Source of the DNA: Winogradskyella wandonensis | GTDB lineage: Bacteria > Bacteroidota > Bacteroidia > Flavobacteriales > Flavobacteriaceae | Assembly (NCBI RefSeq): GCF_004346845.1 | Contig: NZ_SMGI01000003.1 | Location: 1 to 64,000, forward strand | Direction of reading: 5' to 3' | DNA: 64,000 nucleotides | Shown here: positions 1 to 64,000 of the stretch, in pieces | How the letters are laid out: each line of letters opens with the position of its first letter | Position numbering within the stretch: the stretch's first letter is position 1 | Position numbers and translations under genes: made by a program | Notes under the pieces: generated by a model | Seen by the model: the letters and a program-made list of their open reading frames with translations, nothing else | Databases searched by the model: none | Told to the model about the DNA's origin: nothing

Positions 1-65
1 AATTAAAATTTGCCTTATGTTAACTCATTGACCTAAACTTCCGTTTAATAAACTGATTAATGATT

Positions 66-172
66 AAGCCCGCGTTAGGGATTGTAGTGGATAGCCCACA
101 GTAAGTCCACCAAATCCTTTTGGTAGACTTGCGAGGACTTGGAACGGAAAGCCCGACCCTCTAGGGGAACGC
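66..172 (+). ncRNA. candidate structured RNA element upstream of thrS
   Basis: This non-coding stretch is more GC-rich than its surroundings and can fold. The strongest piece is a 12-position stem, 103-114 with 119-130, closed by a short TCCT loop and with one C-A mismatch. GTGG at 87-90 can pair with CCAC at 96-99, and GCGTT at 72-76 can pair with AACGC at 168-172 to close the whole element. Two similar segments, TGGATAGCCC (88-97) and CGGAAAGCCC (145-154), look like related sub-units. It lies upstream of the thrS promoter, so it is probably a separate small RNA or the end of an upstream transcript and not a thrS leader. I have a vague memory of similar motifs in Flavobacteriia (possibly the Flavo-1 family), but I cannot confirm it. 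Confidence 0.45.
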
Positions 173-210
173 TATAAAAAGAATATTACACAGTTATTAT
201 CTCCTATACT

Positions 211-240
211 TTGCTAGTTCCTGATATACCTATATATTTG
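211..240 (+). promoter_or_regulatory. promoter of thrS-infC-rpmI-rplT
   Basis: TTG at 211-213 and TATATTTG at 233-240 are 19 nt apart. This matches the Bacteroidetes housekeeping promoter (TTG, 17-23 nt, TAnnTTTG). The thrS ATG follows at 268, leaving a short leader. Confidence 0.7.
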
Positions 241-267
241 TCAGTTATTAAAAACTTATAAAATATA

Positions 268-2208
268 ATGATACAAATTACTCTACCTGACGGTTCGGTG
301 CGCACTTTTAATAAAGGTGTAACACCTTATGAAGTGGCTGTAGATATTAGCGAGGGATTTGCCCGTAATGTTATATCTGCAAAATTCAATAATACAGTTA
401 TTGAAACCACCACTCCATTGACCACCGACGGTAGTCTTATATTATATACATGGCGTGATGATGATGGTAAAAAAGCCTTTTGGCATTCTTCTGCCCACGT
501 ACTTGCACAAGCTTTAGAAGAACTATATCCTGGTGTAAAACTTTGGGTAGGACCTGCAATTGAAAATGGTTTTTATTATGACGTTGATTTAGGAGAAGGC
601 TCTATTTCTGAAAAGGATTTTAAGCAAATTGAAAATAAAATGCTTGAAATCGCTCGCGGCAAGTACGATTTTAAGATGCGCTCTGTTTCTAAAGCGGATG
701 CACTAGCCATTTACGAGGGTAAAAATGAGTACAAGGTGGATTTGATAGAAAATCTTGAAGACGGTACCATTAGTTTTTGCGACCATTCTACATTTACAGA
801 TTTATGTCGCGGTGGACATATCCCTAATACAGGGCTTATTAAGGCTGTAAAGATATTAAGCGTTGCTGGAGCGTATTACAAAGGTGACGAAAATGAAAAA
901 CAACTGACACGTGTATATGGTATCTCTTTCCCTAAACAAAAAGAACTCACTGAATATTTACATTTATTAGAAGAAGCAAAGAAACGCGACCATAGAAAAC
1001 TAGGAAAAGAACTCGAGCTTTTTACATTTTCTCAAAAAGTTGGTCAAGGTCTACCACTATGGCTACCAAAAGGAGCTGCGCTAAGAGAACGTCTAGAAAA
1101 TTTCTTGAAAGCTGCTCAGAAAAAAGCAGGCTACGAAATGGTCGTTACACCGCATATAGGACAAAAAGAACTTTATGAAACTTCTGGACATTATGCAAAA
1201 TATGGCGAAGATAGCTTTCAACCTATAAGCACGCCCAACGAAGGTGAAGAATTTTTGTTGAAACCGATGAACTGTCCACATCATTGTGAGATATATAATA
1301 CGCGACCATTTTCTTATAAAGAGTTACCAAAGCGTTATGCCGAGTTTGGTACAGTATACAGATACGAACAAAGTGGTGAACTGCATGGCTTAACCCGTGT
1401 AAGAGGCTTTACTCAAGATGATGCGCATATTTTCTGTACACCAGACCAACTAGATAGAGAGTTTAAAGAAGTTATTGACCTAGTACTTTATGTGTTTGGT
1501 TCTTTAGGATTTGAAAACTTTACAGCTCAGGTTTCTATTAGAGACCCAAAAAATCCTGAAAAATACATTGGGAGTGTTGAAAATTGGGAAAAAGCAGAAA
1601 ATGCAATTCTTAATGCAGCAAAAGATAAAGGTCTCAATTTTGTTGTTGAAGAAGGTGAAGCCGCATTTTATGGACCTAAATTAGATTTTATGGTGAAAGA
1701 TGCTCTTGGTCGCCAATGGCAATTGGGAACAATCCAAGTAGATTATAACTTGCCAGAACGTTTTGATTTAACTTATAAAGGAAGTGATAATGAGTTGCAT
1801 AGACCTGTAATGATTCACCGTGCACCTTTTGGAAGTATGGAGCGCTTTGTAGCTATTTTACTAGAACATACAGGAGGTAATTTTCCGCTTTGGCTAATGC
1901 CTGAGCAAGCTATTGTCTTATCAATCAGTGAGAAATATGAAAAATACGCTGAAAAAGTTTTAAATTTGCTAGAAAATGACGAAATTCGCGCCCTCGCAGA
2001 TAATAGAAACGAGACTGTAGGCAAGAAAATTCGGGAAGCCGAAATGCAGAAGTATCCGTTTATGATTATTGTTGGCGAGCAAGAAGAGAAAGACAATACA
2101 ATAACGGTAAGGGCGCACGGTGGTGAGGATCTTGGCACAATAAGTGTAGAAGCTTTCTCAGCAATAGTAAAAAAGCAAATAAACGAAAGTCTTAAAACTT
2201 TCAAATAA
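268..2208 (+). CDS. thrS: threonine--tRNA ligase
   Basis: Cytoplasmic class II aminoacyl-tRNA synthetase that charges tRNA-Thr with threonine. The 646 residues have the full bacterial layout: an N-terminal TGS domain (about 1-60), the editing domain with HSSAH at 73-77 and CRGGH near 187, the catalytic core with the zinc-ligand region MNCPHHCE and class II motif 2 ([12 protein letters not shown]), motif 3 ([11 protein letters not shown]), and a C-terminal anticodon-binding domain. Length is normal for the family. It heads a translation operon: infC begins 27 nt after the stop, followed by rpmI and rplT. No key residue appears to be missing. Confidence 0.98.
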
Positions 2209-2235
2209 AAGAAGTTTAATTAAAATTTATAAGCC

Positions 2236-2787
2236 ATAGCAATACGTAGAAGAAAAAATTTCAGCAGACGTGTAGTCCAAGAGGACAAGCACAGAATAAA
2301 CGGAAAAATTAGATCCGAAGAGGTAAGGCTTGTCGGAGACAATGTAGAAATAGGTGTATATCCTACACGCAAAGCCTTGGACATAGCAGATGAACAAGGG
2401 TTAGATTTAGTAGAGATTTCGCCAAACGCTAATCCGCCTGTCTGCAAAGTTATGGACTATAAAAAGTTTCTTTATGAGCAAAAGAAACGCGAAAAGGCTT
2501 TAAAGTCTAAAGCCACCAAAGTTGTAGTTAAGGAAATTAGATTTGGACCACAAACTGATGACCATGACTACGAATTTAAAAAGAAACACGCAGAAAAGTT
2601 TTTAAAAGATGGTGCAAAGCTTAAGGCTTTTGTGTTTTTTAAAGGACGCTCTATTGTGTTTAAAGAGCAAGGACAGATATTACTATTAAGACTTGCTCAG
2701 GATTTAGAGGAGTTTGGTAAAGTAGAACAAATGCCAAAATTAGAAGGTAAACGTATGATTATGTTTATCGCTCCAAAGAAAAAGTAA
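2236..2787 (+). CDS. infC: translation initiation factor IF-3 (ATA start)
   Basis: IF-3 binds the 30S subunit, prevents premature joining of the 50S subunit and proofreads the start codon. The reading frame is open from ATA at 2236, and an in-frame TAA lies just upstream at 2230-2232. Reading from ATA gives 183 residues beginning (M)AIRRRKNF, followed by [19 protein letters not shown], the expected N-terminal domain of IF-3. The first ordinary start (TTG 2377) would remove about 47 conserved residues. Rare start codons in infC are known in other bacteria and serve autoregulation, because IF-3 rejects them. It sits between thrS and rpmI, the common infC-rpmI-rplT order. Confidence 0.93.
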
Positions 2788-2851
2788 AAAGTAGCCGAAA
2801 GAGATTCGGTTTTAAGATAATAAGCGAAACGTAATTAAATAATAGGAGAAA

Positions 2852-3049
2852 ATGCCTAAAATGAAAACCAAATCAAGTGCTAAGAAACGTTTCAAACTAA
2901 CTGGCACTGGTAAGATTAAAAGAAAGCACGCTTTTAAGAGTCATATTTTGACAAAAAAATCTAAAAAGCGTAAGCTAGCGTTAACTCATGATACATTAGT
3001 ACATAAGGCTGACGAAGACAACATTAAAACCATGTTACGTTTAAAGTAA
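2852..3049 (+). CDS. rpmI: 50S ribosomal protein L35
   Basis: Small basic protein of the large ribosomal subunit. The 65 residues are rich in Lys and Arg and start [18 protein letters not shown], typical of bL35, with a KRKHAF segment in the middle. It lies 64 nt after infC. A short hairpin (CCGAA 2795-2799 with TTCGG 2805-2809, then TTTT) stands between the two genes and could act as a weak attenuator, though this is only inference. It is followed by rplT. Confidence 0.97.
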
Positions 3050-3085
3050 TATAGTTTTAATCGGTTAAAATTATTTTATAAACCC

Positions 3086-3130
3086 TGGAGTTAGGCAAAA
3101 TTATTTAGCAAGTACCATAGTGGTCGCCTA
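3086..3130 (+). promoter_or_regulatory. possible L20 autoregulatory leader before rplT
   Basis: The 102-nt spacer between rpmI and rplT contains a small nested structure: TAGGC (3092-3096) pairs with GCCTA (3126-3130) and encloses the hairpin ACCA-TAG-TGGT (3114-3124). L20 represses its own operon in other bacteria by binding an mRNA fold that mimics its 23S rRNA site. Whether this fold does so is inference. Confidence 0.3.
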
Positions 3131-3151
3131 CTACAAAAAACAATTAAAGAA

Positions 3152-3496
3152 ATGCCAAGATCAGTAAATTCAGTTGCAAAGAGAGCTAGAAGAAAAAAGG
3201 TTCTTAAGCAAGCAAAAGGCTACTGGGGAAGACGTAAAAACGTTTGGACAGTAGCAAAAAATGCGGTAGATAAAGCGATGCAATACTCGTACAGAGACCG
3301 CAGAAACAAAAAAAGAACATTCCGTGCATTATGGATTATGCGTATTAACGCAGGTGCAAGACAACATGGGATGAGCTATTCGAAATTCATGGGGAAATTA
3401 AAAGCTAATAATATTGAATTGAATCGTAAGGTTCTTGCAGATTTAGCTATGAATCACCCTGAGGCTTTTGAAGCTATAGTAAACAAAGTTAAATAA
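3152..3496 (+). CDS. rplT: 50S ribosomal protein L20
   Basis: Large-subunit protein needed early in 50S assembly and known as an autogenous repressor of its operon in other bacteria. The 114 residues start [18 protein letters not shown], with [11 protein letters not shown] and a globular C-terminal half containing YSKFMGKL, all typical of bL20. Length is normal. It is the last gene of the thrS-infC-rpmI-rplT operon; a clear terminator follows at 3533. Confidence 0.98.
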
Positions 3497-3532
3497 GGCT
3501 TTTAGCCAAATTAATAACAACATTTCGCTTAG

Positions 3533-3561
3533 AAAAACCCACTTAAATGAGTGGGTTTTTT
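3533..3561 (+). terminator. intrinsic terminator after rplT
   Basis: The arms AAAAACCCACT and AGTGGGTTTTT form a strong stem around a short loop, followed by a T run. The A run on the other side means it may also serve the convergent cyclase gene. Confidence 0.85.
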
Positions 3562-3568
3562 GTTTGTA

Positions 3569-4636
3569 TTATTGAATTGCATAAATCTTAAGCCTTTCTG
3601 ACTTTCCTTTAAGCTCCATATCTTGTGCTAATAGCTGAAAATGAGAAGGAGAAATGTTCAAATTTTCCATTACAGACTCAGAAAGCAGTAAAGACTTATT
3701 AAACTTATTACATAAACTTTGAATTCTGGAAGCGGTGTTTATTACGTCACCATGAAATGCTAAATCTTTTTTTACTGTACCAATCTCTGCTACCATTAAC
3801 TTTCCAAAGTGCACACCTGCTTTAAAAACAGGCCAGAAATTATACTTCTTTTCAAAATAACTACGTCTTTTTTCTAATCTTTTCTGAAAAGCAAAAAACA
3901 TGTTAATACAATTATTATTTCTAAATCCACTTTTCCCTCTCCAATAAATGACTGCTTCATCACCGACGTATTGATAAACTTCAGCTTCAAAACGATTTAG
4001 CGTTATGTTCAAGTCTAAAAAGCAATCTTGTATAAATTGACTATACATTTTATGTCCCAATTGCTCTGCTATTTTAGTAGAGTCCTTTAAATCTAAAAAC
4101 ATTAAAACGTTTTCTTGTTCTTTTGGTTTTTTATACTGACCTACAAGAACTTGCAAAAAATTTCCTCTACCGAATCTTCCATTAGCTATACGAATTAAGG
4201 AAAATACTATTGATGCTATAACAAAGTATATAACAGTAATCCAAAAAAATGGGTCCTTCCGCCACCACCCTATTTCGTTTGGCAAATCTAAATCTGTTAG
4301 TTCTTCTAAATAAAAAGAGGTAAGACTTAGCACAACTATGATAAGTATAAAATAGATAATAGATTTAAGTATAATACTTAGTCCTAGGACAAGACGCTTA
4401 CTAAACCTGTCGAATAAAAATTCTATAATCGCATAAAATAGACTTACAATTAGCCCTACGATAATAGCACCTTCAAAATAAGCTCTTAAAGGCAAGTCTA
4501 AAACATCATCAGTAAATAGAGACAATTCTGATTCAAGACCATTATACCGTATCGCAGTAAATAGTATAAATGCGCCTACCCAAAAAATAGTAGATATTAA
4601 AAAAAGTCGTAAAAAAGATTTAGTGCTATTGGACAT
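3569..4636 (-). CDS. membrane-anchored class III nucleotidyl cyclase
   Basis: Predicted adenylate or guanylate cyclase, 355 residues. The first 150 residues hold about four hydrophobic segments (near 12-29, 55-72, 86-108, 130-149) that anchor it in the inner membrane. The C-terminal 180 residues are a class III cyclase catalytic domain: metal-binding D182 and D185 in FLDLKDST, VGDEAVIYW at 224-232 with D226, and HGDVINTASRI at 295-305 with the transition-state N300 and R304. The catalytic residues are present, so it is probably active. The choice between ATP and GTP cannot be made safely from sequence alone. It starts 9 nt after the end of the upstream exported-protein gene, so the two may be cotranscribed. 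Confidence 0.88.
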   Translation of the reverse strand: MSNSTKSFLRLFLISTIFWVGAFILFTAIRYNGLESELSLFTDDVLDLPLRAYFEGAIIVGLIVSLFYAIIEFLFDRFSKRLVLGLSIILKSIIYFILIIVVLSLTSFYLEELTDLDLPNEIGWWRKDPFFWITVIYFVIASIVFSLIRIANGRFGRGNFLQVLVGQYKKPKEQENVLMFLDLKDSTKIAEQLGHKMYSQFIQDCFLDLNITLNRFEAEVYQYVGDEAVIYWRGKSGFRNNNCINMFFAFQKRLEKRRSYFEKKYNFWPVFKAGVHFGKLMVAEIGTVKKDLAFHGDVINTASRIQSLCNKFNKSLLLSESVMENLNISPSHFQLLAQDMELKGKSERLKIYAIQ

Positions 4637-4645
4637 TGAAGCTTA

Positions 4646-5905
4646 TTAAGTCTTCTGCTTTTTCTTTTTAGCAGCAGGAAACAAGACATTATTAAGTATT
4701 AGCCTATATCCAGGAGATGTGGGATGTAAGTCTAATTCTGTTTTTGGGTCACCTACTCGGTGCGTATAATCTTCTGGATCATGACCGCCATAGAAGGTAA
4801 AAAAACCTTTTCCTTTAATACCATGGATGTACTTAGCCTCGCCATTAGTCTTATTTTCTCCCATAACTAAAACATTAGACTTTATTTGTTCTCTTGTAAA
4901 CGACGTTGTTTGTCCCATAAAGCCTTTTACCAAAGCCGTATGGTTCTGCGTTAACATGGTTGGAATTGGATCCCATTTGGCCGAATATTCCATTAGAGAA
5001 AAATAATCTGTTTCTTTCGGAATTCTTCTTTTACGCGTCATATCTATTGAAGAAAACTCATAAATATTAGGATTTCTCTCTAATATAAAATCTTTAAAAG
5101 CAAAGGTTTTACTATAGTCTATTTTGTTTTGATAACCAGGGTCACTACCATCGCCATCGAACATCGGTTCACAGATATCCACACCTTCAGCAGACAAAGC
5201 AATATCAAAACTATCTGTGGCTGAACACATAGCAAACATAAATCCGCCACCAGCAACATAATTTCTAATCTTAAGAGCGACATCTAATTTAGCTTCAGAT
5301 ACTTTATTATAACCTAACTTTCTAGCTAACGCTTCGGCCTCTTTTTTTTCTTCTATGTACCATGCTGCAGAACGATATGTTCTGTAAAATTTTCCGTATT
5401 GCCCCGTAAAATCTTCATGATGTAGATGCAACCAATCGTAAAGTAATAATCCGTCTTTAAGAACTTCTTCATCATAAATAGTTTCATAAGGAATTTCGGC
5501 ATAGGTCAAAACCATGGTCACCGCATCATCCCAAGGTTGTTTCCCGTACGGCGTATAAACAGCGATTTTTGGTGCTTTTTCTAGTACAACGGCTTCTTGA
5601 TTTACAGCAGGACTAGCAATCTCGTCTAAGATTTGCTCTGCTTGGGCGTCTGATATTAATTCAAAAGAGACACCTCTTATTTGGCATTCTCTTCTAATAA
5701 TATCTGCATCTGGTAATAAAAAAGACCCACCTCTGTAATTTAGCAACCATTTTACTTTTAAATTTCGCTCCAAGGTCCAATAGGTTACACCATAGGCTTT
5801 TAAATGATTTTCTTGAGTTTCTGCATCCATAGGCACCAGAATGTATGACGCATGAGCCCAAGTAGTACAAAAAATAATAGTAAAAAGTAAAAGAAATCGT
5901 TTCAA
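4646..5905 (-). CDS. exported conserved protein, GATase-like fold (often labelled asparagine synthetase B)
   Basis: Exported protein of 419 residues with a signal peptide (about 1-19, ending AHA). I recognise it as a family widespread in Bacteroidota, usually labelled asparagine synthetase B. The sequence does not support that label: after signal cleavage there is no N-terminal Cys nucleophile domain and no PP-loop. The middle has ThuA/GATase-like features: a beta strand at KIAVYTPYG, then GGGFMFAMCSATDSFDIA at 219-235 with C227 where a nucleophile elbow would sit. Substrate and role are unknown. Two tracts, LNYRGGSFLL and GGHDPEDYTHRVGDP, look strongly conserved. It lies immediately upstream of the cyclase gene. 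Confidence 0.75.
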   Translation of the reverse strand: MKRFLLLFTIIFCTTWAHASYILVPMDAETQENHLKAYGVTYWTLERNLKVKWLLNYRGGSFLLPDADIIRRECQIRGVSFELISDAQAEQILDEIASPAVNQEAVVLEKAPKIAVYTPYGKQPWDDAVTMVLTYAEIPYETIYDEEVLKDGLLLYDWLHLHHEDFTGQYGKFYRTYRSAAWYIEEKKEAEALARKLGYNKVSEAKLDVALKIRNYVAGGGFMFAMCSATDSFDIALSAEGVDICEPMFDGDGSDPGYQNKIDYSKTFAFKDFILERNPNIYEFSSIDMTRKRRIPKETDYFSLMEYSAKWDPIPTMLTQNHTALVKGFMGQTTSFTREQIKSNVLVMGENKTNGEAKYIHGIKGKGFFTFYGGHDPEDYTHRVGDPKTELDLHPTSPGYRLILNNVLFPAAKKKKQKT

Positions 5906-5988
5906 TCTGTTAATAATTTGATTTGAAAGATAACTAAAATTTAATTCGGAGATTAAGCCTTTATTATTCTTTTAAGAATTAATAGATT

Positions 5989-7029
5989 CTAAATATCTTC
6001 TATTGTTGTCTGCTTTCCAGAAAGCAAACTGGCAATAATTCTGGTGGATTGAAATTGTTCTAAAATAATCTTTAGAAAAACAGTTATTGGAATTGCCATA
6101 ATTAATCCAGGAATTCCCCATAAAAATCCCCAGAACATCAACATTACTAGGACCGCAATAATATTTATTGAAAATGATTTTCCCATAAAAATTGGCTCTA
6201 AAATGGCTCCAAAAACTACTTGAACAAGTGTAATGGACAACATAAAAAACAATAAGATACTAGTTGTGTCTAATTCTACAAATGCAAATATCGATAGTAA
6301 AATTACAGATACAAACGAACCTACCATCTGAACAAAATTTATCGCAAATGCAAATAATCCCCAGAATATTGGAAAACTTACATCGAAGAACACACACATT
6401 AAACCGGTAAATAATCCTGTTAAAGCACTAACTAAAAACTTGACTTTAATAAATTTTATTAAGTCCTTTTCAATTTTCATAAACGCTTTTATGGATGTGT
6501 ATTTTTGTCGTAAAAGGGTATTGTTAATTAAAGTGTGGACATTTATTGATTCTGCTAACCAAAGGACCACAAAAAAAGCCGTCATTAACAACATGGTCAA
6601 GAATTTTCGCAGAAATCCTATAGTATTTCCAATATTCTCTTTTTGAAAAAACTGTGCTAAAACATTTTTATTAGAAGCTACCTCTATGCCAAAACTAGAA
6701 GACAGATATGTCTTTAGGCTTTCAATTTTTGGCTCGGCTTTATCAAGAAACTCTGAGTTGTTTGCTAATATTTCCTTACTGGATAACTGTATAAGTTCTA
6801 TTCCTATTTTTAATCCACCGGCAACAAGAAGCAAAACAATGATAATACTAAAAAACTTTGGGATATTTTTTCGGCCTAACCAACGCATTAATGGTAAAAA
6901 CAATAATGCAATAAACATTGAAAATATTAATGGAATAAAAATAAAAGATAATACCTTAAGTAAATAAAATACGATAGGTATTACGATTATAAGTAGTAAA
7001 ATATTGGTTGTTCGTCTTTCGTTAAGCAT
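5989..7029 (-). CDS. AI-2E family permease
   Basis: Polytopic inner-membrane protein of the AI-2E/UPF0118 family, 346 residues. There are about eight hydrophobic segments, two pairs at the N-terminus and the rest after residue 190, separated by a soluble loop (about 70-140). The conserved late segments (FGAILEPIFMGKSFSINIIAVLVMLMFWGFLWGIPGLIMAIP) fit the family, though no substrate can be assigned: members have been linked to autoinducer-2 export, ion antiport and other roles. It lies between dnaB and the exported GATase-like gene, all on the minus strand. Confidence 0.85.
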   Translation of the reverse strand: MLNERRTTNILLLIIVIPIVFYLLKVLSFIFIPLIFSMFIALLFLPLMRWLGRKNIPKFFSIIIVLLLVAGGLKIGIELIQLSSKEILANNSEFLDKAEPKIESLKTYLSSSFGIEVASNKNVLAQFFQKENIGNTIGFLRKFLTMLLMTAFFVVLWLAESINVHTLINNTLLRQKYTSIKAFMKIEKDLIKFIKVKFLVSALTGLFTGLMCVFFDVSFPIFWGLFAFAINFVQMVGSFVSVILLSIFAFVELDTTSILLFFMLSITLVQVVFGAILEPIFMGKSFSINIIAVLVMLMFWGFLWGIPGLIMAIPITVFLKIILEQFQSTRIIASLLSGKQTTIEDI

Positions 7030-7081
7030 AGAACAAAGCTAACTCTTATATTAAATAAATTATCTGAAAAAAATGATAAAA

Positions 7082-8611
7082 TTAGAATGGTACACCATCA
7101 TCGTCTGGTGCATCAAAAGCATCGCTTGCTGAAGGAAAATTATCCGTTTTAAATGTATCATCGTTGGCAGCAGCATTTAATTTAGACTGAAACTCGAAAG
7201 GCGTATCAAAGTCATCTAAATTATCGAACTTACCTAGATGTCCTATAAATTTAAGTCTAATATTATCTAAACCACCATTTCTGTGCTTTGCAACAATAAA
7301 TTCACCCTGACCTTCTGTTGGCGAACGTTCTTCGTCATCCCACTCGTCAATCTTGTAATACTCTGGACGGTATATAAACGATACAATATCCGCATCTTGT
7401 TCTATAGCTCCAGATTCACGTAAATCCGATAATAATGGTCGTTTACTTCCGCCACGAGTTTCTACAGCACGAGACAATTGAGATAACGCAATTACAGGAA
7501 CATTTAATTCTTTAGCTAAAGCCTTAAGATTACGAGAAATCATTGAGATTTCTTGTTCTCTGTTTCCTCCTTTTTGGCTTCCACCACCCGTCATTAATTG
7601 CAAGTAATCAATAATTATCATCTTTATACCATACTGAGACGAAAGTCTTCTAGCTTTAGCACGTAAATCGAAAATAGATAGTGACGGTGTGTCATCGATA
7701 AATAGTGGGGCTTTTTCTAACGTTTTTACTTTTACATTAAGTTGCTCCCATTCGTGTTTTTCTAATTTTCCTGTTCTCAGTTTTTCTGAAGACAAACCCG
7801 TTTCACTAGAAATTAAACGTGTAATAAGTTGTACTGAAGACATCTCTAAAGAGAAGAATGCCACAGGAATATTACTATTTACAGCAATATTACGGGCCAT
7901 TGTTAAGGTCAAGGCCGTTTTACCCATACCTGGACGTGCTGCAACAATAATTAAATCGGATGGCTGCCAGCCCGAGGTTAACTTATCTAACTTATCAAAT
8001 CCTGATGGTATACCACTGAGTCCTTCTTTATTAGATATTTCTTCAATTTTTTTCTTAGCTTGAATTACTAAGCTTTGAGCTGTCTCTGTTGATTTCTTTA
8101 CATTGCCTTGAGTAACTTCGTAGAGTTTAGCTTCGGCATTATCCAAAAGATCAAAAACATCCTTACCTTCATCATAGGCTTCCTCAATAATTTCGTTTGA
8201 AATTTTTATAAGGCTACGCTGAATATACTTTTGAAGAATAATACGCGCATGGAACTCTATATGGGCAGACGAAGAAACACGTTGTGTTAAAGAGATGAGA
8301 TAAAAATCACCACCTACAGCATCTAACTTTCCGTCTTTTCGCAATTGCGTAGAAACTGTTAATAAGTCAACAGGTTCGCTATTTTCAAAAAGTTTAAAAA
8401 TGGCTTCAAATATATCTCGATGTGCTTGTTTATAGAAAGCGTCCGGGCTAAGAATATCAATAACCTCATCCACACCTTTTTTATCAATCATCATGGCACC
8501 AAGTACAACCTCTTCTAGGTCTAAAGCTTGAGGTGGAATTTTTCCTTTTTCTAGACTAATAATAGAACTTTTGTCAACTTTATAGCCTTGTACTGGGTTA
8601 GGTTGTTTCAT
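7082..8611 (-). CDS. dnaB: replicative DNA helicase DnaB
   Basis: Hexameric 5'-3' helicase of the replication fork, 509 residues. The N-terminal primase-interacting domain (about 27-130) is followed by a linker and a RecA-like motor domain. Walker A is ARPGMGKT at 225-232, Walker B is MIIIDYLQLM at 331-340, and the DnaB motif SQLSRAVETR follows. No intein interrupts the Walker region, where inteins often sit. The tail after about 470 is acidic and low-complexity, as in other flavobacterial DnaB proteins. A 250-nt non-coding region separates it from accA. Confidence 0.97.
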   Translation of the reverse strand: MKQPNPVQGYKVDKSSIISLEKGKIPPQALDLEEVVLGAMMIDKKGVDEVIDILSPDAFYKQAHRDIFEAIFKLFENSEPVDLLTVSTQLRKDGKLDAVGGDFYLISLTQRVSSSAHIEFHARIILQKYIQRSLIKISNEIIEEAYDEGKDVFDLLDNAEAKLYEVTQGNVKKSTETAQSLVIQAKKKIEEISNKEGLSGIPSGFDKLDKLTSGWQPSDLIIVAARPGMGKTALTLTMARNIAVNSNIPVAFFSLEMSSVQLITRLISSETGLSSEKLRTGKLEKHEWEQLNVKVKTLEKAPLFIDDTPSLSIFDLRAKARRLSSQYGIKMIIIDYLQLMTGGGSQKGGNREQEISMISRNLKALAKELNVPVIALSQLSRAVETRGGSKRPLLSDLRESGAIEQDADIVSFIYRPEYYKIDEWDDEERSPTEGQGEFIVAKHRNGGLDNIRLKFIGHLGKFDNLDDFDTPFEFQSKLNAAANDDTFKTDNFPSASDAFDAPDDDGVPF

Positions 8612-8812
8612 TTATAGTGATTGATTTTTTTATTAATCTTTGATTTTGCAGTTAGTTGTTATGCGCTGAAATACGATAAAAATGAGTCATCGTTTTCAAG
8701 GTTTACGAAAGTAAATAAATACTTTAATTTCTATGGTTTAGAGACTATGCAATCATCAACACTTCATTAACAAATTAACTGTTAATAACTCGAATATATT
8801 GTTAATAGAGCC

Positions 8813-8839
8813 AAAAAAACTGAAGTAAAAAACTTCAGT
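8813..8839 (-). terminator. intrinsic terminator after accA
   Basis: ACTGAAGT (8819-8826) and ACTTCAGT (8832-8839) form an 8-bp stem. Read on the minus strand it is followed by a run of seven T, so it ends accA transcripts. Confidence 0.8.
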
Positions 8840-8867
8840 CTTTCCGTTAGTCTATGTTTTGTTGGAC

Positions 8868-9821
8868 TTAAGATTTATAAACGCCCATATTACTATACTT
8901 CTCCATTCGGTTATTTATTAAATCTTTTGGTGATAAGTTTTTAAGCTCGTCGTAAGTTTTAACAATGGCGTTTTGTACTGCCAAAAATGTTTTTTCTCTA
9001 TCCTTATGAGCTCCTCCTAATGGTTCTTTAATAATCTGGTCTACCAACTTCATTCGCTTCATGTCTTTAGCGGTAAGCTTAAGAGCTTCTGCCGCTTGTT
9101 CTTTGTACTCCCAACTGCGCCATAAAATAGAAGAGCAAGACTCCGGAGAAATTACAGAATACCAGGTGTTTTCTAACATTAATACTTTGTCACCAACACC
9201 AATACCTAATGCACCTCCTGATGCACCTTCGCCAATAATAATGGTGATGATAGGCACTTTTAGTCTTGTCATTTCCAAAATGTTTCGCGCAATAGCCTCA
9301 CCTTGACCTCTTTCTTCGGCTTCAAAACCCGGATAGGCTCCCGGTGTATCGATTAAAGTAACTACAGGAATTCCAAACTTTTCTGCAGACTTCATTAAGC
9401 GCAACGCTTTTCTATAGCCTTCAGGATTAGACATCCCAAAATTTCTATACTGCCTAGTTTTTGTATTGTATCCTTTTTGCTGACCAATAAACATATAGCT
9501 CTGGTCTCCTATTTTACCTAAACCACCAATCATTGCTTTATCGTCCTTCACATTTCTATCGCCATGAAGTTCTAAAAAGCTGTCGCCACACAACGCTTTT
9601 ATATGGTCTAATGTATAAGGTCTATCTGGATGCCTTGACAACTGTACACGTTGCCAAGCGGTAAGATTTTTATAGATATCTTTCTTGGTATCCTCTAGTT
9701 TTTTCTCTATTTGCTTGCAGGTTTCTGTAACGTCTACTTCACTTTCATCGCCAATAATTCTGCATTTTTGCAATTGGTCTTCTAGTTCTTTTATCGGTAA
9801 TTCAAACTCTAAATATTCCAT
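8868..9821 (-). CDS. accA: acetyl-CoA carboxylase carboxyltransferase subunit alpha
   Basis: Alpha half of the carboxyltransferase that moves CO2 from biotin to acetyl-CoA, the first committed step of fatty acid synthesis. The 317 residues have the crotonase-like core with [38 protein letters not shown] and [32 protein letters not shown], the oxyanion-hole segments of AccA. Length is normal. A TATTTTTG -7 element (complement of 9854-9861) precedes it, with a poor -33 element. The beta subunit gene is not in this window. Confidence 0.97.
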
Positions 9822-9906
9822 ACAATTTGAAATTAGTTTATTTAGTTAGATGACAAAAATATAAATTACAACTTAGCTATGGGCTATTTTAATATGATAA
9901 ATTAAA

Positions 9907-10797
9907 TTAAGTACGTTTCTTTTTGCGATAATTCTTCAGTAAAGCATCAAAAACAACTGCGCAAATAACTATGATAGCACCGATATAAAATTGAGGAGAC
10001 ATTTTCTCTTTATCAGGAAAAAATAAAAGCGCTAAAATAATTCCGTATACAGGCTCTAAGTTGTAACTAAGGATTACTGTAAAGGGCGAAATGTATTTCA
10101 TGATTTCCACCGCGGCAATGAAAGCATAAGCTGTACAAATTGAGGCTAGAATTATAAGATAAATCCAATCGTTATTCGATAATGTAAAAAAAGCAACATC
10201 AAAACCGTCATAAAACAAAATTATACAAACACTTATGCAAATAACTCCGCTTACGAACTCATAAAAAGAAATGACACTAGCCTTGTGCTTTCTTATAAGT
10301 TTACCATTGATGACGGCGAATAAGGTTGAAAAAAGTGCTGATGATAAACCCAAAATAATACCATTAATGTATTTAAGTTCGCCTTGTGTGATTAGAAAAA
10401 TTCCAATTATCACTATAATTCCAAATAAAATCTCATAATACAAAATTCTCCGCTTGAAGATTAAAGGCTCCACAAATGATGCAAAGAAAGCGCCAGACGA
10501 AAACATGGCTAAAGTTATGGATACATTCGATTGATTAATAGCCTCGAAAAACGTAATCCAATGTGCGGCTATGATTAATCCAGCAATGCTTAATTGAAAT
10601 AAGAGTCGCTTAGTAATTCTTAAATTCTTCTTTGTTATTCTAATGTACCCATACATTAGAATACCTGCTATTAACATTCTATACCATACCAAAGCAAAAG
10701 AACCTATAGAAATAAGCTCTCCTAAAATAGCCGTAAAACCAGCTATAAAAACCAAAAAATGTAAATGAAGATAATGCTTTATACTAGCGTCTGGCAT
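9907..10797 (-). CDS. EamA/DMT-family transporter
   Basis: Drug/metabolite-superfamily permease with two EamA halves, 296 residues and about ten transmembrane helices. The first half ends near residue 130 and the second runs through to the basic C-terminal tail NYRKKKRT. Substrate unknown; relatives export amino acids or nucleotide-derived metabolites. The start overlaps the end of the upstream LptF/LptG-like gene by 14 nt, so tgt, the permease and this gene are probably one operon. Confidence 0.88.
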   Translation of the reverse strand: MPDASIKHYLHLHFLVFIAGFTAILGELISIGSFALVWYRMLIAGILMYGYIRITKKNLRITKRLLFQLSIAGLIIAAHWITFFEAINQSNVSITLAMFSSGAFFASFVEPLIFKRRILYYEILFGIIVIIGIFLITQGELKYINGIILGLSSALFSTLFAVINGKLIRKHKASVISFYEFVSGVICISVCIILFYDGFDVAFFTLSNNDWIYLIILASICTAYAFIAAVEIMKYISPFTVILSYNLEPVYGIILALLFFPDKEKMSPQFYIGAIIVICAVVFDALLKNYRKKKRT

Positions 10798-11863
10798 TGT
10801 TTAATAGATATAATGCTAAAATACCAAAAACAACATTTGGAAACCAAACCGCTATTAATGGAGAAAAATTAGCTTGCTCTGCTAATACACCGAATATTTT
10901 ATCGAAAAACACAAAGACCATTGCTATTGTGATACCAATAGCCAAATTAATTCCCATTCCGCCTCTTCGTTTAACAGAAGATACAGCAACAGCAATGATT
11001 GTTAGAATGAAAACAGAAACTGGCAAGCTCCATTTTTTATATTTTACAACTTCGTATCGACCTATATTAGGCGAACCACGCCTCTTTTCTTTATCAATAA
11101 AATCTACTAATTCGCCATAAGGTTTTGTCTCAGCAATATAATTAACTGGTGTTAAATCATCGACATCGAAAGAAAATTTTAAATCTATGCTGTTTTCACT
11201 CTCTACAGTTACATTGCCATTAGTGTCATACACTCGCTTATAATATCTACTGAGTCTGTACAACGAATCTTCTTCAACATAACGAATATTATTAGCAAAA
11301 ATCTTGTATTTAAGTTTATTATCTTCTAAGTATTCCAAAGTGAAATTCTGTCCATTTTTACTCTTAGGATCAAAATTACTTACGTATACAATTTCATTAT
11401 CGGATAATCTTCTATACACATCTTGGGTATCTTGAATATTCTTATTTCTTGAAAGGTACTTATATCTAAACTCATTAAAACCTTTACTTGCTTTAGGAGC
11501 TAAAATCATCCCTAGCATCAAGGCTAAAAAAGCTACAATTGTTGCACCTATTAAATAAGGTCTAAGAAATCTTGTAAACGAAACTCCAGAACTAAGAAAC
11601 GCTACAATTTCTGTATTATTTGCTAATTTGGAGGTAAAGAAAATTACAGATAGAAATAAAAATAACGGAAAAAGAAGATTAGCAAAATAAATAGTAAAAT
11701 TTAAAAGGTACATTGCTAATTCGTCAAAAGGTACATCATTACTTAAGATCTTGCCTATTTTTTCGGCCATATGCACCATTATTGCTATAGGTATAAACAG
11801 CAATAACATCATTAAAAATGTAAACAAATAGCGCTTAAGTATGTACCAATCTAATATTTTCAT
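10784..11863 (-). CDS. LptF/LptG family lipopolysaccharide export permease
   Basis: Inner-membrane permease of the YjgP/YjgQ family, 359 residues, probably a subunit of the LptBFG complex that extracts LPS from the inner membrane. The layout matches: three hydrophobic segments in the first 120 residues, a long periplasmic beta-rich domain (about 130-270), and three more helices at the C-terminus. It begins 3 nt after tgt and overlaps the EamA gene. Whether it is the LptF or LptG member cannot be decided here; the tgt neighbourhood and short length suggest LptG. Confidence 0.88.
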   Translation of the reverse strand: MKILDWYILKRYLFTFLMMLLLFIPIAIMVHMAEKIGKILSNDVPFDELAMYLLNFTIYFANLLFPLFLFLSVIFFTSKLANNTEIVAFLSSGVSFTRFLRPYLIGATIVAFLALMLGMILAPKASKGFNEFRYKYLSRNKNIQDTQDVYRRLSDNEIVYVSNFDPKSKNGQNFTLEYLEDNKLKYKIFANNIRYVEEDSLYRLSRYYKRVYDTNGNVTVESENSIDLKFSFDVDDLTPVNYIAETKPYGELVDFIDKEKRRGSPNIGRYEVVKYKKWSLPVSVFILTIIAVAVSSVKRRGGMGINLAIGITIAMVFVFFDKIFGVLAEQANFSPLIAVWFPNVVFGILALYLLNNARR

Positions 11864-11866
11864 TAC

Positions 11867-12997
11867 TTACAAACGCTTATCCATTTGTTTTACCATTTTG
11901 TCTTTCCATGTTCTAAAATCTCCTTCAATAATATGCTTTCTAGCTTCTCTTACTAACCATAAATAGAAACCTAAGTTATGTATTGTTGCTATTTGCTTTC
12001 CTAATAATTCGTTTACCGAAAATAAATGTTTTAGGTATGCCTTGCTATATTCTGTATCTACAAAGGTGATTCCCATTTCGTCGATAGGCGAAAAATCATC
12101 TGCCCATTTTCTATTTTTAATATTTATTGTGCCATGAGCTGTAAATAACATTCCGTTTCTGGCATTACGAGTTGGCATGACACAATCGAACATATCTACA
12201 CCTAACGCAATATTCTCTAAAATATTGATTGGTGTACCAACGCCCATTAAATATCTTGGTTTATCTTCTGGTAAAATGTCACAAACAACATCGGTCATGG
12301 CATACATCTCTTCTGCAGGCTCGCCTACGGACAAACCACCTATGGCGTTACCTTCTGCTCCAACTCCTGCAATATATTCTGCAGATTGTTTTCTCAAATC
12401 TTTATAGGTACTTCCTTGTACGATTGGAAAAAAGGCTTGAGAATAATCGTACTTAAAAGGCGTCTTTTTAAGATGTGTTAAACAACGTTCTAACCAACGA
12501 TGCGTCATATGCATTGACCGTTGCGCATATTTATAATCACAAGGATAAGGTGTACACTCATCGAACGCCATAATAATATCTGCACCTATTGAACGTTGAA
12601 TTTCCATAACATTCTCTGGTGTAAATAAATGCATACTACCATCTATATGTGATTTAAATTTTACACCTTCTTCTTTAATCTTTCTATTAGCTGATAGCGA
12701 ATATACCTGATAACCTCCAGAATCGGTAAGAATATTTCTATCCCAATTCATAAACTTATGCAAACCGCCTGCCTTTTCTAAAATTTGTGTTTGGGGGCGC
12801 AAGTACAAGTGATAGGTATTGCCAAGAATAATATCTGGATTGATATCATTCTTCAATTCTCTTTGATGAACACCCTTTACAGTTGCAACTGTACCGACTG
12901 GCATAAATATAGGCGTCTCAATTTTTCCATGGTCCGTAGTTATTTCTCCTGCCCTAGCTTTACTATTCTTATCAGCTGCAATTCTTGTAAAATTCAT
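11867..12997 (-). CDS. tgt: queuine tRNA-ribosyltransferase lacking the zinc cysteines
   Basis: Exchanges guanine 34 for preQ1 in tRNAs with GUN anticodons. The 376 residues form the TIM barrel with general base D92 in TDSGGYQ, FDECTPYP at 145-152, the substrate loop GGLSVGEP, and nucleophile D271 in MFDCVMPTRNARNG. The oddity is at 303-324. Bacterial TGTs carry a CxCxxC zinc motif between PID and YSRAYL; here the aligned positions are G309, T311 and D314, while the fourth ligand H340 in TIHNLGFY remains. I believe this substitution is shared by other Bacteroidota. It is the first gene of the tgt-lptG-like-eamA operon, with a TATATTTG -7 element at the complement of 13018-13025. Confidence 0.95.
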   Translation of the reverse strand: MNFTRIAADKNSKARAGEITTDHGKIETPIFMPVGTVATVKGVHQRELKNDINPDIILGNTYHLYLRPQTQILEKAGGLHKFMNWDRNILTDSGGYQVYSLSANRKIKEEGVKFKSHIDGSMHLFTPENVMEIQRSIGADIIMAFDECTPYPCDYKYAQRSMHMTHRWLERCLTHLKKTPFKYDYSQAFFPIVQGSTYKDLRKQSAEYIAGVGAEGNAIGGLSVGEPAEEMYAMTDVVCDILPEDKPRYLMGVGTPINILENIALGVDMFDCVMPTRNARNGMLFTAHGTINIKNRKWADDFSPIDEMGITFVDTEYSKAYLKHLFSVNELLGKQIATIHNLGFYLWLVREARKHIIEGDFRTWKDKMVKQMDKRL

Positions 12998-13110
12998 TTA
13001 AAATAGATGTGAAAGCGCAAATATAAATAACTCCTACTCATAAGTTAGAAATAAGATTTAAAATTGTTAGCAAATCCATTAAATCGTTAATAAATGACTA
13101 TAATCTCTTT

Positions 13111-13140
13111 TTGTCAACCCCTGATAATCTTCTATTTTTG
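13111..13140 (+). promoter_or_regulatory. promoter of the split transketolase genes
   Basis: TTG at 13111-13113 and TATTTTTG at 13133-13140, separated by 19 nt, match the Bacteroidetes consensus. The transketolase ATG is at 13167. Confidence 0.75.
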
Positions 13141-13166
13141 GTGCATTAAAATTAGCCATATATAAG

Positions 13167-14012
13167 ATGCCAGACATTCAAAAATTACAAAATTTAACCA
13201 CTCAAGTCCGAAGAGATATTCTTCGCATGGTACACAAAGTAAACTCTGGTCACCCTGGAGGTTCTCTAGGTTGTGCCGAATTTTTCGTTGCCCTTTACAA
13301 AGAAATCATGGATACTAAAGACCATTTTGATATGGATGGTATTGGAGAAGATCTTTTCTTTCTTTCTAACGGACATATTTCTCCTGTTTATTATAGTGTC
13401 TTAGCAAGATGTGGATACTTTCCTGTAGACGAATTAAATACGTTTAGATTAATCGATTCAAGATTACAAGGACATCCAACAACTCACGAAGGGTTACCAG
13501 GTGTAAGAATTGCATCGGGTTCTTTAGGACAAGGTATGTCTGTTGCAATAGGCGCAGCTGAAGCCAAAAAACTAAATAACGACAACCATCTGATTTATAG
13601 TCTCCATGGAGATGGCGAATTACAGGAAGGGCAGAATTGGGAAGCCATTATGTATGCCTCTGCAAATAAGGTGGATAATCTTATCTCTACTATAGATTTA
13701 AACGGAAAACAAATCGACGGCGCCACTGACGATGTATTGCCCATGGGAAGTTTAAAAGCAAAATTTGAAGCTTTTGGCTGGATTGTTCTAGAAATAAAAG
13801 AAGGTAATAATATCGAAGCCATACTAGATGGTATGTCTGAGGCAAAAGCGCAAACAGGAAAAGGCAAACCCGTTTGTGTGCTTTTAGAAACTGAAATGGG
13901 TAACGGTGTCGATTTTATGATGCATACACATGCTTGGCACGGTAAAGCTCCTAATGATGAGCAGTTAGAAATTGCATTATCACAAAACGCCGAAACCTTA
14001 GGAGATTATTAA
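13167..14012 (+). CDS. transketolase, N-terminal (TPP-binding) subunit
   Basis: First half of a split transketolase, 281 residues. Transketolase moves two-carbon units in the non-oxidative pentose phosphate pathway. This part has the pyrophosphate domain: SGHPGGSLG near the start, the TPP motif GDGELQEGQNWEA ending in IDLNGKQIDG, and HTHAWHGKAPN at the end. A single-chain enzyme would be about 660 residues; here the C-terminal half is a separate gene starting 20-30 nt downstream. Split transketolases are known in many bacteria and archaea and work as alpha2beta2 complexes. Confidence 0.93.
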   Translation: MPDIQKLQNLTTQVRRDILRMVHKVNSGHPGGSLGCAEFFVALYKEIMDTKDHFDMDGIGEDLFFLSNGHISPVYYSVLARCGYFPVDELNTFRLIDSRLQGHPTTHEGLPGVRIASGSLGQGMSVAIGAAEAKKLNNDNHLIYSLHGDGELQEGQNWEAIMYASANKVDNLISTIDLNGKQIDGATDDVLPMGSLKAKFEAFGWIVLEIKEGNNIEAILDGMSEAKAQTGKGKPVCVLLETEMGNGVDFMMHTHAWHGKAPNDEQLEIALSQNAETLGDY

Positions 14013-14044
14013 TTAAGAATCCATCTAGTTTGATGAATACTATT

Positions 14045-14998
14045 ATGAAAACATACGAAAACACAGGAAATAAAGATACACGCTCTGGCTTTGGAGCAGG
14101 TTTAACCGAGCTTGGTAAGACTAACGAGAATGTAGTTGCACTTTGTGCAGACCTTATTGGGTCATTAAAAATGGACGAATTTAAAGCCAATCATCCCGAA
14201 CGCTTTTTCCAAGTTGGAATTGCCGAAGCGAATATGATTGGTATAGCCGCTGGTCTAACCATAGGAGGAAAAATACCGTTTACTGGAACATTTGCTAATT
14301 TTTCAACAGGTAGAGTTTATGACCAAATTAGACAAAGTGTCGCTTACTCTGGTAAAAACGTAAAAATTTGTGCCTCTCATGCTGGAGTAACACTTGGTGA
14401 AGATGGTGCTACTCACCAAATATTAGAAGACATTGGATTGATGAAAATGCTTCCTGGAATGACTGTTATTAACACCTGCGACTATAACCAAACAAAAGCA
14501 GCGACTTTAGCAATAGCAGAGCACAAAGGCCCTGTTTATTTACGCTTTGGTCGTCCTAAGGTAGCAAATTTTACATCCGAAAATCAGAAGTTTGAAATTG
14601 GTAAAGCTGTAAAATTAACAGACGGAATAGATGTTACAATAGTAGCTACTGGGCATTTAGTTTGGGAAGCGTTAGAAGCATCAAAAGTACTATATGAACA
14701 AGGCATATCTGCCGAAGTAATTAATATCCATACGATTAAACCTTTGGATGAAGACGCTATTCTTAAGTCTGTGGCAAAAACAGGTTGCATCGTAACTGCT
14801 GAGGAGCATAACTATTTAGGTGGTTTAGGCGAAAGTGTTTCTAGAACTTTAGTAAAAAATAATCCGACACCTCAAGAGTTTGTAGCAACGAACGATACTT
14901 TTGGAGAATCAGGAACGCCTTCCCAACTAATGGACAAGTATGGGTTAAATGCAAAAGCGATTATAGAGGCCTCAAAAAAAGTGCTAAAAAGAAAATAA
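14045..14998 (+). CDS. transketolase, C-terminal (pyrimidine-binding) subunit
   Basis: Second half of the split transketolase, about 318 residues from ATG 14045 (MKTYENTGNKDTRSGFG). ATG 14033 and TTG 14030 lie in frame upstream and cannot be excluded, but the family normally begins at this point. It has the pyrimidine domain (FFQVGIAEANMIGIAAGL carries the TPP-activating glutamate), CASHAGVTLGEDGATHQ, and a C-terminal transketolase domain ending GESGTPSQLMDKYGL. It must pair with the product of the gene just upstream. Confidence 0.93.
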   Translation: MKTYENTGNKDTRSGFGAGLTELGKTNENVVALCADLIGSLKMDEFKANHPERFFQVGIAEANMIGIAAGLTIGGKIPFTGTFANFSTGRVYDQIRQSVAYSGKNVKICASHAGVTLGEDGATHQILEDIGLMKMLPGMTVINTCDYNQTKAATLAIAEHKGPVYLRFGRPKVANFTSENQKFEIGKAVKLTDGIDVTIVATGHLVWEALEASKVLYEQGISAEVINIHTIKPLDEDAILKSVAKTGCIVTAEEHNYLGGLGESVSRTLVKNNPTPQEFVATNDTFGESGTPSQLMDKYGLNAKAIIEASKKVLKRK

Positions 14999-15051
14999 GT
15001 TGAGTTTGGCAACGTTTTTGTTAAAGTAATCTAAATCAAAAACGAATAATT

Positions 15052-15645
15052 ATGAAAAATTTATTTTTAACTGCATTATGTATTGCAGGATTTTCAACAG
15101 CATTGTTTGCGCAAAGCGGAAGCGGATTTGGGATTAAAGCTGGTTTAAATTACGCTGGTAACGGTGATTATTTTGAATCTGCCAGTAGTAACGCTCAAAA
15201 TCCCGACAAAAATATTGGCTACCATATTGGTCTTTTCGGGAAATTAGGAAACAAACTTTATTTCAGACCAGAATTAGTTTACACTAAAATAAAAAGCGAT
15301 TACGACTCTGGTGAGTTTGACATGCAAAAACTAGATTTACCATTACTAGTTGGGCTTAAAGTATTAGGTCCTGTAAATGTTTTTGCTGGACCAGCTTTTC
15401 AGTACGTGCTAGATACCGATTCTGGTTTTACCAATTTAGGAATTGATGAACTTGAAAATGATTTTAGTGTAGGTCTTAACTTTGGGATAGGCATTAATCT
15501 TAACAGAATAGGTATTGATTTGAGGTATGAAAGAGGCTTTAGCGATAATGAAGCCACATTTATTGACAATAACAATATTATTACAACAGACCGTCTAGAC
15601 ACACGTCCAGAACAATTAATTCTAAGCCTTTCGTATAAGATTTAA
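15052..15645 (+). CDS. outer-membrane beta-barrel protein
   Basis: Small porin-family barrel of the OMP_b-brl type, 197 residues. A signal peptide of about 20 residues ends LFAQS. The mature part opens with SGFGIKAGLNYAGNGDY and alternates short beta strands, closing with a C-terminal aromatic/hydrophobic strand (LILSLSYKI). No enzymatic motif. Its function is unknown; such barrels are common in Bacteroidota outer membranes. It lies 53 nt after the transketolase gene, with no clear promoter of its own, and is followed by a terminator. Confidence 0.82.
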   Translation: MKNLFLTALCIAGFSTALFAQSGSGFGIKAGLNYAGNGDYFESASSNAQNPDKNIGYHIGLFGKLGNKLYFRPELVYTKIKSDYDSGEFDMQKLDLPLLVGLKVLGPVNVFAGPAFQYVLDTDSGFTNLGIDELENDFSVGLNFGIGINLNRIGIDLRYERGFSDNEATFIDNNNIITTDRLDTRPEQLILSLSYKI

Positions 15646-15662
15646 TATAATCTAAACACAAC

Positions 15663-15694
15663 AAAAAAAGCCGCTAGAAATTAGCGGTTTTTTT
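15663..15694 (+). terminator. bidirectional terminator
   Basis: CCGCTA (15671-15676) pairs with TAGCGG (15682-15687) around GAAAT, flanked by A and T runs. It can end both the plus-strand barrel gene and the convergent FKBP lipoprotein gene. Confidence 0.8.
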
Positions 15695-15709
15695 ATGAAA
15701 ATCCATTTT

Positions 15710-16744
15710 TTAGTTGTCTTCGCTGTAATCGGTAGTTGCTTCAGCATCTAAATAATCAGGAATATTGTTATTATTAGCATCTATAATAGTACCTGTTGTT
15801 ATAGTTATTATTCCCATACTCTCTGTTCGTGTCAATTCAAATTCATTGACACCAAGTGTCGGTTCCATTTGTCCCATATTTGTATCAATAACATATTCTG
15901 TGCGTTGAAGTTCATTTACAGTTAAAACACCATCTCCATCATCATCTGGGTCTACATAGTTTACGACGTTATCTGCATCAGTATCTTCATCAAAAACACT
16001 TAAATCTTCATTTAAATCTTCAAGGTATGATGGAATACCGTCATTGTCGTGGTCATTCTGTTCTGTTTGAAATAATGAAAACTTAAAAATTAGATTTGAA
16101 TAAACTGGAATGCCTTCTAAAGCTCTTCCAAAATAACCTAAACCGGAAGGTAAAAACATAACTCCGAACCCATAATTATCGTAATCAACAATACCATTAT
16201 TAAGAATATTAAAGTCCTCTGATGCTTTAAAGTTGGGGAATACTCTTTGCCAGCCCGTTATAACTCCAGAAAACTCGTTTTCTCCGACCAAGTTAAAATC
16301 CTGAATAAACTGATTGTCGAAAACTGTTGCGTCTGCAACTAAACTTCCCTCATAGTTTACCCTAATTTTATCGGTAAAATTGGGATAATTAGATCCACCT
16401 CCTTCATTAATTTTCAAAATATAATACTTGTAATTTACACCTTGAAATTCAGTATTTAAAGTTTCAACTGCATTTATTAGCAACTCTGAACCTGGAGGTA
16501 GAACCTGTCCATCTTCTAATTTTAATATTATTATATCCTCTAAATCATAGTCCTCTCCAGAAACGAAATCATCTCTATTGTAATAATGCGTTGATAAATA
16601 AGCCTGAAGTAGATTGTCATCTACAATCTGTTGCTCTCCACGGTCTCTTTCTGGGACAATATTAATTTCAGGTTCATCTGGGGTACAAGCAAAAATAATA
16701 ATTGAAAAAACAATAATACTTGTAAGGAAAGTTCTTAATTTCAT
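15710..16744 (-). CDS. FKBP-type peptidyl-prolyl isomerase lipoprotein with calcium-type Asp repeats
   Basis: Predicted lipoprotein of 344 residues with lipobox IIIFAC (C20). Residues about 120-235 form an FKBP-like domain: DKIRVNYEGSLVADATVFDN, GVITGWQRVFPNF and the closing VYSNLIFKFSLF. A C-terminal part has Asp-rich thrombospondin-type-3-like loops (DHDNDGIPSYLED, DTDADNVVNYVDPDDDGDG), which usually bind calcium. It probably acts as a folding helper on the periplasmic side of a membrane. Several FKBP active-site aromatics look changed, so isomerase activity is uncertain. Related lipoproteins are common in Flavobacteriia. Confidence 0.82.
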   Translation of the reverse strand: MKLRTFLTSIIVFSIIIFACTPDEPEINIVPERDRGEQQIVDDNLLQAYLSTHYYNRDDFVSGEDYDLEDIIILKLEDGQVLPPGSELLINAVETLNTEFQGVNYKYYILKINEGGGSNYPNFTDKIRVNYEGSLVADATVFDNQFIQDFNLVGENEFSGVITGWQRVFPNFKASEDFNILNNGIVDYDNYGFGVMFLPSGLGYFGRALEGIPVYSNLIFKFSLFQTEQNDHDNDGIPSYLEDLNEDLSVFDEDTDADNVVNYVDPDDDGDGVLTVNELQRTEYVIDTNMGQMEPTLGVNEFELTRTESMGIITITTGTIIDANNNNIPDYLDAEATTDYSEDN

Positions 16745-16869
16745 AGGGTCTTTTTATACGTGCTTGCTTCAAAACAAACAAGGTTCAAAATTGCTTTATT
16801 TATGGGCACAAGATACAATATTATAATATTTTTGTACAAATAGATTAACGTAGAATTTAGTTAAAAAAT

Positions 16870-17241
16870 ATGCGCATAGATAAGTACTTGTGGTGCACTA
16901 GATATCATAAAACTCGTAACCAAGCTTCTGTTGCGTGTAAAAAAGGTCAGGTTAAAATAAATGATAGTATTACAAAGCCGAGTCGAGAGGTGTATATCGG
17001 TGACATAATTACATTACGCAAGAACCAAATTAATTACAAAATAAAAGTAAACAATATACCACCAAATCGAGTTGGAGCTAAGCTTGTGGATATCTACAGA
17101 ACAGACCTAACACCTAGATCCGAGTTTGAGGCCCAAGAACTATTAAAATATAGTAAAGACTATTACCGCAAAAAAGGAACAGGAAGACCAACAAAAAAAG
17201 ACAGGCGTTCAATTGACAATTATACGGATGAAGAAGAATAG
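16870..17241 (+). CDS. S4-domain RNA-binding protein, Hsp15-like
   Basis: Small RNA-binding protein, 123 residues, with an S4 domain at its N-terminus (RIDKYLWCTRYHKTRNQASVACKKGQVKIND). The C-terminal third is basic and ends in an acidic tail. It resembles Hsp15 (HslR), which rescues stalled 50S subunits carrying a nascent chain; that role is inferred. A TATTTTTG -7 element lies at 16827-16834. Its end overlaps the next methyltransferase start by 14 nt, and the three genes 16870-18324 look cotranscribed. Confidence 0.85.
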   Translation: MRIDKYLWCTRYHKTRNQASVACKKGQVKINDSITKPSREVYIGDIITLRKNQINYKIKVNNIPPNRVGAKLVDIYRTDLTPRSEFEAQELLKYSKDYYRKKGTGRPTKKDRRSIDNYTDEEE

Positions 17242-17818
17242 ATTTACAGAATTATATTGGGAAGAACGATACCTTAAAGAAACTACAGGTTGGAACATTG
17301 GTGAGATATCTAGACCTTTAAAAGAATACATAAATCAGTTAGAGGATAAATCGCTATCCATATTAATCCCAGGAGCTGGTAATGGTTATGAAACTGAATA
17401 TTTATGGCTATCCGGTTTTAAAAATGTGCACATGTTGGATATTGCTAGACAACCTTTGCTAAATTTTTCTACAAGAGTTCCAAATTTTCCAAAACAACAA
17501 TTAATTAATGATGATTTTTTTAATCTTGAGATGAAATTTGATTTAATTCTTGAGCAGACCTTCTTTTGCGCTTTGGAGCCATCTCTACGAAAAGACTATG
17601 CTCAGAAAATGAGTTCATTACTTCGTGATAAAGGAAAGCTTAGTGGTATTCTTTTTAATTTTGAATTAACAGAACAAGGACCTCCTTTTGGTGGCGATAT
17701 TAAGAGCTACAAAATACTTTTTGAAAAGTACTTTAAAATAAAAACACTAGAACCAGCCTACAACTCAATTGAACAAAGAAAAGATAAAGAACTCTTTTTT
17801 ATCTTTGAAAAAAAGTAA
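17228..17818 (+). CDS. TPMT-family SAM-dependent methyltransferase
   Basis: Class I methyltransferase of the thiopurine S-methyltransferase family, 196 residues from ATG 17228 (MKKNRFTELYWEERY). The upstream in-frame TTG 17213 lies deeper in the S4 gene and is less likely. It shows the family marks: YWEERYLKETTGWNIG at the N-terminus, the SAM motif SILIPGAGNGYETEYL, a post-motif acidic strand (HMLDIARQPL) and a C-terminal GPPFGGD tract. The substrate is unknown; bacterial relatives methylate thiols, selenium or tellurium compounds. Confidence 0.85.
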   Translation: MKKNRFTELYWEERYLKETTGWNIGEISRPLKEYINQLEDKSLSILIPGAGNGYETEYLWLSGFKNVHMLDIARQPLLNFSTRVPNFPKQQLINDDFFNLEMKFDLILEQTFFCALEPSLRKDYAQKMSSLLRDKGKLSGILFNFELTEQGPPFGGDIKSYKILFEKYFKIKTLEPAYNSIEQRKDKELFFIFEKK

Positions 17819-17820
17819 TC

Positions 17821-18324
17821 ATGAGCACTGAAAAAAATATAATTCTTAATCATCAGGAAATTGAGCATAAAATAAAGCGCATTGCTTATCAAATATACGA
17901 GAGTAACACAAGCGAAAGAGAGATAATTCTAGCAGGTATTGATAAAAATGGTTACTTATTAGCCAGAAAGATTAAGGCTAATCTCGATAAAATATCAAAT
18001 ATTAATAGTGTTTTATGCAAAGTAACTATGGATAAAAAGTCGCCGCTAAATACGGTAAGTACATCCTTAAATTCAGATGATTACTCCGAAAAGTCATTGG
18101 TATTAGTAGACGATGTTTTAAATTCGGGAAGCACTTTGATGTACGGCGTAAGACACTTTTTAGACGTTCCTCTTAAACAATTTAAAACTGCCGTTTTAGT
18201 GAACAGAAATCATAAAAAATTCCCTGTTAAAGCTGACTTTAAGGGCATATCGCTATCCACATCGTTAAAAGAACATATTAACGTTAACTTAAGCAAGCAG
18301 CCTTACGAGGCTTACCTAGACTAA
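17821..18324 (+). CDS. phosphoribosyltransferase family protein
   Basis: Type I phosphoribosyltransferase fold, 167 residues. The PRPP-binding loop is VLVDDVLNSGSTLMYG (about 98-113). The N-terminal half has the pattern AGIDKNGYLLARKI, close to PyrR-like proteins. It starts 2 nt after the methyltransferase gene. PyrR is a regulator and weak uracil phosphoribosyltransferase in other bacteria, but there are no pyrimidine genes nearby, so the function is left open. The 3' end overlaps the convergent aroK gene by 9 nt. Confidence 0.8.
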   Translation: MSTEKNIILNHQEIEHKIKRIAYQIYESNTSEREIILAGIDKNGYLLARKIKANLDKISNINSVLCKVTMDKKSPLNTVSTSLNSDDYSEKSLVLVDDVLNSGSTLMYGVRHFLDVPLKQFKTAVLVNRNHKKFPVKADFKGISLSTSLKEHINVNLSKQPYEAYLD

Positions 18325-18837
18325 TTTTATTACAATTTCTTCAATAATTTCTTGATACGACTTGGCATCTGTAGAAATAACGTGATTGGCTTTTGAGTAA
18401 AAAGGAGAGCGTTCAAATAAGTGCTTACCTAAATATTCTAATAATTCTTCATCAGACTTTAAATGGTTTAATAAAGGTCGACTTTGTTTTTCATTTCTCA
18501 AACGCTTAAGCAACTCCGCTATACTCGTTTTAAGGTAAAACGATATTGTGTTTGGACTCGTTAAAATGGCCTCTAAATTCTTACCATAACAAGGGGTACC
18601 TCCACCTAAAGCTAATACTGTATCAGATTTATTTTGAAGTATCTCTTGTAGGTATTCTATCTCCTTTTTTCTAAAATACAATTCTCCTTTAAGCTCAAAA
18701 ATTTCATTTATCGATTTCTGCTCTTTTTCTTCTATAACTAAATCTAAATCAATAAAATTAAAGTCTAAAATATCAGAAAGTAGATGTCCTACAGTCGATT
18801 TTCCTGACCCCATATACCCCATTAAAACAATTATCAT
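18316..18837 (-). CDS. aroK: shikimate kinase
   Basis: Phosphorylates shikimate at the 3-hydroxyl in aromatic amino acid synthesis. The 173 residues show the P-loop GYMGSGKST at 7-15, shikimate-binding FIDLDLVIEE with Asp near 32-34, the EIFELKGELYFRKKE tract with the conserved Arg, the ALGGGTPC loop, and the LID arginine in EKQSRPLL. Length and motif order are typical. No other aromatic pathway gene lies in the window. Confidence 0.93.
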   Translation of the reverse strand: MIIVLMGYMGSGKSTVGHLLSDILDFNFIDLDLVIEEKEQKSINEIFELKGELYFRKKEIEYLQEILQNKSDTVLALGGGTPCYGKNLEAILTSPNTISFYLKTSIAELLKRLRNEKQSRPLLNHLKSDEELLEYLGKHLFERSPFYSKANHVISTDAKSYQEIIEEIVIKLV

Positions 18838-18912
18838 TAGCCCTTATAATTTGATAGTGAAACACCTAGAAAGATGCCCGACAAAAAAACAAAAAAATAT
18901 ATAAAAAAAGCA

Positions 18913-18942
18913 TTGTTTTATTAATTAAACATTTTATATTTG
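18913..18942 (+). promoter_or_regulatory. promoter of tRNA-Lys
   Basis: TTG at 18913-18915 and TATATTTG at 18935-18942, 19 nt apart, match the Bacteroidetes consensus. The tRNA begins at 18970. Confidence 0.75.
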
Positions 18943-18969
18943 CACCCTCGTTTGAGGAAAACACTTAAT

Positions 18970-19042
18970 GACTTGGTAGCTCAGTTGGTAGAGCATCTCC
19001 CTTTTAAGGAGAGGGTCCTGGGTTCGAGCCCCAGCCAAGTCA
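18970..19042 (+). tRNA. tRNA-Lys (TTT)
   Basis: Seventy-three nucleotides fold as a cloverleaf. The acceptor arms GACTTGG and CCAAGTC pair fully, the anticodon stem TCTCC/GGAGA holds loop CTTTTAA with anticodon TTT at 19003-19005, and the T arm contains GGTTCGAGCC. The discriminator is A and CCA is not encoded. Confidence 0.97.
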
Positions 19043-19047
19043 CTTTT

Positions 19048-19076
19048 AGTTAAGCTTTTTGCTTAACTTTTTTTTT
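19048..19076 (+). terminator. terminator between tRNA-Lys and tRNA-Leu
   Basis: AGTTAAGC and GCTTAACT form an 8-bp stem around TTTTT, followed by nine T. It suggests that the two tRNAs are separated in transcription, or that tRNA-Leu depends partly on readthrough. Confidence 0.75.
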
Positions 19077-19095
19077 ATATTTATACTACATTTTT

Positions 19096-19180
19096 GCGCA
19101 CGTGGCGGAATTGGTAGACGCGCTGGCTTGAGGGGCCAGTGACCGTTTAGGTCGTGGAAGTTCGAGTCTTCTCGTGCGCA
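19096..19180 (+). tRNA. tRNA-Leu (GAG)
   Basis: Eighty-five nucleotides with the long variable arm of a class II tRNA. Acceptor arms GCGCACG and CGTGCGC pair fully. The anticodon stem CTGGC/GCCAG holds loop TTGAGGG with anticodon GAG at 19130-19132. The discriminator is A and CCA is not encoded. Confidence 0.97.
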
Positions 19181-19237
19181 CTTTATACTATTATTCCTAA
19201 CTTTCTAAGAAATCTATTTAATTTTTGTTAAATAGTG

Positions 19238-19266
19238 TTGATTTTTCCTGCAAAGAGTTATTTTTG
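19238..19266 (+). promoter_or_regulatory. promoter of the merR-crtI-crtB-crtZ operon
   Basis: TTG at 19238-19240 and TATTTTTG at 19259-19266, 18 nt apart. The 8-bp palindrome GTTTAAAC follows at 19266-19273, near the expected transcript start. Related TTTTTGTT tracts occur near 19222 and 19261. These could be operator half-sites for the encoded regulator, which is inference. Confidence 0.65.
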
Positions 19267-19287
19267 TTTAAACTTTTAAATTAAATA

Positions 19288-20187
19288 ATGAACAATTTAA
19301 AAAGTAAGTTTAGCATAAAAGACCTTGAAAATCTTACGGGAATTAAAGCGCATACCATTAGAATATGGGAAAAGCGATATAATTTACTTACCCCAAAACG
19401 AACTGAAACGAACATAAGGTATTACGATTTAGCAAGTTTCCAAAAACTTCTGAATGTTAGCTACCTAAATAATAATGGTTATAAAATTTCTAAGATAGCC
19501 ACTTTAGACCCTAACGACATTCCAAAGCTAGTTAGAGAAATAGCCCAAGAATCTAATTTAGAAAGTCTGGCTATCAACTCTTTTAAACTATCGATGTTTA
19601 ATTTCGACCAATCCTTATTTTACAATACCTATAATGGTTTGCTTAAGGAGAAAACATTTGAAGATGTTTTTTATAACATCTTTATCCCATTATTAACAGA
19701 GATAGGACTTTTGTGGCAAACCAATACCATATCACCTGCACACGAGCATTTTTTAACAACGCTTATACGTCAGAAAATATTAATAAATACTGAAAAGATT
19801 CAATCAGTTGCAAAACCAAATTCTAGTAAGACATTTGTTTTGTTCTTGCCTGATAATGAAATTCATGAGTTAGGATTAATGTTTCTAAACTATCAATTAG
19901 TAGCTCACAACAATTACAGTATTTTATTGGGTCCAAGTGTACCAATGGAAAGTTTAAAAGACGTTCTAAATTATTATGATGATTTAGTGTTTGTTTCCTA
20001 TTTTACAATTAAGCCTGAAAAGGAAGAAATAGACAAGTACATTAAGGACTTTGACAAAAAGATACTTCAGAAATCAAATGCCGAATTCTGGATTTTAGGA
20101 AGAATGTTAGATAGTCTAGACTTAGAAAAACTTCCTAAGAAAATTAAACCATTTAAATCCATTCAATCTGTTGTAGAACAACTTTAA
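19288..20187 (+). CDS. MerR-family regulator with B12-binding-like domain (CarH/LitR type)
   Basis: Probable regulator of the adjoining carotenoid genes, 299 residues. Residues 8-75 are a MerR winged helix (SIKDLENLTGIKAHTIRIWEKRY). About 90-175 is a helical segment with W143 and HEH at 152-154, matching the W-x9-EH motif of CarH-type photoreceptors, where adenosylcobalamin docks. Residues 180-299 look like a B12-binding fold, with ExHxxG at 191-196 including the axial-ligand histidine H193. The later SxL and GG motifs are less clear (VSYF, LGRM). In CarH, AdoCbl keeps a DNA-bound tetramer together until light breaks it. Only 3 nt separate it from crtI. Confidence 0.83.
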   Translation: MNNLKSKFSIKDLENLTGIKAHTIRIWEKRYNLLTPKRTETNIRYYDLASFQKLLNVSYLNNNGYKISKIATLDPNDIPKLVREIAQESNLESLAINSFKLSMFNFDQSLFYNTYNGLLKEKTFEDVFYNIFIPLLTEIGLLWQTNTISPAHEHFLTTLIRQKILINTEKIQSVAKPNSSKTFVLFLPDNEIHELGLMFLNYQLVAHNNYSILLGPSVPMESLKDVLNYYDDLVFVSYFTIKPEKEEIDKYIKDFDKKILQKSNAEFWILGRMLDSLDLEKLPKKIKPFKSIQSVVEQL

Positions 20188-20190
20188 ATA

Positions 20191-21651
20191 ATGAAAAAAG
20201 TAGCAATAATAGGTTCTGGATTTTCTTCACTTTCTGCCGCTTGTTATCTAGCCAAAGAAGGGTTCGACGTTTCCGTATTCGAGAAAAACGCTACCGTTGG
20301 TGGAAGAGCAAGACAATTACAAAAAGAAGGTTTTACATTCGACATTGGTCCAAGCTGGTATTGGATGCCTGATATTTTTGAGAAGTTTTTTAATGATTTT
20401 GGGAAATCTACGAAAGACTATTACCAACTAGATAAGCTTAGTCCAGCATATAAAATATTTTTCGCCGATGACGAAATTACCATTGGCGATACTATGGACA
20501 AGATTTGTGAAGAATTTGAACGCATAGAACCAGGAAGTTCCAAACCCTTAAGAAAGTTTATTTCTAAGGCGCAAGAAAATTATGATATTGCTATAAATAA
20601 AATAGTACTTAAGCCAGGTTTATCACCCTTAGAACTTGTAACAAAAGATACTGTTACGCGCGTTGACCAATTTTTTAAAACCATTAGTGGTGAGGTAAGA
20701 AAAAAGTTTAAAAATCCTAAACTAGTATCTACTTTAGAGTTTCCCGTTTTATTTTTAGGTGCTAAACCTAGCAACACACCATCGTTTTATAGCTTTATGA
20801 ATTTTGCCGATTTTGGACTGGGCACATGGCATCCAAAAGGTGGTATGTACGAAGTTATTAAGGCAATGAAAAGTTTAGCCGAAAGTTTGGGTGTAAAAAT
20901 CGAAACAAACGCTACAGTAGAAAAAATTAATGTTGCTAACGGAAAAACAACAGGCATTACAGTTAATAATAAAGAGATTGTCACTGATTACGTTTTAAGC
21001 GGCGCAGATTATAGTCATTCCGAAACACTTTTAGACAACAAGTACAGACAATACAGCGAAAACTATTGGAGTAAAAAGACATTTGCTCCTTCGTCGCTAT
21101 TGTTCTATGTAGGATTTGATAAAAAATTAGAAAATGTAGAACATCATAATTTATTTTTCGATACTGATTTTGAAGCTCATGCAGAAGATATTTACGATAA
21201 TCCCAAGTGGCCAAAAGACCCCTTATTTTACGTTAATTTCCCTTCTATAACAGATGAGAGTATGGCGCCAAAAGGATGCGAAACAGGTTTTTTTCTAATT
21301 CCTATCGCTCCAGATTTAGAGGATACAGAAGCCTTAAGACAAAAATATTTTGATATTGTTATTGATAGATTTGAGAAAAAGACTAACCAAAAGGTCGTAA
21401 ATAATATTATCTTTAAAGAATCCTTCTGTGTAAAAGACTTTAAAAAAGAGTACAACTCATACAAAGGCAATGCTTACGGTATGGCTAATACACTATCCCA
21501 AACAGCATTTTTAAGACCTAACCTGAAAAGTAAAAAAGTAGATAACCTCTACTTTACTGGACAGTTAACAGTTCCTGGTCCAGGTGTTCCGCCATCATTG
21601 ATTTCGGGAAAGCTGGCTTCAGATTTAATAAAAAAACATTACCAAGATTAA
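20191..21651 (+). CDS. crtI: phytoene desaturase
   Basis: FAD-dependent desaturase converting phytoene to lycopene, 486 residues. The N-terminal dinucleotide fold is GSGFSSLSAACYLAKEGFDVSVFEKNATVGGRA, and the C-terminal FAD motif is the LYFTGQLTVPGPGVPPSLISGKLASDL tract. It is the second gene of an operon with the MerR regulator, crtB and crtZ. A second CrtI-like protein at 40983-42458 sits with cruF and is more likely CrtD, so this copy, next to phytoene synthase, is assigned the phytoene step. Confidence 0.93.
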   Translation: MKKVAIIGSGFSSLSAACYLAKEGFDVSVFEKNATVGGRARQLQKEGFTFDIGPSWYWMPDIFEKFFNDFGKSTKDYYQLDKLSPAYKIFFADDEITIGDTMDKICEEFERIEPGSSKPLRKFISKAQENYDIAINKIVLKPGLSPLELVTKDTVTRVDQFFKTISGEVRKKFKNPKLVSTLEFPVLFLGAKPSNTPSFYSFMNFADFGLGTWHPKGGMYEVIKAMKSLAESLGVKIETNATVEKINVANGKTTGITVNNKEIVTDYVLSGADYSHSETLLDNKYRQYSENYWSKKTFAPSSLLFYVGFDKKLENVEHHNLFFDTDFEAHAEDIYDNPKWPKDPLFYVNFPSITDESMAPKGCETGFFLIPIAPDLEDTEALRQKYFDIVIDRFEKKTNQKVVNNIIFKESFCVKDFKKEYNSYKGNAYGMANTLSQTAFLRPNLKSKKVDNLYFTGQLTVPGPGVPPSLISGKLASDLIKKHYQD

Positions 21652-21666
21652 TTAATATTAACCCTT

Positions 21667-22506
21667 ATGAAATCAATTTTCGACTCCGTTTCAAGAGAAT
21701 GCAGTAAGCTAGTTACGACGTCTTACAGCACTTCTTTTTCTATGGCTACCAAAATGCTTTCAGATAGCATAAGACAAGACATTTACAATATCTATGGATT
21801 TGTAAGATTTGCTGATGAAATTGTCGATACATTTCATGATTACGACAAAGCGGTCCTTTTCGATAAATTCTCTAAAGATTTAGAAGATGCTATTGAGATG
21901 AAAATTAGTCTTAATCCTATTTTAAATGCTTTTCAAGAAACATATCATAAGTATAATTTAGAAAAGCACATGGTCGATGCGTTTATGAAAAGTATGAAGC
22001 AAGACCTACACAAACATGAATATCTTACCGATGCTGAGTATAAAGAATACATCTATGGTTCTGCCGATGTTGTTGGATTAATGTGCCTAAAAGTTTTCGT
22101 TAAAGGTGATAATGAAAAATATAACGAACTTAAAGACTCGGCAATGAGCTTGGGCTCTGCGTTTCAAAAAGTAAATTTCTTAAGAGATTTAAAAGCAGAT
22201 TTCGAAGATTTAAGTCGTACATACTTCCCTAATACGGACTTAAATCATTTAGATGAAGCCTCTAAACAAGAAATAATTAGAGATATTGAAAAAGATTTTG
22301 AAAAAGGATTAGCAGGCATTAAAAAATTACCACTTGAGGCTAGATTCGGTGTATTTATGGCTTACAGATACTACAATAAATTATTAGATAAACTAAAGAA
22401 AACGCCAGCTCTGAAAATTAAATCGACCAGAATACGTGTTAATGACTACAAAAAAGTAGAACTTCTAACCCGTAGTTACGTAAAATATCAGTTAAATTTA
22501 CTCTAA
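21667..22506 (+). CDS. crtB: phytoene synthase
   Basis: Condenses two GGPP molecules to phytoene, the first carotenoid. The 279 residues carry both Asp-rich substrate motifs: RFADEIVDTF (D50 and D54) and the second within FLRDLKADFEDLSRTYFP. SYSTSFSMATKML near the start is the usual opening of the squalene/phytoene synthase fold. It lies 15 nt after crtI and 15 nt before crtZ. The GGPP synthase gene is not in this window. Confidence 0.95.
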   Translation: MKSIFDSVSRECSKLVTTSYSTSFSMATKMLSDSIRQDIYNIYGFVRFADEIVDTFHDYDKAVLFDKFSKDLEDAIEMKISLNPILNAFQETYHKYNLEKHMVDAFMKSMKQDLHKHEYLTDAEYKEYIYGSADVVGLMCLKVFVKGDNEKYNELKDSAMSLGSAFQKVNFLRDLKADFEDLSRTYFPNTDLNHLDEASKQEIIRDIEKDFEKGLAGIKKLPLEARFGVFMAYRYYNKLLDKLKKTPALKIKSTRIRVNDYKKVELLTRSYVKYQLNLL

Positions 22507-22521
22507 AATTAATCGATTAGT

Positions 22522-22968
22522 ATGGATGTTTTTTTGTGGATACTTATTTTTCTAGCCACCTTCTTTATCATGGAATTTAATGCATGGTTTACTCACAAAT
22601 ATATCATGCATGGATTTTTATGGAGTTTACATAAAGACCATCATCATAAAGACCACGATAGTTGGTTTGAGCGTAACGATGCGTTTTTTATTTTCTATGC
22701 TGTAGTTAGCATGACGTGCTTTTATCTCTGGGGAGAACAAAACATGTGGTATTGTCTGCCCATTGGTATAGGTATTATGGCTTATGGTTTGGCCTACTTT
22801 ATAGTTCACGATATTTTTATACATCAACGTTTTAAATGGTTAAGAAATATTGATAACAAATACGCAAGAGGCGTACGTCGTGCACACAAAATTCATCATA
22901 AACATTTGGGAAAAGATAAAGGCGAAAATTTTGGAATGCTTATAGTCCCACGCAAGTATTTTAAATAG
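22522..22968 (+). CDS. crtZ: beta-carotene hydroxylase
   Basis: Membrane di-iron hydroxylase that adds a 3-hydroxyl to beta-ionone rings, 148 residues. The histidine clusters of the fatty acid hydroxylase superfamily are all present: HKYIMH, LHKDHHHKDH, and RRAHKIHHKH near the C-terminus, between about four hydrophobic segments. It is the last gene of the merR-crtI-crtB-crtZ operon. Its 3' end overlaps a convergent thioredoxin-like gene by 8 nt. Confidence 0.93.
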   Translation: MDVFLWILIFLATFFIMEFNAWFTHKYIMHGFLWSLHKDHHHKDHDSWFERNDAFFIFYAVVSMTCFYLWGEQNMWYCLPIGIGIMAYGLAYFIVHDIFIHQRFKWLRNIDNKYARGVRRAHKIHHKHLGKDKGENFGMLIVPRKYFK

Positions 22969-23527
22969 AAGCTTTTAGAAGTAATTCTATCTGTTCTTGA
23001 ATTTTAGAATTATACCAATCTACAGCTCCAGATTTATCTATCACTATTTCTCCTTTTTTATTAATAATAACTGTTCTTGGAATTGACTTGGTTGTCAATC
23101 CGTCAGGTGGATTTGAAGCAGTTTGATAAACCGGAAACGTATAACTATTCTTCGCTTTAAACGCTTCAATTTTATCGATTGAGTCGTCGGTTACAAAAAT
23201 AAATTCCGCATTATCTCCATATTTATCATATAGCTTTTGAAGACTCGGCATTTCAGCTATACATGGCGGACACCAAGTAGCCCAAAAATTAATAATAATG
23301 ACTTTTCCTTTACTATTCTTTAAATTATAAGACTTACCTGTTTCATCTATTAAAGACCAATTGTAATCTTTAAGTTTTGTTCTTTGTGTTTCTTTAATAA
23401 TGCTCGGCGAATTAAATATAGCTAGAGCCTTATGAAGCGTTACTTGTATTGGCCTCCTTGTTTGTGGTATTACAAGAAGCACAATTGCTACAAGAAAAAT
23501 AATGTTACTAATTCGTTTTCTATTCAT
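22961..23527 (-). CDS. TlpA/ResA-like membrane-anchored thioredoxin
   Basis: Thiol-disulfide protein, 188 residues. An uncleaved N-terminal segment (about 8-21) anchors it, and the thioredoxin domain faces the periplasm. The active site is FWATWCPPC, with C86 and C89. The cis-proline region is present as KSIPRTVIIN. Such proteins reduce cytochrome c apoproteins or periplasmic disulfides; the partner here is unknown. It is convergent with crtZ. Confidence 0.88.
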   Translation of the reverse strand: MNRKRISNIIFLVAIVLLVIPQTRRPIQVTLHKALAIFNSPSIIKETQRTKLKDYNWSLIDETGKSYNLKNSKGKVIIINFWATWCPPCIAEMPSLQKLYDKYGDNAEFIFVTDDSIDKIEAFKAKNSYTFPVYQTASNPPDGLTTKSIPRTVIINKKGEIVIDKSGAVDWYNSKIQEQIELLLKASI

Positions 23528-23528
23528 T

Positions 23529-23566
23529 TAAAAAAAAGCGCAATTTCATGAACGAAACTACGCTTT
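23529..23566 (-). terminator. intrinsic terminator of the duplicated-domain lipoprotein gene
   Basis: Thirteen positions, 23535-23547 with 23554-23566, pair with two G-T wobbles around a 6-nt loop. On the minus strand a T run follows. It also lies at the start of the downstream TlpA gene and so insulates it. Confidence 0.8.
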
Positions 23567-23592
23567 AAAATTAATTAAATCTGCATCTAAAA

Positions 23593-24327
23593 TTAATTTC
23601 TATTCACAGTAATAGAGTTAGATAAGTGAAACGTACCCGTTAGGTCATTTGCATTTGTTACTGTTGCAATATTTGTATCGTTTTCGTAACGCAAGTACCA
23701 TATCAGGCAAACACCCACTCCTGCGCCATCGAAATTTACACCTTCCACAGCGCTTAATGTTGGTGGTGTACCTAAAATCATACCTGCATCATCAGTTATT
23801 ACCCAAGTAGCATTATTACCTACCCGATTATCAGGATTTTCAAAAGCAATACCGCTTACCATATCCGGCGTACCATCTACTGTAAAATTAAAAGGTCCTC
23901 CTGTTAAAACATCTGCATTAGGACCACGCTCTACTCTGATAGAATTTGAAAGACTAAATGTCCCAGTTAAATCTCCCGCATTAGTAACAGTATCTAAATT
24001 TGTATCATTCTCGTAACGTAAATACCAAATTAAGCAAACACCTCTGCCAGCACCATCGAAATTAACGCCTTCTAAGTCTGATAACGTAGGTGGTGTTCCT
24101 AAAATATTTAAATCTAAATCCGTAATTACAAACGTTCTATTTGTTCCTACTGCAGATGGGTCTGTAGAAACTCCTGTTACCATATCTGGCTGACCATCTA
24201 CAATAAAAGAAAAAGGGCCACCACTTAATGTGCCAGCGTCTGGGATAATTATTACATTATCATCGTCATCACAAGAAGTAAACATTAATCCTAATGCTAA
24301 AACTCCTAAAAACATTTTTTTAATCAT
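23593..24327 (-). CDS. lipoprotein with two tandem copies of an uncharacterised domain
   Basis: Lipoprotein of 244 residues with signal peptide and lipobox MFTSC (C19), followed by an acidic DDDD stretch. The mature protein is two copies of one roughly 105-residue unit, 34-134 and 141-243. Shared landmarks are SGGPF/TGGPF, DGxPDMV, ILGTPPTLS, EGVNFDGAG, GVCLIWYLRYENDTN and the closing LTGTFxLSNSI. Each unit has one Cys. I recall similar repeats in other secreted Bacteroidota proteins but know no function. It lies between a Crp-type regulator and a TlpA-like gene. Confidence 0.8.
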   Translation of the reverse strand: MIKKMFLGVLALGLMFTSCDDDDNVIIIPDAGTLSGGPFSFIVDGQPDMVTGVSTDPSAVGTNRTFVITDLDLNILGTPPTLSDLEGVNFDGAGRGVCLIWYLRYENDTNLDTVTNAGDLTGTFSLSNSIRVERGPNADVLTGGPFNFTVDGTPDMVSGIAFENPDNRVGNNATWVITDDAGMILGTPPTLSAVEGVNFDGAGVGVCLIWYLRYENDTNIATVTNANDLTGTFHLSNSITVNRN

Positions 24328-24406
24328 TGTCTTATTTTTAAGTTCATATAATTTAATACTGCTAAATTATATGACATGAACAAGACAAAATGTTAGCTAG
24401 CTAACA

Positions 24407-25078
24407 CTAAGCTGATTTTTTAAGTATTCTAATTTCGCTTCGATTAAAATCAATAATTTTATTTTCCTTCAAATCGTTTAAAAGTGTGTTTAAGGTGGGC
24501 CTCGAGATACCAATGAGTGACGCAATATCTTTTTGTGTATAAGGATGTTTTATAATATGGTCTCCTGTTTTAACGCAATTGTAACCATAATCCACGCAGA
24601 GCTCGTCTATAAATTCTTTTAATCTCGTTTTAGCGTCTTTAAATAATAAAAGCTGAAGCCTTCGTTCTAGTTTTTTGAATTTTAGCCCTATAAACTTGTA
24701 AATTTTAAAACTAAACGTCTGGTTATCTCTCATTAATTCGTGCAAGGTCTGCACACCGACAGGACAAATAGATGTATTATTATCTATGGACTGAGCAAAC
24801 TCGTCGCGTCTGCTATCTCCTAAAATTGCCTTTTCTCCAAACAGTTCTCCTTTGCGTAAAATAGCTTTTATAACTTCTACACCATCTTCATTATAATAAC
24901 CAATCTTTACTTTTCCTTTTTCTATTAAATAAACCTTATTTGCTGCATCTTCTTCAAAATAGATATAATCACTTTTTTTATAAGCATCGAATTGATGACT
25001 ATTTTTATAAGCCTTGAATTTGTGCGGGCAAAGTAGCCCAAACAGGTTAACATCCTCGAAGAGCCAAATAGTATTCAT
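24407..25078 (-). CDS. Crp/Fnr-family transcriptional regulator
   Basis: Regulator of 223 residues: an N-terminal cyclic-nucleotide-binding-like beta barrel (about 35-125, with YLIEKGKVKIGYYNEDG and RKGELFGEKAILGD) and a C-terminal helix-turn-helix (YTQKDIASLIGISRPTLNTLLNDLKENKIIDF). I see no Fnr-type iron-sulfur cysteine cluster. The effector is unknown. The downstream duplicated-domain lipoprotein on the same strand may be a target, which is a guess from position. Confidence 0.88.
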   Translation of the reverse strand: MNTIWLFEDVNLFGLLCPHKFKAYKNSHQFDAYKKSDYIYFEEDAANKVYLIEKGKVKIGYYNEDGVEVIKAILRKGELFGEKAILGDSRRDEFAQSIDNNTSICPVGVQTLHELMRDNQTFSFKIYKFIGLKFKKLERRLQLLLFKDAKTRLKEFIDELCVDYGYNCVKTGDHIIKHPYTQKDIASLIGISRPTLNTLLNDLKENKIIDFNRSEIRILKKSA

Positions 25079-25133
25079 TGTAGGTGATAATTGGTGACAT
25101 TACCTAAAGTCGTAATGACTTTGTATTACTTAC

Positions 25134-25168
25134 AAAAAAAATCCCCTAACCTTTCGATTAGAGGATTT
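25134..25168 (-). terminator. intrinsic terminator after the FadL-type porin gene
   Basis: AAATCCCCTAA (25139-25149) pairs with TTAGAGGATTT (25158-25168) with one mismatch. On the minus strand a run of eight T follows. Confidence 0.75.
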
Positions 25169-25188
25169 AAGTATTCTATTTAGTGAAA

Positions 25189-26709
25189 TTATATACCAAA
25201 TGATAATGTAAGGACTACATCTGTAATTCTAGAATCGATATTGGCCACCTCACCAAAGGTAGGAGCATCGGAGTATAAAAATTCACTTTGTTCTCGCTGA
25301 CCTTGAGAGAATGCCACATCTATTGCAAAATCTCCAATTTTATAACCTAAGCCTAAAGAATAGGTTGTTAAATCGCCGCCAAAAATAGCGTCATTAAAAG
25401 GACTTTCTTCAAAACGATAACCACCTCTAAAACTAAATTCTTTATATCTGTACTCGCCTCCTAATCTATAAGTATTAGACACACCTAATAATTGACTCAT
25501 TTCAGAATTTCTAGAAGAGAAAAATGGGTCATCTGTTGGTCTAAAAATGGTTTCCCCAAAATCCTTTCTAGAATAATCAAAGCTTATTAAGCCTTTATCC
25601 TCGAATACATAAGCTAGACTTCCCGTAACTTTTCCAGGTGTTCGTAATTTATATTCTGGGAAAATCGTTATAATATTAGGGTTTATAACTATAGGGTCGT
25701 CAAACCCATCTACTGTTGTTTGTAAAAACTGAGTTGTTTCGTCAGTCACTCTAAACCATGTTGGTGAATTATAAGTTAGACCTACTCTAAATTCTTTAGA
25801 TAGTTTATAAATTGAACCTATTTGAAAAGAAATACCTGTACCAGTTGTTCTTAATGTGTTGTCAAACCCAACCCTAGTGACTGTTGAGCTGGCATTAGAA
25901 TTGCTTTCGTCGAAAACAGTCAAACGATTATACTCTAAAAAATGGGCATTTACATTTAGGCCTAGATTTAGTTTTTCGTTATATTGTCCAGAAATATTAA
26001 ATGCCATTTTACCACTGTAACCAGAAGTAGCTAAAGCATATCTTTGGTTATAATTTCCTCCAGAGATGTTGTTAGTGTAAATGGTATTTTCATCAGTATT
26101 GACATCTGGTTCTAGGATAAAAGATTCATAACCTAAAAATGCCTGTTGGTTTTCGAATCCAGATTCTGAACCTATTGCTATATACGCCTCATTAAGTGAT
26201 TCACCAGGAAACGCAGAAATTTCATCTAAACGAAGACCCTGAGCATAACCTCTAAAATATTCGGCAATAGACGTGTTAGGATTCACACCATTTGCTACCC
26301 AATTGTTATCAAAATTCCCTGTTCTGTCGTAAGCTACACCCAAAGAAAACTTGTTCCATTTGTTATTTGGATTATTACTCTTGTAGACAAAAACACCTCC
26401 GCCCTGAGATAAATTAACGTTATCTTCTTTTGTAGACAAAGGACCTCCAAAATAAGAAACATCATTATCTAAAGTATTAAACCCTAAACTAAAAGATGCT
26501 GTACTGCTATTAAATATGGATGAGCTTGCAGGATTAATAGTAACAGCAGATAAATCGCCACCTAATGCTCCGAATGCCCCACCCATAGCTTTAAAACGTG
26601 CAGTTCCTTCAATTTCGTCTTTTGCAAATCTTAGTGCATCTGTAAAATCTTGTGCATTACCAATAGACACTAAAAACCCACTTATGACAAGTAACATTAA
26701 CTTTTTCAT
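25189..26709 (-). CDS. OmpP1/FadL/TodX-family outer-membrane transporter
   Basis: Outer-membrane barrel of 506 residues with signal peptide ending GNAQD. The FadL-type N-terminal hatch region shows as RFKAMGGAFGALGGDLSAVTINPASSSIF, followed by many amphipathic beta strands and a closing strand VVLTLSFGI. FadL relatives carry hydrophobic molecules such as fatty acids or aromatic hydrocarbons. The substrate is not readable here. It begins 29 nt after the low-complexity lipoprotein gene on the same strand and may share its transcript. Confidence 0.87.
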   Translation of the reverse strand: MKKLMLLVISGFLVSIGNAQDFTDALRFAKDEIEGTARFKAMGGAFGALGGDLSAVTINPASSSIFNSSTASFSLGFNTLDNDVSYFGGPLSTKEDNVNLSQGGGVFVYKSNNPNNKWNKFSLGVAYDRTGNFDNNWVANGVNPNTSIAEYFRGYAQGLRLDEISAFPGESLNEAYIAIGSESGFENQQAFLGYESFILEPDVNTDENTIYTNNISGGNYNQRYALATSGYSGKMAFNISGQYNEKLNLGLNVNAHFLEYNRLTVFDESNSNASSTVTRVGFDNTLRTTGTGISFQIGSIYKLSKEFRVGLTYNSPTWFRVTDETTQFLQTTVDGFDDPIVINPNIITIFPEYKLRTPGKVTGSLAYVFEDKGLISFDYSRKDFGETIFRPTDDPFFSSRNSEMSQLLGVSNTYRLGGEYRYKEFSFRGGYRFEESPFNDAIFGGDLTTYSLGLGYKIGDFAIDVAFSQGQREQSEFLYSDAPTFGEVANIDSRITDVVLTLSFGI

Positions 26710-26738
26710 AATATTTTTATTCTAATAAGATTTAAAGA

Positions 26739-27800
26739 TTAACCTCTTCTTCCGCCACCTCTAGAACCACCGCCTCGAGAGCTTCCTGATGATGACCTAG
26801 AGCCACCACTTGACCTTACGCTTCCTGAAGAACGCGAAGAGCCTCTAGAAGATCTAGTTGTTGTACCTCTTGATGGTCTAGAAATATTACCTCTTGATGG
26901 TCTTGCTGTGTTTCCTCTAGAAGGTCTGGTAGTCGAACCACGCGATGGACGTGTTGTTGTTCCTCTTGGTCTTGAAATAGTGCCTCTAGAAGGACGTGTC
27001 GTAGTTCCTCTTGGTCTTGATACAGTTCCTCTTGATGGACGTCCAGAAATATTTCTACCAACTCTAGTTCTTGAGCCATCTCTATTTCTTGTAAGTCCCG
27101 AAGAACGTCTAGACAAACTACTGTTACCTATTCTTCTAGAAAGATTGTTTCTACTATTTAATGCTAAATCTCTATTGTAAGCGCCTCTTCTACTTCTATT
27201 AAAGGCCAGATTATTTCTGTAGAAACCGTTATTCCAACCCCAATAATTGTTCCAGCCCCATCCAAAGCCGCCATTCCATAACCATGGGTCATTCCAGCCC
27301 CAGCCCCAACCAAAGCCAAGTCCTCCCCATCTGTTCCAACGATTCCAGCCCCAGCCCCAGTTATTCCAACCCCAGCCAAAGCCACCATTCCAAAGCCATG
27401 GGTCCCAACCCCAGCCCCAGTTATTCCAACCATTATCGTAATAGTTAATTACTACTCTGTCATTTACTTGTCCCCATCCGCCATAATCTTCAATAATTTC
27501 AACTTCGTTGTTGGCAACATTTCCACTTGTATAAGAATCAATATCAGTAAAAACTTCATCAGTCTCTTCTTGCGCTAACTGCGCATCAGTGACTTGATCT
27601 GCAAAATAATTAGCATAATAATTACTATTAGTCCTATTTGTAGCTGCTTGTTCAACCTCGACTACAACTTCGTCAGAACTGTAAATACCATCATTATCGT
27701 AACCAACGTATTGGTACGAACCACATGATGTAAGCATTATAAGCGCCCCTAATAACATAAAAGGCGTATATTTTTTTTTGAGTGTAGAAGTAAATCGCAT
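26739..27800 (-). CDS. low-complexity lipoprotein, Trp/Gly-rich and Ser/Arg/Gly-rich
   Basis: Lipoprotein of 353 residues with lipobox MLTSC (C26). After an acidic part (about 40-115) comes a Trp/Gly/Asn-rich tract (124-192) in which DPWLWNGGFGWGWNN occurs twice (133-147 and 171-185). The C-terminal half is basic: repeated RPSRG and RPRG units with Thr/Ser/Asn spacers (253-320), then an RSSG/RGGG tail. No catalytic domain. Similar proteins occur in Flavobacteriia but I know no function. The gene is divergent from proS, and a TATTTTTG -7 element on the minus strand (27830-27837) overlaps the proS promoter. Confidence 0.75.
   Translation of the reverse strand: MRFTSTLKKKYTPFMLLGALIMLTSCGSYQYVGYDNDGIYSSDEVVVEVEQAATNRTNSNYYANYFADQVTDAQLAQEETDEVFTDIDSYTSGNVANNEVEIIEDYGGWGQVNDRVVINYYDNGWNNWGWGWDPWLWNGGFGWGWNNWGWGWNRWNRWGGLGFGWGWGWNDPWLWNGGFGWGWNNYWGWNNGFYRNNLAFNRSRRGAYNRDLALNSRNNLSRRIGNSSLSRRSSGLTRNRDGSRTRVGRNISGRPSRGTVSRPRGTTTRPSRGTISRPRGTTTRPSRGSTTRPSRGNTARPSRGNISRPSRGTTTRSSRGSSRSSGSVRSSGGSRSSSGSSRGGGSRGGGRRG
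26841..27044 (-). repeat. intragenic repeat encoding RPSRG units
   Basis: About ten short units of 15 to 24 bases encode RPSRG or RPRG followed by three to five small polar residues. At DNA level the copies are similar but not identical. Such tracts can change length by slippage. Confidence 0.75.
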
Positions 27801-27816
27801 ATCTCTAATGATTTAA

Positions 27817-27847
27817 TTGTTGAACATTACAAAAATAGTTAGTTTTG
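27817..27847 (+). promoter_or_regulatory. promoter of proS
   Basis: TTG at 27817-27819 (or 27820-27822) and TAGTTTTG at 27840-27847 match the Bacteroidetes consensus with 17-20 nt spacing. It overlaps a divergent -7 element for the low-complexity lipoprotein. Confidence 0.65.
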
Positions 27848-27901
27848 CGCTACTATTTTTCTATTTAACATAAGCACAACATTTGTGCCAAATTACAGAT
27901 A

Positions 27902-29380
27902 ATGAGCAAAAATCTTACGAAAAGAGCTGACGATTATTCCAAATGGTATAACGAACTTGTAGTTAAAGCTGACCTAGCTGAAAATTCTGCAGTCAGAGGA
28001 TGTATGGTTATTAAACCTTACGGATACGCTATTTGGGAAAAAATGCAAGCCGAATTAGACCGAATGTTTAAAGCTACAGGTCATCAAAACGCTTACTTCC
28101 CGCTTTTTGTACCTAAAAGTTTATTCGAAGCTGAGGAAAAAAATGCTGAAGGTTTTGCCAAAGAGTGCGCTGTTGTCACACATTATAGACTACAAAATGA
28201 CCCAGATAATGAAGGTAAACTTCGTGTTGACCCTGAAGCAAAGCTAGAAGAAGAACTTGTTGTTAGACCTACGAGCGAAGCAATTATTTGGAATACCTAC
28301 AAGGGATGGATTCAAAGCTATAGAGACCTTCCTATTTTGATTAATCAATGGGCTAATGTGGTTCGTTGGGAAATGCGTACGCGCCTGTTTCTAAGAACTG
28401 CTGAATTTTTATGGCAAGAAGGACATACTGCTCATGCAACAGAAGCCGAAGCAATTGCTGAAACAGAACAAATGAATAAGGTTTATGCAGAATTTGCTGA
28501 GAACTTTATGGCTATACCCGTAATTAAAGGTGTAAAGACAGAGAGCGAGCGTTTCGCTGGAGCAGTTGACACGCATTGCATCGAAGCATTAATGCAAGAT
28601 GGTAAGGCATTACAAGCTGGAACATCTCACTTTCTGGGACAAAACTTTGCCAAAGCTTTTGATGTAAAATTTACGAACAAGGAAGGAAAACTGGACCATG
28701 TATGGGCAACTTCATGGGGTGTTTCTACCCGACTTATGGGCGCGTTGATAATGACACACAGCGACGACCAAGGCTTAGTATTACCTCCAAATCTAGCTCC
28801 GTTCCAAGTTGTGATTGTTCCAATTTATAAAAGTGATGAACAATTGGAAGCAATAACTGCTGTTGTATCTAAATTAAAGTCTTCTTTAGAAAACAATAAT
28901 ATAAGTGTAAAGTTTGACGATAGAGACACCTACAGACCAGGAGCAAAATTTGCACAACACGAATTACAAGGTGTTCCACTAAGAATAGCCATAGGACCAA
29001 AAGACCTAGAAAACGGTACTGTAGAATTAGCGAGACGCGATACGTTAACAAAAGAAGTTGTATCCATAGAAGGTATAGAAGAAAAAATTTCAGATTTATT
29101 AAAAACTATACAAAGCGACCTATTCCAGAAAGCGCTCGCTTTTAGAGAATCTCACATTACAGAAGTCGATAATTTTGATGATTTTAAAAATACGCTAGAA
29201 ACAAAAGGTGGTTTTATATCTGCGCATTGGGATGGAACAGCAGAGACCGAAACTAAAATAAAAGAATTGACTAAAGCAACGATTAGATGCATTCCTTACG
29301 ACAGCAAAATTGAAGCTGGAAACTGCGTGTTTACAGGCAATCCATCTAAGCAAAGAGTGCTGTTTGCAAAGGCCTATTAA
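27902..29380 (+). CDS. proS: proline--tRNA ligase, archaeal/eukaryal type
   Basis: Charges tRNA-Pro. The 492 residues are of the class without the bacterial INS editing domain: the core begins [20 protein letters not shown], with class II motif 2 ([27 protein letters not shown]) and motif 3 ([24 protein letters not shown]), then the anticodon-binding domain and a short C-terminal domain ending in AY, typical of this class. The C-terminal zinc-type cysteines are reduced to two (RCIPYD and GNCVFTG). Absence of INS means no cis-editing of Ala-tRNA-Pro by this protein. Confidence 0.96.
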
Positions 29381-29407
29381 TTTTTTTTAAAAAAAATTAA
29401 TTTAGTG

Positions 29408-29437
29408 TTGCAACATTTAAAAATAGTTGTATTTTTG
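29408..29437 (+). promoter_or_regulatory. promoter of tRNA-Glu and rpsT
   Basis: TTG at 29408-29410 and TATTTTTG at 29430-29437, 19 nt apart, match the consensus. The tRNA starts at 29523 and rpsT follows with no terminator between, so both may share it. Confidence 0.7.
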
Positions 29438-29522
29438 CATCCGCAATGGAAACATTGTTGTTCATTTAAATTTTAAATATTAGAAATTACATGTGTGTAA
29501 TGTCTAATTAAAGTTAATAAAT

Positions 29523-29594
29523 GGCCCGTTCGTCTATCGGCTAGGACGCCAGGTTTTCATCCTGGTAAGAGGGGTTCGATTCCCCTACGGGCTA
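29523..29594 (+). tRNA. tRNA-Glu (TTC)
   Basis: Seventy-two nucleotides. Acceptor arms GGCCCGT and ACGGGCT pair with a G-T closing pair. The anticodon stem CCAGG/CCTGG holds loop TTTTCAT with anticodon TTC at 29556-29558. The T arm contains GGTTCGATTCC. The discriminator is A and CCA is not encoded. Confidence 0.97.
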
Positions 29595-29617
29595 CAATTT
29601 TAATATAAAGAAAAAAC

Positions 29618-29869
29618 ATGGCAAATCATAAGTCAGCCTTAAAGAGAATTAGAAGTAACGAAAAGAGACGAGTGCTTAATAGATACCAGCACAAGACTAC
29701 GCGTAATGCGATTAAAAAGTTACGTGAGTTAACTGATGCTAAAGAAGCGCAAGCTATGTTACCTACTGTTGTAGGAATGATAGACAAGTTAGCTAAGAAA
29801 AACATCATTCATTCTAATAAAGCAGGAAATTTAAAATCTAATTTAATGAAGCATGTTGCGGCGTTATAA
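29618..29869 (+). CDS. rpsT: 30S ribosomal protein S20
   Basis: Helical basic protein of the small subunit that binds 16S rRNA, 83 residues starting [25 protein letters not shown]. The C-terminal part ([20 protein letters not shown]) is the usual bS20 end. It lies 23 nt after tRNA-Glu, with its own terminator downstream. Confidence 0.97.
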
Positions 29870-29887
29870 TTAGAAAATATAATATTT

Positions 29888-29921
29888 AAAAAGCCTTTCA
29901 GTTTTGAAAGGCTTTTTTTTT
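29888..29921 (+). terminator. intrinsic terminator after rpsT
   Basis: AAAAAGCCTTTCA pairs with TGAAAGGCTTTTT around GTTT, followed by further T residues. Confidence 0.88.
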
Positions 29922-29996
29922 GAGACAAATTGAAGATGAAATTATCTTTGAATAGATATCCCCTATAAAAACCACTCTCTTATTAAGGAGTTGAAT

Positions 29997-30028
29997 AAAA
30001 AAAGGCTTTGATTAAATCAAAGCCTTTT
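29997..30028 (-). terminator. intrinsic terminator after aconitase
   Basis: GGCTTTGATT pairs with AATCAAAGCC around a short AA loop, flanked by A on the left and T on the right. It is placed just after the minus-strand aconitase gene. Confidence 0.8.
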
Positions 30029-30050
30029 TAAATTTCAAAAATTTATAGGA

Positions 30051-32318
30051 TTAAGCATTCTGCTTCTTAATTAAATTTAAGGCAGAACCCTCTTTGTACC
30101 ATTCAATTTGAGCATTATTATAGGTATGGTTTAAAGCTATTACATCTTTACTTCCATCTGCATGCACAACTTCTACATTTAACTGCTTGTCTGGAGCAAA
30201 TTCATGTAAATCAAGGAAATTAAATGTATCATCCTCTTGAATTAAATCGTAATCTGCTTCATTAGCAAACGTTAAACCTAACATTCCTTGTTTTTTCAGG
30301 TTAGTTTCGTGTATACGTGCAAACGATTTTACAATAACAGCAGCTACACCTAAATGACGCGGTTGCATTGCGGCATGTTCTCTAGACGAGCCCTCACCGT
30401 AATTATGGTCACCCACAACAACGGACCAAACTCCTGCTTTCTTATAGTCGCGTTGTGTATCCGGCACTCCACCATACTCGCCTGTTAGTTGATTCTTAAC
30501 AAAGTTCGTTTTCTTGTTAAAAGCATTCACAGCCCCAATTAGTGTATTATTAGCAATATTATCTAAATGCCCTCTAAAACGCAACCATGGTCCAGCCATA
30601 GATATATGGTCGGTCGTACATTTTCCAAAAGCCTTAATTAATAATTTTGCGCCTTTTATACTATCGCCAATAGGCTCAAAAGGCGTTAAAAGTTGTAAAC
30701 GCTCTGATGTTGGATTCACAGAAATCTCAACACCGCTTCCATCTTCTACTGGCTCTAAATAACCATTTTCTTTTACTTCGAAACCTTTTGGTGGTAACTC
30801 CCATCCCGTTGGCTCATCTAACATTACCTCTTCTCCGTTTTCATTTATAAGTGTGTCGGTCATTGGATTGAAGTCTAAGCGGCCTGCAATAGCAATAGCT
30901 GCCGTAATTTCTGGGGATGCGACAAAAGCATGTGTATTTGGATTACCATCCGCTCGCTTAGCAAAGTTTCTATTGAAGGAATGCACAATACTATTCTTTG
31001 GCGCATTTTTAGGGTCGCTATATCTTGCCCACTGACCAATACATGGTCCACAAGCATTTGTAAAGATTTTGGCATCTAATTTTTCGAATACCTGTAAAAT
31101 ACCATCACGCTCCGCTGTATAACGCACTTGTTCTGAACCTGGATTTATGCCGAATTCTGCCTTAGTTTTTAATCCTTTGTCTAAAGCCTGCTGTGCAATT
31201 GAAGATGCTCTTGACAAGTCTTCATAAGACGAGTTTGTACAAGACCCTATAAGTCCCCACTCAACTTGCATTGGCCAGTCGTTTGCCTGAGCCTTCTCTG
31301 TCATTTCTTTTCCAACAGTTGTCGATAAATCAGGTGTGAATGGTCCGTTTAACAGAGGTCCTAGTTCTGACAAATTGATATCTATAACTTGGTCAAAATA
31401 CTGTTCTGGGTTTTCGTAAACTTCTGCATCAGCAGTAAGATAATCCTTAATTTTATTTGCAGCATCGGCTACATCTTCTCTATCAGTCGCTCTAAGATAA
31501 CGCTCCATAGAATCGTCATATCCAAATGTAGATGTTGTAGCTCCTATTTCGGCACCCATGTTACAAATTGTGCCTTTACCTGTGCATGACATAGATAAGG
31601 CTCCTGGTCCAAAATATTCTACAATTGCACCTGTACCACCTTTAACAGTAAGGATTTCTGCAACTTTTAAAATTACATCCTTTGGTGCTGTCCAACCAGA
31701 AAGTTTTCCGGTTAATCTTACACCTATGAGTTTAGGAAACTTTAATTCCCACGCCATACCAGCCATTACATCTACAGCATCTGCACCACCGACACCTATA
31801 GCCACCATTCCTAATCCACCAGCATTCACTGTATGAGAATCGGTACCAATCATCATTCCACCAGGAAAAGCGTAGTTCTCTAAAACAACTTGATGAATTA
31901 TTCCTGCGCCTGGTTTCCAAAAACCAATACCGTATTTATTAGATACCGATTCTAGAAAGTTAAATACTTCGCTACTTGTGTTATTAGCATTTTTTAAATC
32001 TGTAGCTGCACCATCCTTTGCTTGAATTAAGTGGTCACAATGCACTGTTGTAGGCACAGCAACCTTTGGCTTTCCGGCCTGCATAAATTGCAATAATGCC
32101 ATTTGTGCTGTTGCGTCTTGGCATGCAACTCTATCTGGAGCAAAATCTACATAGTCTTTACCTCTGGTAAAAGCCTTTGTAGGTCTTCCATCCCATAAAT
32201 GTGAGTATAATATTTTTTCTGAAAGGGTTAGTGGTTTACCAACAATATCTCTAGCAGCATCTACTCGCTCCGTCATATTGGCATAAACCTTTTTAATCAT
32301 ATCAATGTCAAAAGCCAT
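30051..32318 (-). CDS. aconitate hydratase, mitochondrial type
   Basis: TCA-cycle enzyme isomerising citrate and isocitrate through a [4Fe-4S] cluster, 755 residues. The cluster cysteines lie in [14 protein letters not shown] and [11 protein letters not shown]. The N-terminal [20 protein letters not shown] and the swivel-domain [22 protein letters not shown] are typical. Length fits the mitochondrial-like aconitase subfamily; bacterial AcnA and AcnB are longer. The minus strand has TAATTTTG (complement of 32361-32368) as a -7 element. I leave the symbol empty because acnA/acnB usage does not map cleanly. Confidence 0.96.
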
Positions 32319-32537
32319 ATCGTATATTTAAAGGTTGTTAATTATTATTTTTAAGTTGCACAAAATTACAACTTTTAGAACGTATTTAAAAATATGTAAT
32401 AGAATTGAAATATCATTAAAAATAATTCAGCTAAAAGTGAAATACACATAATTAATTTAAGATTTTTTGAATTATTTAGTTAATAATTTAATGAGTTAAC
32501 AATAAAACTCTATGTATGATTTCAAACGTTTTCGTGA

Positions 32538-33629
32538 TTACCGCGGCACCAGTCTTTTTCTAAGTCTTAAAAAGGGAATTTCAATGGTTCTGTAGAGAAT
32601 TTCAGATATTATTAGAGTCAATATTAAAAAGACGATCACAATAAAAAATGAAGGTTGAAAAAACCGCTTTAAACTTAATAATATTAGTGAATAGTTAACT
32701 AAATATATCGAGTAAGAGCGCTTACTTACATATGTAATTAATCCAATCAATCTATTCTTTTTCAAACTAATAAAAAACGGAAAAACTAATGCGATACTTA
32801 TACTCACTAATGGTAAATAGAAAAGCGAAAAAAATCCTAAGAAATTATCTGGACTAATATCAAAAACCAGTATCAAAAGATGCAACACAATAAATAACAA
32901 AAAACCTGACCAAAGAAACAGTCTAGAATTACCTCTAAAAAAAGTGTATTTTGACATTAAGAAAACCATTATAAAACCATAGTATATAGCATCGAGTCTG
33001 TAAATAACCACTTTCCTAAACGTAGCACTCCAATGAGAATAGTCAGTTATTGTTATTTCAAGATAAAACTTCAACTTAAAAACAAATAGAACTAGAATTA
33101 TAAGAATCGTAGTTTGTATAAAGATGATGGAAGATTTAATTTTCTTAAAAAACGAAAGACCTAGATACATTGCTAATGGCAATATTAAATAGGCATATTC
33201 TTCAATTGATAAACTCCAAGCCTCGGTAAAAAAATCTGGATGTGGATGATAAAAATTTTGGAGAAATGGGATATACAACCAAACGTCGTCTACTAAATTA
33301 TCTCCAAGAAAAAGAACAAGCGTAATATTCAGGAATAATACCGCAAAATAATTAGGTAATGTTCGAAACCAGCGTCGTTTCCAAAAATGAAACAAATCTT
33401 TAAAGTTTGTCTTATTTGTTTCTAGTTTTCTTAGTAGTATTCCACCTATTAAATATCCACTTAGAACGAAGAATATATCTACGCCAGTAGCACCAAGTAG
33501 CCTGATGGCATTTGTTAATGTAGAATTAAATTCGGGTAAAATATAAGTACAATGCGAAATTACAACAAGAGTTATCGCAGTTGCTCTTATGACATCGAGG
33601 CCAAAATTTCTGTTTGGAATATTCCACAT
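32538..33629 (-). CDS. acyltransferase 3 family membrane protein
   Basis: Integral membrane O-acyltransferase, 363 residues with about ten helices. It opens with GLDVIRATAITLVVISHC, where the conserved His follows the first helix, then GVDIFFVLSGYLIGGILLRKL and FFTEAWSLSIEEYAYLILP (SIEE motif), all typical of the OafA/NodX group. Such enzymes acetylate sugars on O-antigen, peptidoglycan or antibiotics. The target is unknown. It lies 31 nt after the MoxR gene and may be the tail of that operon. Confidence 0.88.
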   Translation of the reverse strand: MWNIPNRNFGLDVIRATAITLVVISHCTYILPEFNSTLTNAIRLLGATGVDIFFVLSGYLIGGILLRKLETNKTNFKDLFHFWKRRWFRTLPNYFAVLFLNITLVLFLGDNLVDDVWLYIPFLQNFYHPHPDFFTEAWSLSIEEYAYLILPLAMYLGLSFFKKIKSSIIFIQTTILIILVLFVFKLKFYLEITITDYSHWSATFRKVVIYRLDAIYYGFIMVFLMSKYTFFRGNSRLFLWSGFLLFIVLHLLILVFDISPDNFLGFFSLFYLPLVSISIALVFPFFISLKKNRLIGLITYVSKRSYSIYLVNYSLILLSLKRFFQPSFFIVIVFLILTLIISEILYRTIEIPFLRLRKRLVPR

Positions 33630-33660
33630 AGTACAAATGTAATACTATGCTAAAGAATAA

Positions 33661-34614
33661 TTAGAATAAGCTTCTAATCACGGTCTCGTCTGTAATACCT
33701 TCTGCTTCGGCTTTATAATTTCTAATGATTCTATGCCTAAGAATTGAAGTAGCTACAGCTTGAATATCTTCTGCGTCAGGAGAGAACTTTCCTTTTGTTG
33801 TGGCATAAGTTTTTGCTGCCAATATTAGGTTTTGAGACGCTCTTGGTCCTGCGCCCCAATCAATGTATTCTTTTACCAAGTCTGCAGCAGCCTCACTATT
33901 AGGTCTAGTTTTCCCAACCATAGATACAGCATACTCAATGACATTGTCTGCAACAGGAATACGGCGTATTACGTTTTGATAATCTATAATTTCTTGAGCG
34001 GTAAATAATGAGTTTACTGTTTTGGTTACATCTGTTGTCGTTGCTTTAACAACTTCTACCTCTTCTTGAAATGACGGATATTGCAAATTAATTGCAAACA
34101 TAAAACGGTCTAATTGCGCCTCTGGCAAAGGGTATGTTCCTTCTTGCTCTATTGGATTTTGTGTTGCTAAAACAAAATATGGCAAAGATAATTTATACTG
34201 GTGACCAGCAACTGTTACCGCACGCTCTTGCATAGCCTCTAATAATGCAGCTTGCGTTTTTGGCGGTGTTCTATTAATTTCGTCTGCAAGGATTATATTG
34301 GCAAATATTGGTCCTTTTACAAACTTAAATTTACGGTCTTCGTCTAAAATTTCGCTACCTAAAATATCACTAGGCATTAAATCTGGTGTAAACTGAATTC
34401 GTTTAAAGTCCAAACCTAAAGCCTGAGCAATAGTATTTACCATCAGGGTTTTTGCAAGACCAGGCACACCAATTAACAACGAATGTCCTCCAGAAAATAT
34501 AGAAATAAGAATTTGGTCTATAACGTCTTCTTGTCCGACAATAACTTTTGCAATTTCCTCTTTTAAAGCTTTATATTTTTTTACAAAACTTTCGATAGCC
34601 GTTACGTCTGACAT
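33661..34614 (-). CDS. MoxR-family AAA+ ATPase
   Basis: AAA+ chaperone ATPase, 317 residues from the ATG at 34614 (MSDVTAIESFVKKY). A longer start at 34650 would overlap the previous gene by 35 nt and add residues not typical of the family, so I prefer the shorter form, which leaves a 1-nt gap. It has Walker A GVPGLAKT, Walker B IILADEINRTPPKTQAALLEAMQE, the sensor region FVLATQNPIEQEGTYPLPEAQLDRF and a C-terminal lid. MoxR proteins often help assemble complexes or secreted proteins; here the three upstream SurA/PpiC-like genes suggest a link to envelope folding. Confidence 0.92.
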   Translation of the reverse strand: MSDVTAIESFVKKYKALKEEIAKVIVGQEDVIDQILISIFSGGHSLLIGVPGLAKTLMVNTIAQALGLDFKRIQFTPDLMPSDILGSEILDEDRKFKFVKGPIFANIILADEINRTPPKTQAALLEAMQERAVTVAGHQYKLSLPYFVLATQNPIEQEGTYPLPEAQLDRFMFAINLQYPSFQEEVEVVKATTTDVTKTVNSLFTAQEIIDYQNVIRRIPVADNVIEYAVSMVGKTRPNSEAAADLVKEYIDWGAGPRASQNLILAAKTYATTKGKFSPDAEDIQAVATSILRHRIIRNYKAEAEGITDETVIRSLF

Positions 34615-34615
34615 A

Positions 34616-36076
34616 TTATTTGTTTTTAAGCCAATTTCCACTAAACTCACAATCTCTGTACTCGCCGTTAATTTTTATGTAAGTGGACTCGATAGTCTCT
34701 TTCTGCCACTTCCCTATGGCATCGAAATGTTTGTCTTGAAGAGCTAAACGTTTAATCTTTAAATAATCTCTAGAAAAATCAGCCTCATGCTCATTAATTC
34801 GATTTGTGACTTTCATAATCTTAAACTTAATCGGATTTTCTCGGTCACTATCTTGAATGACTTCACTTATTTCTCCATCTTTCAGACTTTGGACTTGAGC
34901 ATAAATATCTGGGTCCATTTTAGTTAACTCAAAATTAAAATCTTGTGTTATCGGATTAATAAGTCGACCACCTTCGTTCTTAGATTGTTCTTCATCACTA
35001 AATTCGCGTGCAGCTTCTTCAAACGTTACGGTGCCAGCAACTAACTTTTCTCTTACATCCTCAATTTTCTTTTGTGCCTCTTCTATAGCATCTGGTGTAA
35101 TTTCTGGACGAATTAAGATATGCCTAACATCGTATTCTTGTCCTCTAATTTTTTCAAGCAGGATAATATGGTAGCCATAATCTGTTTCAAATGGTTCTGA
35201 TATTTCGCCCTCTTGTAGAGAAAATGCTACATCGCGAAACTCTTTTACCATTCGTGGACGTTTTCTATTTAATGTATATAAACCATTAGTGGATTTTGAA
35301 GCAGTGTCGTCAGTAAAGAACAATACTTTAGTAATAAAGCTTGCACCATTTTCCTCCACGTCTTTCTTAAATCCCTTTAATTGGTCAATAGCCTTTTGCC
35401 TTGATTCTTCTGTTACCTCAGGGATAACCACAATATTTGAAATTTGGAGCTCTGTACCAAAAGTTGGAAGACCATCACGCTTCATTTCATTGTAGAACTG
35501 GCGCACTTCTTCTGGCGTAATCTCTACATCTGCAATAACTTTTTCGCGCATCTGAGTCGCTAACGATTGATTTTTATTAATCTCATAAATTTCTTCGCGA
35601 AGTGCATCTTCAGAATCTTTTTTATAAAATTCTAACATTCTATCCATAGAACCTCCAAATTCTCCCAAAATTCCTTGAATTTGTTGGTCTATCTGCGAAC
35701 GAATCTGTAACTCATTTACTACAATACTATCTTGTATAGCTTGGTGGGCATATAGCTTCTCTTCAAGAATACTACCAAATAATTCGCATCGTGTGACATC
35801 ACCTAAATCTCCGCCAGCAGCTTTAATTTGCGCTGTTCTTCTGTCTACGTCAGAGTCTAGAACTATAAAGTCTCCAACAACAGCAGCAACACCATCGGCT
35901 TTAATTCTTCCGCTTTTGTCCTTAACCCTTAAAACCTCTGCTTTACGGTCTTCATCTTTAATAATTTCTTGAGAAAATCCAAATGAGAGACCAATTATAG
36001 ACCAAAAGACTGTTAGTAGTATATTACTTATAGATTTCGAATTGTTTTGTTTTAATAGCATCTTTTGTAATTTCAT
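34616..36076 (-). CDS. SurA-like periplasmic peptidyl-prolyl isomerase
   Basis: Periplasmic chaperone/isomerase, 486 residues with N-terminal signal peptide (an alternative ATG lies 5 residues in). A SurA N-terminal domain (GVAAVVGDFIVLDSDVDRRTAQIKAAGG) is followed by a degenerate parvulin-like region (about 195-305) and a clearer second parvulin domain (EYDVRHILIRPEITPDAIEEAQKKI, then EFSDEEQSKNEGGRL). It overlaps the preceding lipoprotein gene by 53 nt in another frame. With two neighbours of the same fold it probably escorts outer-membrane proteins to the Bam machinery. Confidence 0.9.
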   Translation of the reverse strand: MKLQKMLLKQNNSKSISNILLTVFWSIIGLSFGFSQEIIKDEDRKAEVLRVKDKSGRIKADGVAAVVGDFIVLDSDVDRRTAQIKAAGGDLGDVTRCELFGSILEEKLYAHQAIQDSIVVNELQIRSQIDQQIQGILGEFGGSMDRMLEFYKKDSEDALREEIYEINKNQSLATQMREKVIADVEITPEEVRQFYNEMKRDGLPTFGTELQISNIVVIPEVTEESRQKAIDQLKGFKKDVEENGASFITKVLFFTDDTASKSTNGLYTLNRKRPRMVKEFRDVAFSLQEGEISEPFETDYGYHIILLEKIRGQEYDVRHILIRPEITPDAIEEAQKKIEDVREKLVAGTVTFEEAAREFSDEEQSKNEGGRLINPITQDFNFELTKMDPDIYAQVQSLKDGEISEVIQDSDRENPIKFKIMKVTNRINEHEADFSRDYLKIKRLALQDKHFDAIGKWQKETIESTYIKINGEYRDCEFSGNWLKNK

Positions 36077-36878
36077 TTTCTATCTGCTTAATTAGCTCTA
36101 GCTTACGCTTATTAATTATAATTTGATTTACCGTAGGTTTTACGTAATCTAATGGTGCGTAATCATTGCGCAAAAGTACATCATTAATTTGAATCAAATA
36201 TAGGTTTAATGAGTCTTTGAGCTCTACAAAATTAGATTTTTTTAACAGTTGATTTTTGTTGCCTTGGTTTGCTGCTGGAATCTTTTCTAAGACCTGTGAT
36301 GCCCTAACCCAAACAGAATCATTTAAAGAGTATGATTTAAATTGTACTGCGATAGAATCTAGGTAGACCTTATCTTGGTTTTCGAACGCTCTAAACTTTG
36401 ATTTAATTTTGTCTAAATTAATTGCATTTTGAGGTAAGCTTACATATCTGAGTTTTAACAGCTCGTCATTAAGTTTGAAGGATTCTTTGTTAGCCTCATA
36501 AATACTTATTGCTTCTTCATCGCTTACAAGCGTGTCAATCGTACGCTTTACAAGAGCTTCAAGATAGGCCTTGGTGTACAAATCTGTTTCGTATTGTTTT
36601 ACTAACTCATTGTAATTTTGTTGTTGATTGTCGGGTAAATTTAATTTTGCTTTTTCTAAAACCAGTAAACCATTTGCCCATTTGTTAATAAAGTTCTGCG
36701 CCAACAAAGTACTATCTGCTTTTGAGGCATTTTCTGGAATAATGCGCTCGATATCTTGTTTGTACAAGAATGTGTTATTAACTCTCGCAACTGCATCTTC
36801 TGGGATATCAGTACTAAATTTATTACAGCCAATTAAAACTATAAAAATCGAGATTATATGTAGGTGCTTTGTTTTCAA
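36024..36878 (-). CDS. lipoprotein of the SurA/PpiC group lacking a clear isomerase domain
   Basis: Lipoprotein of 284 residues with lipobox VLIGC (C18). The N-terminal part (DAVARVNNTFLYKQDIERIIPE, LAQNFINKWANGLLVLEKAK) looks like the helical chaperone segment of SurA/PpiC proteins. No parvulin signature is visible in the rest, so it is probably chaperone-only. It lies 2 nt after the larger isomerase gene and overlaps the next by 53 nt, so translation of the three is likely coupled. Confidence 0.78.
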   Translation of the reverse strand: MKTKHLHIISIFIVLIGCNKFSTDIPEDAVARVNNTFLYKQDIERIIPENASKADSTLLAQNFINKWANGLLVLEKAKLNLPDNQQQNYNELVKQYETDLYTKAYLEALVKRTIDTLVSDEEAISIYEANKESFKLNDELLKLRYVSLPQNAINLDKIKSKFRAFENQDKVYLDSIAVQFKSYSLNDSVWVRASQVLEKIPAANQGNKNQLLKKSNFVELKDSLNLYLIQINDVLLRNDYAPLDYVKPTVNQIIINKRKLELIKQIENEITKDAIKTKQFEIYK

Positions 36879-36880
36879 AA

Positions 36881-38842
36881 TTAGTTTTTGAATTTCGCCT
36901 TTAATAGTTTAAGGACTTTTTGATTCACAGATACTTTGTATTTTTCCCTTAAGTTTTCTAACCATTGTGCTTCAATAAAGGCCTGATAATCGTTAACAAC
37001 ACTCCCACGAGCTTCGTCTAAACTTTTCGGACCTGTCTTTAAAACCTTACTGATATTAATTACATGATAGTTCTCGTTATTAAAATAAACATCAGATATA
37101 CCTTCAGAAAACTTCAAATTAGAAGGCAATTTTTGGTTAGACTTCTCGAAAGTTCCTTGCGTAAAAATTATAGTGTTGGACTTACCGGTATTCAATTCTT
37201 TTTTAATCTCCTCATCTGTTTTGCCATCATTCCATAGTTTTTTTACTAATTCTGCATTAGCTTTTTTACTACCAGTGGCAATCGTCGCTTCTATTCTATC
37301 TTCCCATTGGTAACTATTTTTGTTTGCTTCATAGTAAGCTCTTAGACCTGTAGAGTCTTTTGCCGCCTTATTCCAAATTTCTTTTTCCATGAGTGAAAAT
37401 AGCAAAAGACCATCTTTATATTCTTTAAGAATATCAGCGAATTCTTTATTCTCATTAACTAAATTATCCTCTCTAAATTTTAAAATTGATTGCTCATAAA
37501 ACAACGGTAATTCTGCATCTAAGACTTTTTTTACAGTTGTTTGTTGGCGCATGTATTGCCTTTGTTTCGATTTTAAAAACTGAAGAAAATCGTTATTAGA
37601 ATAAATGGAATCGTTTATCTTAATAACGGCTGTATTTCCGTTATAGTCTGATGGTAAGTTAAATTTTCCTGAAAAATAAGCGTCTTCTAAAATGGGTTTA
37701 AAATAAGCCTTTGTTTCTTCATTTTTAACAACGGTATATTTCTTAGAAAGCTTTTTAGCCATAGCACTGTTAATAAGTTTCGAGCGCTGGTCTCGCTTTA
37801 CTTGTGCTTCTAAGTTTGGTTTGATGTCCTCGAAATCTTGAATAGGCTCTTTATTTAAAAGCTTAATGATATGCCAACCATATTGCGTTTTTATGGGTTT
37901 TGTAATGTCGCCTATATTTTTGATAGCAAATGCAGCATCTTCGAACTCTACAGAAGATAATTGACCACTTTTAAATGCTCTTAATTTTCCGCCATTTCGG
38001 GCAGAACTCTTGTCATCCGAAAATTGCTTAGCCAAGGCATCGAATGCTTCGCCTTGCTGTAATTTATTGTAAATAGTATTAACACGTTCTTCCGGATTTA
38101 TCGTGCTGTCTTTTTGCTTTAAAGACACCATGATATGGGCTACGGTTACCTGACCTCGTGATGGTCGCTTGTCATCGACTCTAACAATATGGTAGCCAAA
38201 TTGCGTTTTAAAAGGCATAGAAACCTCTCCTGGTTGTGTTTTGTAGGCCTTAGATTCAAAATCATAAACCATTTTAAACGCAGAGAAATAGCCTAAATCT
38301 TCTACCAAAATTGTTTTTCCGTTATGAAATTTTTCCTTAGCTGCTTTAAAGCCTTCATCTTTTAAAACCTTTCTAAAATCTAATAGCTTATTGTAGGCGA
38401 CTAATGTATCTTCTTCCTCAGGATTATCCATAATAAGAATATGCGATGCCTTAATATCGTATCGCATTCTATCGTATGCCTCTTTAACTAATGCATCGGT
38501 TACTTGATTATCTGTGAGGTAGTTTTTAGTGAGTTGTTTCTTATAATTTTCGAATTCACGCTGATAATTGACATCCTTATCAAGTCCAAGTCGTTCTGCT
38601 TCTTTTAATTTTAATTTATAATTAATGAATAGTTCTAAGTAATTATCTAGTTCTTTCTGAGATTCATCTTTTACTAAATCTAAATTTTTCTTGTAGAGTT
38701 TTAAAAACTCATCGGAGGATACCTCTTGACCTTCTACAGTTAACAACGTCTCTTGCGTCTGTGCAAGAGCTGTATTGACCACAAAAAGAACAACCAAAAA
38801 GAGCTTGTTTTTTAAGTAAAGAGAGTTAAAACGATTTGTCAT
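36881..38842 (-). CDS. exported peptidyl-prolyl isomerase with two parvulin domains
   Basis: First gene of the chaperone operon, 653 residues. The signal peptide ends ALAQTQE. Two rotamase (parvulin) domains follow: one near 130-230 (IKASHILIMDNPEEEDT, FGYHIVRVDDKRP) and one near 235-340 (QVTVAHIMVSLKQKDS, GWHIIKLLNKEP). The remaining 300 residues are a helical region with another PpiC-like fragment. It may be the functional counterpart of PpiD/SurA. The operon promoter is at the complement of 38875-38904. Confidence 0.88.
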   Translation of the reverse strand: MTNRFNSLYLKNKLFLVVLFVVNTALAQTQETLLTVEGQEVSSDEFLKLYKKNLDLVKDESQKELDNYLELFINYKLKLKEAERLGLDKDVNYQREFENYKKQLTKNYLTDNQVTDALVKEAYDRMRYDIKASHILIMDNPEEEDTLVAYNKLLDFRKVLKDEGFKAAKEKFHNGKTILVEDLGYFSAFKMVYDFESKAYKTQPGEVSMPFKTQFGYHIVRVDDKRPSRGQVTVAHIMVSLKQKDSTINPEERVNTIYNKLQQGEAFDALAKQFSDDKSSARNGGKLRAFKSGQLSSVEFEDAAFAIKNIGDITKPIKTQYGWHIIKLLNKEPIQDFEDIKPNLEAQVKRDQRSKLINSAMAKKLSKKYTVVKNEETKAYFKPILEDAYFSGKFNLPSDYNGNTAVIKINDSIYSNNDFLQFLKSKQRQYMRQQTTVKKVLDAELPLFYEQSILKFREDNLVNENKEFADILKEYKDGLLLFSLMEKEIWNKAAKDSTGLRAYYEANKNSYQWEDRIEATIATGSKKANAELVKKLWNDGKTDEEIKKELNTGKSNTIIFTQGTFEKSNQKLPSNLKFSEGISDVYFNNENYHVINISKVLKTGPKSLDEARGSVVNDYQAFIEAQWLENLREKYKVSVNQKVLKLLKAKFKN

Positions 38843-38874
38843 AAAACTTATATTTGATGTAGGTTTAAGCCGAA

Positions 38875-38904
38875 CAAAAATAAGATAAATAGCCTATTCT
38901 GCAA
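38875..38904 (-). promoter_or_regulatory. promoter of the SurA-like/moxR operon
   Basis: On the minus strand TTG (complement of 38902-38904) and TATTTTTG (complement of 38875-38882) are 19 nt apart, a full match to the Bacteroidetes consensus. Confidence 0.7.
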
Positions 38905-38979
38905 GTTTAAAAGACTATTAGAATTATACAGATTAACGTCATTAGATTTATCTTTGCCTTAAAGCACTAATTTAAACTT

Positions 38980-39216
38980 ATGAGACGACTAAAACTCATC
39001 TGGGATTTCCGTGGACCCGCAGGAAAAAAAACTGCCGAACATCACTTAACTCATCTAAAAGAATATATAGAGCTTGAGAAACTTGATGTAATCATCACAG
39101 GAACGGAAGAACTCAACGATATGCACAGTATTGCCTATCTAGTCGTAGATGAAGACAAAATGAAACCTATACGCGATGCGTTGCGTCCGCATCGCGGACA
39201 AGTTTATCAAAGTTGA
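38980..39216 (+). CDS. small conserved protein of unknown function
   Basis: Protein of 78 residues beginning MRRLKLIWDFRGPAGKKTAEHH. Mixed alpha/beta character, with His residues at HHLTHL and a C-terminal PHRGQVY. No signal peptide. I recognise it as a small conserved protein seen in Bacteroidota, with no known function. A TATCTTTG -7 element lies at 38949-38956, with no good -33. The 3' end overlaps the convergent crtY gene by 10 nt. Confidence 0.75.
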   Translation: MRRLKLIWDFRGPAGKKTAEHHLTHLKEYIELEKLDVIITGTEELNDMHSIAYLVVDEDKMKPIRDALRPHRGQVYQS

Positions 39217-40346
39217 AATAAACGTTTAAATAGAACTTTAGTAAACTGAATTGTAGGAACAGCCGTAATAATTTTTAAATCTTCTAAAAAACTGCTTTCC
39301 TCATCCAAAAACTTGAAAATTGTTTTTGTCTTCGCGTTTTTGAATAAAGCTGAAAATAGCTTGTATCCCTTGGCGTTTTCGTTAGCCAAAACATCTAAGA
39401 ATAGTAAATCGTAAAACCAGAACTTTGTAGTTTTTCCAAACTGGGATAAATCGTCATTCGATTTTAAAAACTGAATAAGTGATTTTGTTTTTTTGGTCGT
39501 GTTTCTAAACGTATATCCTGTACTGGCTTTGGTCCAACCGCCAGCGGTGCCAATATGCAATACGTTTTTAGTATTTAGTTTTGAAAACTTAAATGAGGTC
39601 ATTGGTATAGACCCTTTTTCGGTTTCAACAATTTCGTAATTGGCTATGTTTTTCTCTTCTAAATAATCTTTGATTGCATCTTCGTATTCTGAAATCTCTA
39701 ATAAATCTTTAGAAAACAAGGTGTATTCAAATAATGCTTCTCGCTTACTTGTTGGCAACACATACATAAATCGTGTGTTCCCCTTTTGTGGCACGGTAAA
39801 ATCCATAAATGTAGCCGTAGAGTCGTCAAAAACATCTGCTTCAGTTTTTACAAACCAACCTACAAAATGCTGTTGTAAAACAGGATATTTCTTTTGTTGA
39901 AGGAATGAAGTATCAACTATACTGTTGAATAGTTTTTTTGCTTTATAAACACCTTTACAAGTGTTGACTTCAACCTCAGATTGCTCTGAGAAACCATCGA
40001 CCGAGGCTTTTAAAAATGAAATATTTTCAGCTTTATTAATTCTCAACCAAAGTGATTTATAAAACGCTTCGCTGCGAATCATTTTATAGGTATATGGAAG
40101 GATTGATTTTGTCTCTTCAAAAACTGAACTTCCAAAATAGATATTTTCCCATTCTTTATGTAAGATGTCGTCCCATTCGCCTTTACCTTCTTCCCAATAA
40201 CACCAAGTGCGGTCGTTGCCTTTATCTGCGTCTTTATCTATAATCAATATCGATTTATCATCAAAGAAGGCGTCATTAGCCATGCGATATGCGAGCATTA
40301 ATCCCGATGCGCCAGCACCTAATATGATGTAATCGTAGACTTTCAA
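39207..40346 (-). CDS. crtY: lycopene cyclase (CrtY family), TTG start
   Basis: Cyclises the psi end of lycopene to a beta ring, 379 residues. The FAD/NAD fold is at the N-terminus (YDYIILGAGASGLMLAYRM), with DRTWCYWEEG and IGTAGGWTKASTGYTF, both characteristic of CrtY. The start codon is TTG at 40346, 1 nt after the cruF stop, and no ATG gives a full dinucleotide fold. In a CruF-containing pathway it may act at one end only, giving gamma-carotene. Operon order is crtD-cruF-crtY. Confidence 0.92.
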   Translation of the reverse strand: MKVYDYIILGAGASGLMLAYRMANDAFFDDKSILIIDKDADKGNDRTWCYWEEGKGEWDDILHKEWENIYFGSSVFEETKSILPYTYKMIRSEAFYKSLWLRINKAENISFLKASVDGFSEQSEVEVNTCKGVYKAKKLFNSIVDTSFLQQKKYPVLQQHFVGWFVKTEADVFDDSTATFMDFTVPQKGNTRFMYVLPTSKREALFEYTLFSKDLLEISEYEDAIKDYLEEKNIANYEIVETEKGSIPMTSFKFSKLNTKNVLHIGTAGGWTKASTGYTFRNTTKKTKSLIQFLKSNDDLSQFGKTTKFWFYDLLFLDVLANENAKGYKLFSALFKNAKTKTIFKFLDEESSFLEDLKIITAVPTIQFTKVLFKRLFQL

Positions 40347-40347
40347 A

Positions 40348-40983
40348 TTAAAAAAATAAAAACACAGTAAAAAATAATGCTATAGATATAAGTATATGCC
40401 AAGAAATAGATGCATTGGTTTTAATATTGAAATGTTGATAACCTAAATGTGCTATAAATGCAGTGACTAACCATCCTATATAATTTTGAAGTGGTACTAC
40501 GCCACCTTCAAACTCCCAAAAATCGAACCGAGGTGCCGAGACTTCTAAAAGCACGTCTAAACCTGTCATTAATGCGCCACCTATTAATGCAGAAAGCCAT
40601 TTGTTTCTACTAATATATCTAGCAACGTCTGCTGTTGCTGCTGTAAGTAATGCCCAATTAACGCATATCATTAAAGGTACACCAAAAACTTTAAGACCTA
40701 AGTTTTCACCGTAAGCATAGGTACCGAAAATTAGTCCGAAATTAACACCTAAAGCCTCTGTGATAAAACCAATAAAAAAGGGAATGGCTAATGCGATAAT
40801 TGCGTTAGGTTTTAATTCTTCTATATTAATATTTAAGATGATAAAGGTTAATAGCAAATTAAGCGGTGTCATGCTTAAAAACCAATCCGAATATTCATCG
40901 GATAGGATTCCAAAAATTCCTGAAATGGTGAATAACCAAATCAGAAAAATTGAAAAATGAAGCTTAAAGGTTTTATCGAACAT
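40348..40983 (-). CDS. cruF: carotenoid 1',2'-hydratase, CruF-like
   Basis: Integral membrane protein of 211 residues with about seven helices, of the CruF/bisanhydrobacterioruberin hydratase family. Typical pieces are GFITEALGVNFGLIFGTYAYGENLGLKVFGVPLMICVNWALL and LDVLLEVSAPRFDFWEFEGG. It adds water across the C-1',2' double bond of the acyclic end. The ATG shares a base with the crtD stop (TAATG), so translation is coupled, and crtY follows. This neighbourhood supports a myxol- or saproxanthin-type pathway. Confidence 0.87.
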   Translation of the reverse strand: MFDKTFKLHFSIFLIWLFTISGIFGILSDEYSDWFLSMTPLNLLLTFIILNINIEELKPNAIIALAIPFFIGFITEALGVNFGLIFGTYAYGENLGLKVFGVPLMICVNWALLTAATADVARYISRNKWLSALIGGALMTGLDVLLEVSAPRFDFWEFEGGVVPLQNYIGWLVTAFIAHLGYQHFNIKTNASISWHILISIALFFTVFLFF

Positions 40984-42458
40984 TAGTTTGTTTTTGCAAT
41001 TAAATCTGAAACAATTTTACCAGACAATAAACATAGCGGAATACCACCACCAGGATGCACGCTTCCACCACAAAAATAAAGATTCTTAATGCTAGATTTA
41101 AAATTTGGATGTCTTAAAAAAGCCGCGTATTTATTATTGCTAGAGGCGCCATACAATGCACCTTGGTAACTTTGCGTTTTAGACTCAATGGTTCTTGGGT
41201 CTAAAATAGCTTCAAACTCTATAAGTTTAGAGATATCTTCGTTTAGCAATCGGCTTACCTTTTTAATAATGTTTTCTCGAGCCTGACGTATAATTCCATC
41301 CCAATCTTGCCCAGTATTGCTTGGTACGTTAATCATTGTAAACCAGTTTTCGCAGCCATCTGGCGCATCTCCTTTTTCGTCTTTACTCGTAATGTTGATG
41401 TAAACTGTTGGGTCACTATGCACCTCTTTTCTGTTAAAAATATAGTCGAACTCCGTTTTATAATCTTCAGAAAAGAAAATATTATGTAAATCTAACTGTG
41501 TAAATTCCTTTTTAATTCCCCAATAAAAAATTAAGGCAGAACTGCTTCGTGGCTGATTCAATATTTTCTCTGGAGCCTTATGGTCTTTTAAAAGTTTACG
41601 ATACGTCGGCACAATATCTGAGTTTGAAACCACAATATCACTTAGCACTTTATCACCACTAATTTGAATACCTACAGCTTTCCCTTTTTCACTAATAATA
41701 CGCTCTACTTTTGTATTAAAATGAAAGTCGACACCAATGTCTTTTGACAATTGAAACAAACTCATAGTAATAGAATGCATACCTCCTTTTGGAAAATACG
41801 TCCCAAAATATTGCTCCAAGTGCGGAATTATAGACATAATCCCAGGCGTTTGGTATGGTGATGAGCCATTATACGTCGCAAAGCGGTTGAAGAATTGCAC
41901 TAGCCGTTCGTCCTTAAGCATTTTACTATTATAAGCATCTAAAGTGGTATCGATGTCTAAACTGCCTACATTAAATATAGCCTTGAGCGTGTCTTTTGAA
42001 AAATAGGTACTGAATTTATGAAGTGATTTCTCTAAAAATAATGAAGCCGTTAAATCGTATTTACGCTTACTTTGTTTAAAGTACGTTTCTAAATCTTCGG
42101 CTTTTATATTGAAAGTATTTTCAGCATTTTTTGCAAATTCATTTTCATCTGCAACAGCCGAAAATGTGGTGCCATCTTCGTAGAAATAATTGCAAACCAC
42201 CTCCTTTTTTTTGTATTGGAAATAGTTAGACACATCCACATTAGCAATCTTAAACAATTCCTCAACAAACTGAGGCATCGTAAACAAAGATGGTCCCATA
42301 TCAAAGCGATAGCCATTTTCTGAGAACGCTGTTAACTTTCCACCAGGATAGCTATTAGCTTCATAAACTGAAACTTTAAAGCCCTTAGCTTTTAAACGGA
42401 TTGCGGTTGCTAATCCAGCTATTCCTGCTCCTATTATGATTACTGATTGGCTTTTCAT
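40983..42458 (-). CDS. crtD: CrtI-like desaturase, probably 1'-hydroxycarotenoid 3',4'-desaturase
   Basis: FAD-dependent desaturase, 491 residues from ATG 42458 (MKSQSVIIIGAGIAGLATAIRL). A longer frame from 42494 adds 12 non-family residues and is less likely. The FAD fold is GAGIAGLATAIRLKAKGFKVSVYEANSYPGGKL, and the C-terminal motif is LYFCGGSVHPGGGIPLCLLSGKIVSDL. Being directly upstream of cruF and separate from the crtI-crtB pair suggests CrtD, which desaturates the hydrated end after CruF. Phytoene desaturase activity cannot be ruled out from sequence alone. Confidence 0.85.
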   Translation of the reverse strand: MKSQSVIIIGAGIAGLATAIRLKAKGFKVSVYEANSYPGGKLTAFSENGYRFDMGPSLFTMPQFVEELFKIANVDVSNYFQYKKKEVVCNYFYEDGTTFSAVADENEFAKNAENTFNIKAEDLETYFKQSKRKYDLTASLFLEKSLHKFSTYFSKDTLKAIFNVGSLDIDTTLDAYNSKMLKDERLVQFFNRFATYNGSSPYQTPGIMSIIPHLEQYFGTYFPKGGMHSITMSLFQLSKDIGVDFHFNTKVERIISEKGKAVGIQISGDKVLSDIVVSNSDIVPTYRKLLKDHKAPEKILNQPRSSSALIFYWGIKKEFTQLDLHNIFFSEDYKTEFDYIFNRKEVHSDPTVYINITSKDEKGDAPDGCENWFTMINVPSNTGQDWDGIIRQARENIIKKVSRLLNEDISKLIEFEAILDPRTIESKTQSYQGALYGASSNNKYAAFLRHPNFKSSIKNLYFCGGSVHPGGGIPLCLLSGKIVSDLIAKTN

Positions 42459-42637
42459 TTGTTTTGTAAAAATACAACTTACAAGACATCTCATCGGATA
42501 TATTAGATGCTAAAAATTGTTAATTCTAGAAGCTATATTAACAACTTGAATTAAAAAATTTAAAAAAAAATTAATTCTAAGGTAGGAAAAACATTTAGTC
42601 TAATGTTATATAACAAAATGAACTAAACTATAAAATT

Positions 42638-43051
42638 ATGAAGTACACAAATCAAATTTTCAAAGTTATTATCCTAATAACTATTTTATCTTTTTCATCA
42701 TGTAGCACTAGTGATGATAATGTATTAGAACAAGAAGTAGAGAATACAATAATTGGTAGATGGCACATTGTTGGCTTTGAACAAACAACAATGTATGTCT
42801 TTACTGAAAACTTAAGGTATACCATTTACAGCACAGATGGGAATTTTGGAGGTATTGAAACTGCTATACCTAATCCAAATGAATGGGTTTTTGAAGGAGA
42901 TGAACTAGTAATTGACTTGAATTTTGGAAACTTTTCTAGAACAATCCCCAATTTTCGATGCGAAGGAAATGTTGTAGACTTAGTGGATGCAAATGGAGGA
43001 ACTACGACTCTATTTAGGGAGAATTATGATATTAATAGTTGTACCGAATAA
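42638..43051 (+). CDS. small lipoprotein, lipocalin-like
   Basis: Lipoprotein of 137 residues with lipobox FSSC (C22). The mature part starts IIGRWHIVGFEQTT and alternates beta strands and turns, similar to lipocalin-like domains of small Bacteroidota lipoproteins. Two further cysteines occur (FRCEG, INSCTE). Function unknown. It is a single gene between the crtD and guaB genes with its own terminator. Confidence 0.72.
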   Translation: MKYTNQIFKVIILITILSFSSCSTSDDNVLEQEVENTIIGRWHIVGFEQTTMYVFTENLRYTIYSTDGNFGGIETAIPNPNEWVFEGDELVIDLNFGNFSRTIPNFRCEGNVVDLVDANGGTTTLFRENYDINSCTE

Positions 43052-43073
43052 CAATAAATTCATAAAAGACAAA

Positions 43074-43110
43074 AGGCATTAACTTTAATTGGTTAATGCC
43101 TCTTTTTTTT
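43074..43110 (+). terminator. intrinsic terminator, probably bidirectional
   Basis: AGGCATTAAC (43074-43083) and GTTAATGCCT (43092-43101) form a perfect 10-bp stem, with eight T downstream. It serves the small lipoprotein gene and possibly guaB from the other side. Confidence 0.85.
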
Positions 43111-43125
43111 CCTACATAGTATATA

Positions 43126-44595
43126 TTACCTCGAATAATTAGGAGCTTCCTTGGTAATGGTTACATCGTGCGGATGACTTTCGTTAATTCCGCTTGCTGT
43201 AATCTTCACAAAACGACCAGTTTCTTTTAAAGTGTCGACATCTTTAGCACCGCAATATCCCATTCCGGCACGTAAACCGCCGATAAATTGGTGGATGCTT
43301 TCAAATAATTCTCCTTTGTAAGGAACACGACCAACAATACCTTCTGGTACTAATTTCTTAATATCGTCTTCTACATCTTGGAAATAGCGGTCTTTACTAC
43401 CTTGCTTCATCGCCTCAACAGAACCCATACCACGATAGGATTTAAACTTTCGGCCTTCGTAAATTATAGTCTCACCTGGACTTTCTTTGGTTCCTGCTAA
43501 AAGCGAACCTAGCATCACCGTATCGGCTCCAGCAGCAATAGCTTTTGGAATATCGCCTGTATATCTAATTCCGCCATCTGCAATCACAGGAACACCAGAG
43601 CCTTTTATTGCAGCAGCAACTTCTAAAACTGCAGAAAATTGTGGAAAACCAACTCCTGCAACCACTCGTGTTGTACAGATAGAACCTGGACCAATACCAA
43701 CTTTTACGGCATCTGCTCCTGCTTCAACTAAATATTTAGCCGCCTCGGCAGTAGCAATGTTTCCAACAACAACTTCTAATTCTGGGAATTTTTTCTTTAC
43801 CTCTTTTAAAACGGAAACAACACCTTGCGTATGCCCATGTGCTGTATCAATAATCACAGCATCCACACCTGCCTTAACTAAAGCCTCCGCTCTATCGACA
43901 GCATCACCGGTAACACCGATAGCCGCCGCAACACGCAATCTACCGTAAGAATCTTTGTTGGCAATAGGTTTTTGGGTAACTTTTGTGATATCTCTAAAGG
44001 TGATTAATCCCACCAGTCTGTCACCATCAACAATCAGTAGTTTTTCAATTTTATTTTCCTGAAGAATAAGTTCAGCGTCCTTTAACGATGTACCTTCTGG
44101 TGCGGTAACCAAATTCTCAGACGTCATAACCTCAACAATTGGTCTTTCGTTTCTGTGCTCAAAACGCAAATCCCTGTTGGTAACAATACCTTTTAATTTT
44201 CCATTATCGTCTACAATAGGAATTCCGCCAATACTATGCTCTCGCATGGCATTTTTTGCATCAATAACTTTAGCATCCATCGGCAAAGTTACAGGGTCGA
44301 TAATCATACCACTTTCGGCACGTTTTACCTTTCGTACTTTAGTAGCTTGCTCCTCAATTGTCATGTTTTTATGCAACACACCAATACCACCTTCACGCGC
44401 CATAGCAATTGCCATACGACTTTCGGTTACTGTATCCATCGCTGCGGAAACAATGGGTACATTGATAGTAATATTTCTAGTAAATTTTGATTGAATGTTG
44501 ACTTCGCGAGGAAGAACTTCAGAATAAGCTGGAACTAAAAGAACGTCGTCATACGTAAGACCTTCTCCAAGAATTTTGTTGTTGTGTGCTGTCAT
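43126..44595 (-). CDS. guaB: inosine-5'-monophosphate dehydrogenase
   Basis: Oxidises IMP to XMP, the committed step of GMP synthesis. From ATG 44595 it has 489 residues ([29 protein letters not shown]). A frame open further upstream to 44619 is rejected because the -7 element TATATTTG ends about there. It has two CBS domains (about 90-205, [21 protein letters not shown]), the catalytic loop [17 protein letters not shown] with the nucleophilic Cys, and the flap region [12 protein letters not shown]. Length and order are typical. Confidence 0.96.
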
Positions 44596-44620
44596 GTTGC
44601 AATTAAAAGATAATTGCATG

Positions 44621-44628
44621 CAAATATA
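44621..44628 (-). promoter_or_regulatory. -7 element of guaB, decides the start
   Basis: TATATTTG on the minus strand. No good TTG lies 17-23 nt upstream. Because transcription would begin near 44615, the ATG at 44619 would be untranscribed, so ATG 44595 is the likely start. Confidence 0.5.
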
Positions 44629-44644
44629 GCGCTTTTTTAGGATT

Positions 44645-45081
44645 TTAAATGCGCTTTATAAAACCTTTAGGAATGTATAGTTTATCAGTATCGTAAAATG
44701 AGATATACAATAGAATTGGCTTTTTTAATCCTTCGTAAGTAATTTCATATACATCAACTAGTGCTTTGCCCATAAAACCGTTTCACTATCGTAAGCGCAG
44801 CAACTTCCGGTACGAATAAATTTTAGTTCTTCTCCATTAGGGCCAGCAAGAGATGATATATAGCGTATTTGATTCTCAACACTTTTTTCACCTACTCTAA
44901 CAGGATTGTCACCTTTGAGTCCGTAAGACTCATCTTCAGCATATTCTGTAACATCAAAAAATGGCGTGTAATTACTTGCCTTTTTCGATTGACTTGTTGA
45001 AGTACTTAAAATTATAGGTTTGGAACTTCCACAAGACATTAATAAACAGGCTAATAAAACTAAGGTGATAATATGACGCAT
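44645..45081 (-). pseudogene. frameshifted lipoprotein gene
   Basis: The intact frame from 45081 encodes 107 residues: lipobox LLMSC (C17), then SSKPIILS and a conserved stretch ENQIRYISSLAGPNGEELKFIRTGSCCAYDSE, and stops at 44758. In another frame the next bases read GFMGKALVDVYEITYEGLKKP and then [21 protein letters not shown], ending at a TAA at 44645-44647. The switch lies near 44770-44784, in the minus-strand tract GAAACGGTTTTATGG. One missing base in that tract would explain it; restoring it gives about 145 residues, the length I recall for this flavobacterial family. It is either a real mutation or a sequencing error. Confidence 0.7.
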
Positions 45082-45176
45082 AATGTAATTTTAAATGAAG
45101 AATAAAATTACTAAAGATAATTTAAAATCATATATATCTAATATATAGATATTTAAAAATTTTAACAGTCTTTATT

Positions 45177-45195
45177 TTTATTTATTCTAAATAAA
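45177..45195 (+). promoter_or_regulatory. palindromic operator, candidate iron (Fur-like) box
   Basis: TTTATTTA-TTC-TAAATAAA is a perfect 8+3+8 inverted repeat ending 2 nt before the -33 element of the TonB receptor promoter. The half-site TCTAAATAA is repeated at 45260-45268, just before the start codon. The arrangement is typical of a repressor that blocks the promoter; that it is Fur is inference from the receptor's function. Confidence 0.55.
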
Positions 45196-45197
45196 TT

Positions 45198-45227
45198 TTG
45201 TCAAAGTCTAATTTGATTTTAAATTTG
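45198..45227 (+). promoter_or_regulatory. promoter of the TonB-dependent receptor
   Basis: TTG at 45198-45200 and TAAATTTG at 45220-45227, 19 nt apart, match the Bacteroidetes consensus. Confidence 0.7.
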
Positions 45228-45268
45228 CAAACTGAAAAACAAATATTATTTTTAATAAGTCTAAATAA

Positions 45269-47497
45269 ATGAAATTAAAACTTTCCTATCTACTATTAAG
45301 CTTTAGTGCAATCTTATTTGCTCAAGAAAACAAAAGCAATGAAAAAAGTAAAGATTCGATTCAGAAATTAGATGAAGTTATCATCAATAGTAACGTTATA
45401 TTTGGTTCTAAGTATGTTGCAAAAAACAGAACAGGTTCAGCTTACTATATTTCGCCCGAAGAATTAAAAAAATATAATTATACAGACATAAATCGTGTGT
45501 TACGCTCTGTACCAGGTGTTACTTATTATGAAGAAGATGGCTTTGGTTTAAGACCAAATATAAGTCTTCGTGGTACATCACCTCAACGAAGTGCAAAAAT
45601 ATCTATTATGGAAGATGGTGTTTTAATTGCTCCAGCGCCTTACAGTTCGCCATCAGCTTACTATTTTCCATCGGTAGCGAGAATGGAAGCCGTAGAAATT
45701 CTGAAAGGTAGTAGCCAAGTGCAATATGGTCCTTTTACAACAGGTGGAGCTGTAAATATGGTTTCTGCACAAATTCCTGATGAATTTGGTGGTAGAATAC
45801 TAGCAAATTACGGAGCTTTCAACACAAGACAATTACATGCAAAAGCTGGTGGACAAAAAGGACAGTTTGGTTATGTAGCAGAATTTTTAAACTTTGGTTC
45901 TGGCGGGTTTAAAGATTTACCAGACGACAGCCATACAGGTTTTGATATTAATGAAGTACTAGCCAAACTACGCTACAGCAGTAAAGCAGATGCTAAAATT
46001 CAGCAATATATAGAAGCTAAATTTCAGTATTCTGATGAAGTATCAAACGAAACCTATTTAGGCTTAACTGAAGAAGATTTTGAAACAGCGCCATTCTCTC
46101 GCTATGCATCTTCCCAAGATGACCAAATGGTAGCAGAGCATATGCAGTTTATGCTGACCCACGAGCTTAACCTCACTAAAAATTTCAGAATTACTTCAAA
46201 TGCATATTATAATAAGTTTACGCGTAATTGGTTTAAGCTCGACGATGTCGTATTTAATGGCAATGAACAAGGTATTGCTAATGTCGTAGCTAATCCATTA
46301 GCATTTCCAGACCATATGGCCATTGTGAGAGGTGATGTAAATTCTGGTGCTGACGCTTTATTGCTTAAGGCTAATAATAGGGTATACTATTCTACAGGTA
46401 TACAAACCAAATTAGATTATCATTGGTATGGCGACAACACGTTCCATGATTTAGAAGTTGGTGCGCGTTACCATTATGATGAAGAAGACCGTTTTCAATG
46501 GGAAGATGGTTATAGTATAACTGATGGACAACTCGACCGAACGTCTGAAGGTCCACGAGGAGCACAAGGCAACAGAATTAGCAGTGCTACTGCGTTTGCG
46601 GCATACGCTATGTATAAACTAAAATGGAATGACCTTACGCTTACACCTGGTTTACGTTACGAGAATATTTTACTAGAACGTGAAGACTTTGGAAGCTCTG
46701 ACCCAACACGAACTGGCGACAACTTATCTACAAGAGAAAACAAGGTTGATATTTTTATTCCAGGTATAGGTTTTAACTATGCTTTTACTGATAATGCTTC
46801 AGTTTTTGGTGGCGTACACAAAGGATTTTCCCCTCCAGGAAATTCAACTGGTGAAGAAGCTGAAGAGAGTATTAATTACGAACTAGGTTCTCGATTTACA
46901 TTAGGTCAGCTTCGCGGAGAGTTAGTTGGTTTTTACAACGATTACAGCAACTTATTAGGAAGCGATATCGCGGCGACAGGTGGCACAGGAAATTTAGACC
47001 AGTTTAATGCTGGTGAAGTTGAAGTCAGTGGTTTAGAGTTATTGTTAAACTATGAATTACTCCCAAACAACTCAACTTTTAAATTGCCTATTAGCTTTGG
47101 TTACACCTTTACTCATACCGAATTTTTAAATGCCTTTGATAGTGCAAACGGTATTTGGGGAGAAGTTGAAGTTGGTGACGAATTACCATACATACCAAAA
47201 CATCAATTTAACGCTGCTATTTCATTAGAGCACACAAAATATGAATTGAATCTAAGTGGACGCTATAATGGCGAATTTAGAACACTTGCTGGAAATGGCT
47301 CAATACCTGATGCTGAGCGTGTAGATTCTAACTTTATTATCGATTTTTCAGCTAAATATCATTTCAACAAAAAGTTAAGCTTAACTTCTAATATTATTAA
47401 CTTATTAGATGAAACTTACGCCGTATCTAGAGTACCAGCAGGCTTAAGACCGGGACATCCATTCGGTGCTAATTTAGGCTTAGAGTTTAAGTTTTAA
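45269..47497 (+). CDS. TonB-dependent outer-membrane receptor, FecA-like
   Basis: Outer-membrane active transporter, 742 residues, powered by TonB. The signal peptide ends LFAQE. The plug domain (about 45-170) includes NRVLRSVPGVTYYEEDGFGLRPNISLRGTSP, EDGVLIAPAPYSSP and EILKGSSQVQYGPFTTGGAVNMVS, followed by a 22-strand barrel with the final strand FGANLGLEFKF. The plug most resembles FecA/ferric citrate and other siderophore receptors. There is no SusD partner and no carboxypeptidase-like N-terminal domain. The palindromic operator upstream fits iron control. Confidence 0.88.
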   Translation: MKLKLSYLLLSFSAILFAQENKSNEKSKDSIQKLDEVIINSNVIFGSKYVAKNRTGSAYYISPEELKKYNYTDINRVLRSVPGVTYYEEDGFGLRPNISLRGTSPQRSAKISIMEDGVLIAPAPYSSPSAYYFPSVARMEAVEILKGSSQVQYGPFTTGGAVNMVSAQIPDEFGGRILANYGAFNTRQLHAKAGGQKGQFGYVAEFLNFGSGGFKDLPDDSHTGFDINEVLAKLRYSSKADAKIQQYIEAKFQYSDEVSNETYLGLTEEDFETAPFSRYASSQDDQMVAEHMQFMLTHELNLTKNFRITSNAYYNKFTRNWFKLDDVVFNGNEQGIANVVANPLAFPDHMAIVRGDVNSGADALLLKANNRVYYSTGIQTKLDYHWYGDNTFHDLEVGARYHYDEEDRFQWEDGYSITDGQLDRTSEGPRGAQGNRISSATAFAAYAMYKLKWNDLTLTPGLRYENILLEREDFGSSDPTRTGDNLSTRENKVDIFIPGIGFNYAFTDNASVFGGVHKGFSPPGNSTGEEAEESINYELGSRFTLGQLRGELVGFYNDYSNLLGSDIAATGGTGNLDQFNAGEVEVSGLELLLNYELLPNNSTFKLPISFGYTFTHTEFLNAFDSANGIWGEVEVGDELPYIPKHQFNAAISLEHTKYELNLSGRYNGEFRTLAGNGSIPDAERVDSNFIIDFSAKYHFNKKLSLTSNIINLLDETYAVSRVPAGLRPGHPFGANLGLEFKF

Positions 47498-47516
47498 AGA
47501 TTGATGAACAACAGAT

Positions 47517-47546
47517 AAAGCGTTACTGAAAAGTAGCGCTTTTTTT
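47517..47546 (+). terminator. intrinsic terminator after the TonB receptor
   Basis: AAAGCGTTACT and AGTAGCGCTTT pair over 11 positions with one wobble around GAAA, followed by T residues. Confidence 0.8.
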
Positions 47547-48408
47547 AATGGTACATTTTGAAGATTTTACTAGCTTCATTATAAGCGCTTTCAAAAGCCA
47601 TAGCACTTAAATCGTGTGCTTTTTGCTGCGTGAAGTAAGACAGCATGCGTTCGGTTGGCATATTACCCGTAAGCTCATCTTTTGCCATAGGACAACCCCC
47701 AAAACCTTGGATAGCTCCATCAAAACGACGACAACCCGCTTTATAAGCTGCATCTACTTTTTCGTGCCAAGTCGTTGGTGTTGTATGAAGATGCGCCCCA
47801 AATTCAATATTTGGGTATTTTGGGATTAAGTTTGAAAATAAATACGAAATATTTTCTGGATTAGAGCTTCCAATCGTATCGCTTAAAGATAATATTTTCA
47901 CACCCATTTTAGCTAATTTTTCTGTCCACTCTCCTACTATGTCCACATTCCATGGGTCACCGTAAGGATTGCCAAAACCCATAGAAATATAAACGACTAC
48001 TTCTTTTTGGCTTTTGTCTGCTATCTCTAAAATTTCGGTAAGTATCTCTACAGATTGTGCAATGGTTTTATGCGTATTACGCATTTGAAAGTTTTCAGAT
48101 ATCGAAAACGGAAATCCCAAATAATCAATTTCTTTGTGCTGTGACGCATCATTAGCACCACGAACATTGGCAATAATTGCTAATAGTTTACTCTTTGTTT
48201 TCCTTAAGTCCAATTGCGCTAAAACCTCTGCCGTGTCAACCATTTGAGGAATGGCTTTTGGAGACACAAAACTTCCGAAATCTATTGTATCAAACCCTAC
48301 ACGCAACAAGGATTGAATGTATTGCACCTTCTTCTCAGTCGGAATCCAATCTTTGATACCTTGCATGGCATCTCGCGGACATTCGATAAGTTTTACGTTC
48401 TTGTTCAT
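47545..48408 (-). CDS. hydroxymethylglutaryl-CoA lyase-like enzyme
   Basis: TIM-barrel lyase of the HMGL/isopropylmalate synthase superfamily, 287 residues from ATG 48408 (MNKNVKLIECPRDAMQGI). An ATG at 48444 is in frame and would add 12 residues. Key motifs are the catalytic CPRDAMQG (R and D), the metal-binding FGAHLHTTPTTW and the cysteine loop GGCPMAKDELTGNMPTE, as in HMG-CoA lyase, which cleaves HMG-CoA to acetoacetate and acetyl-CoA in leucine breakdown. It is the last gene of a probable pyrD-lysE operon. Confidence 0.87.
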   Translation of the reverse strand: MNKNVKLIECPRDAMQGIKDWIPTEKKVQYIQSLLRVGFDTIDFGSFVSPKAIPQMVDTAEVLAQLDLRKTKSKLLAIIANVRGANDASQHKEIDYLGFPFSISENFQMRNTHKTIAQSVEILTEILEIADKSQKEVVVYISMGFGNPYGDPWNVDIVGEWTEKLAKMGVKILSLSDTIGSSNPENISYLFSNLIPKYPNIEFGAHLHTTPTTWHEKVDAAYKAGCRRFDGAIQGFGGCPMAKDELTGNMPTERMLSYFTQQKAHDLSAMAFESAYNEASKIFKMYH

Positions 48409-48454
48409 CGACATCAAATATAAGATTTCGTCTGTCGATTTCATAGTCGCATAA

Positions 48455-49072
48455 TTACAATAATATAAAAATCGCTATTCCTACAAAAACGACAATCTGA
48501 AGCCATTTAAACACAACTCCAGAATTTTTATGACTTAACGTATAATCTTTTATAAACCCAGCCATCAAAGCAATTGTAGAAAATATTATAAATGATACTA
48601 GAATAAACAATCCGCCAAGAACATAAAATTGAATAACTGTGTTTAAAGTATCACTAAACAAAAAAGCTGGAAAGAACGCTAAGAAAAAAATCGTCACTTT
48701 AGGGTTAAGTACATTCATAAAAAAGCCCTGAACAAATAACTGTTTTAAACTTTTCTTTGGGGCATTATCTGTATCAATAGAGATATTGTTACCTGATTTA
48801 TAAACTTTATAAGCTAGATATAGTAAATAAATAGCTCCAAGAATTTTAATACCTAAAAAAAGATGTTCATTCGCCTGAATGATAGCAGAAATACCAAAAG
48901 CTAATAATGTGGTGTGAATGATACATCCTGTCATTAAACCAGCAACTGTTGCTAAAGCGTGGTTTCTACTCTTAGTTAAACTTTGAACAAGCACGTAAAT
49001 ATTGTCTGGTCCAGGCGAGATGGCTAAAGCAGCGGTTGCAGAACAAAACAATATTAGGGTTTCCCAATTCAA
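48455..49072 (-). CDS. LysE/RhtB-family amino acid exporter
   Basis: Inner-membrane exporter, 205 residues, six hydrophobic segments. The opening SATAALAISPGPDNIYVLVQSLTKSR and GLMTGCIIHTTLLAFGISAII are typical of the LysE family. Substrate unknown. It lies 2 nt after the pyrD stop. Confidence 0.9.
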   Translation of the reverse strand: MNWETLILFCSATAALAISPGPDNIYVLVQSLTKSRNHALATVAGLMTGCIIHTTLLAFGISAIIQANEHLFLGIKILGAIYLLYLAYKVYKSGNNISIDTDNAPKKSLKQLFVQGFFMNVLNPKVTIFFLAFFPAFLFSDTLNTVIQFYVLGGLFILVSFIIFSTIALMAGFIKDYTLSHKNSGVVFKWLQIVVFVGIAIFILL

Positions 49073-49074
49073 AA

Positions 49075-50109
49075 TTAAGAGCGTTTGAGTACCGCCTTAT
49101 TGATTCGTTTTATAAGACTTGGTCCTTCATAGATAAAGCCTGTATAGATTTGAACCAAATCTGCACCGGCTTCAATTTTTTCTAAAGCATCTTCTGCAGA
49201 GTGTATACCTCCAACACCAATAATTGGGAACGCTTTTCCACTTTTCTCAGCTAAATATTTAATAACTCTAGTTGATTTAGCTTTAATCGGCTGGCCACTT
49301 AAACCGCCATTACCTATCTCGTCTAAGCGTTGTTTTGAAGTTTTTAATCCATCTCTATCTGTTGAAGTATTACTTGCTATAACACCATCTAAATTGGTTT
49401 CTTGCACTAATTCTACTATCTCATCTAATTGTCCATCATTGAGGTCTGGAGCTATTTTTAACAAGATTGGTTTCTGTTTTTCAAAAGTTTTATTCGCTTT
49501 TTGAACTGCGCCAATTAACTCTAGTAAATAATCTTTATCGTTTAACTTGGCATGGCTTCCTACATTTGGGCAACTCACGTTCAACACAAAATAATCAACA
49601 TAAGGATGTAGCGCATTAAAACATTCTAAATAGTCTTTGGTATAATCTTCAGGCTTAGTTTGGGTGTTTTTACCTATGTTTCCACCAATAATCAGTTGTC
49701 TTTTATTATTTTTTAATTGCTTAATTGCCGCTTCAAGACCTTCGTTATTAAATCCCATTCGGTTTATGATGCCTTGGTCTTCTTTTAATCTGAATAAGCG
49801 TTGCTTTGGATTACCTTCTTGACCTTTAGGTGTCACCGTTCCTATTTCAATAAAACCAAAACCAAAATTTGCTAACTCATTATATAATACCGCATTTTTA
49901 TCAAAACCAGCAGCTAAACCTACTGGATTCTTAAATTTCAATCCAAAAAGCTCTCGCTCTAGACGTTTGTCTTCAAGCAAATACAAACTTCTAAAAAGTG
50001 CTTTAACACCTGGAATTTTAGATAAGTTTCTAATTAATGAAAATGTGAAATAATGAATCTTTTCAGGGTCGAAACGAAACAAAATTGGCCTTATAAGTGT
50101 TTTGTACAT
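49075..50109 (-). CDS. pyrD: dihydroorotate dehydrogenase (quinone)
   Basis: Class 2 membrane-associated enzyme that oxidises dihydroorotate to orotate in pyrimidine synthesis. From ATG 50109 ([21 protein letters not shown]) it has 344 residues, including the N-terminal helical extension of class 2. A start at 50166 is rejected because the -7 element lies downstream of it. The FMN site shows [12 protein letters not shown], the catalytic Ser region NVSCPN, and [36 protein letters not shown]. Confidence 0.95.
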
Positions 50110-50127
50110 GCGTTGTGTGTTGCTGGG

Positions 50128-50135
50128 CAAAAATA
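50128..50135 (-). promoter_or_regulatory. -7 element of pyrD, decides the start
   Basis: TATTTTTG on the minus strand, with no good -33 match. It would start transcription near 50121, so translation from 50166 is not possible and ATG 50109 is preferred. Confidence 0.5.
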
Positions 50136-50174
50136 CGTCAATTTCAAACAAATAAAAAGAAACCAAACTTGCAC

Positions 50175-50205
50175 TTGCACTATCCTATTTCGTTCTCTAT
50201 TTTTG
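50175..50205 (+). promoter_or_regulatory. promoter of pepT
   Basis: TTG at 50175-50177 and TATTTTTG at 50198-50205, 20 nt apart. The pepT ATG is at 50222. Confidence 0.65.
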
Positions 50206-50221
50206 AAGAAACCATAAGATA

Positions 50222-51463
50222 ATGATAGACAAACAACAACTCATAGACCGCTTTATTAGCTACGTTACCATAGATACAGAATCCAACCCAAAATCTGAAA
50301 CCACACCTAGTACTACCAAACAATGGGATTTGGCAAACAAACTAGTAAATGAATTAAAAGATATGGGTATGAGTGATGTCTCTATTGATGAGAATGCCTA
50401 CATTATGGCAACCTTACCTAGTAACGTAGACCACGAAGTCCCAGTGATTGGTTTTATTTCGCATTTCGATACGACACCAGATTATACAGGAGCCAATGTA
50501 AAACCTCAAATTGTAGAGAATTACCAAGGGCAAGATTTGGTGCTAAATGCCGAAGAAAATATCGTCTTATCTCCAGATTATTTTGAAGACTTACTACTAT
50601 ACAAAGGACAAACCCTAATCACTACAGATGGCACAACGCTTCTTGGCGCAGATGATAAGGCTGGTATCACCGAGATAATGGAAGCCATGAAATACCTCAT
50701 CAACAATCCGCAAATAAAACACGGTACCCTAAAAGTTGGTTTTACGCCAGACGAAGAAATTGGTCGTGGCGCACATAAATTTAATGTTGAAAAATTCGGT
50801 GCCGATTGGGCATACACCATGGATGGCAGCCAGATTGGTGAGTTAGAGTACGAGAATTTTAATGCTGCTGGCGCAGTAATCAAAGTCAATGGAAAAATTG
50901 TGCATCCAGGCTACGCTAAAGGTAAAATGGTGAACAGTATGTATTATGCTAGTGAGTTTATCAACTCATTACCAAGAGAAGAAACTCCAGAGCACACGGA
51001 AGGCTATCAAGGCTTTTTTCATTTATATGCTGTGAATGGCGAAGTTGAATCGACAACGCTAGAATATATTATTCGTGACCACGACCGCGATAAGTTTGAA
51101 GCGCGTAAAGCGCTAATGCAAAAAATAGCTGATGACCTCAACGAAAAATATGGCAAACCTGTTTTTGAAATAGAAATTAAAGACCAATACTACAATATGA
51201 AAGAAAAGGTTGAGCCTCTAATGCATATCATAGATATTGCCGAAGAAGCCATGAAAGCATTAGACATTAAGCCGATTATAAAGCCCATACGTGGTGGAAC
51301 CGACGGCTCACAATTAAGTTATATGGGTTTACCTTGCCCAAATATTTTTGCTGGCGGACATAACTTTCACGGACGTTATGAATATGTTCCTGTTGAAAGT
51401 ATGATTAAAGCTACTGAAGTGATTTGTAAGATTGCGGAGTTGACGGCTTTAAAGAATAAGTAA
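50222..51463 (+). CDS. pepT: peptidase T (tripeptide aminopeptidase)
   Basis: M20-family zinc aminopeptidase that removes the N-terminal residue of tripeptides, 413 residues. The metal ligands sit in [38 protein letters not shown] and, at the end, [37 protein letters not shown] is the usual late motif. Length and motif order are normal. The gene is divergent from pyrD. Confidence 0.95.
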
Positions 51464-51511
51464 CATACTTATATAGCTTGACATTCTAATTTTAAAAAAC
51501 TAACTTCGTTA

Positions 51512-51607
51512 CATGTGCTGAACTTGCTTCAGTATCAACCGATAAAGTCAACCTGTCATGAGCGTCCGCGTGCGCCGAAGCTATAGCGGAGGAGCAAGTC
51601 GAAGTAT
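51512..51607. repeat. degenerate dispersed repeat
   Basis: This spacer holds GTGCTGAACTTGCTTCAGTATC (hairpin-like) and ACCTGTCATGAGCG with CAAGTCGAAGTAT. It resembles the short dispersed elements of the type CTGTCAT..TGAGCG..GTCGAAG that I know from many Bacteroidota intergenic regions. The middle has a GC-rich insertion (GCGCCGAAGCTATAGCGGAGG). No gene is seen in 51464-51667. Confidence 0.5.
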
Positions 51608-51667
51608 TATAATTGAATTTATCTAAGCAATAGGTGCAAGCACATAAAGAATTGGAATTATCGGAAG

Positions 51668-52363
51668 ATGGAAATGGGAATACTGAAAAATTTATTTGGA
51701 AAAAAGACTGAAGCAGGTGAAAAGACTACAGACAAGGTTTCTGAATATTTTATTGATATTAACCCAAGCTCAGATTCTCTCTCTAGAGCGTTCAAGGACT
51801 TCTATCAAAACCACTTTATTAATACTTATGGACTTTCAAGGAATGAAGTAGATACATACTTCTTTGAAGCAATGTCTGAATATGAAAAAGAGATTGCTAA
51901 AAGACTCATTCGCCAAAATTTGAAACTGAGACAATCTCACCTTTTTAAAGCTGCAGGAGTTTTAAAGGATAAGCAAGCCTTACCAATTTTATATGACCAA
52001 TTAAATGCTAATACCAATATAAGTTGGCTTTTAGTAATTGGACAAGCAATATGGCGGATTAACGCAGACGATATCTATCCAAAGCTATTAAGACAACTAA
52101 AGGAGCACTCATCAGATACTATGCGAGAAGCTCATTTTGACCAAATAGTTGACCTAAAAAATAAAGAAAGTATTGAAATGTTGTTTAGTTACTTAAACGA
52201 CAAAAGCAAACTTGTTCAGTCTATGGCTATTTCAAAACTTAACTTCTTATCAGCAGGGGAACACGAACAGAAACAACGATATGACAAGGAGTATTTTATG
52301 ACGAAAAAAACCGATGAAAAGTTTAAAAATGATTTACTCGAAAATCTTAGAAAAATAAAATAA
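51668..52363 (+). CDS. uncharacterised protein with HEAT-like helical repeats
   Basis: Protein of 231 residues with no signal peptide. The opening MEMGILKNLFGKKTEAGEK looks like a short basic linker, and the rest is almost wholly helical. From about 75 to 200 there are regularly spaced helix pairs (LFKAAGVLKDKQALPILYDQL, ALPILYDQLNANTNISWLLVIGQAIWRI, QIVDLKNKESIEMLFSYLNDK), resembling HEAT/PBS-lyase repeats. I do not recognise a family. It stands alone between two repeat-like non-coding spacers and looks like an accessory insertion between pepT and the YdeI-like gene. Confidence 0.7.
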   Translation: MEMGILKNLFGKKTEAGEKTTDKVSEYFIDINPSSDSLSRAFKDFYQNHFINTYGLSRNEVDTYFFEAMSEYEKEIAKRLIRQNLKLRQSHLFKAAGVLKDKQALPILYDQLNANTNISWLLVIGQAIWRINADDIYPKLLRQLKEHSSDTMREAHFDQIVDLKNKESIEMLFSYLNDKSKLVQSMAISKLNFLSAGEHEQKQRYDKEYFMTKKTDEKFKNDLLENLRKIK

Positions 52364-52398
52364 AGTCAGCACCTAACACTATATATTGCAAATAGGGT

Positions 52399-52458
52399 GT
52401 TCGGTGGTTTACGACAGTTCGGTGCTATTTACAAACGCCGCCAAATCGTTGATTTGGC
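52399..52458. repeat. structured spacer downstream of the HEAT-like gene
   Basis: Two direct copies of GTTCGGTG (52399-52406 and 52417-52424) are followed by a perfect 19-bp palindrome, GCCAAATC-GTT-GATTTGGC (52440-52458). The spacer 52364-52589 has no convincing gene. I have an impression of similar spacers near accessory genes in Flavobacteria, possibly a cassette boundary, but cannot verify it. Confidence 0.45.
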
Positions 52459-52589
52459 TTTTAACATGAATAAGATAAAAACAAAATACACGCTTTGGCT
52501 CAGTGCAAACTTGAAAGTTTATCGCTTTTTACTGTCCTACTTGCCATACACAGAACCGATAACGAAACTTTTCTTTTTACAATTAAAAA

Positions 52590-53189
52590 ATGAAAAAAGT
52601 ATACTCCGTTGAAGAATATATAGAAACTAACAACCACTTTGAAAAAGAGTTGGAGTTACTTCGTGAAATTGTGTTAAAAACAGAGCTTAACGAAGCCATA
52701 AAATGGTCTGCACCTGTTTATGATTTAAACGGAAAGAATGTATTGGGTTTGGGTGCTTTTAAAAACCACTTTTGCATTTGGTTTTTTAATGGCGTGTTTT
52801 TAAAAGATGAACATAATTTACTCGTAAACGCACAAGAAGGTAAAACCAAAGCCTTGCGCCAAATGCGCTTTGAAACCATAGATGATATCAACAAAAACCT
52901 CGTTTTAGACTACGTAAAAGAAGCTATAGAAAACCAACGTGCTGGCAAAGAGATAAAAGTAGAACGTAAGGGAAAAACAGTAGATATTCCTGAAGAGTTA
53001 AAAGCCTGTTTAAACAATGACCAAGATTTACAATTAGCTTTTAGCGCATTAACTCCGGGTAAGCAACGTGAGTATTGTGAATATATTAGTTCTGCTAAAA
53101 GAGAGGCTACAAAAGTATCTCGATTAGAAAAAATTACACCAATGATACTTAACGGTGTTGGGCTAAATGACAAATACAAAAATTGCTAA
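52590..53189 (+). CDS. YdeI-like protein (DUF1801 plus OmdA region)
   Basis: Protein of 199 residues. The N-terminal two thirds fit the DUF1801/YdhG fold (SAPVYDLNGKNVLGLGAFKNHFCIWFFNGVFLKD), and the C-terminal part fits the YdeI/OmdA bacteriocin-protection-like tail (DIPEELKACLNNDQDLQLAFSALTPGKQREYCEYISSAKREATKVSRLEKI). Function unclear; no catalytic residues are known. It precedes an exported methyltransferase by 63 nt. Confidence 0.82.
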   Translation: MKKVYSVEEYIETNNHFEKELELLREIVLKTELNEAIKWSAPVYDLNGKNVLGLGAFKNHFCIWFFNGVFLKDEHNLLVNAQEGKTKALRQMRFETIDDINKNLVLDYVKEAIENQRAGKEIKVERKGKTVDIPEELKACLNNDQDLQLAFSALTPGKQREYCEYISSAKREATKVSRLEKITPMILNGVGLNDKYKNC

Positions 53190-53252
53190 TTCTTCGTTAA
53201 GCCCATAGACGCCAACCTTAATATTCCATAATTTTACCGGAAAAGTAAAGTT

Positions 53253-53966
53253 ATGTTTTACAAAGGATATATTCTACTACTAAGTATTTTATCTACAGTT
53301 ACATTATACAGCCAAGATAAAATTACGGCAGAAACCTACACCTATAAAAAAGGCGATTATAGTGGTATTGGCAAATGGTATATGGGTAGAGAAATTGCTT
53401 ATGTCATGGGCTACCAAGGCATTGGTTGGTTAGAGCGCCCTGAACGTGAGTATGAAGAAAACACAAGTAAACTCATTAAAAACCTAGATATACAACCAAA
53501 TGACATATTAGCTGATATTGGAGCGGGTTCTGGTTATCATGTGTTTAAAATGGCACCACTTGCTAAGAATGGGAAAGTATATGCAGTAGATATTCAAAAA
53601 GAGATGCTAGATGCCATTAAACAAGAAAATAAAAGGCAAAAATTAAATAATATCGTACTTCTTCAAGGTACTGAAAAGAGCACAAACCTTCCAGAAGATG
53701 CTATTGACAAAATATTAATGGTCGACGTATATCATGAATTTAGTTTTCCTGTTGAGATGTTAGCTTCAATGAAAAAAGCACTAAAACCAAACGGAGAAAT
53801 ATACCTTGTCGAATATAGAGCTGAGGACGATAACGTACCGATGAAACGCCTTCATAAAATGAGCGAAAAGCAAGCTATTAAAGAGTTTGAAGCCGCAGGA
53901 TTTAAATTTTTAAAAAATATATCGAATCTACCCTGGCAGCATTGTATGATTTTTATAAAGTCTTAA
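53253..53966 (+). CDS. exported class I SAM-dependent methyltransferase-like protein
   Basis: Protein of 237 residues with an apparent signal peptide (MFYKGYILLLSILSTVTLYSQDK, cleavage near residue 20) followed by a complete methyltransferase fold: motif I ADIGAGSGYHVF at 87-98, the acidic VYAVDIQKEMLDA, and later motifs DKILMVDVYHEF and LKPNGEIYLVEY. It is odd that an SAM enzyme carries an export signal, because SAM is a cytoplasmic cofactor. Either the segment is a membrane anchor, or the fold is used without SAM, or SAM reaches the periplasm. No substrate can be named. Confidence 0.8.
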   Translation: MFYKGYILLLSILSTVTLYSQDKITAETYTYKKGDYSGIGKWYMGREIAYVMGYQGIGWLERPEREYEENTSKLIKNLDIQPNDILADIGAGSGYHVFKMAPLAKNGKVYAVDIQKEMLDAIKQENKRQKLNNIVLLQGTEKSTNLPEDAIDKILMVDVYHEFSFPVEMLASMKKALKPNGEIYLVEYRAEDDNVPMKRLHKMSEKQAIKEFEAAGFKFLKNISNLPWQHCMIFIKS

Positions 53967-53972
53967 TAAAAC

Positions 53973-54001
53973 AAAAGCCACTTTTTCAAGTGGCTTTTTT
54001 T
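53973..54001 (+). terminator. bidirectional terminator
   Basis: AAAAGCCACTT and AAGTGGCTTTT pair around TTTC, with A and T runs on either side. It serves the methyltransferase gene and the convergent yajC. Confidence 0.85.
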
Positions 54002-54022
54002 ATTTTCTATTGCTAACCGTAA

Positions 54023-54316
54023 TTATTTCTTAACTACAGGAGCATTAAGTTTACTACTCATTTCCATAGAAATTGCAGAACGGTCAAACTTAATTTTTCC
54101 AGCTAGTGTTTCTATGACACAGCTATTATCCTTATCGTTTAACTCTGCAACTTTACCATGCATTCCGCTTTTTGTAATAACACGGTCGCCACGTTTTAAT
54201 GCTGCTGCAAACGCTTTTTCTTTCTTTGCACGCTTCATTTGTGGTGCAATCATAAAGAAATACACCACAGCAAACATAGCTATTAATGGTAAAAACGAAC
54301 TTATACCTTCTCCCAT
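54023..54316 (-). CDS. yajC: preprotein translocase subunit YajC
   Basis: Small accessory subunit of the Sec translocon, 97 residues: one membrane helix (FLPLIAMFAVVYFFMI) followed by PQMKRAKKEKAFAAALKRGDRVITKSGMHGKVAEL, which is the YajC pattern. It lies 9 nt after the DUF1573 lipoprotein gene on the same strand. Confidence 0.93.
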   Translation of the reverse strand: MGEGISSFLPLIAMFAVVYFFMIAPQMKRAKKEKAFAAALKRGDRVITKSGMHGKVAELNDKDNSCVIETLAGKIKFDRSAISMEMSSKLNAPVVKK

Positions 54317-54325
54317 GGATACTTA

Positions 54326-54883
54326 TTAATCGTGGTTATGACCTTCGTGACCTGGACGAGTGCTTGATTTCTTTGGCTGTGTCTGTAAGATACTAGACGT
54401 CCCCGTTGCAGTAGCTTGTGCAGGCGTTTTAGCATTAGGGTCTTTTTCTACAAAAGCCGTAATCTTTACCTGCTCATTTCCTTTTGCAGTATTCGTAGTC
54501 ATAGTAACAGCTTTTGTTACTTTATTTCCGTTACCTTTTCCATTAAACTTTACGGTAAACTCACCTGTCTCACCTGGTGCAACTTGCTTAGTGTAGTTAG
54601 AAGGCACAGTACATCCGCATGTGCTCTTTACATTACTAACAACTAACATAGAATTTCCTGTGTTGGTATATTTAAATGTAGTTTCTACAGGAGTTCCGTT
54701 TTCAATAGTACCAAAATCGTGAACTTCTTTGTCAAATTTAATTACTGGTAAATCACCAGCGTTAGCATCACGCTCTGCCGCTAATGCTACGTTTTCAGAA
54801 TTTACTTTGCTTGCCGCATCTTCTTTGCATGATGTAAAAGCTATCATACATAATGCGCTCAGTCCTAAAATTACTTTTTTCAT
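54326..54883 (-). CDS. DUF1573 lipoprotein
   Basis: Lipoprotein of 185 residues with lipobox AFTSC (C19). Residues about 45-150 are an Ig-like DUF1573 domain: IKFDKEVHDFGTIENGTPVETTFKYTNTGNSMLVVSNVKSTCGCTVP. The tail is Thr/Ser/His-rich (HEGHNHD) and may bind metal ions. A TACATTTG -7 element lies at the complement of 54927-54934. The function of the family is unknown. The nusB-DUF1573-yajC order is common in Flavobacteriia. Confidence 0.88.
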   Translation of the reverse strand: MKKVILGLSALCMIAFTSCKEDAASKVNSENVALAAERDANAGDLPVIKFDKEVHDFGTIENGTPVETTFKYTNTGNSMLVVSNVKSTCGCTVPSNYTKQVAPGETGEFTVKFNGKGNGNKVTKAVTMTTNTAKGNEQVKITAFVEKDPNAKTPAQATATGTSSILQTQPKKSSTRPGHEGHNHD

Positions 54884-55001
54884 TGCTGTATTTTTAAATT
54901 TATGTTGAACTTTTTATTTCGTTTGCCAAATGTAACAATATTTTCAAGGAATTAAAACTTTTAATACGTCCTTAACAGATATCTAAAACTGTAGATTTTA
55001 G

Positions 55002-55949
55002 TTATTCCATAAGCCCTCTTCCTATCTTGTTATGAATGTTCTTAGATTTATATTCTTTAACGATTTTATCTAAAATTCCGTTTATAAAGAGACTACTTTT
55101 AGGTGTAGAATATTCTTTTGCGATTTCCAGATACTCGTTGATAGTTACTTTTACAGGGATAGATGGAAATTTTTGAAACTCGCACAAAGCCATTTGTAAA
55201 AGTACACCATCTAGACTTGCTAATCTTTCAGCATCCCAATTTGTCGTTTTTTCTGATATTTCTTCTGAAAATTTTGAACTATTCAATAGCGTCTTATATA
55301 GCAATTCTTTTGCGAAAATTTTATCGTCTTCGTCTTTATAGAGTTCAGGAATTAAAAATGTTTCAGGTTTTGTGAGCTTAAGCTTTGAAAACTTTTTTAC
55401 TATGGCGGTATTAACAACAGGTAAATCGTCTATCCATGTAAGTTGTTTGTCTTCAAAATAGTCAAATAATTTTTCGTTAGGTGCAATGATTTCAGAATAT
55501 ATATCTATGATAAAATCTTTGTCTTCTTTTAGGTCTGATGGCCCTTTAGACATATACTCTTTGTACAACTCGCTATCGATTATGGCTTTGTAAATAACAT
55601 CTACATACTCAAAATCCAAGTCCCAAAAATTAAGTTTACGTTTATTAATTATCTCCTTGAGCATAGTATTACTGCTTATAAACTCTAGTACGGCATTATC
55701 TGCAAACTTTCGGTTTGGATTTTTATCCTCTTTAGTAGCAAGTAATTTTTTTTGAGATAATTCTAATTTAGAATTGGCTTTCTTTTGAATCTCAATCAGT
55801 AATGCCATGATGGCAAAATATAAGTCAGACATCTTATCGATGCTGTTAAAAAGGAAATTTTCGTCTTTTTTAAAATCATCACTTTCTGTGCCTTTAAAAG
55901 CAAATAGAGATTGCATAACTTTAATACGTATGTGACGTCGATTGAGCAT
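55002..55949 (-). CDS. nusB: transcription antitermination protein NusB, long form
   Basis: Antitermination factor for rRNA transcription, with NusE and boxA RNA. The protein is 315 residues; typical NusB is about 140-160. The NusB core is the C-terminal part (about 195-300: SKFSEEISEKTTNWDAERLASLDGVLLQMALCEFQKFPSIPVKVTINEYLEIAKEYSTPKSSLFINGILDKI). The first residues LNRRHIRIKVMQSLFAF are also NusB-like, so the extra material is an insertion between them, a known Bacteroidota feature. It is followed on the same strand by DUF1573 and yajC. Confidence 0.9.
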   Translation of the reverse strand: MLNRRHIRIKVMQSLFAFKGTESDDFKKDENFLFNSIDKMSDLYFAIMALLIEIQKKANSKLELSQKKLLATKEDKNPNRKFADNAVLEFISSNTMLKEIINKRKLNFWDLDFEYVDVIYKAIIDSELYKEYMSKGPSDLKEDKDFIIDIYSEIIAPNEKLFDYFEDKQLTWIDDLPVVNTAIVKKFSKLKLTKPETFLIPELYKDEDDKIFAKELLYKTLLNSSKFSEEISEKTTNWDAERLASLDGVLLQMALCEFQKFPSIPVKVTINEYLEIAKEYSTPKSSLFINGILDKIVKEYKSKNIHNKIGRGLME

Positions 55950-56039
55950 ATGTAAAGAACTTATTTATAACATTAAAAAAGGGTAAATCTAACAAAAGAT
56001 TTACCCTGCAAAAATAGTATTTCTAGCTAATTAATAAAA

Positions 56040-57143
56040 TTAATTCGCGTTTTCTCTTCTACGTGTTTCAATGCGGTCTTTAGCTATATTTAAAGCTGCA
56101 TTGTGCGTTGTTAATTTATTAACCTTAGCGTTTTCTAAAATTTCCAAAGTGGTGTTGTAAATATTTTCGGTTTTACGCATAATTTCAGCTCTATCGTAGT
56201 TCTCGAGCTCTGCGTACACGTTAATAATTCCACCCGCATTAATTAAGAAATCTGGTGCATACACAATGCCGCGCTCTTGTAACAGTTTTCCATGCTTAAG
56301 CTCGTCTGCTAACTGATTGTTTGCAGCTCCTGCAATAATATCTGCTTTTATTTTATGGATAGTTTCGTCATTTACTGTTGCTCCTAATGCACACGGTGCA
56401 TAAATATCCATATCTTCTGAGTAAATGTCGTTACCACCATAAATAGTTGCACCGTACTTAGATTTAACTTCTTCTAATCGCTCTTGGCTTATATCGGCAA
56501 TTGTAACTTTTGCACCTTCGTTAACTAAGTGCTCTACCAAAGCTTCACCTACGTTACCAATGCCTTGTACAAAGACATTTTTATCTTCAAGAATATCAGA
56601 GCCATATTTAAACTTTGCTGCTGCTTTCATCCCCATAAAAACGCCATAAGCCGTTATCGGCGATGGATTTCCTGCACCTCCTTTACTTTCAGAGATACCC
56701 GTTACAAATGGTGTAACTTCCCTTACAATATCCATATCTTCGGTTTCCATCCCAACATCTTCTGCCGTAATGTATTTTCCGCTTAAAGAATGTACAAACT
56801 CACCAAAACGTTTCATCAATTCTGGTGTTTTTTGAGTCTTGGCATCACCGATGATAACCGCTTTACCTCCACCTAAATTTAACCCTGTGATTGCTGACTT
56901 AAACGTCATTCCGCGAGACAGGCGCAAAACATCGTTTAGTGCGTCCCACTCACTTTTATATTGCCACATCCTTGTACCACCAAGTGCTGGTCCTAAAACC
57001 GTATTATGTATACCAATTATTGCTTTTAAACCAGTATCTTTGTCGTTGCAAAAAACGATTTGCTCATGATTATCGAAGGATAATTGTCCAAAAACCGGGT
57101 CTGCATTTACCAAGTTTTTTGCCTCTATAACGTCTGTTGTCAT
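56040..57143 (-). CDS. leucine dehydrogenase-like Glu/Leu/Phe/Val dehydrogenase
   Basis: NAD-dependent amino acid dehydrogenase, 367 residues. Shows the substrate-domain loop ALGGTRMWQYKSEWDALNDVLRLSRGMTFKSAITGLNLGGGKAVIIGD with the catalytic Lys, then GAGNPSPITAYGVF and the NAD fold VFVQGIGNVGEALVEHL. Length and motifs fit leucine dehydrogenase more closely than the 410-450-residue glutamate dehydrogenases. It converts branched-chain amino acids to 2-oxo acids. Its promoter is at the complement of 57190-57220, and it is divergent from the ABC transporter gene. Confidence 0.9.
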   Translation of the reverse strand: MTTDVIEAKNLVNADPVFGQLSFDNHEQIVFCNDKDTGLKAIIGIHNTVLGPALGGTRMWQYKSEWDALNDVLRLSRGMTFKSAITGLNLGGGKAVIIGDAKTQKTPELMKRFGEFVHSLSGKYITAEDVGMETEDMDIVREVTPFVTGISESKGGAGNPSPITAYGVFMGMKAAAKFKYGSDILEDKNVFVQGIGNVGEALVEHLVNEGAKVTIADISQERLEEVKSKYGATIYGGNDIYSEDMDIYAPCALGATVNDETIHKIKADIIAGAANNQLADELKHGKLLQERGIVYAPDFLINAGGIINVYAELENYDRAEIMRKTENIYNTTLEILENAKVNKLTTHNAALNIAKDRIETRRRENAN

Positions 57144-57189
57144 GCTTAAATTTATTAAATGCTGTTAGAGATTATTTAAAAACAGCGTG

Positions 57190-57220
57190 CAAAAATAAAT
57201 CTTTATTGAAGCATTAGCAA
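57190..57220 (-). promoter_or_regulatory. promoter of the leucine dehydrogenase gene
   Basis: On the minus strand TTG (complement of 57218-57220) and TATTTTTG (complement of 57190-57197), 20 nt apart, match the consensus. Confidence 0.6.
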
Positions 57221-57274
57221 AATATTAACTGAAAAATAGGATTATAACAATAGCTTTGTACTCTTTTACTTTCA

Positions 57275-59029
57275 ATGAAAGCCTTAAAACATCTAAATAA
57301 ATATTTCTATAAATACAGATATCGACTAATTGTTGGTATCTTAATTACTATTGTAGCTAAAATATTTGCGCTATTTACGCCTCGACTTATCGGTAAATCT
57401 ATAAATATTATCGAGGCTTATATTGAAGGTGACCTACCTCTTAGCCTAGCAAAATCCAGTTTATTAACTACTATTCTATTAATTCTTGGTGCAGCTATAG
57501 TTGCAGGGTTATTTACGTTTTTAATGCGTCAGACCATTATTAATGTTTCTAGATATATAGAATACGACCTAAAAAACGAAGTTTACAAACACTATCAAGT
57601 CCTTTCCTTGAGCTTTTATAAAGCCAATCGTACTGGTGATTTAATGAATCGAATTAGCGAAGACGTGGGCAAGGTAAGAATGTACGCTGGGCCAGCAATA
57701 ATGTATACCATAAATACAATAACACTTTTTACAGTTGCGCTGACGCAAATGATAAGTACGGCACCAGAATTAACATTATACACCATGTTACCGTTACCGG
57801 TACTATCTTTTGTTATATACAAGCTAAGTCGTCTTATTAATCTACGAAGTAAAATTGTTCAAGAGTCGTTATCAGGACTTTCGTCCTTTACCCAAGAGCA
57901 GTTTAGTGGTATTTCTGTAATTAAGTCTTACACTATTGAGTCTAGTGTAAATTCTGAATTTGAAACGCTTTCTTCAGAAAACAGACAGAAACAAATAGAT
58001 TTGGCAAAGGTACAAGCCTTATTTTTTCCTTTAATGATTTTATTAATTGGTGTTAGTAATTTATTGGTTATTTACATTGGCGGAAAACAGTATATCGATG
58101 GTCAGATTGAAAATATTGGAACAATCGCAGAATTTATTATCTATGTAAATATGCTTACTTGGCCGGTTGCAACAGTAGGTTGGGTTACTTCTATTGTACA
58201 ACAAGCAGAAGCTTCGCAAAAACGAATCAACGAGTTTCTAGACCAAGAACCAGAAATTAAAAATACTGTAGAAGAGGAGACTAAAATTAAGGGGAAAATA
58301 GAATTTCAAAATGTAACCTTTACCTATCCAGATACTAATATAACAGCGTTGAACGGCGTTAGCTTTAAGCTAGAAGCAGGAGAAAAACTAGCCATTTTAG
58401 GAATGACAGGTTCTGGTAAATCAACCATTTTAGATTTAATAGGTCGTTTATACGATACAGAGCAAGGCACTATAAAGATAGATGACAAACCTATTACCGA
58501 AGTCAACCTCTTTAACCTGAGAGAAAGTATAGGTTATGTTCCTCAAGACGCCTTTTTATTTTCAGACTCTATAAAGAACAATATTAAATTTGGCAAAGAA
58601 GATGCCACCGATGATGAGGTTATAGAAGCAGCGAAGAATGCTAAAGTGCATAAAAATATTATTGGATTTAAGAAAGGATACGACACTGTTCTTGGAGAAC
58701 GTGGTATTACCTTATCTGGTGGCCAAAAACAACGTGTTTCTATAGCCCGAGCGATTATAAAATCTCCAGAAATTTTACTATTAGACGATTGCTTATCTGC
58801 GGTTGATACTGAAACTGAAGAGAAAATATTAAAAAATCTAGAACGTATCTCTAGCGATAAAACAACAATTATCGTTAGTCATCGTATCTCGTCCGCAAAG
58901 AATGCCGATAAAATTATTGTACTGGATAATGGTAAAATAATTCAATCAGGAACTCACCAAACCCTTAAGAAAACAGAGGGTTACTACAAAGACTTATATC
59001 TTAAACAGCGTTCGGAAAAAGAAATGTAA
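57275..59029 (+). CDS. ABC exporter half-transporter, MdlA-like
   Basis: Fused membrane-plus-ATPase ABC exporter, 584 residues. Six helices occupy residues 15-310. The nucleotide-binding domain has Walker A GMTGSGKST at 376-384, Q-loop YVPQDAF, signature LSGGQKQR at 480-487, Walker B ILLLDD with D504 and D505, and H-loop SHRISS. The residue after the Walker B Asp is Asp rather than the catalytic Glu, as in MdlA or BmrC-type halves that pair with a canonical partner. No partner gene is in the window. A TAGCTTTG -7 element is at 57251-57258. Substrate unknown. Confidence 0.9.
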   Translation: MKALKHLNKYFYKYRYRLIVGILITIVAKIFALFTPRLIGKSINIIEAYIEGDLPLSLAKSSLLTTILLILGAAIVAGLFTFLMRQTIINVSRYIEYDLKNEVYKHYQVLSLSFYKANRTGDLMNRISEDVGKVRMYAGPAIMYTINTITLFTVALTQMISTAPELTLYTMLPLPVLSFVIYKLSRLINLRSKIVQESLSGLSSFTQEQFSGISVIKSYTIESSVNSEFETLSSENRQKQIDLAKVQALFFPLMILLIGVSNLLVIYIGGKQYIDGQIENIGTIAEFIIYVNMLTWPVATVGWVTSIVQQAEASQKRINEFLDQEPEIKNTVEEETKIKGKIEFQNVTFTYPDTNITALNGVSFKLEAGEKLAILGMTGSGKSTILDLIGRLYDTEQGTIKIDDKPITEVNLFNLRESIGYVPQDAFLFSDSIKNNIKFGKEDATDDEVIEAAKNAKVHKNIIGFKKGYDTVLGERGITLSGGQKQRVSIARAIIKSPEILLLDDCLSAVDTETEEKILKNLERISSDKTTIIVSHRISSAKNADKIIVLDNGKIIQSGTHQTLKKTEGYYKDLYLKQRSEKEM

Positions 59030-59095
59030 CTATTTGTTGGTTACTTTACTTTTTTTTTAGATTTTTGGATGGAATTATTAACTCAAATCCAAATT

Positions 59096-59485
59096 ATGAG
59101 CGATTACGAAATGATGGACAAAGAAGAGATATTCTCAAAGGTATTGCGTGCAGGACGAAGAACGTACTTCTTTGACGTTCGTGCTACGAAGGCAGGCGAT
59201 TACTACTTAACTATAACCGAAAGTAAAAAGTTTACTAACGATGATGGCTCTTTTCATTACAAGAAACACAAAATATACTTGTATAAAGAAGACTTTGTTG
59301 AGTTTAGAGAGATTTTAGGCGAAATGACTGATTACATCATAAACGAAAAAGGCGAAGAAGTGATTAGTGAACGTCATCAAAAAGATTTTAAAAGAGAGGA
59401 TGATGAATTTGTAGCACAAGAAGCAAAAACAACTGAAGATACCTCTACAGATAGTTTTACGGATATAAGTTTCGAAGACATCTAG
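59096..59485 (+). CDS. DUF3276 family PUR-like protein
   Basis: Small nucleic-acid-binding protein with a PUR-alpha-like fold, 129 residues from ATG 59096 (MSDYEMMDKEEIFSKVLRAGRRTYFFDVRATKAGDYYLTITESKK). An upstream ATG at 59069 adds nine residues without family support. The PUR domain covers about 10-85, and the acidic C-terminal tail is typical of Bacteroidota members. Relatives bind single-stranded DNA/RNA. A terminator follows at 59510. Confidence 0.88.
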   Translation: MSDYEMMDKEEIFSKVLRAGRRTYFFDVRATKAGDYYLTITESKKFTNDDGSFHYKKHKIYLYKEDFVEFREILGEMTDYIINEKGEEVISERHQKDFKREDDEFVAQEAKTTEDTSTDSFTDISFEDI

Positions 59486-59509
59486 AAAAATCTTGTTAAA
59501 TTATATTAA

Positions 59510-59537
59510 AAACCGTTACAACAGTAGCGGTTTTTTT
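59510..59537 (+). terminator. intrinsic terminator after the DUF3276 gene
   Basis: AAACCGTTAC pairs with GTAGCGGTTT (one wobble) around AACA, followed by T residues. Confidence 0.8.
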
Positions 59538-59578
59538 ATTTTTATGGAGATAACTAAACACTAACCAAATACTTAAAC

Positions 59579-62083
59579 ATGCGCCGCATTCTTTTATTAA
59601 GTCTTACAGTATTAACGTCTTTTATTTACGCCCAATCAACAGTTGAACTATCGTATTATTTACCTCAAGATGTAACGTACAATAGCAATATTCCAACACC
59701 AAAAAGCGTAATTGGTCACGAGGTTGGGGAATGGCATATAACCCATGATAAATTGGTACAATACATGTACAAATTAGCGGAATCATCCAACCGAATATCA
59801 ATAGAAAATAGAGGAAAAACGTTTGAAGATAGGCCACTTCTATTACTAACAATTTCTTCGCCTGAAAACTTGCAGAATATCAAGACCATCAAAGAAAACC
59901 ATGTCAATGCAACCAAGACAGACAATGTTAATACAGATAGACCCATTGTTGTTTATCAAGGCTTTTCTATACACGGGAACGAACCTAGCGGTTCTAATGC
60001 CGCGTTAGCAGTAGCCTATTATCTTGCAGCTGCACAAGGACCTAAGATAGATGCATTATTAAAAAATACAATAATACTTTTTGACCCATCTTTTAACCCA
60101 GATGGTTTGCAACGTTTTGCCTATTGGGCAAACACCAATCGAAGTCAAAACTTAAATCCAGACCCAAACGACAGAGAATATAGTGAGGTTTGGCCAGGTG
60201 GACGCACAAACCATTATTGGTTTGACATGAATAGAGATTGGTTACCTGTACAATTACCAGAGTCTAGAGCGCGTATTAAAACGTTTCACGATTGGATGCC
60301 AAACATTCTGACGGACCATCACGAAATGGGAACAAATTCTAGTTTTTTCTTTCAACCAGGAATTCCATCTCGCACACATCCTCTTACTCCACAAATGAAT
60401 CAGGATTTAACAAAACAAATAGCAACGTTTCATGCTAAAGCATTCGATAAAATTGGTTCTTTATATTATTCCGAAGAAAGCTTCGACGATTTCTATTATG
60501 GTAAAGGCTCAACATTTCCGGATATTAATGGAGGTATAGGTATTTTGTTTGAACAAGCAAGTTCTCGGGGTCATGTACAAGAGAGCGATAATGGACTATT
60601 AACTTTTCCGTTTACAATAAGAAATCAATTTACCGCAGCATTATCTACGCTTGAAGCTGCAAATGCCATGCGAGAAGATATCTTAAATTATCAAGCTAAC
60701 TTTTTTAAGAATGCACGAAATGAAGCTAAAAAACAAGGCAATAAAGCGATTGTTTTTGGTGACGAAAAAGATGCTGCAAGAACCTATCATATGGCTGAAA
60801 TTTTGAATCGTCATAAAATTAAATTCCACGAAATTGAAAATGACTTTGAAGTTGATGGCAAGCGTTTTAAAAAAGGATACAGCTTTATTGTTCCTAAAAA
60901 TCAAAACAACACACGTTTAATAAATGCTATGTTCGAGAAGCGTACAACGTTTCAAGATAGCTTGTTTTACGATATTTCCGCATGGTCTTTTCCTCTTGCA
61001 TTTAATCTAGATTATGCAGAGACCTCAACAGCCAAGGCTGGCCCAGAAGTAAAAGATTTAAAATTAAAAACAGGAGGCGTTTCTTCTAAAAGTGATTACG
61101 CCTATTTAATAGAATGGCACGAATATTATACGCCAAAATTTCTATACGCTCTATTAGATAAAGGCATTCGTGCTAGAGTGAGCCAGAAGCAATTTACAGC
61201 CAACGGAAAATCTTATGACTACGGAACATTAATGATACCTGCTCAAAATCAAAATAAATCTGCTTCAGAAATTTATAATATACTCAATGAATTAGCAAAA
61301 GAAAGTCATCTAATGGTTGATGCTGTTTCCACGGGATTGAATGAAGGTATCGACCTAGGAAGCAACAATTTTAGACCTTTAGAGCTGCCTAAAATCGCTT
61401 TATTGGTCGGTGATGGAATGACGTCTTACGATGCTGGTGAAATATGGCATTTGCTAGATACGCGCTATGATATTCCGGTAACAAAACTCGATACTAAAAA
61501 CTTTTCTAGAGCAGATATAAGTAGATACAATACAATAATTATGGTCAATGGTTCTGGCCTGGATGATGGTAATACTAAAAAATTACAATCTTGGATTCAG
61601 GCAGGTGGTACCCTAATTGCCTACAGACGTGCATTAAACTACCTAAATAGCAAAAAACTTTTAAAACTAGATTTTAAAAAACCTAAAATCGTAGCTAAAA
61701 CTATTTCTAGAGAACAGGCGAGCGATTTTAGAGGTGCACAAGTAATTGGCGGTGCCATTTTTGAAGCAGATATCGACCGCTCTCATCCAATTAATTTTGG
61801 ATATAAAAATGATAAGTTACCGTTATTTAGAAACACCACTCTATTTGTAAAACCAGATAGAAACAGTTACAACAATCCAATACAGTATACCAAAAATCCG
61901 TTATTAAGTGGTTATATCTCTAAACAGAATTTAGATAGTATTTCTAAAACTGTACCACTAAAAATAGGAAATTACGGCCGCGGAACTATTGTTGCATTTA
62001 CCGATAATACCAATTTTAGAGCGTTTTGGTATGGTACTAATCGTCTATTAATGAATGCGATTTTCTTTAGGGAAGACCTTTAG
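59579..62083 (+). CDS. exported M14-family zinc carboxypeptidase-like protein
   Basis: Secreted protein of 834 residues with signal peptide ending IYAQS. The N-terminal third is an M14 metallocarboxypeptidase domain: zinc ligands H132 and E135 in SIHGNEPSG, and the third ligand in ILTDHHEMG (H247 or H248). The next region (about 370-830) has no clear catalytic motif; the end (KIALLVGDGMTSYDAGEIWHLLDTRYDIPVTKLD) resembles a GATase/ThuA-like fold. Such long M14 proteins are common in Bacteroidota and probably degrade environmental peptides. Confidence 0.87.
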   Translation: MRRILLLSLTVLTSFIYAQSTVELSYYLPQDVTYNSNIPTPKSVIGHEVGEWHITHDKLVQYMYKLAESSNRISIENRGKTFEDRPLLLLTISSPENLQNIKTIKENHVNATKTDNVNTDRPIVVYQGFSIHGNEPSGSNAALAVAYYLAAAQGPKIDALLKNTIILFDPSFNPDGLQRFAYWANTNRSQNLNPDPNDREYSEVWPGGRTNHYWFDMNRDWLPVQLPESRARIKTFHDWMPNILTDHHEMGTNSSFFFQPGIPSRTHPLTPQMNQDLTKQIATFHAKAFDKIGSLYYSEESFDDFYYGKGSTFPDINGGIGILFEQASSRGHVQESDNGLLTFPFTIRNQFTAALSTLEAANAMREDILNYQANFFKNARNEAKKQGNKAIVFGDEKDAARTYHMAEILNRHKIKFHEIENDFEVDGKRFKKGYSFIVPKNQNNTRLINAMFEKRTTFQDSLFYDISAWSFPLAFNLDYAETSTAKAGPEVKDLKLKTGGVSSKSDYAYLIEWHEYYTPKFLYALLDKGIRARVSQKQFTANGKSYDYGTLMIPAQNQNKSASEIYNILNELAKESHLMVDAVSTGLNEGIDLGSNNFRPLELPKIALLVGDGMTSYDAGEIWHLLDTRYDIPVTKLDTKNFSRADISRYNTIIMVNGSGLDDGNTKKLQSWIQAGGTLIAYRRALNYLNSKKLLKLDFKKPKIVAKTISREQASDFRGAQVIGGAIFEADIDRSHPINFGYKNDKLPLFRNTTLFVKPDRNSYNNPIQYTKNPLLSGYISKQNLDSISKTVPLKIGNYGRGTIVAFTDNTNFRAFWYGTNRLLMNAIFFREDL

Positions 62084-62090
62084 CTTAGTA

Positions 62091-62153
62091 AGCAGTCTCA
62101 GTTTTTAGCTCTCAGTCTAGATGATAATTGTGACTACAAACCGAGACTGTTAA
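62091..62153. repeat. imperfect inverted repeat between M14 and csaA genes
   Basis: CAGTCTCAGTTTT near 62092 and AAACCGAGACTG near 62136 can pair over most of their length, with a CTCTCAGTCT-containing loop. It lies between convergent genes and could act as a terminator. Similar CAGTCTCAGTTT elements, in my memory, recur in Flavobacteriia intergenic regions. Confidence 0.35.
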
Positions 62154-62485
62154 CTCACTTGAGCTCCATTTTTTACTTTGGTTTCAGGTCTGAGTAAGTA
62201 AACATCATCTTTATTTACTGCACCCATAACAAGACACTCGCTCATAAACTTAGCGATTTGCTTTTTAGGAAAATTGACCACAGCAACAATCTGTCTATTC
62301 AATAAATCTTCTTTTGAATAGCGTGTTGTTATCTGTGCTGAAGATTTCATGATGCCCAATTCTCCAAAATCAATGATTAACTGATATGAAGGATTGTGCG
62401 CTTCGGGAAAATCATTTACTTCTAAAATCGTACCTACGCGTAAATCTACTTTGGTGAAGTCTTCGAATGTTATTATCTTATCCAT
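62150..62485 (-). CDS. csaA: CsaA-like tRNA-binding-domain protein
   Basis: Small protein of 111 residues made of one OB-fold tRNA-binding domain (FTKVDLRVGTILEVNDFPEAHNPSYQLIIDFGELGIMKSSAQIT, then NRQIVAVVNFPKKQIAKFMSECLVMGA). This is the whole CsaA protein, which has been described as a secretion-linked chaperone binding tRNA or nascent chains. Homologous domains sit at the end of MetRS and PheRS, but here it stands alone. It is convergent with the M14 gene. Confidence 0.9.
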   Translation of the reverse strand: MDKIITFEDFTKVDLRVGTILEVNDFPEAHNPSYQLIIDFGELGIMKSSAQITTRYSKEDLLNRQIVAVVNFPKKQIAKFMSECLVMGAVNKDDVYLLRPETKVKNGAQVS

Positions 62486-62507
62486 AAATTAAAACTACAA
62501 AAAAATT

Positions 62508-63065
62508 ATGGCACTAACGCCTTCTAATATGTTACCTCTAGGTACAAGAGCCCCTAATTTTAGATTAGTAGATACTATAGACAACAACTTTAAGTCGCTA
62601 GATGAATTAAAAGGAAGCAAAGGCACCTTAATTATGTTTATATGCAACCACTGCCCTTTTGTGATTCATGTTAACGAAGAACTTGTAAATCTAGCTAACG
62701 ATTACAAAGCCAAAGGCATTAATTGTATCGCTATTTCTAGTAACGATGTAGAGAATTATCCGCAAGATGGTCCGGACTTAATGAAAATTCATGCCAAAAA
62801 AAACAAGTATACGTTCCCTTATTTGTACGACGATACGCAAGAAATTGCTAAGGCTTACGATGCGGCTTGCACACCAGATTTCTTTCTATTTAATGATAAC
62901 ATGACACTTGTCTATACTGGTCAGTTAGACGACTCTAGACCTGGAAATAAAATTCCCGTTACAGGAAAAGATTTAAGAAATGCTATGAATGCACTGGTTA
63001 AAGGAGAAAGTATAGACCAAAACCAGAAACCTAGTATGGGTTGCAATATTAAATGGAGAAATTAG
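62508..63065 (+). CDS. thioredoxin-family (AhpC/TSA-like) redox protein
   Basis: Thioredoxin-fold protein of 185 residues without an export signal. The N-terminal APNFRLVDTIDNNF and the active site FICNHCPF with C46 and C49 (CNHC) fit the thioredoxin-family peroxiredoxin-like group, as does the SRPGNKIPVTGKDLRNAM segment followed by the conserved GCNIKW end. Whether it is a reductase or a peroxidase cannot be decided. It lies between csaA and a convergent TonB-family gene. Confidence 0.85.
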   Translation: MALTPSNMLPLGTRAPNFRLVDTIDNNFKSLDELKGSKGTLIMFICNHCPFVIHVNEELVNLANDYKAKGINCIAISSNDVENYPQDGPDLMKIHAKKNKYTFPYLYDDTQEIAKAYDAACTPDFFLFNDNMTLVYTGQLDDSRPGNKIPVTGKDLRNAMNALVKGESIDQNQKPSMGCNIKWRN

Positions 63066-63096
63066 TTACTTTCTTAATCCATTAAAAAAGCCTCGA

Positions 63097-63176
63097 TAAT
63101 CTTAAACGTTCTCCTTTTGGGAGTCAGGTCGTAACCTGTTTATGGAAGTAAAATACAACCTTTTAGTTTAAGATTA
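63097..63176 (+). ncRNA. candidate multi-stem structured RNA
   Basis: The stretch between two convergent genes has a perfect 11-bp outer stem, TAATCTTAAAC (63097-63107) with GTTTAAGATTA (63166-63176). Inside sit two hairpins: CTCC-TTTTG-GGAG (63111-63123) and CAGGT-CGTA-ACCTG (63125-63138). There is no T run directly after the stem, so a plain terminator is unlikely. The strand is unknown: the stem is equally foldable on the complement. No family is recognised. Confidence 0.4.
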
Positions 63177-63217
63177 CCAAGACTTTTGTAGTAACCAACC
63201 TTTAATTTATTTCTTAT

Positions 63218-63943
63218 CTAATTACCTCTTAGCTGAAAGTTAATAGGGATACTGTATGGGACACCTACATTTCTATCGCGCTGTTTACCTGGTATCATTT
63301 TAGGTAATATTTTAATGATACGCTCTGCTTCTGTTTCTAAGTGTCTATCCGGACCTCTACTTTTTACTTTAGTTATGTTTCCGTTTTTATCTATTAAGAA
63401 GAATACATATACTTTACCTGTTATTCCTAACTCTTCAGCAACCTCCGGGTATCTAAAGTTTTTCTGTAAATGCTCGGTAATTTTTCTTTGGAAACAAGCT
63501 CTAAGCTCGTCGTTATTACCTGAACATCCTGGGAATGTTGGAACTCTTTCTATTACTGCAAAAGGCACTTCGATGTCTTCTTCAACTTCCTCGACCTCTA
63601 CATCGTCTACAGCAACTACTTCTTGTATTACATCGTCTTGACCAATCTCTGTACTTTCTAAAACAGTTTCTTCAATTTCTGCAACATCTTCTACAACTTG
63701 GATAGCTTCTGTAACTACTGTTTTAGGTGGTGGTGGTGGCGGTGTAATTTCTATATTAGTAATAGGAATATCCTCTTCTAACTGCTCGCTAAGCATTAAA
63801 ATATCTGACTCTGATAACGTTTTATCATAGGTTTTGTACTCGAAACCAAAATACGTTAACAATAACATGATGTTTAGGCCTACAGCAAAGTATAAGCTGC
63901 TATTTCTTCCTACATCGGCACTGGGGTTCTTTTTTACTTCCAT
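63218..63943 (-). CDS. TonB-family energy-transducer protein
   Basis: Protein of 241 residues with one N-terminal membrane helix (SSLYFAVGLNIMLLLTYF), a Pro-rich stretch PPPPPP, a long acidic Glu/Val/Asp-rich periplasmic linker (about 80-125), and a C-terminal TonB domain (NFRYPEVAEELGITGKVYVFFLIDKNGNITKVKSRGPDRHLETEAERIIKILPKMIPGKQRDRNVGVPYSIPINF). It transmits proton-motive-force energy to outer-membrane receptors. The receptor at 45269 is a possible client only by function. Its upstream region runs to the window end. Confidence 0.9.
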   Translation of the reverse strand: MEVKKNPSADVGRNSSLYFAVGLNIMLLLTYFGFEYKTYDKTLSESDILMLSEQLEEDIPITNIEITPPPPPPKTVVTEAIQVVEDVAEIEETVLESTEIGQDDVIQEVVAVDDVEVEEVEEDIEVPFAVIERVPTFPGCSGNNDELRACFQRKITEHLQKNFRYPEVAEELGITGKVYVFFLIDKNGNITKVKSRGPDRHLETEAERIIKILPKMIPGKQRDRNVGVPYSIPINFQLRGN

Positions 63944-64000
63944 GATTTCTAAAATTTTATAGTATAAAGTTACCCATTAGAAGATGGAATAGACATGACA

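Follow-up and report, generated by a model that had tools for sequence, protein, structure and literature searches.

The first gene of a carotenoid operon in the window, i.e. the whole analysed stretch of 64,000 nucleotides, codes for a CarH/LitR-type regulator of Flavobacteriaceae, which probably represses its targets in the dark and is released from them by light through adenosylcobalamin (AdoCbl). The best reading is that of a predicted dark repressor of a light-protection regulon, with AdoCbl as the most likely means of sensing light; the operon, the predicted fold, the conserved residues, the operator, the genes beside its copies, and the match of helix and operator come from computation, and we infer direct DNA binding, cobalamin use, the sign of control, and the light response of the regulator.

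The regulator gene (19288..20187, plus strand; 299 amino acids), as judged from its open reading frame, Pfam matches, residue conservation, and a structural model, ends with its stop codon at 20187, leaving 3 nt before the ATG of crtI at 20191. The following genes on the plus strand are crtI for phytoene desaturase (20191..21651; NCBIfam CrtID, 733.8 bits with a cut-off of 640), crtB for phytoene synthase (21667..22506; Pfam SQS_PSY, 4.9e-49), and a gene for a crtZ-like hydroxylase (22522..22968). Coordinates and families agree with the preliminary description, which had placed the regulator 3 nt ahead of crtI, followed by crtB and crtZ. The name crtZ is likely for the last ORF, as assigned by weak similarity: it shows no convincing Pfam match and no NCBIfam match, and resembles "sterol desaturase family" proteins of Pantoea plasmids (40.7% identity, 7e-19). 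A CRP/FNR gene at 24407-25078 was also considered as a partner similar to LdrP of Thermus, and a match is present near the operon in at least 14 of 80 named loci. Matches to the regulator at 1e-10 occur in 242 of 299 sampled Flavobacteriaceae genomes, counting the divergent homologues of group C, where groups A to D denote a split by score and kinship and not clades. The 93 full-length group-A orthologues consist of the 30 best matches, 60 picked among the matches listed, and three chosen because their genomes lacked an adenosyltransferase, and the set leans towards higher-scoring relatives; the truncated L073 and L099 were left out of the residue counts and of the tree, which was built on 22 of the 93. 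In 90 of these orthologues, crtI directly follows the regulator in the same orientation, the other three showing no crtI in the fetched stretch, and it comes next in 79 of the 80 named loci, more often than expected by chance.

The relatives have a predicted inverted-repeat operator in common, TTGTTTAAC-N14-GTTAAACAA, whose half-sites carry the core TnnACA known from published sites of CarH and LitR. The tandem 11-bp direct repeats (nAnnTnnACAn) of the CarH-type operator were not found here. This putative shared operator is new in this analysis, and the top-ranked matches in the open-licence PMC literature describe neither this operator nor, for Flavobacteriaceae, a CarH/LitR regulon or control by light. 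The repeat is present in the regulator-crtI gap of 52 of 90 loci, all 52 being among the 60 loci whose gap measures at least 30 nt (mean of shuffles, 0.38), and in 34 of 39 such gaps among the named loci; 30 of the 90 loci have a short gap and no repeat, which is also missing from 8 of the 60 long gaps. Moreover, 79 of 93 orthologues have TANNTTTGTYWM 5' of the regulator, and its distance is identical in 72 of these. The exact repeat was found in 76 of 199 genomes and a reversed control pattern in 23 of 199, so some of the repeats in these 76 genomes may be due to chance; the associated Fisher test (73/150 vs 3/49) is based on a hand tally of regulator-match and repeat rows and ignores kinship.

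The crt promoter in the window is devoid of the N14 repeat and contains one good and one weak half-site. The weak upstream half-site TTGTTAAATA is located at 19225..19234 (plus strand), and several of the nearest relatives (L002-L005; L303-L309, L311) have the similar TTTTGTTAAT/TTTGTTAAA in a comparable position. The other half-site, TTGTTTAAAC (19261-19273), is overlapped by the predicted promoter element TATTTTTG, the combined element at 19259..19273 (plus strand) ending 14-16 nt 5' of the start codon. Both predicted half-sites are enclosed by the interval 19215-19275, which had been named in the preliminary description. A plain count of half-sites (TTGTTWAAC) proved useless, with 136 in the genome and 156 for the reversed control, while TANNTTTGTTTAA gives 15 matches, including the crt promoter, and 7 in the control. 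According to the proposed mechanism, the AdoCbl-loaded regulator would oligomerise in the dark and bind TnnACA-type half-sites overlapping or abutting TAnnTTTG promoters, and light would break the Co-C bond and make the regulator leave the DNA. A second operator between regulator and crtI is a feature of many relatives; because the 3-nt gap leaves no room for one here, the genes regulator-crtI-crtB-crtZ would form a single autoregulated operon under the site at 19225-19273.

The only two exact repeats of the genome, at G000:C5:120312-120339 and 128904-128931 (reversed control, 0), are both located in one photolyase/cryptochrome-folE cluster, which contains cryptochrome-type genes and would be controlled by the regulator in trans. 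In relatives, the exact repeat is also found 5' of photolyase/cryptochrome, folE, ABC1-kinase, and fasciclin genes. Among the 65 exact repeats examined, the gene context is crt/regulator, TetR-ABC1, photolyase-cluster, or fasciclin in 62, a tally which includes four loci relabelled by hand: L222 and L251 (automatically labelled OTHER) as well as L276 and L280 ("photolyase cluster other") were counted at regulator/crtI, L280 at 254 nt. A cluster gene (folE) is the direct neighbour of only one (L221) of the eight remaining "photolyase cluster other" repeats, the other seven having a gene for photolyase or short-chain dehydrogenase within the 3-4 kb fetched; L231, L270, and L279 are the three repeats without a matching gene context. 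The shared sites suggest that the regulator may also control genes of light-powered DNA repair elsewhere in the genome.

The regulator is composed of a MerR winged-helix DNA-binding domain (residues 8-73, 19309..19506; Pfam MerR_1, 6.8e-15), a four-helix bundle serving as B12 cap (residues 77-174, 19516..19809; model and Pfam B12-binding_2 at 98-164, 1.6e-8), and a Rossmann domain (residues 182-298, 19831..20181; model and VIA-align), for which PF02310 gives no match in the regulator up to an E value of 1; all are encoded on the plus strand. Its score with the NCBIfam CarH model NF052513 is 69 bits, below the cut-off of 400. The structural model (pLDDT 88.4) exhibits the CarH fold of a four-helix bundle plus a Rossmann domain, and residues 79-299 align with the dark state of CarH over 195 residues (VIA-align Z 21.0, rmsd 2.4), a better score than that of MetH (Z 17.5).

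The preliminary description had recorded that the W-x9-EH and ExHxxG motifs are retained in this MerR-type regulator, and both indeed map on residues of Thermus CarH (L130), with W131, E141, H142, E175, H177, and G180 corresponding to W143, E153, H154, E191, H193, and G196, respectively. Wx9EH (W143 to H154; 19714..19749, plus strand) is kept in 92 of 93 orthologues and its Trp in all 93, so a loss of the Trp and its flanking residues of the type known from the B12-independent CarA (PMC9304148) does not occur. The D/ExHx2G/P motif is present as E191-I-H193-EL-G196 (19858..19875, plus strand), with H193 as predicted lower axial cobalt ligand at a position kept in 93 of 93, and the CarH AdoCbl-contact residues W131, E141, H142, and H177 are all present in 92 of 93. 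As to the signature described for light-responsive cobalamin domains (GxxW, EH, GxxH, GxxxP; PMC11796333), the regulator contains G140-LL-W143, E153-H154, and G215-PSV-P219, and the Gly of GxxH is replaced by N190 (Asn in 76 and Gly in 3 of 93 orthologues); GxxW-x9-EH, [DE]xH, and LGxxxP occur together in 89 of 93. The CarH motif is described as being completed by x41-SxT/V-x22-27-GG (PMC9304148), whereas the regulator reads x40-S237-Y-F-x31-G271-R272, with SYF for SxT/V and GR for GG, and the light-state ligand His132 of CarH is a Gln (Q144) adjoining W143. The earlier view that the later B12 motifs are degenerate is therefore literally right, but is not supported as a sign of lost cobalamin binding, because conservation is found precisely at the residues in contact with Ado and cobalt. 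The altered late motifs and the Gln indicate a variant rather than a strict CarH, and this Gln makes a Thermus-type bis-His light state impossible. Given contact residues retained in all but one of the 93 orthologues and a CarH-like predicted fold, the regulator does not appear to be a decayed relic.

A comparison with known systems shows that Thermus thermophilus CarH (class I LitR; PDB 5C8A, 5C8D-F) shares with the regulator the domain order, the predicted fold, Wx9EH, ExHxxG, a carotenoid-gene neighbourhood, a photolyase link, and TnnACA in the DNA site; Thermus carH has genes for phytoene synthase and photolyase beside it. Thermus CarH differs in His132 and the late motifs, shows 17-20% identity in structural alignments, and uses 11-bp direct repeats, in contrast to the N14 inverted repeat and the photolyase genes in trans described here. 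A CarH-type cobalamin domain is also present in CtMerR and the photocobilin SasPcob (PDB 8JBS and 8J2W; Z 19.6 and 20.4), the latter of which is not known to be a MerR regulator. Position 132 is occupied by Arg in CtMerR and Gln in SasPcob, yet both are described as light-responsive (PMC11796333). The regulon predicted here resembles that of class II LitR of Pseudomonas (PplR, PmlR) in comprising photolyase, cryptochrome, FolE, and short-chain dehydrogenase, and the class II operator, TGTACA-N12-TGTACA, likewise consists of two TnnACA-type half-sites, but class II LitR is described as only a four-helix bundle with a LOV protein partner (PMC9758184), unlike the regulator with its predicted five-stranded Rossmann half and retained AdoCbl contacts. 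MliR of Bizionia was rejected as a characterised homologue: according to its abstract, the effector domain is absent, and it should therefore not be homologous to the sensor half. Further cited sources are PMC8156234, PMC3587595, and PMC9478572.

It seems unlikely that the same regulon is kept while AdoCbl photochemistry has been lost and light acts via a partner, e.g. a cryptochrome-like protein of the co-regulated cluster. Such a partner would fit with Q144, the altered late motifs, the cryptochrome-type genes inside the cluster, the LOV-associated class II LitR, and the presence of the regulator in G008 and G064 (99% complete), in which no PF01923 adenosyltransferase was found; however, exactly the AdoCbl contacts are kept, whereas CarA lost the Trp, class II LitR is described without a Rossmann domain, and SasPcob is reported to respond to light with the same Gln. 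Sensing of light through AdoCbl, as suggested in the preliminary description, is indirectly supported by the retained contact residues, the predicted CarH fold, the CarH/LitR-like operator of crt and photolyase genes, and a PduO-type cobalamin adenosyltransferase encoded in the genome, where no CobA-type enzyme (PF02572) was found. If the regulator needs AdoCbl, light protection in marine bacteria that scavenge B12 would depend on the B12 of their neighbours. That the regulator responds to the amount or form of available cobalamin instead of light, with apo-protein or non-Ado cobalamin freeing the operators at low B12, is rather improbable: the same contact residues would serve, and sequence cannot separate the two functions, but the repeat contexts are related to light or UV (photolyases, carotenoids), none was seen for B12 metabolism, and no cobalamin riboswitch was found at the gathering threshold in the three stretches searched (the window, L261, and L262).

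The recognition helix RIWEKRY (residues 25-31) fits the CarH-type RxWE(R)RY, and I26 in its motif R25-I26-W27-E28 (19360..19371, plus strand) covaries with the operator: RIWE proteins go with T as third operator base and RKWE proteins with C. This match extends to the unlinked TetR-ABC1 promoter, which is T-type in G025 (group C, RIWE) and C-type in G038 and G262 (RKWE), and is without a clear repeat in 7 of 18 genomes, four of them RIWE-type relatives of group A or the own type. Because the Ile-to-Lys change is matched by a base change at unlinked sites, the CarH-type regulator is the probable binder. It is very improbable that the repeat is instead the site of the adjacently encoded TetR_C_23 regulator, directly 5' of whose gene 20 of the 65 examined repeats lie, since the repeat letters track the CarH-type helix, TnnACA agrees with published CarH/LitR sites, and G021, G083 (88% complete), and G141 have a crt repeat (L176, L164, and L006) and no TetR match at 1e-10. 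On the tree of 22 sequences, the Ile/Lys switch is a single event, which tempers the case for this regulator. The switch allows the DNA choice of CarH-type proteins to be probed directly.

More tentatively, the Flavobacteriaceae may possess a distinct class of B12 photoreceptors without the bis-His light state of CarH, acting as a global light switch in which one protein and an inverted-repeat operator govern the synthesis of carotenoids and of the folate antenna (folE), photolyase/cryptochrome-type enzymes, an ABC1 kinase, and surface proteins of the fasciclin type; a change at one position of the recognition helix (Ile/Lys) would have rewired this operator in one lineage. In Chryseobacterium lacus, flavobacterial crtI, crtB, and crtZ rise in light; that report names no CarH/LitR gene, and its authors guess at a hypothetical gene (PMC7064467). 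For such light-induced carotenoids, reported with the regulator left open, a candidate regulator, a footprintable operator, and a target list are now given.

The regulator gene (19288-20187, + strand), whose product matches MerR_1 and B12-binding_2 of Pfam, starts 106 bp after a tRNA-Leu gene (19096-19181), which is itself preceded by tRNA-Lys (18970-19043). It is followed on the same strand by crtI (20191-21651), crtB (21667-22506) and a crtZ-like gene (22522-22968), in agreement with the order of regulator, crtI, crtB and crtZ of the preliminary description. The crtI product exceeds the NCBIfam cut-off for CrtID, described as a "bifunctional phytoene desaturase/3,4-desaturase", and no lycopene cyclase gene occurs in the operon between crtI and position 22968. 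The host genome comprises 2.96 Mb in 13 contigs, the window opening contig C3, and the closest named relative of the regulator is encoded in a Winogradskyella bin (L303, 80% identity). Two metagenome bins titled Bifidobacterium breve (L342) and Klebsiella pneumoniae (L359) also contain the flavobacterial regulator-crt locus, and these titles are probably wrong for the respective contigs.

Among the full-length Flavobacteriaceae orthologues (group A), 90 loci carry crtI downstream, 60 of them with a regulator-crtI gap of at least 30 nt. A repeat, TTGTTTAAC-N14-GTTAAACAA with up to three mismatches, is present in 52 of these 60 gaps (26 perfect; spacing 14 in 51 and 15 in one), compared to a mean of 0.38 and a maximum of 2 in shuffled gaps. 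Its sequence overlaps with a TAnnTTTG element, and no more than 3 nt separate the end of the repeat from the crtI ATG in 51 of the 52 cases, pointing to a crtI transcript with little or no leader at these loci. The repeat is absent from the 30 loci with shorter gaps, including that of the window. Upstream of the regulator, 79 of 93 loci have a second site, TANNTTTGTYWM (mean in shuffles, 0.88), which ends 17 nt before the ATG in 72. A partly overlapping set of 80 named loci gives similar values, with the repeat in 34 of 39 long gaps and the upstream element in 71 of 80, 62 of these at 17 nt. The predicted upstream site of the window is TATTTTTGTTTAAAC (19259-19273), with a weaker half-site, TTGTTAAATA, at 19225-19234 and without an N14 repeat. 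Read on the opposite strand, the half-site is GTTAAACAA and contains T-AA-ACA; PMC8156234 gives the CarH repeats as nAnnTnnACAn, and PMC9758184 the Pseudomonas class II LitR sites as TGTACA-N12-TGTACA. Three TnnACA cores lie on one strand of the 106 bp, a count that means little alone for so short a motif.

The assignment of the repeat to the regulator was assessed by way of the recognition helix, which reads RKWE instead of RIWE in 17 of the 21 divergent Flavobacteriaceae homologues of group C. With the third base of each half-site left unscored and a threshold of at least 11 of 12, sites were obtained for 49 of the 92 RIWE proteins of group A (third bases T/T in 46, T/C in three), for the single group-A member whose helix could not be clearly matched (T/T), for all four group-C RIWE proteins (two T/T, one T/C, one T/A) and for nine of 17 RKWE proteins, all of them C/C and resembling GTCTAAY-N14-RTTAGAC; shuffles reached 11 in 19 of 1140 cases. 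The same comparison was made at the promoters of TetR-ABC1 gene pairs in the 18 of 30 genomes with the TetR gene. Of the RKWE genomes, G038 and G262 show C/C, G230 C/T, and G040 GTCTAAT and GTTAGAC at spacing 15; of the RIWE genomes, G045, G069 and G025 show T/T, as do G104 and G241 at score 10. G056 has a partial site and G115, whose helix type was not read, T/T, while a clear site is missing in seven of the 18 (G001, G007, G014, G026, G075, G120 and G168). In the tree, 18 RKWE rows group together (support 92/91), adjoined by the RIWE proteins L088 and L091. The helix change is thus a single event, and the weight of the match lies in the corresponding change at unlinked promoters rather than in the number of genomes. 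The exact repeat occurs in 73 of 150 genomes with a group-A or -B regulator versus three of 49 without (p about 2e-8, relatedness ignored); these three are G025, which has a RIWE protein, and G079 and G098, whose sites have no assigned context. That the TetR_C_23 protein binds the repeat instead is disfavored by G021, G083 and G141, which have the crt repeat without a TetR match, so this protein is not needed for it.

Across 199 family genomes, the exact sequence GTTTAAC-N14-GTTAAAC is present in 76, and the reversed control in 23 by our count. We examined 65 distinct sites, consisting of the listed non-crt sites, some crt sites and two of the own genome: 20 precede a TetR_C_23 gene with an adjoining ABC1 kinase gene, 15 lie at crtI or the regulator, four of which were reassigned there on inspection, 13 precede the gene for a 141-residue protein of a photolyase cluster, eight lie elsewhere in or near such clusters (seven of them loosely placed), six precede fasciclin genes, and three match none of these contexts. 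At least 12 further crt sites are among the matches listed outside this set. The own genome contains exactly two exact repeats (reversed control, 0), both in one cluster (contig C5, 117000-136500). There, the first repeat is followed by genes for TetR_C_23, an ABC1 kinase, a flavin reductase, an NmrA/DUF2867 protein, Cry-DASH (511 bits, cut-off 317), a photolyase-related DPRP and a photolyase/cryptochrome, and the second by genes for the 141-residue protein, TIGR03643, FolE, a 75-residue ORF, a short-chain dehydrogenase and a glutathione peroxidase; another photolyase gene further on brings the photolyase/cryptochrome-type genes to four. The cluster resembles the class II LitR regulon of Pseudomonas with PhrB, FolE and CryB reported in PMC9758184. 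A search of the own genome with the regulator (E 0.01) returned only the self-match. A betaproteobacterial CarH-like gene on an Eleftheria terrae plasmid (L131) has a fasciclin-domain neighbor, reminiscent of the repeat-bearing fasciclin genes in flavobacteria.

The best match of the regulator in the PDB sequences is Thermus CarH/LitR (1e-13). It reaches 69 bits with the NCBIfam CarH model (cut-off 400), and its Rossmann half gave no match to PF02310 in the Pfam search. Thermus CarH (L130, a named plasmid gene) was aligned with 148 homologues. In group A (n = 93; Thermus numbering), G128, W131, E141, E175 and H177 are conserved in 93 and H142 and G180 in 92 sequences. GxxW-x9-EH plus [DE]xH is found in 92 of 93 group-A, 4 of 4 group-B, 21 of 21 group-C and 23 of 30 sequences of other families, corroborating the reported retention of Wx9EH and ExHxxG; the group-A exception, L193, has Arg at H142. 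Retention is not automatic, as seven sequences of the other families do deviate. Bacteroidota homologues that lost parts of the site (L120, L126 and L133, the latter from Persicobacter and lacking EH and the axial His) offer natural comparisons for the loss of cobalamin binding. The later B12 motifs are indeed degenerate, as previously proposed: past ExHxxG, the regulator reads x40-SYF-x31-GR, unlike the CarH motif. The dimer salt bridge of CarH, which we take to be Arg176/Asp201, aligns with Ile192 and Ser217, so the oligomer may differ from that of CarH. Immediately after the Trp of Wx9EH, where CarH has His132, 91 of 93 group-A proteins carry Gln. PMC11796333 reports Arg for CtMerR and Gln for SasPcob at this position, and that CarH H132A is unable to monomerise. 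An AlphaFold2 model from 53 sequences (pLDDT 88.4, pTM 0.82) finds CarH, CtMerR or photocobilin chains as every one of the best 50 Foldseek matches listed. VIA-align gave Z values of 21.0 for CarH (rmsd 2.4, 195 residues), 20.4 for SasPcob, 19.6 for CtMerR and 17.5 for MetH, scores that span model residues 90-299 and hardly probe the DNA-binding half.

As to cofactor supply, the own genome encodes a PduO-type adenosyltransferase (contig C1, 330270-330782; 7.4e-62), and a profile search found no CobA type. PF02607 matches two places, of which we take the better one (7.5e-26) to be MetH and the second to be the regulator. The adenosyltransferase PF01923 is present in 276 of 299 family genomes. 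G008 and G064 (both 99% complete) carry the regulator without a PF01923 match, which counts against the AdoCbl reading; G280 carries it as well and is not among the genomes listed with a match. The regulators of all three keep the AdoCbl-contact residues.

Starting from the sequence, predicted fold, operator and repeat contexts, which the computation establishes, we consider it fairly probable, by analogy to CarH, that the regulator is a dark-repressing, AdoCbl-type light switch of crt and repair genes; our confidence was slightly lowered because sites are missing at seven of the 18 TetR promoters. In the dark, an AdoCbl-loaded oligomer would occupy the operator and block the promoter, as described for CarH in PMC9304148 and PMC8156234. 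In the light, cleavage of the Co-C bond would release the protein and allow expression of crt and repair genes, and the regulator may set its own level, being the first gene of the operon. The full B12 motif, a score above the NCBIfam cut-off and a direct-repeat operator, strict marks of CarH that were tested, are all lacking, so we regard it as a CarH variant rather than a CarH. Since CarH homologues are spread across diverse taxa, according to PMC8156234, such a gene is unsurprising in itself; the new part is the operator, the regulon in trans and the helix switch, and none of the papers listed in literature searches for this regulon or operator describes them.

A gene for a CRP/FNR-type regulator (24407-25078, - strand) lies 1.4 kb past the crt operon. 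In Thermus, the CRP/FNR gene ldrP follows carH; such a match occurs near the operon in 14 of the 80 named loci. Between them, a 244-residue lipoprotein-like ORF (23593-24327, - strand) consists of two similar tandem copies of about 100 residues each, and further downstream a 353-residue protein (26739-27800, - strand) combines a long repeat region rich in Trp, Gly and Asn (WGWGWN...) with a tail rich in Arg, Ser and Gly.
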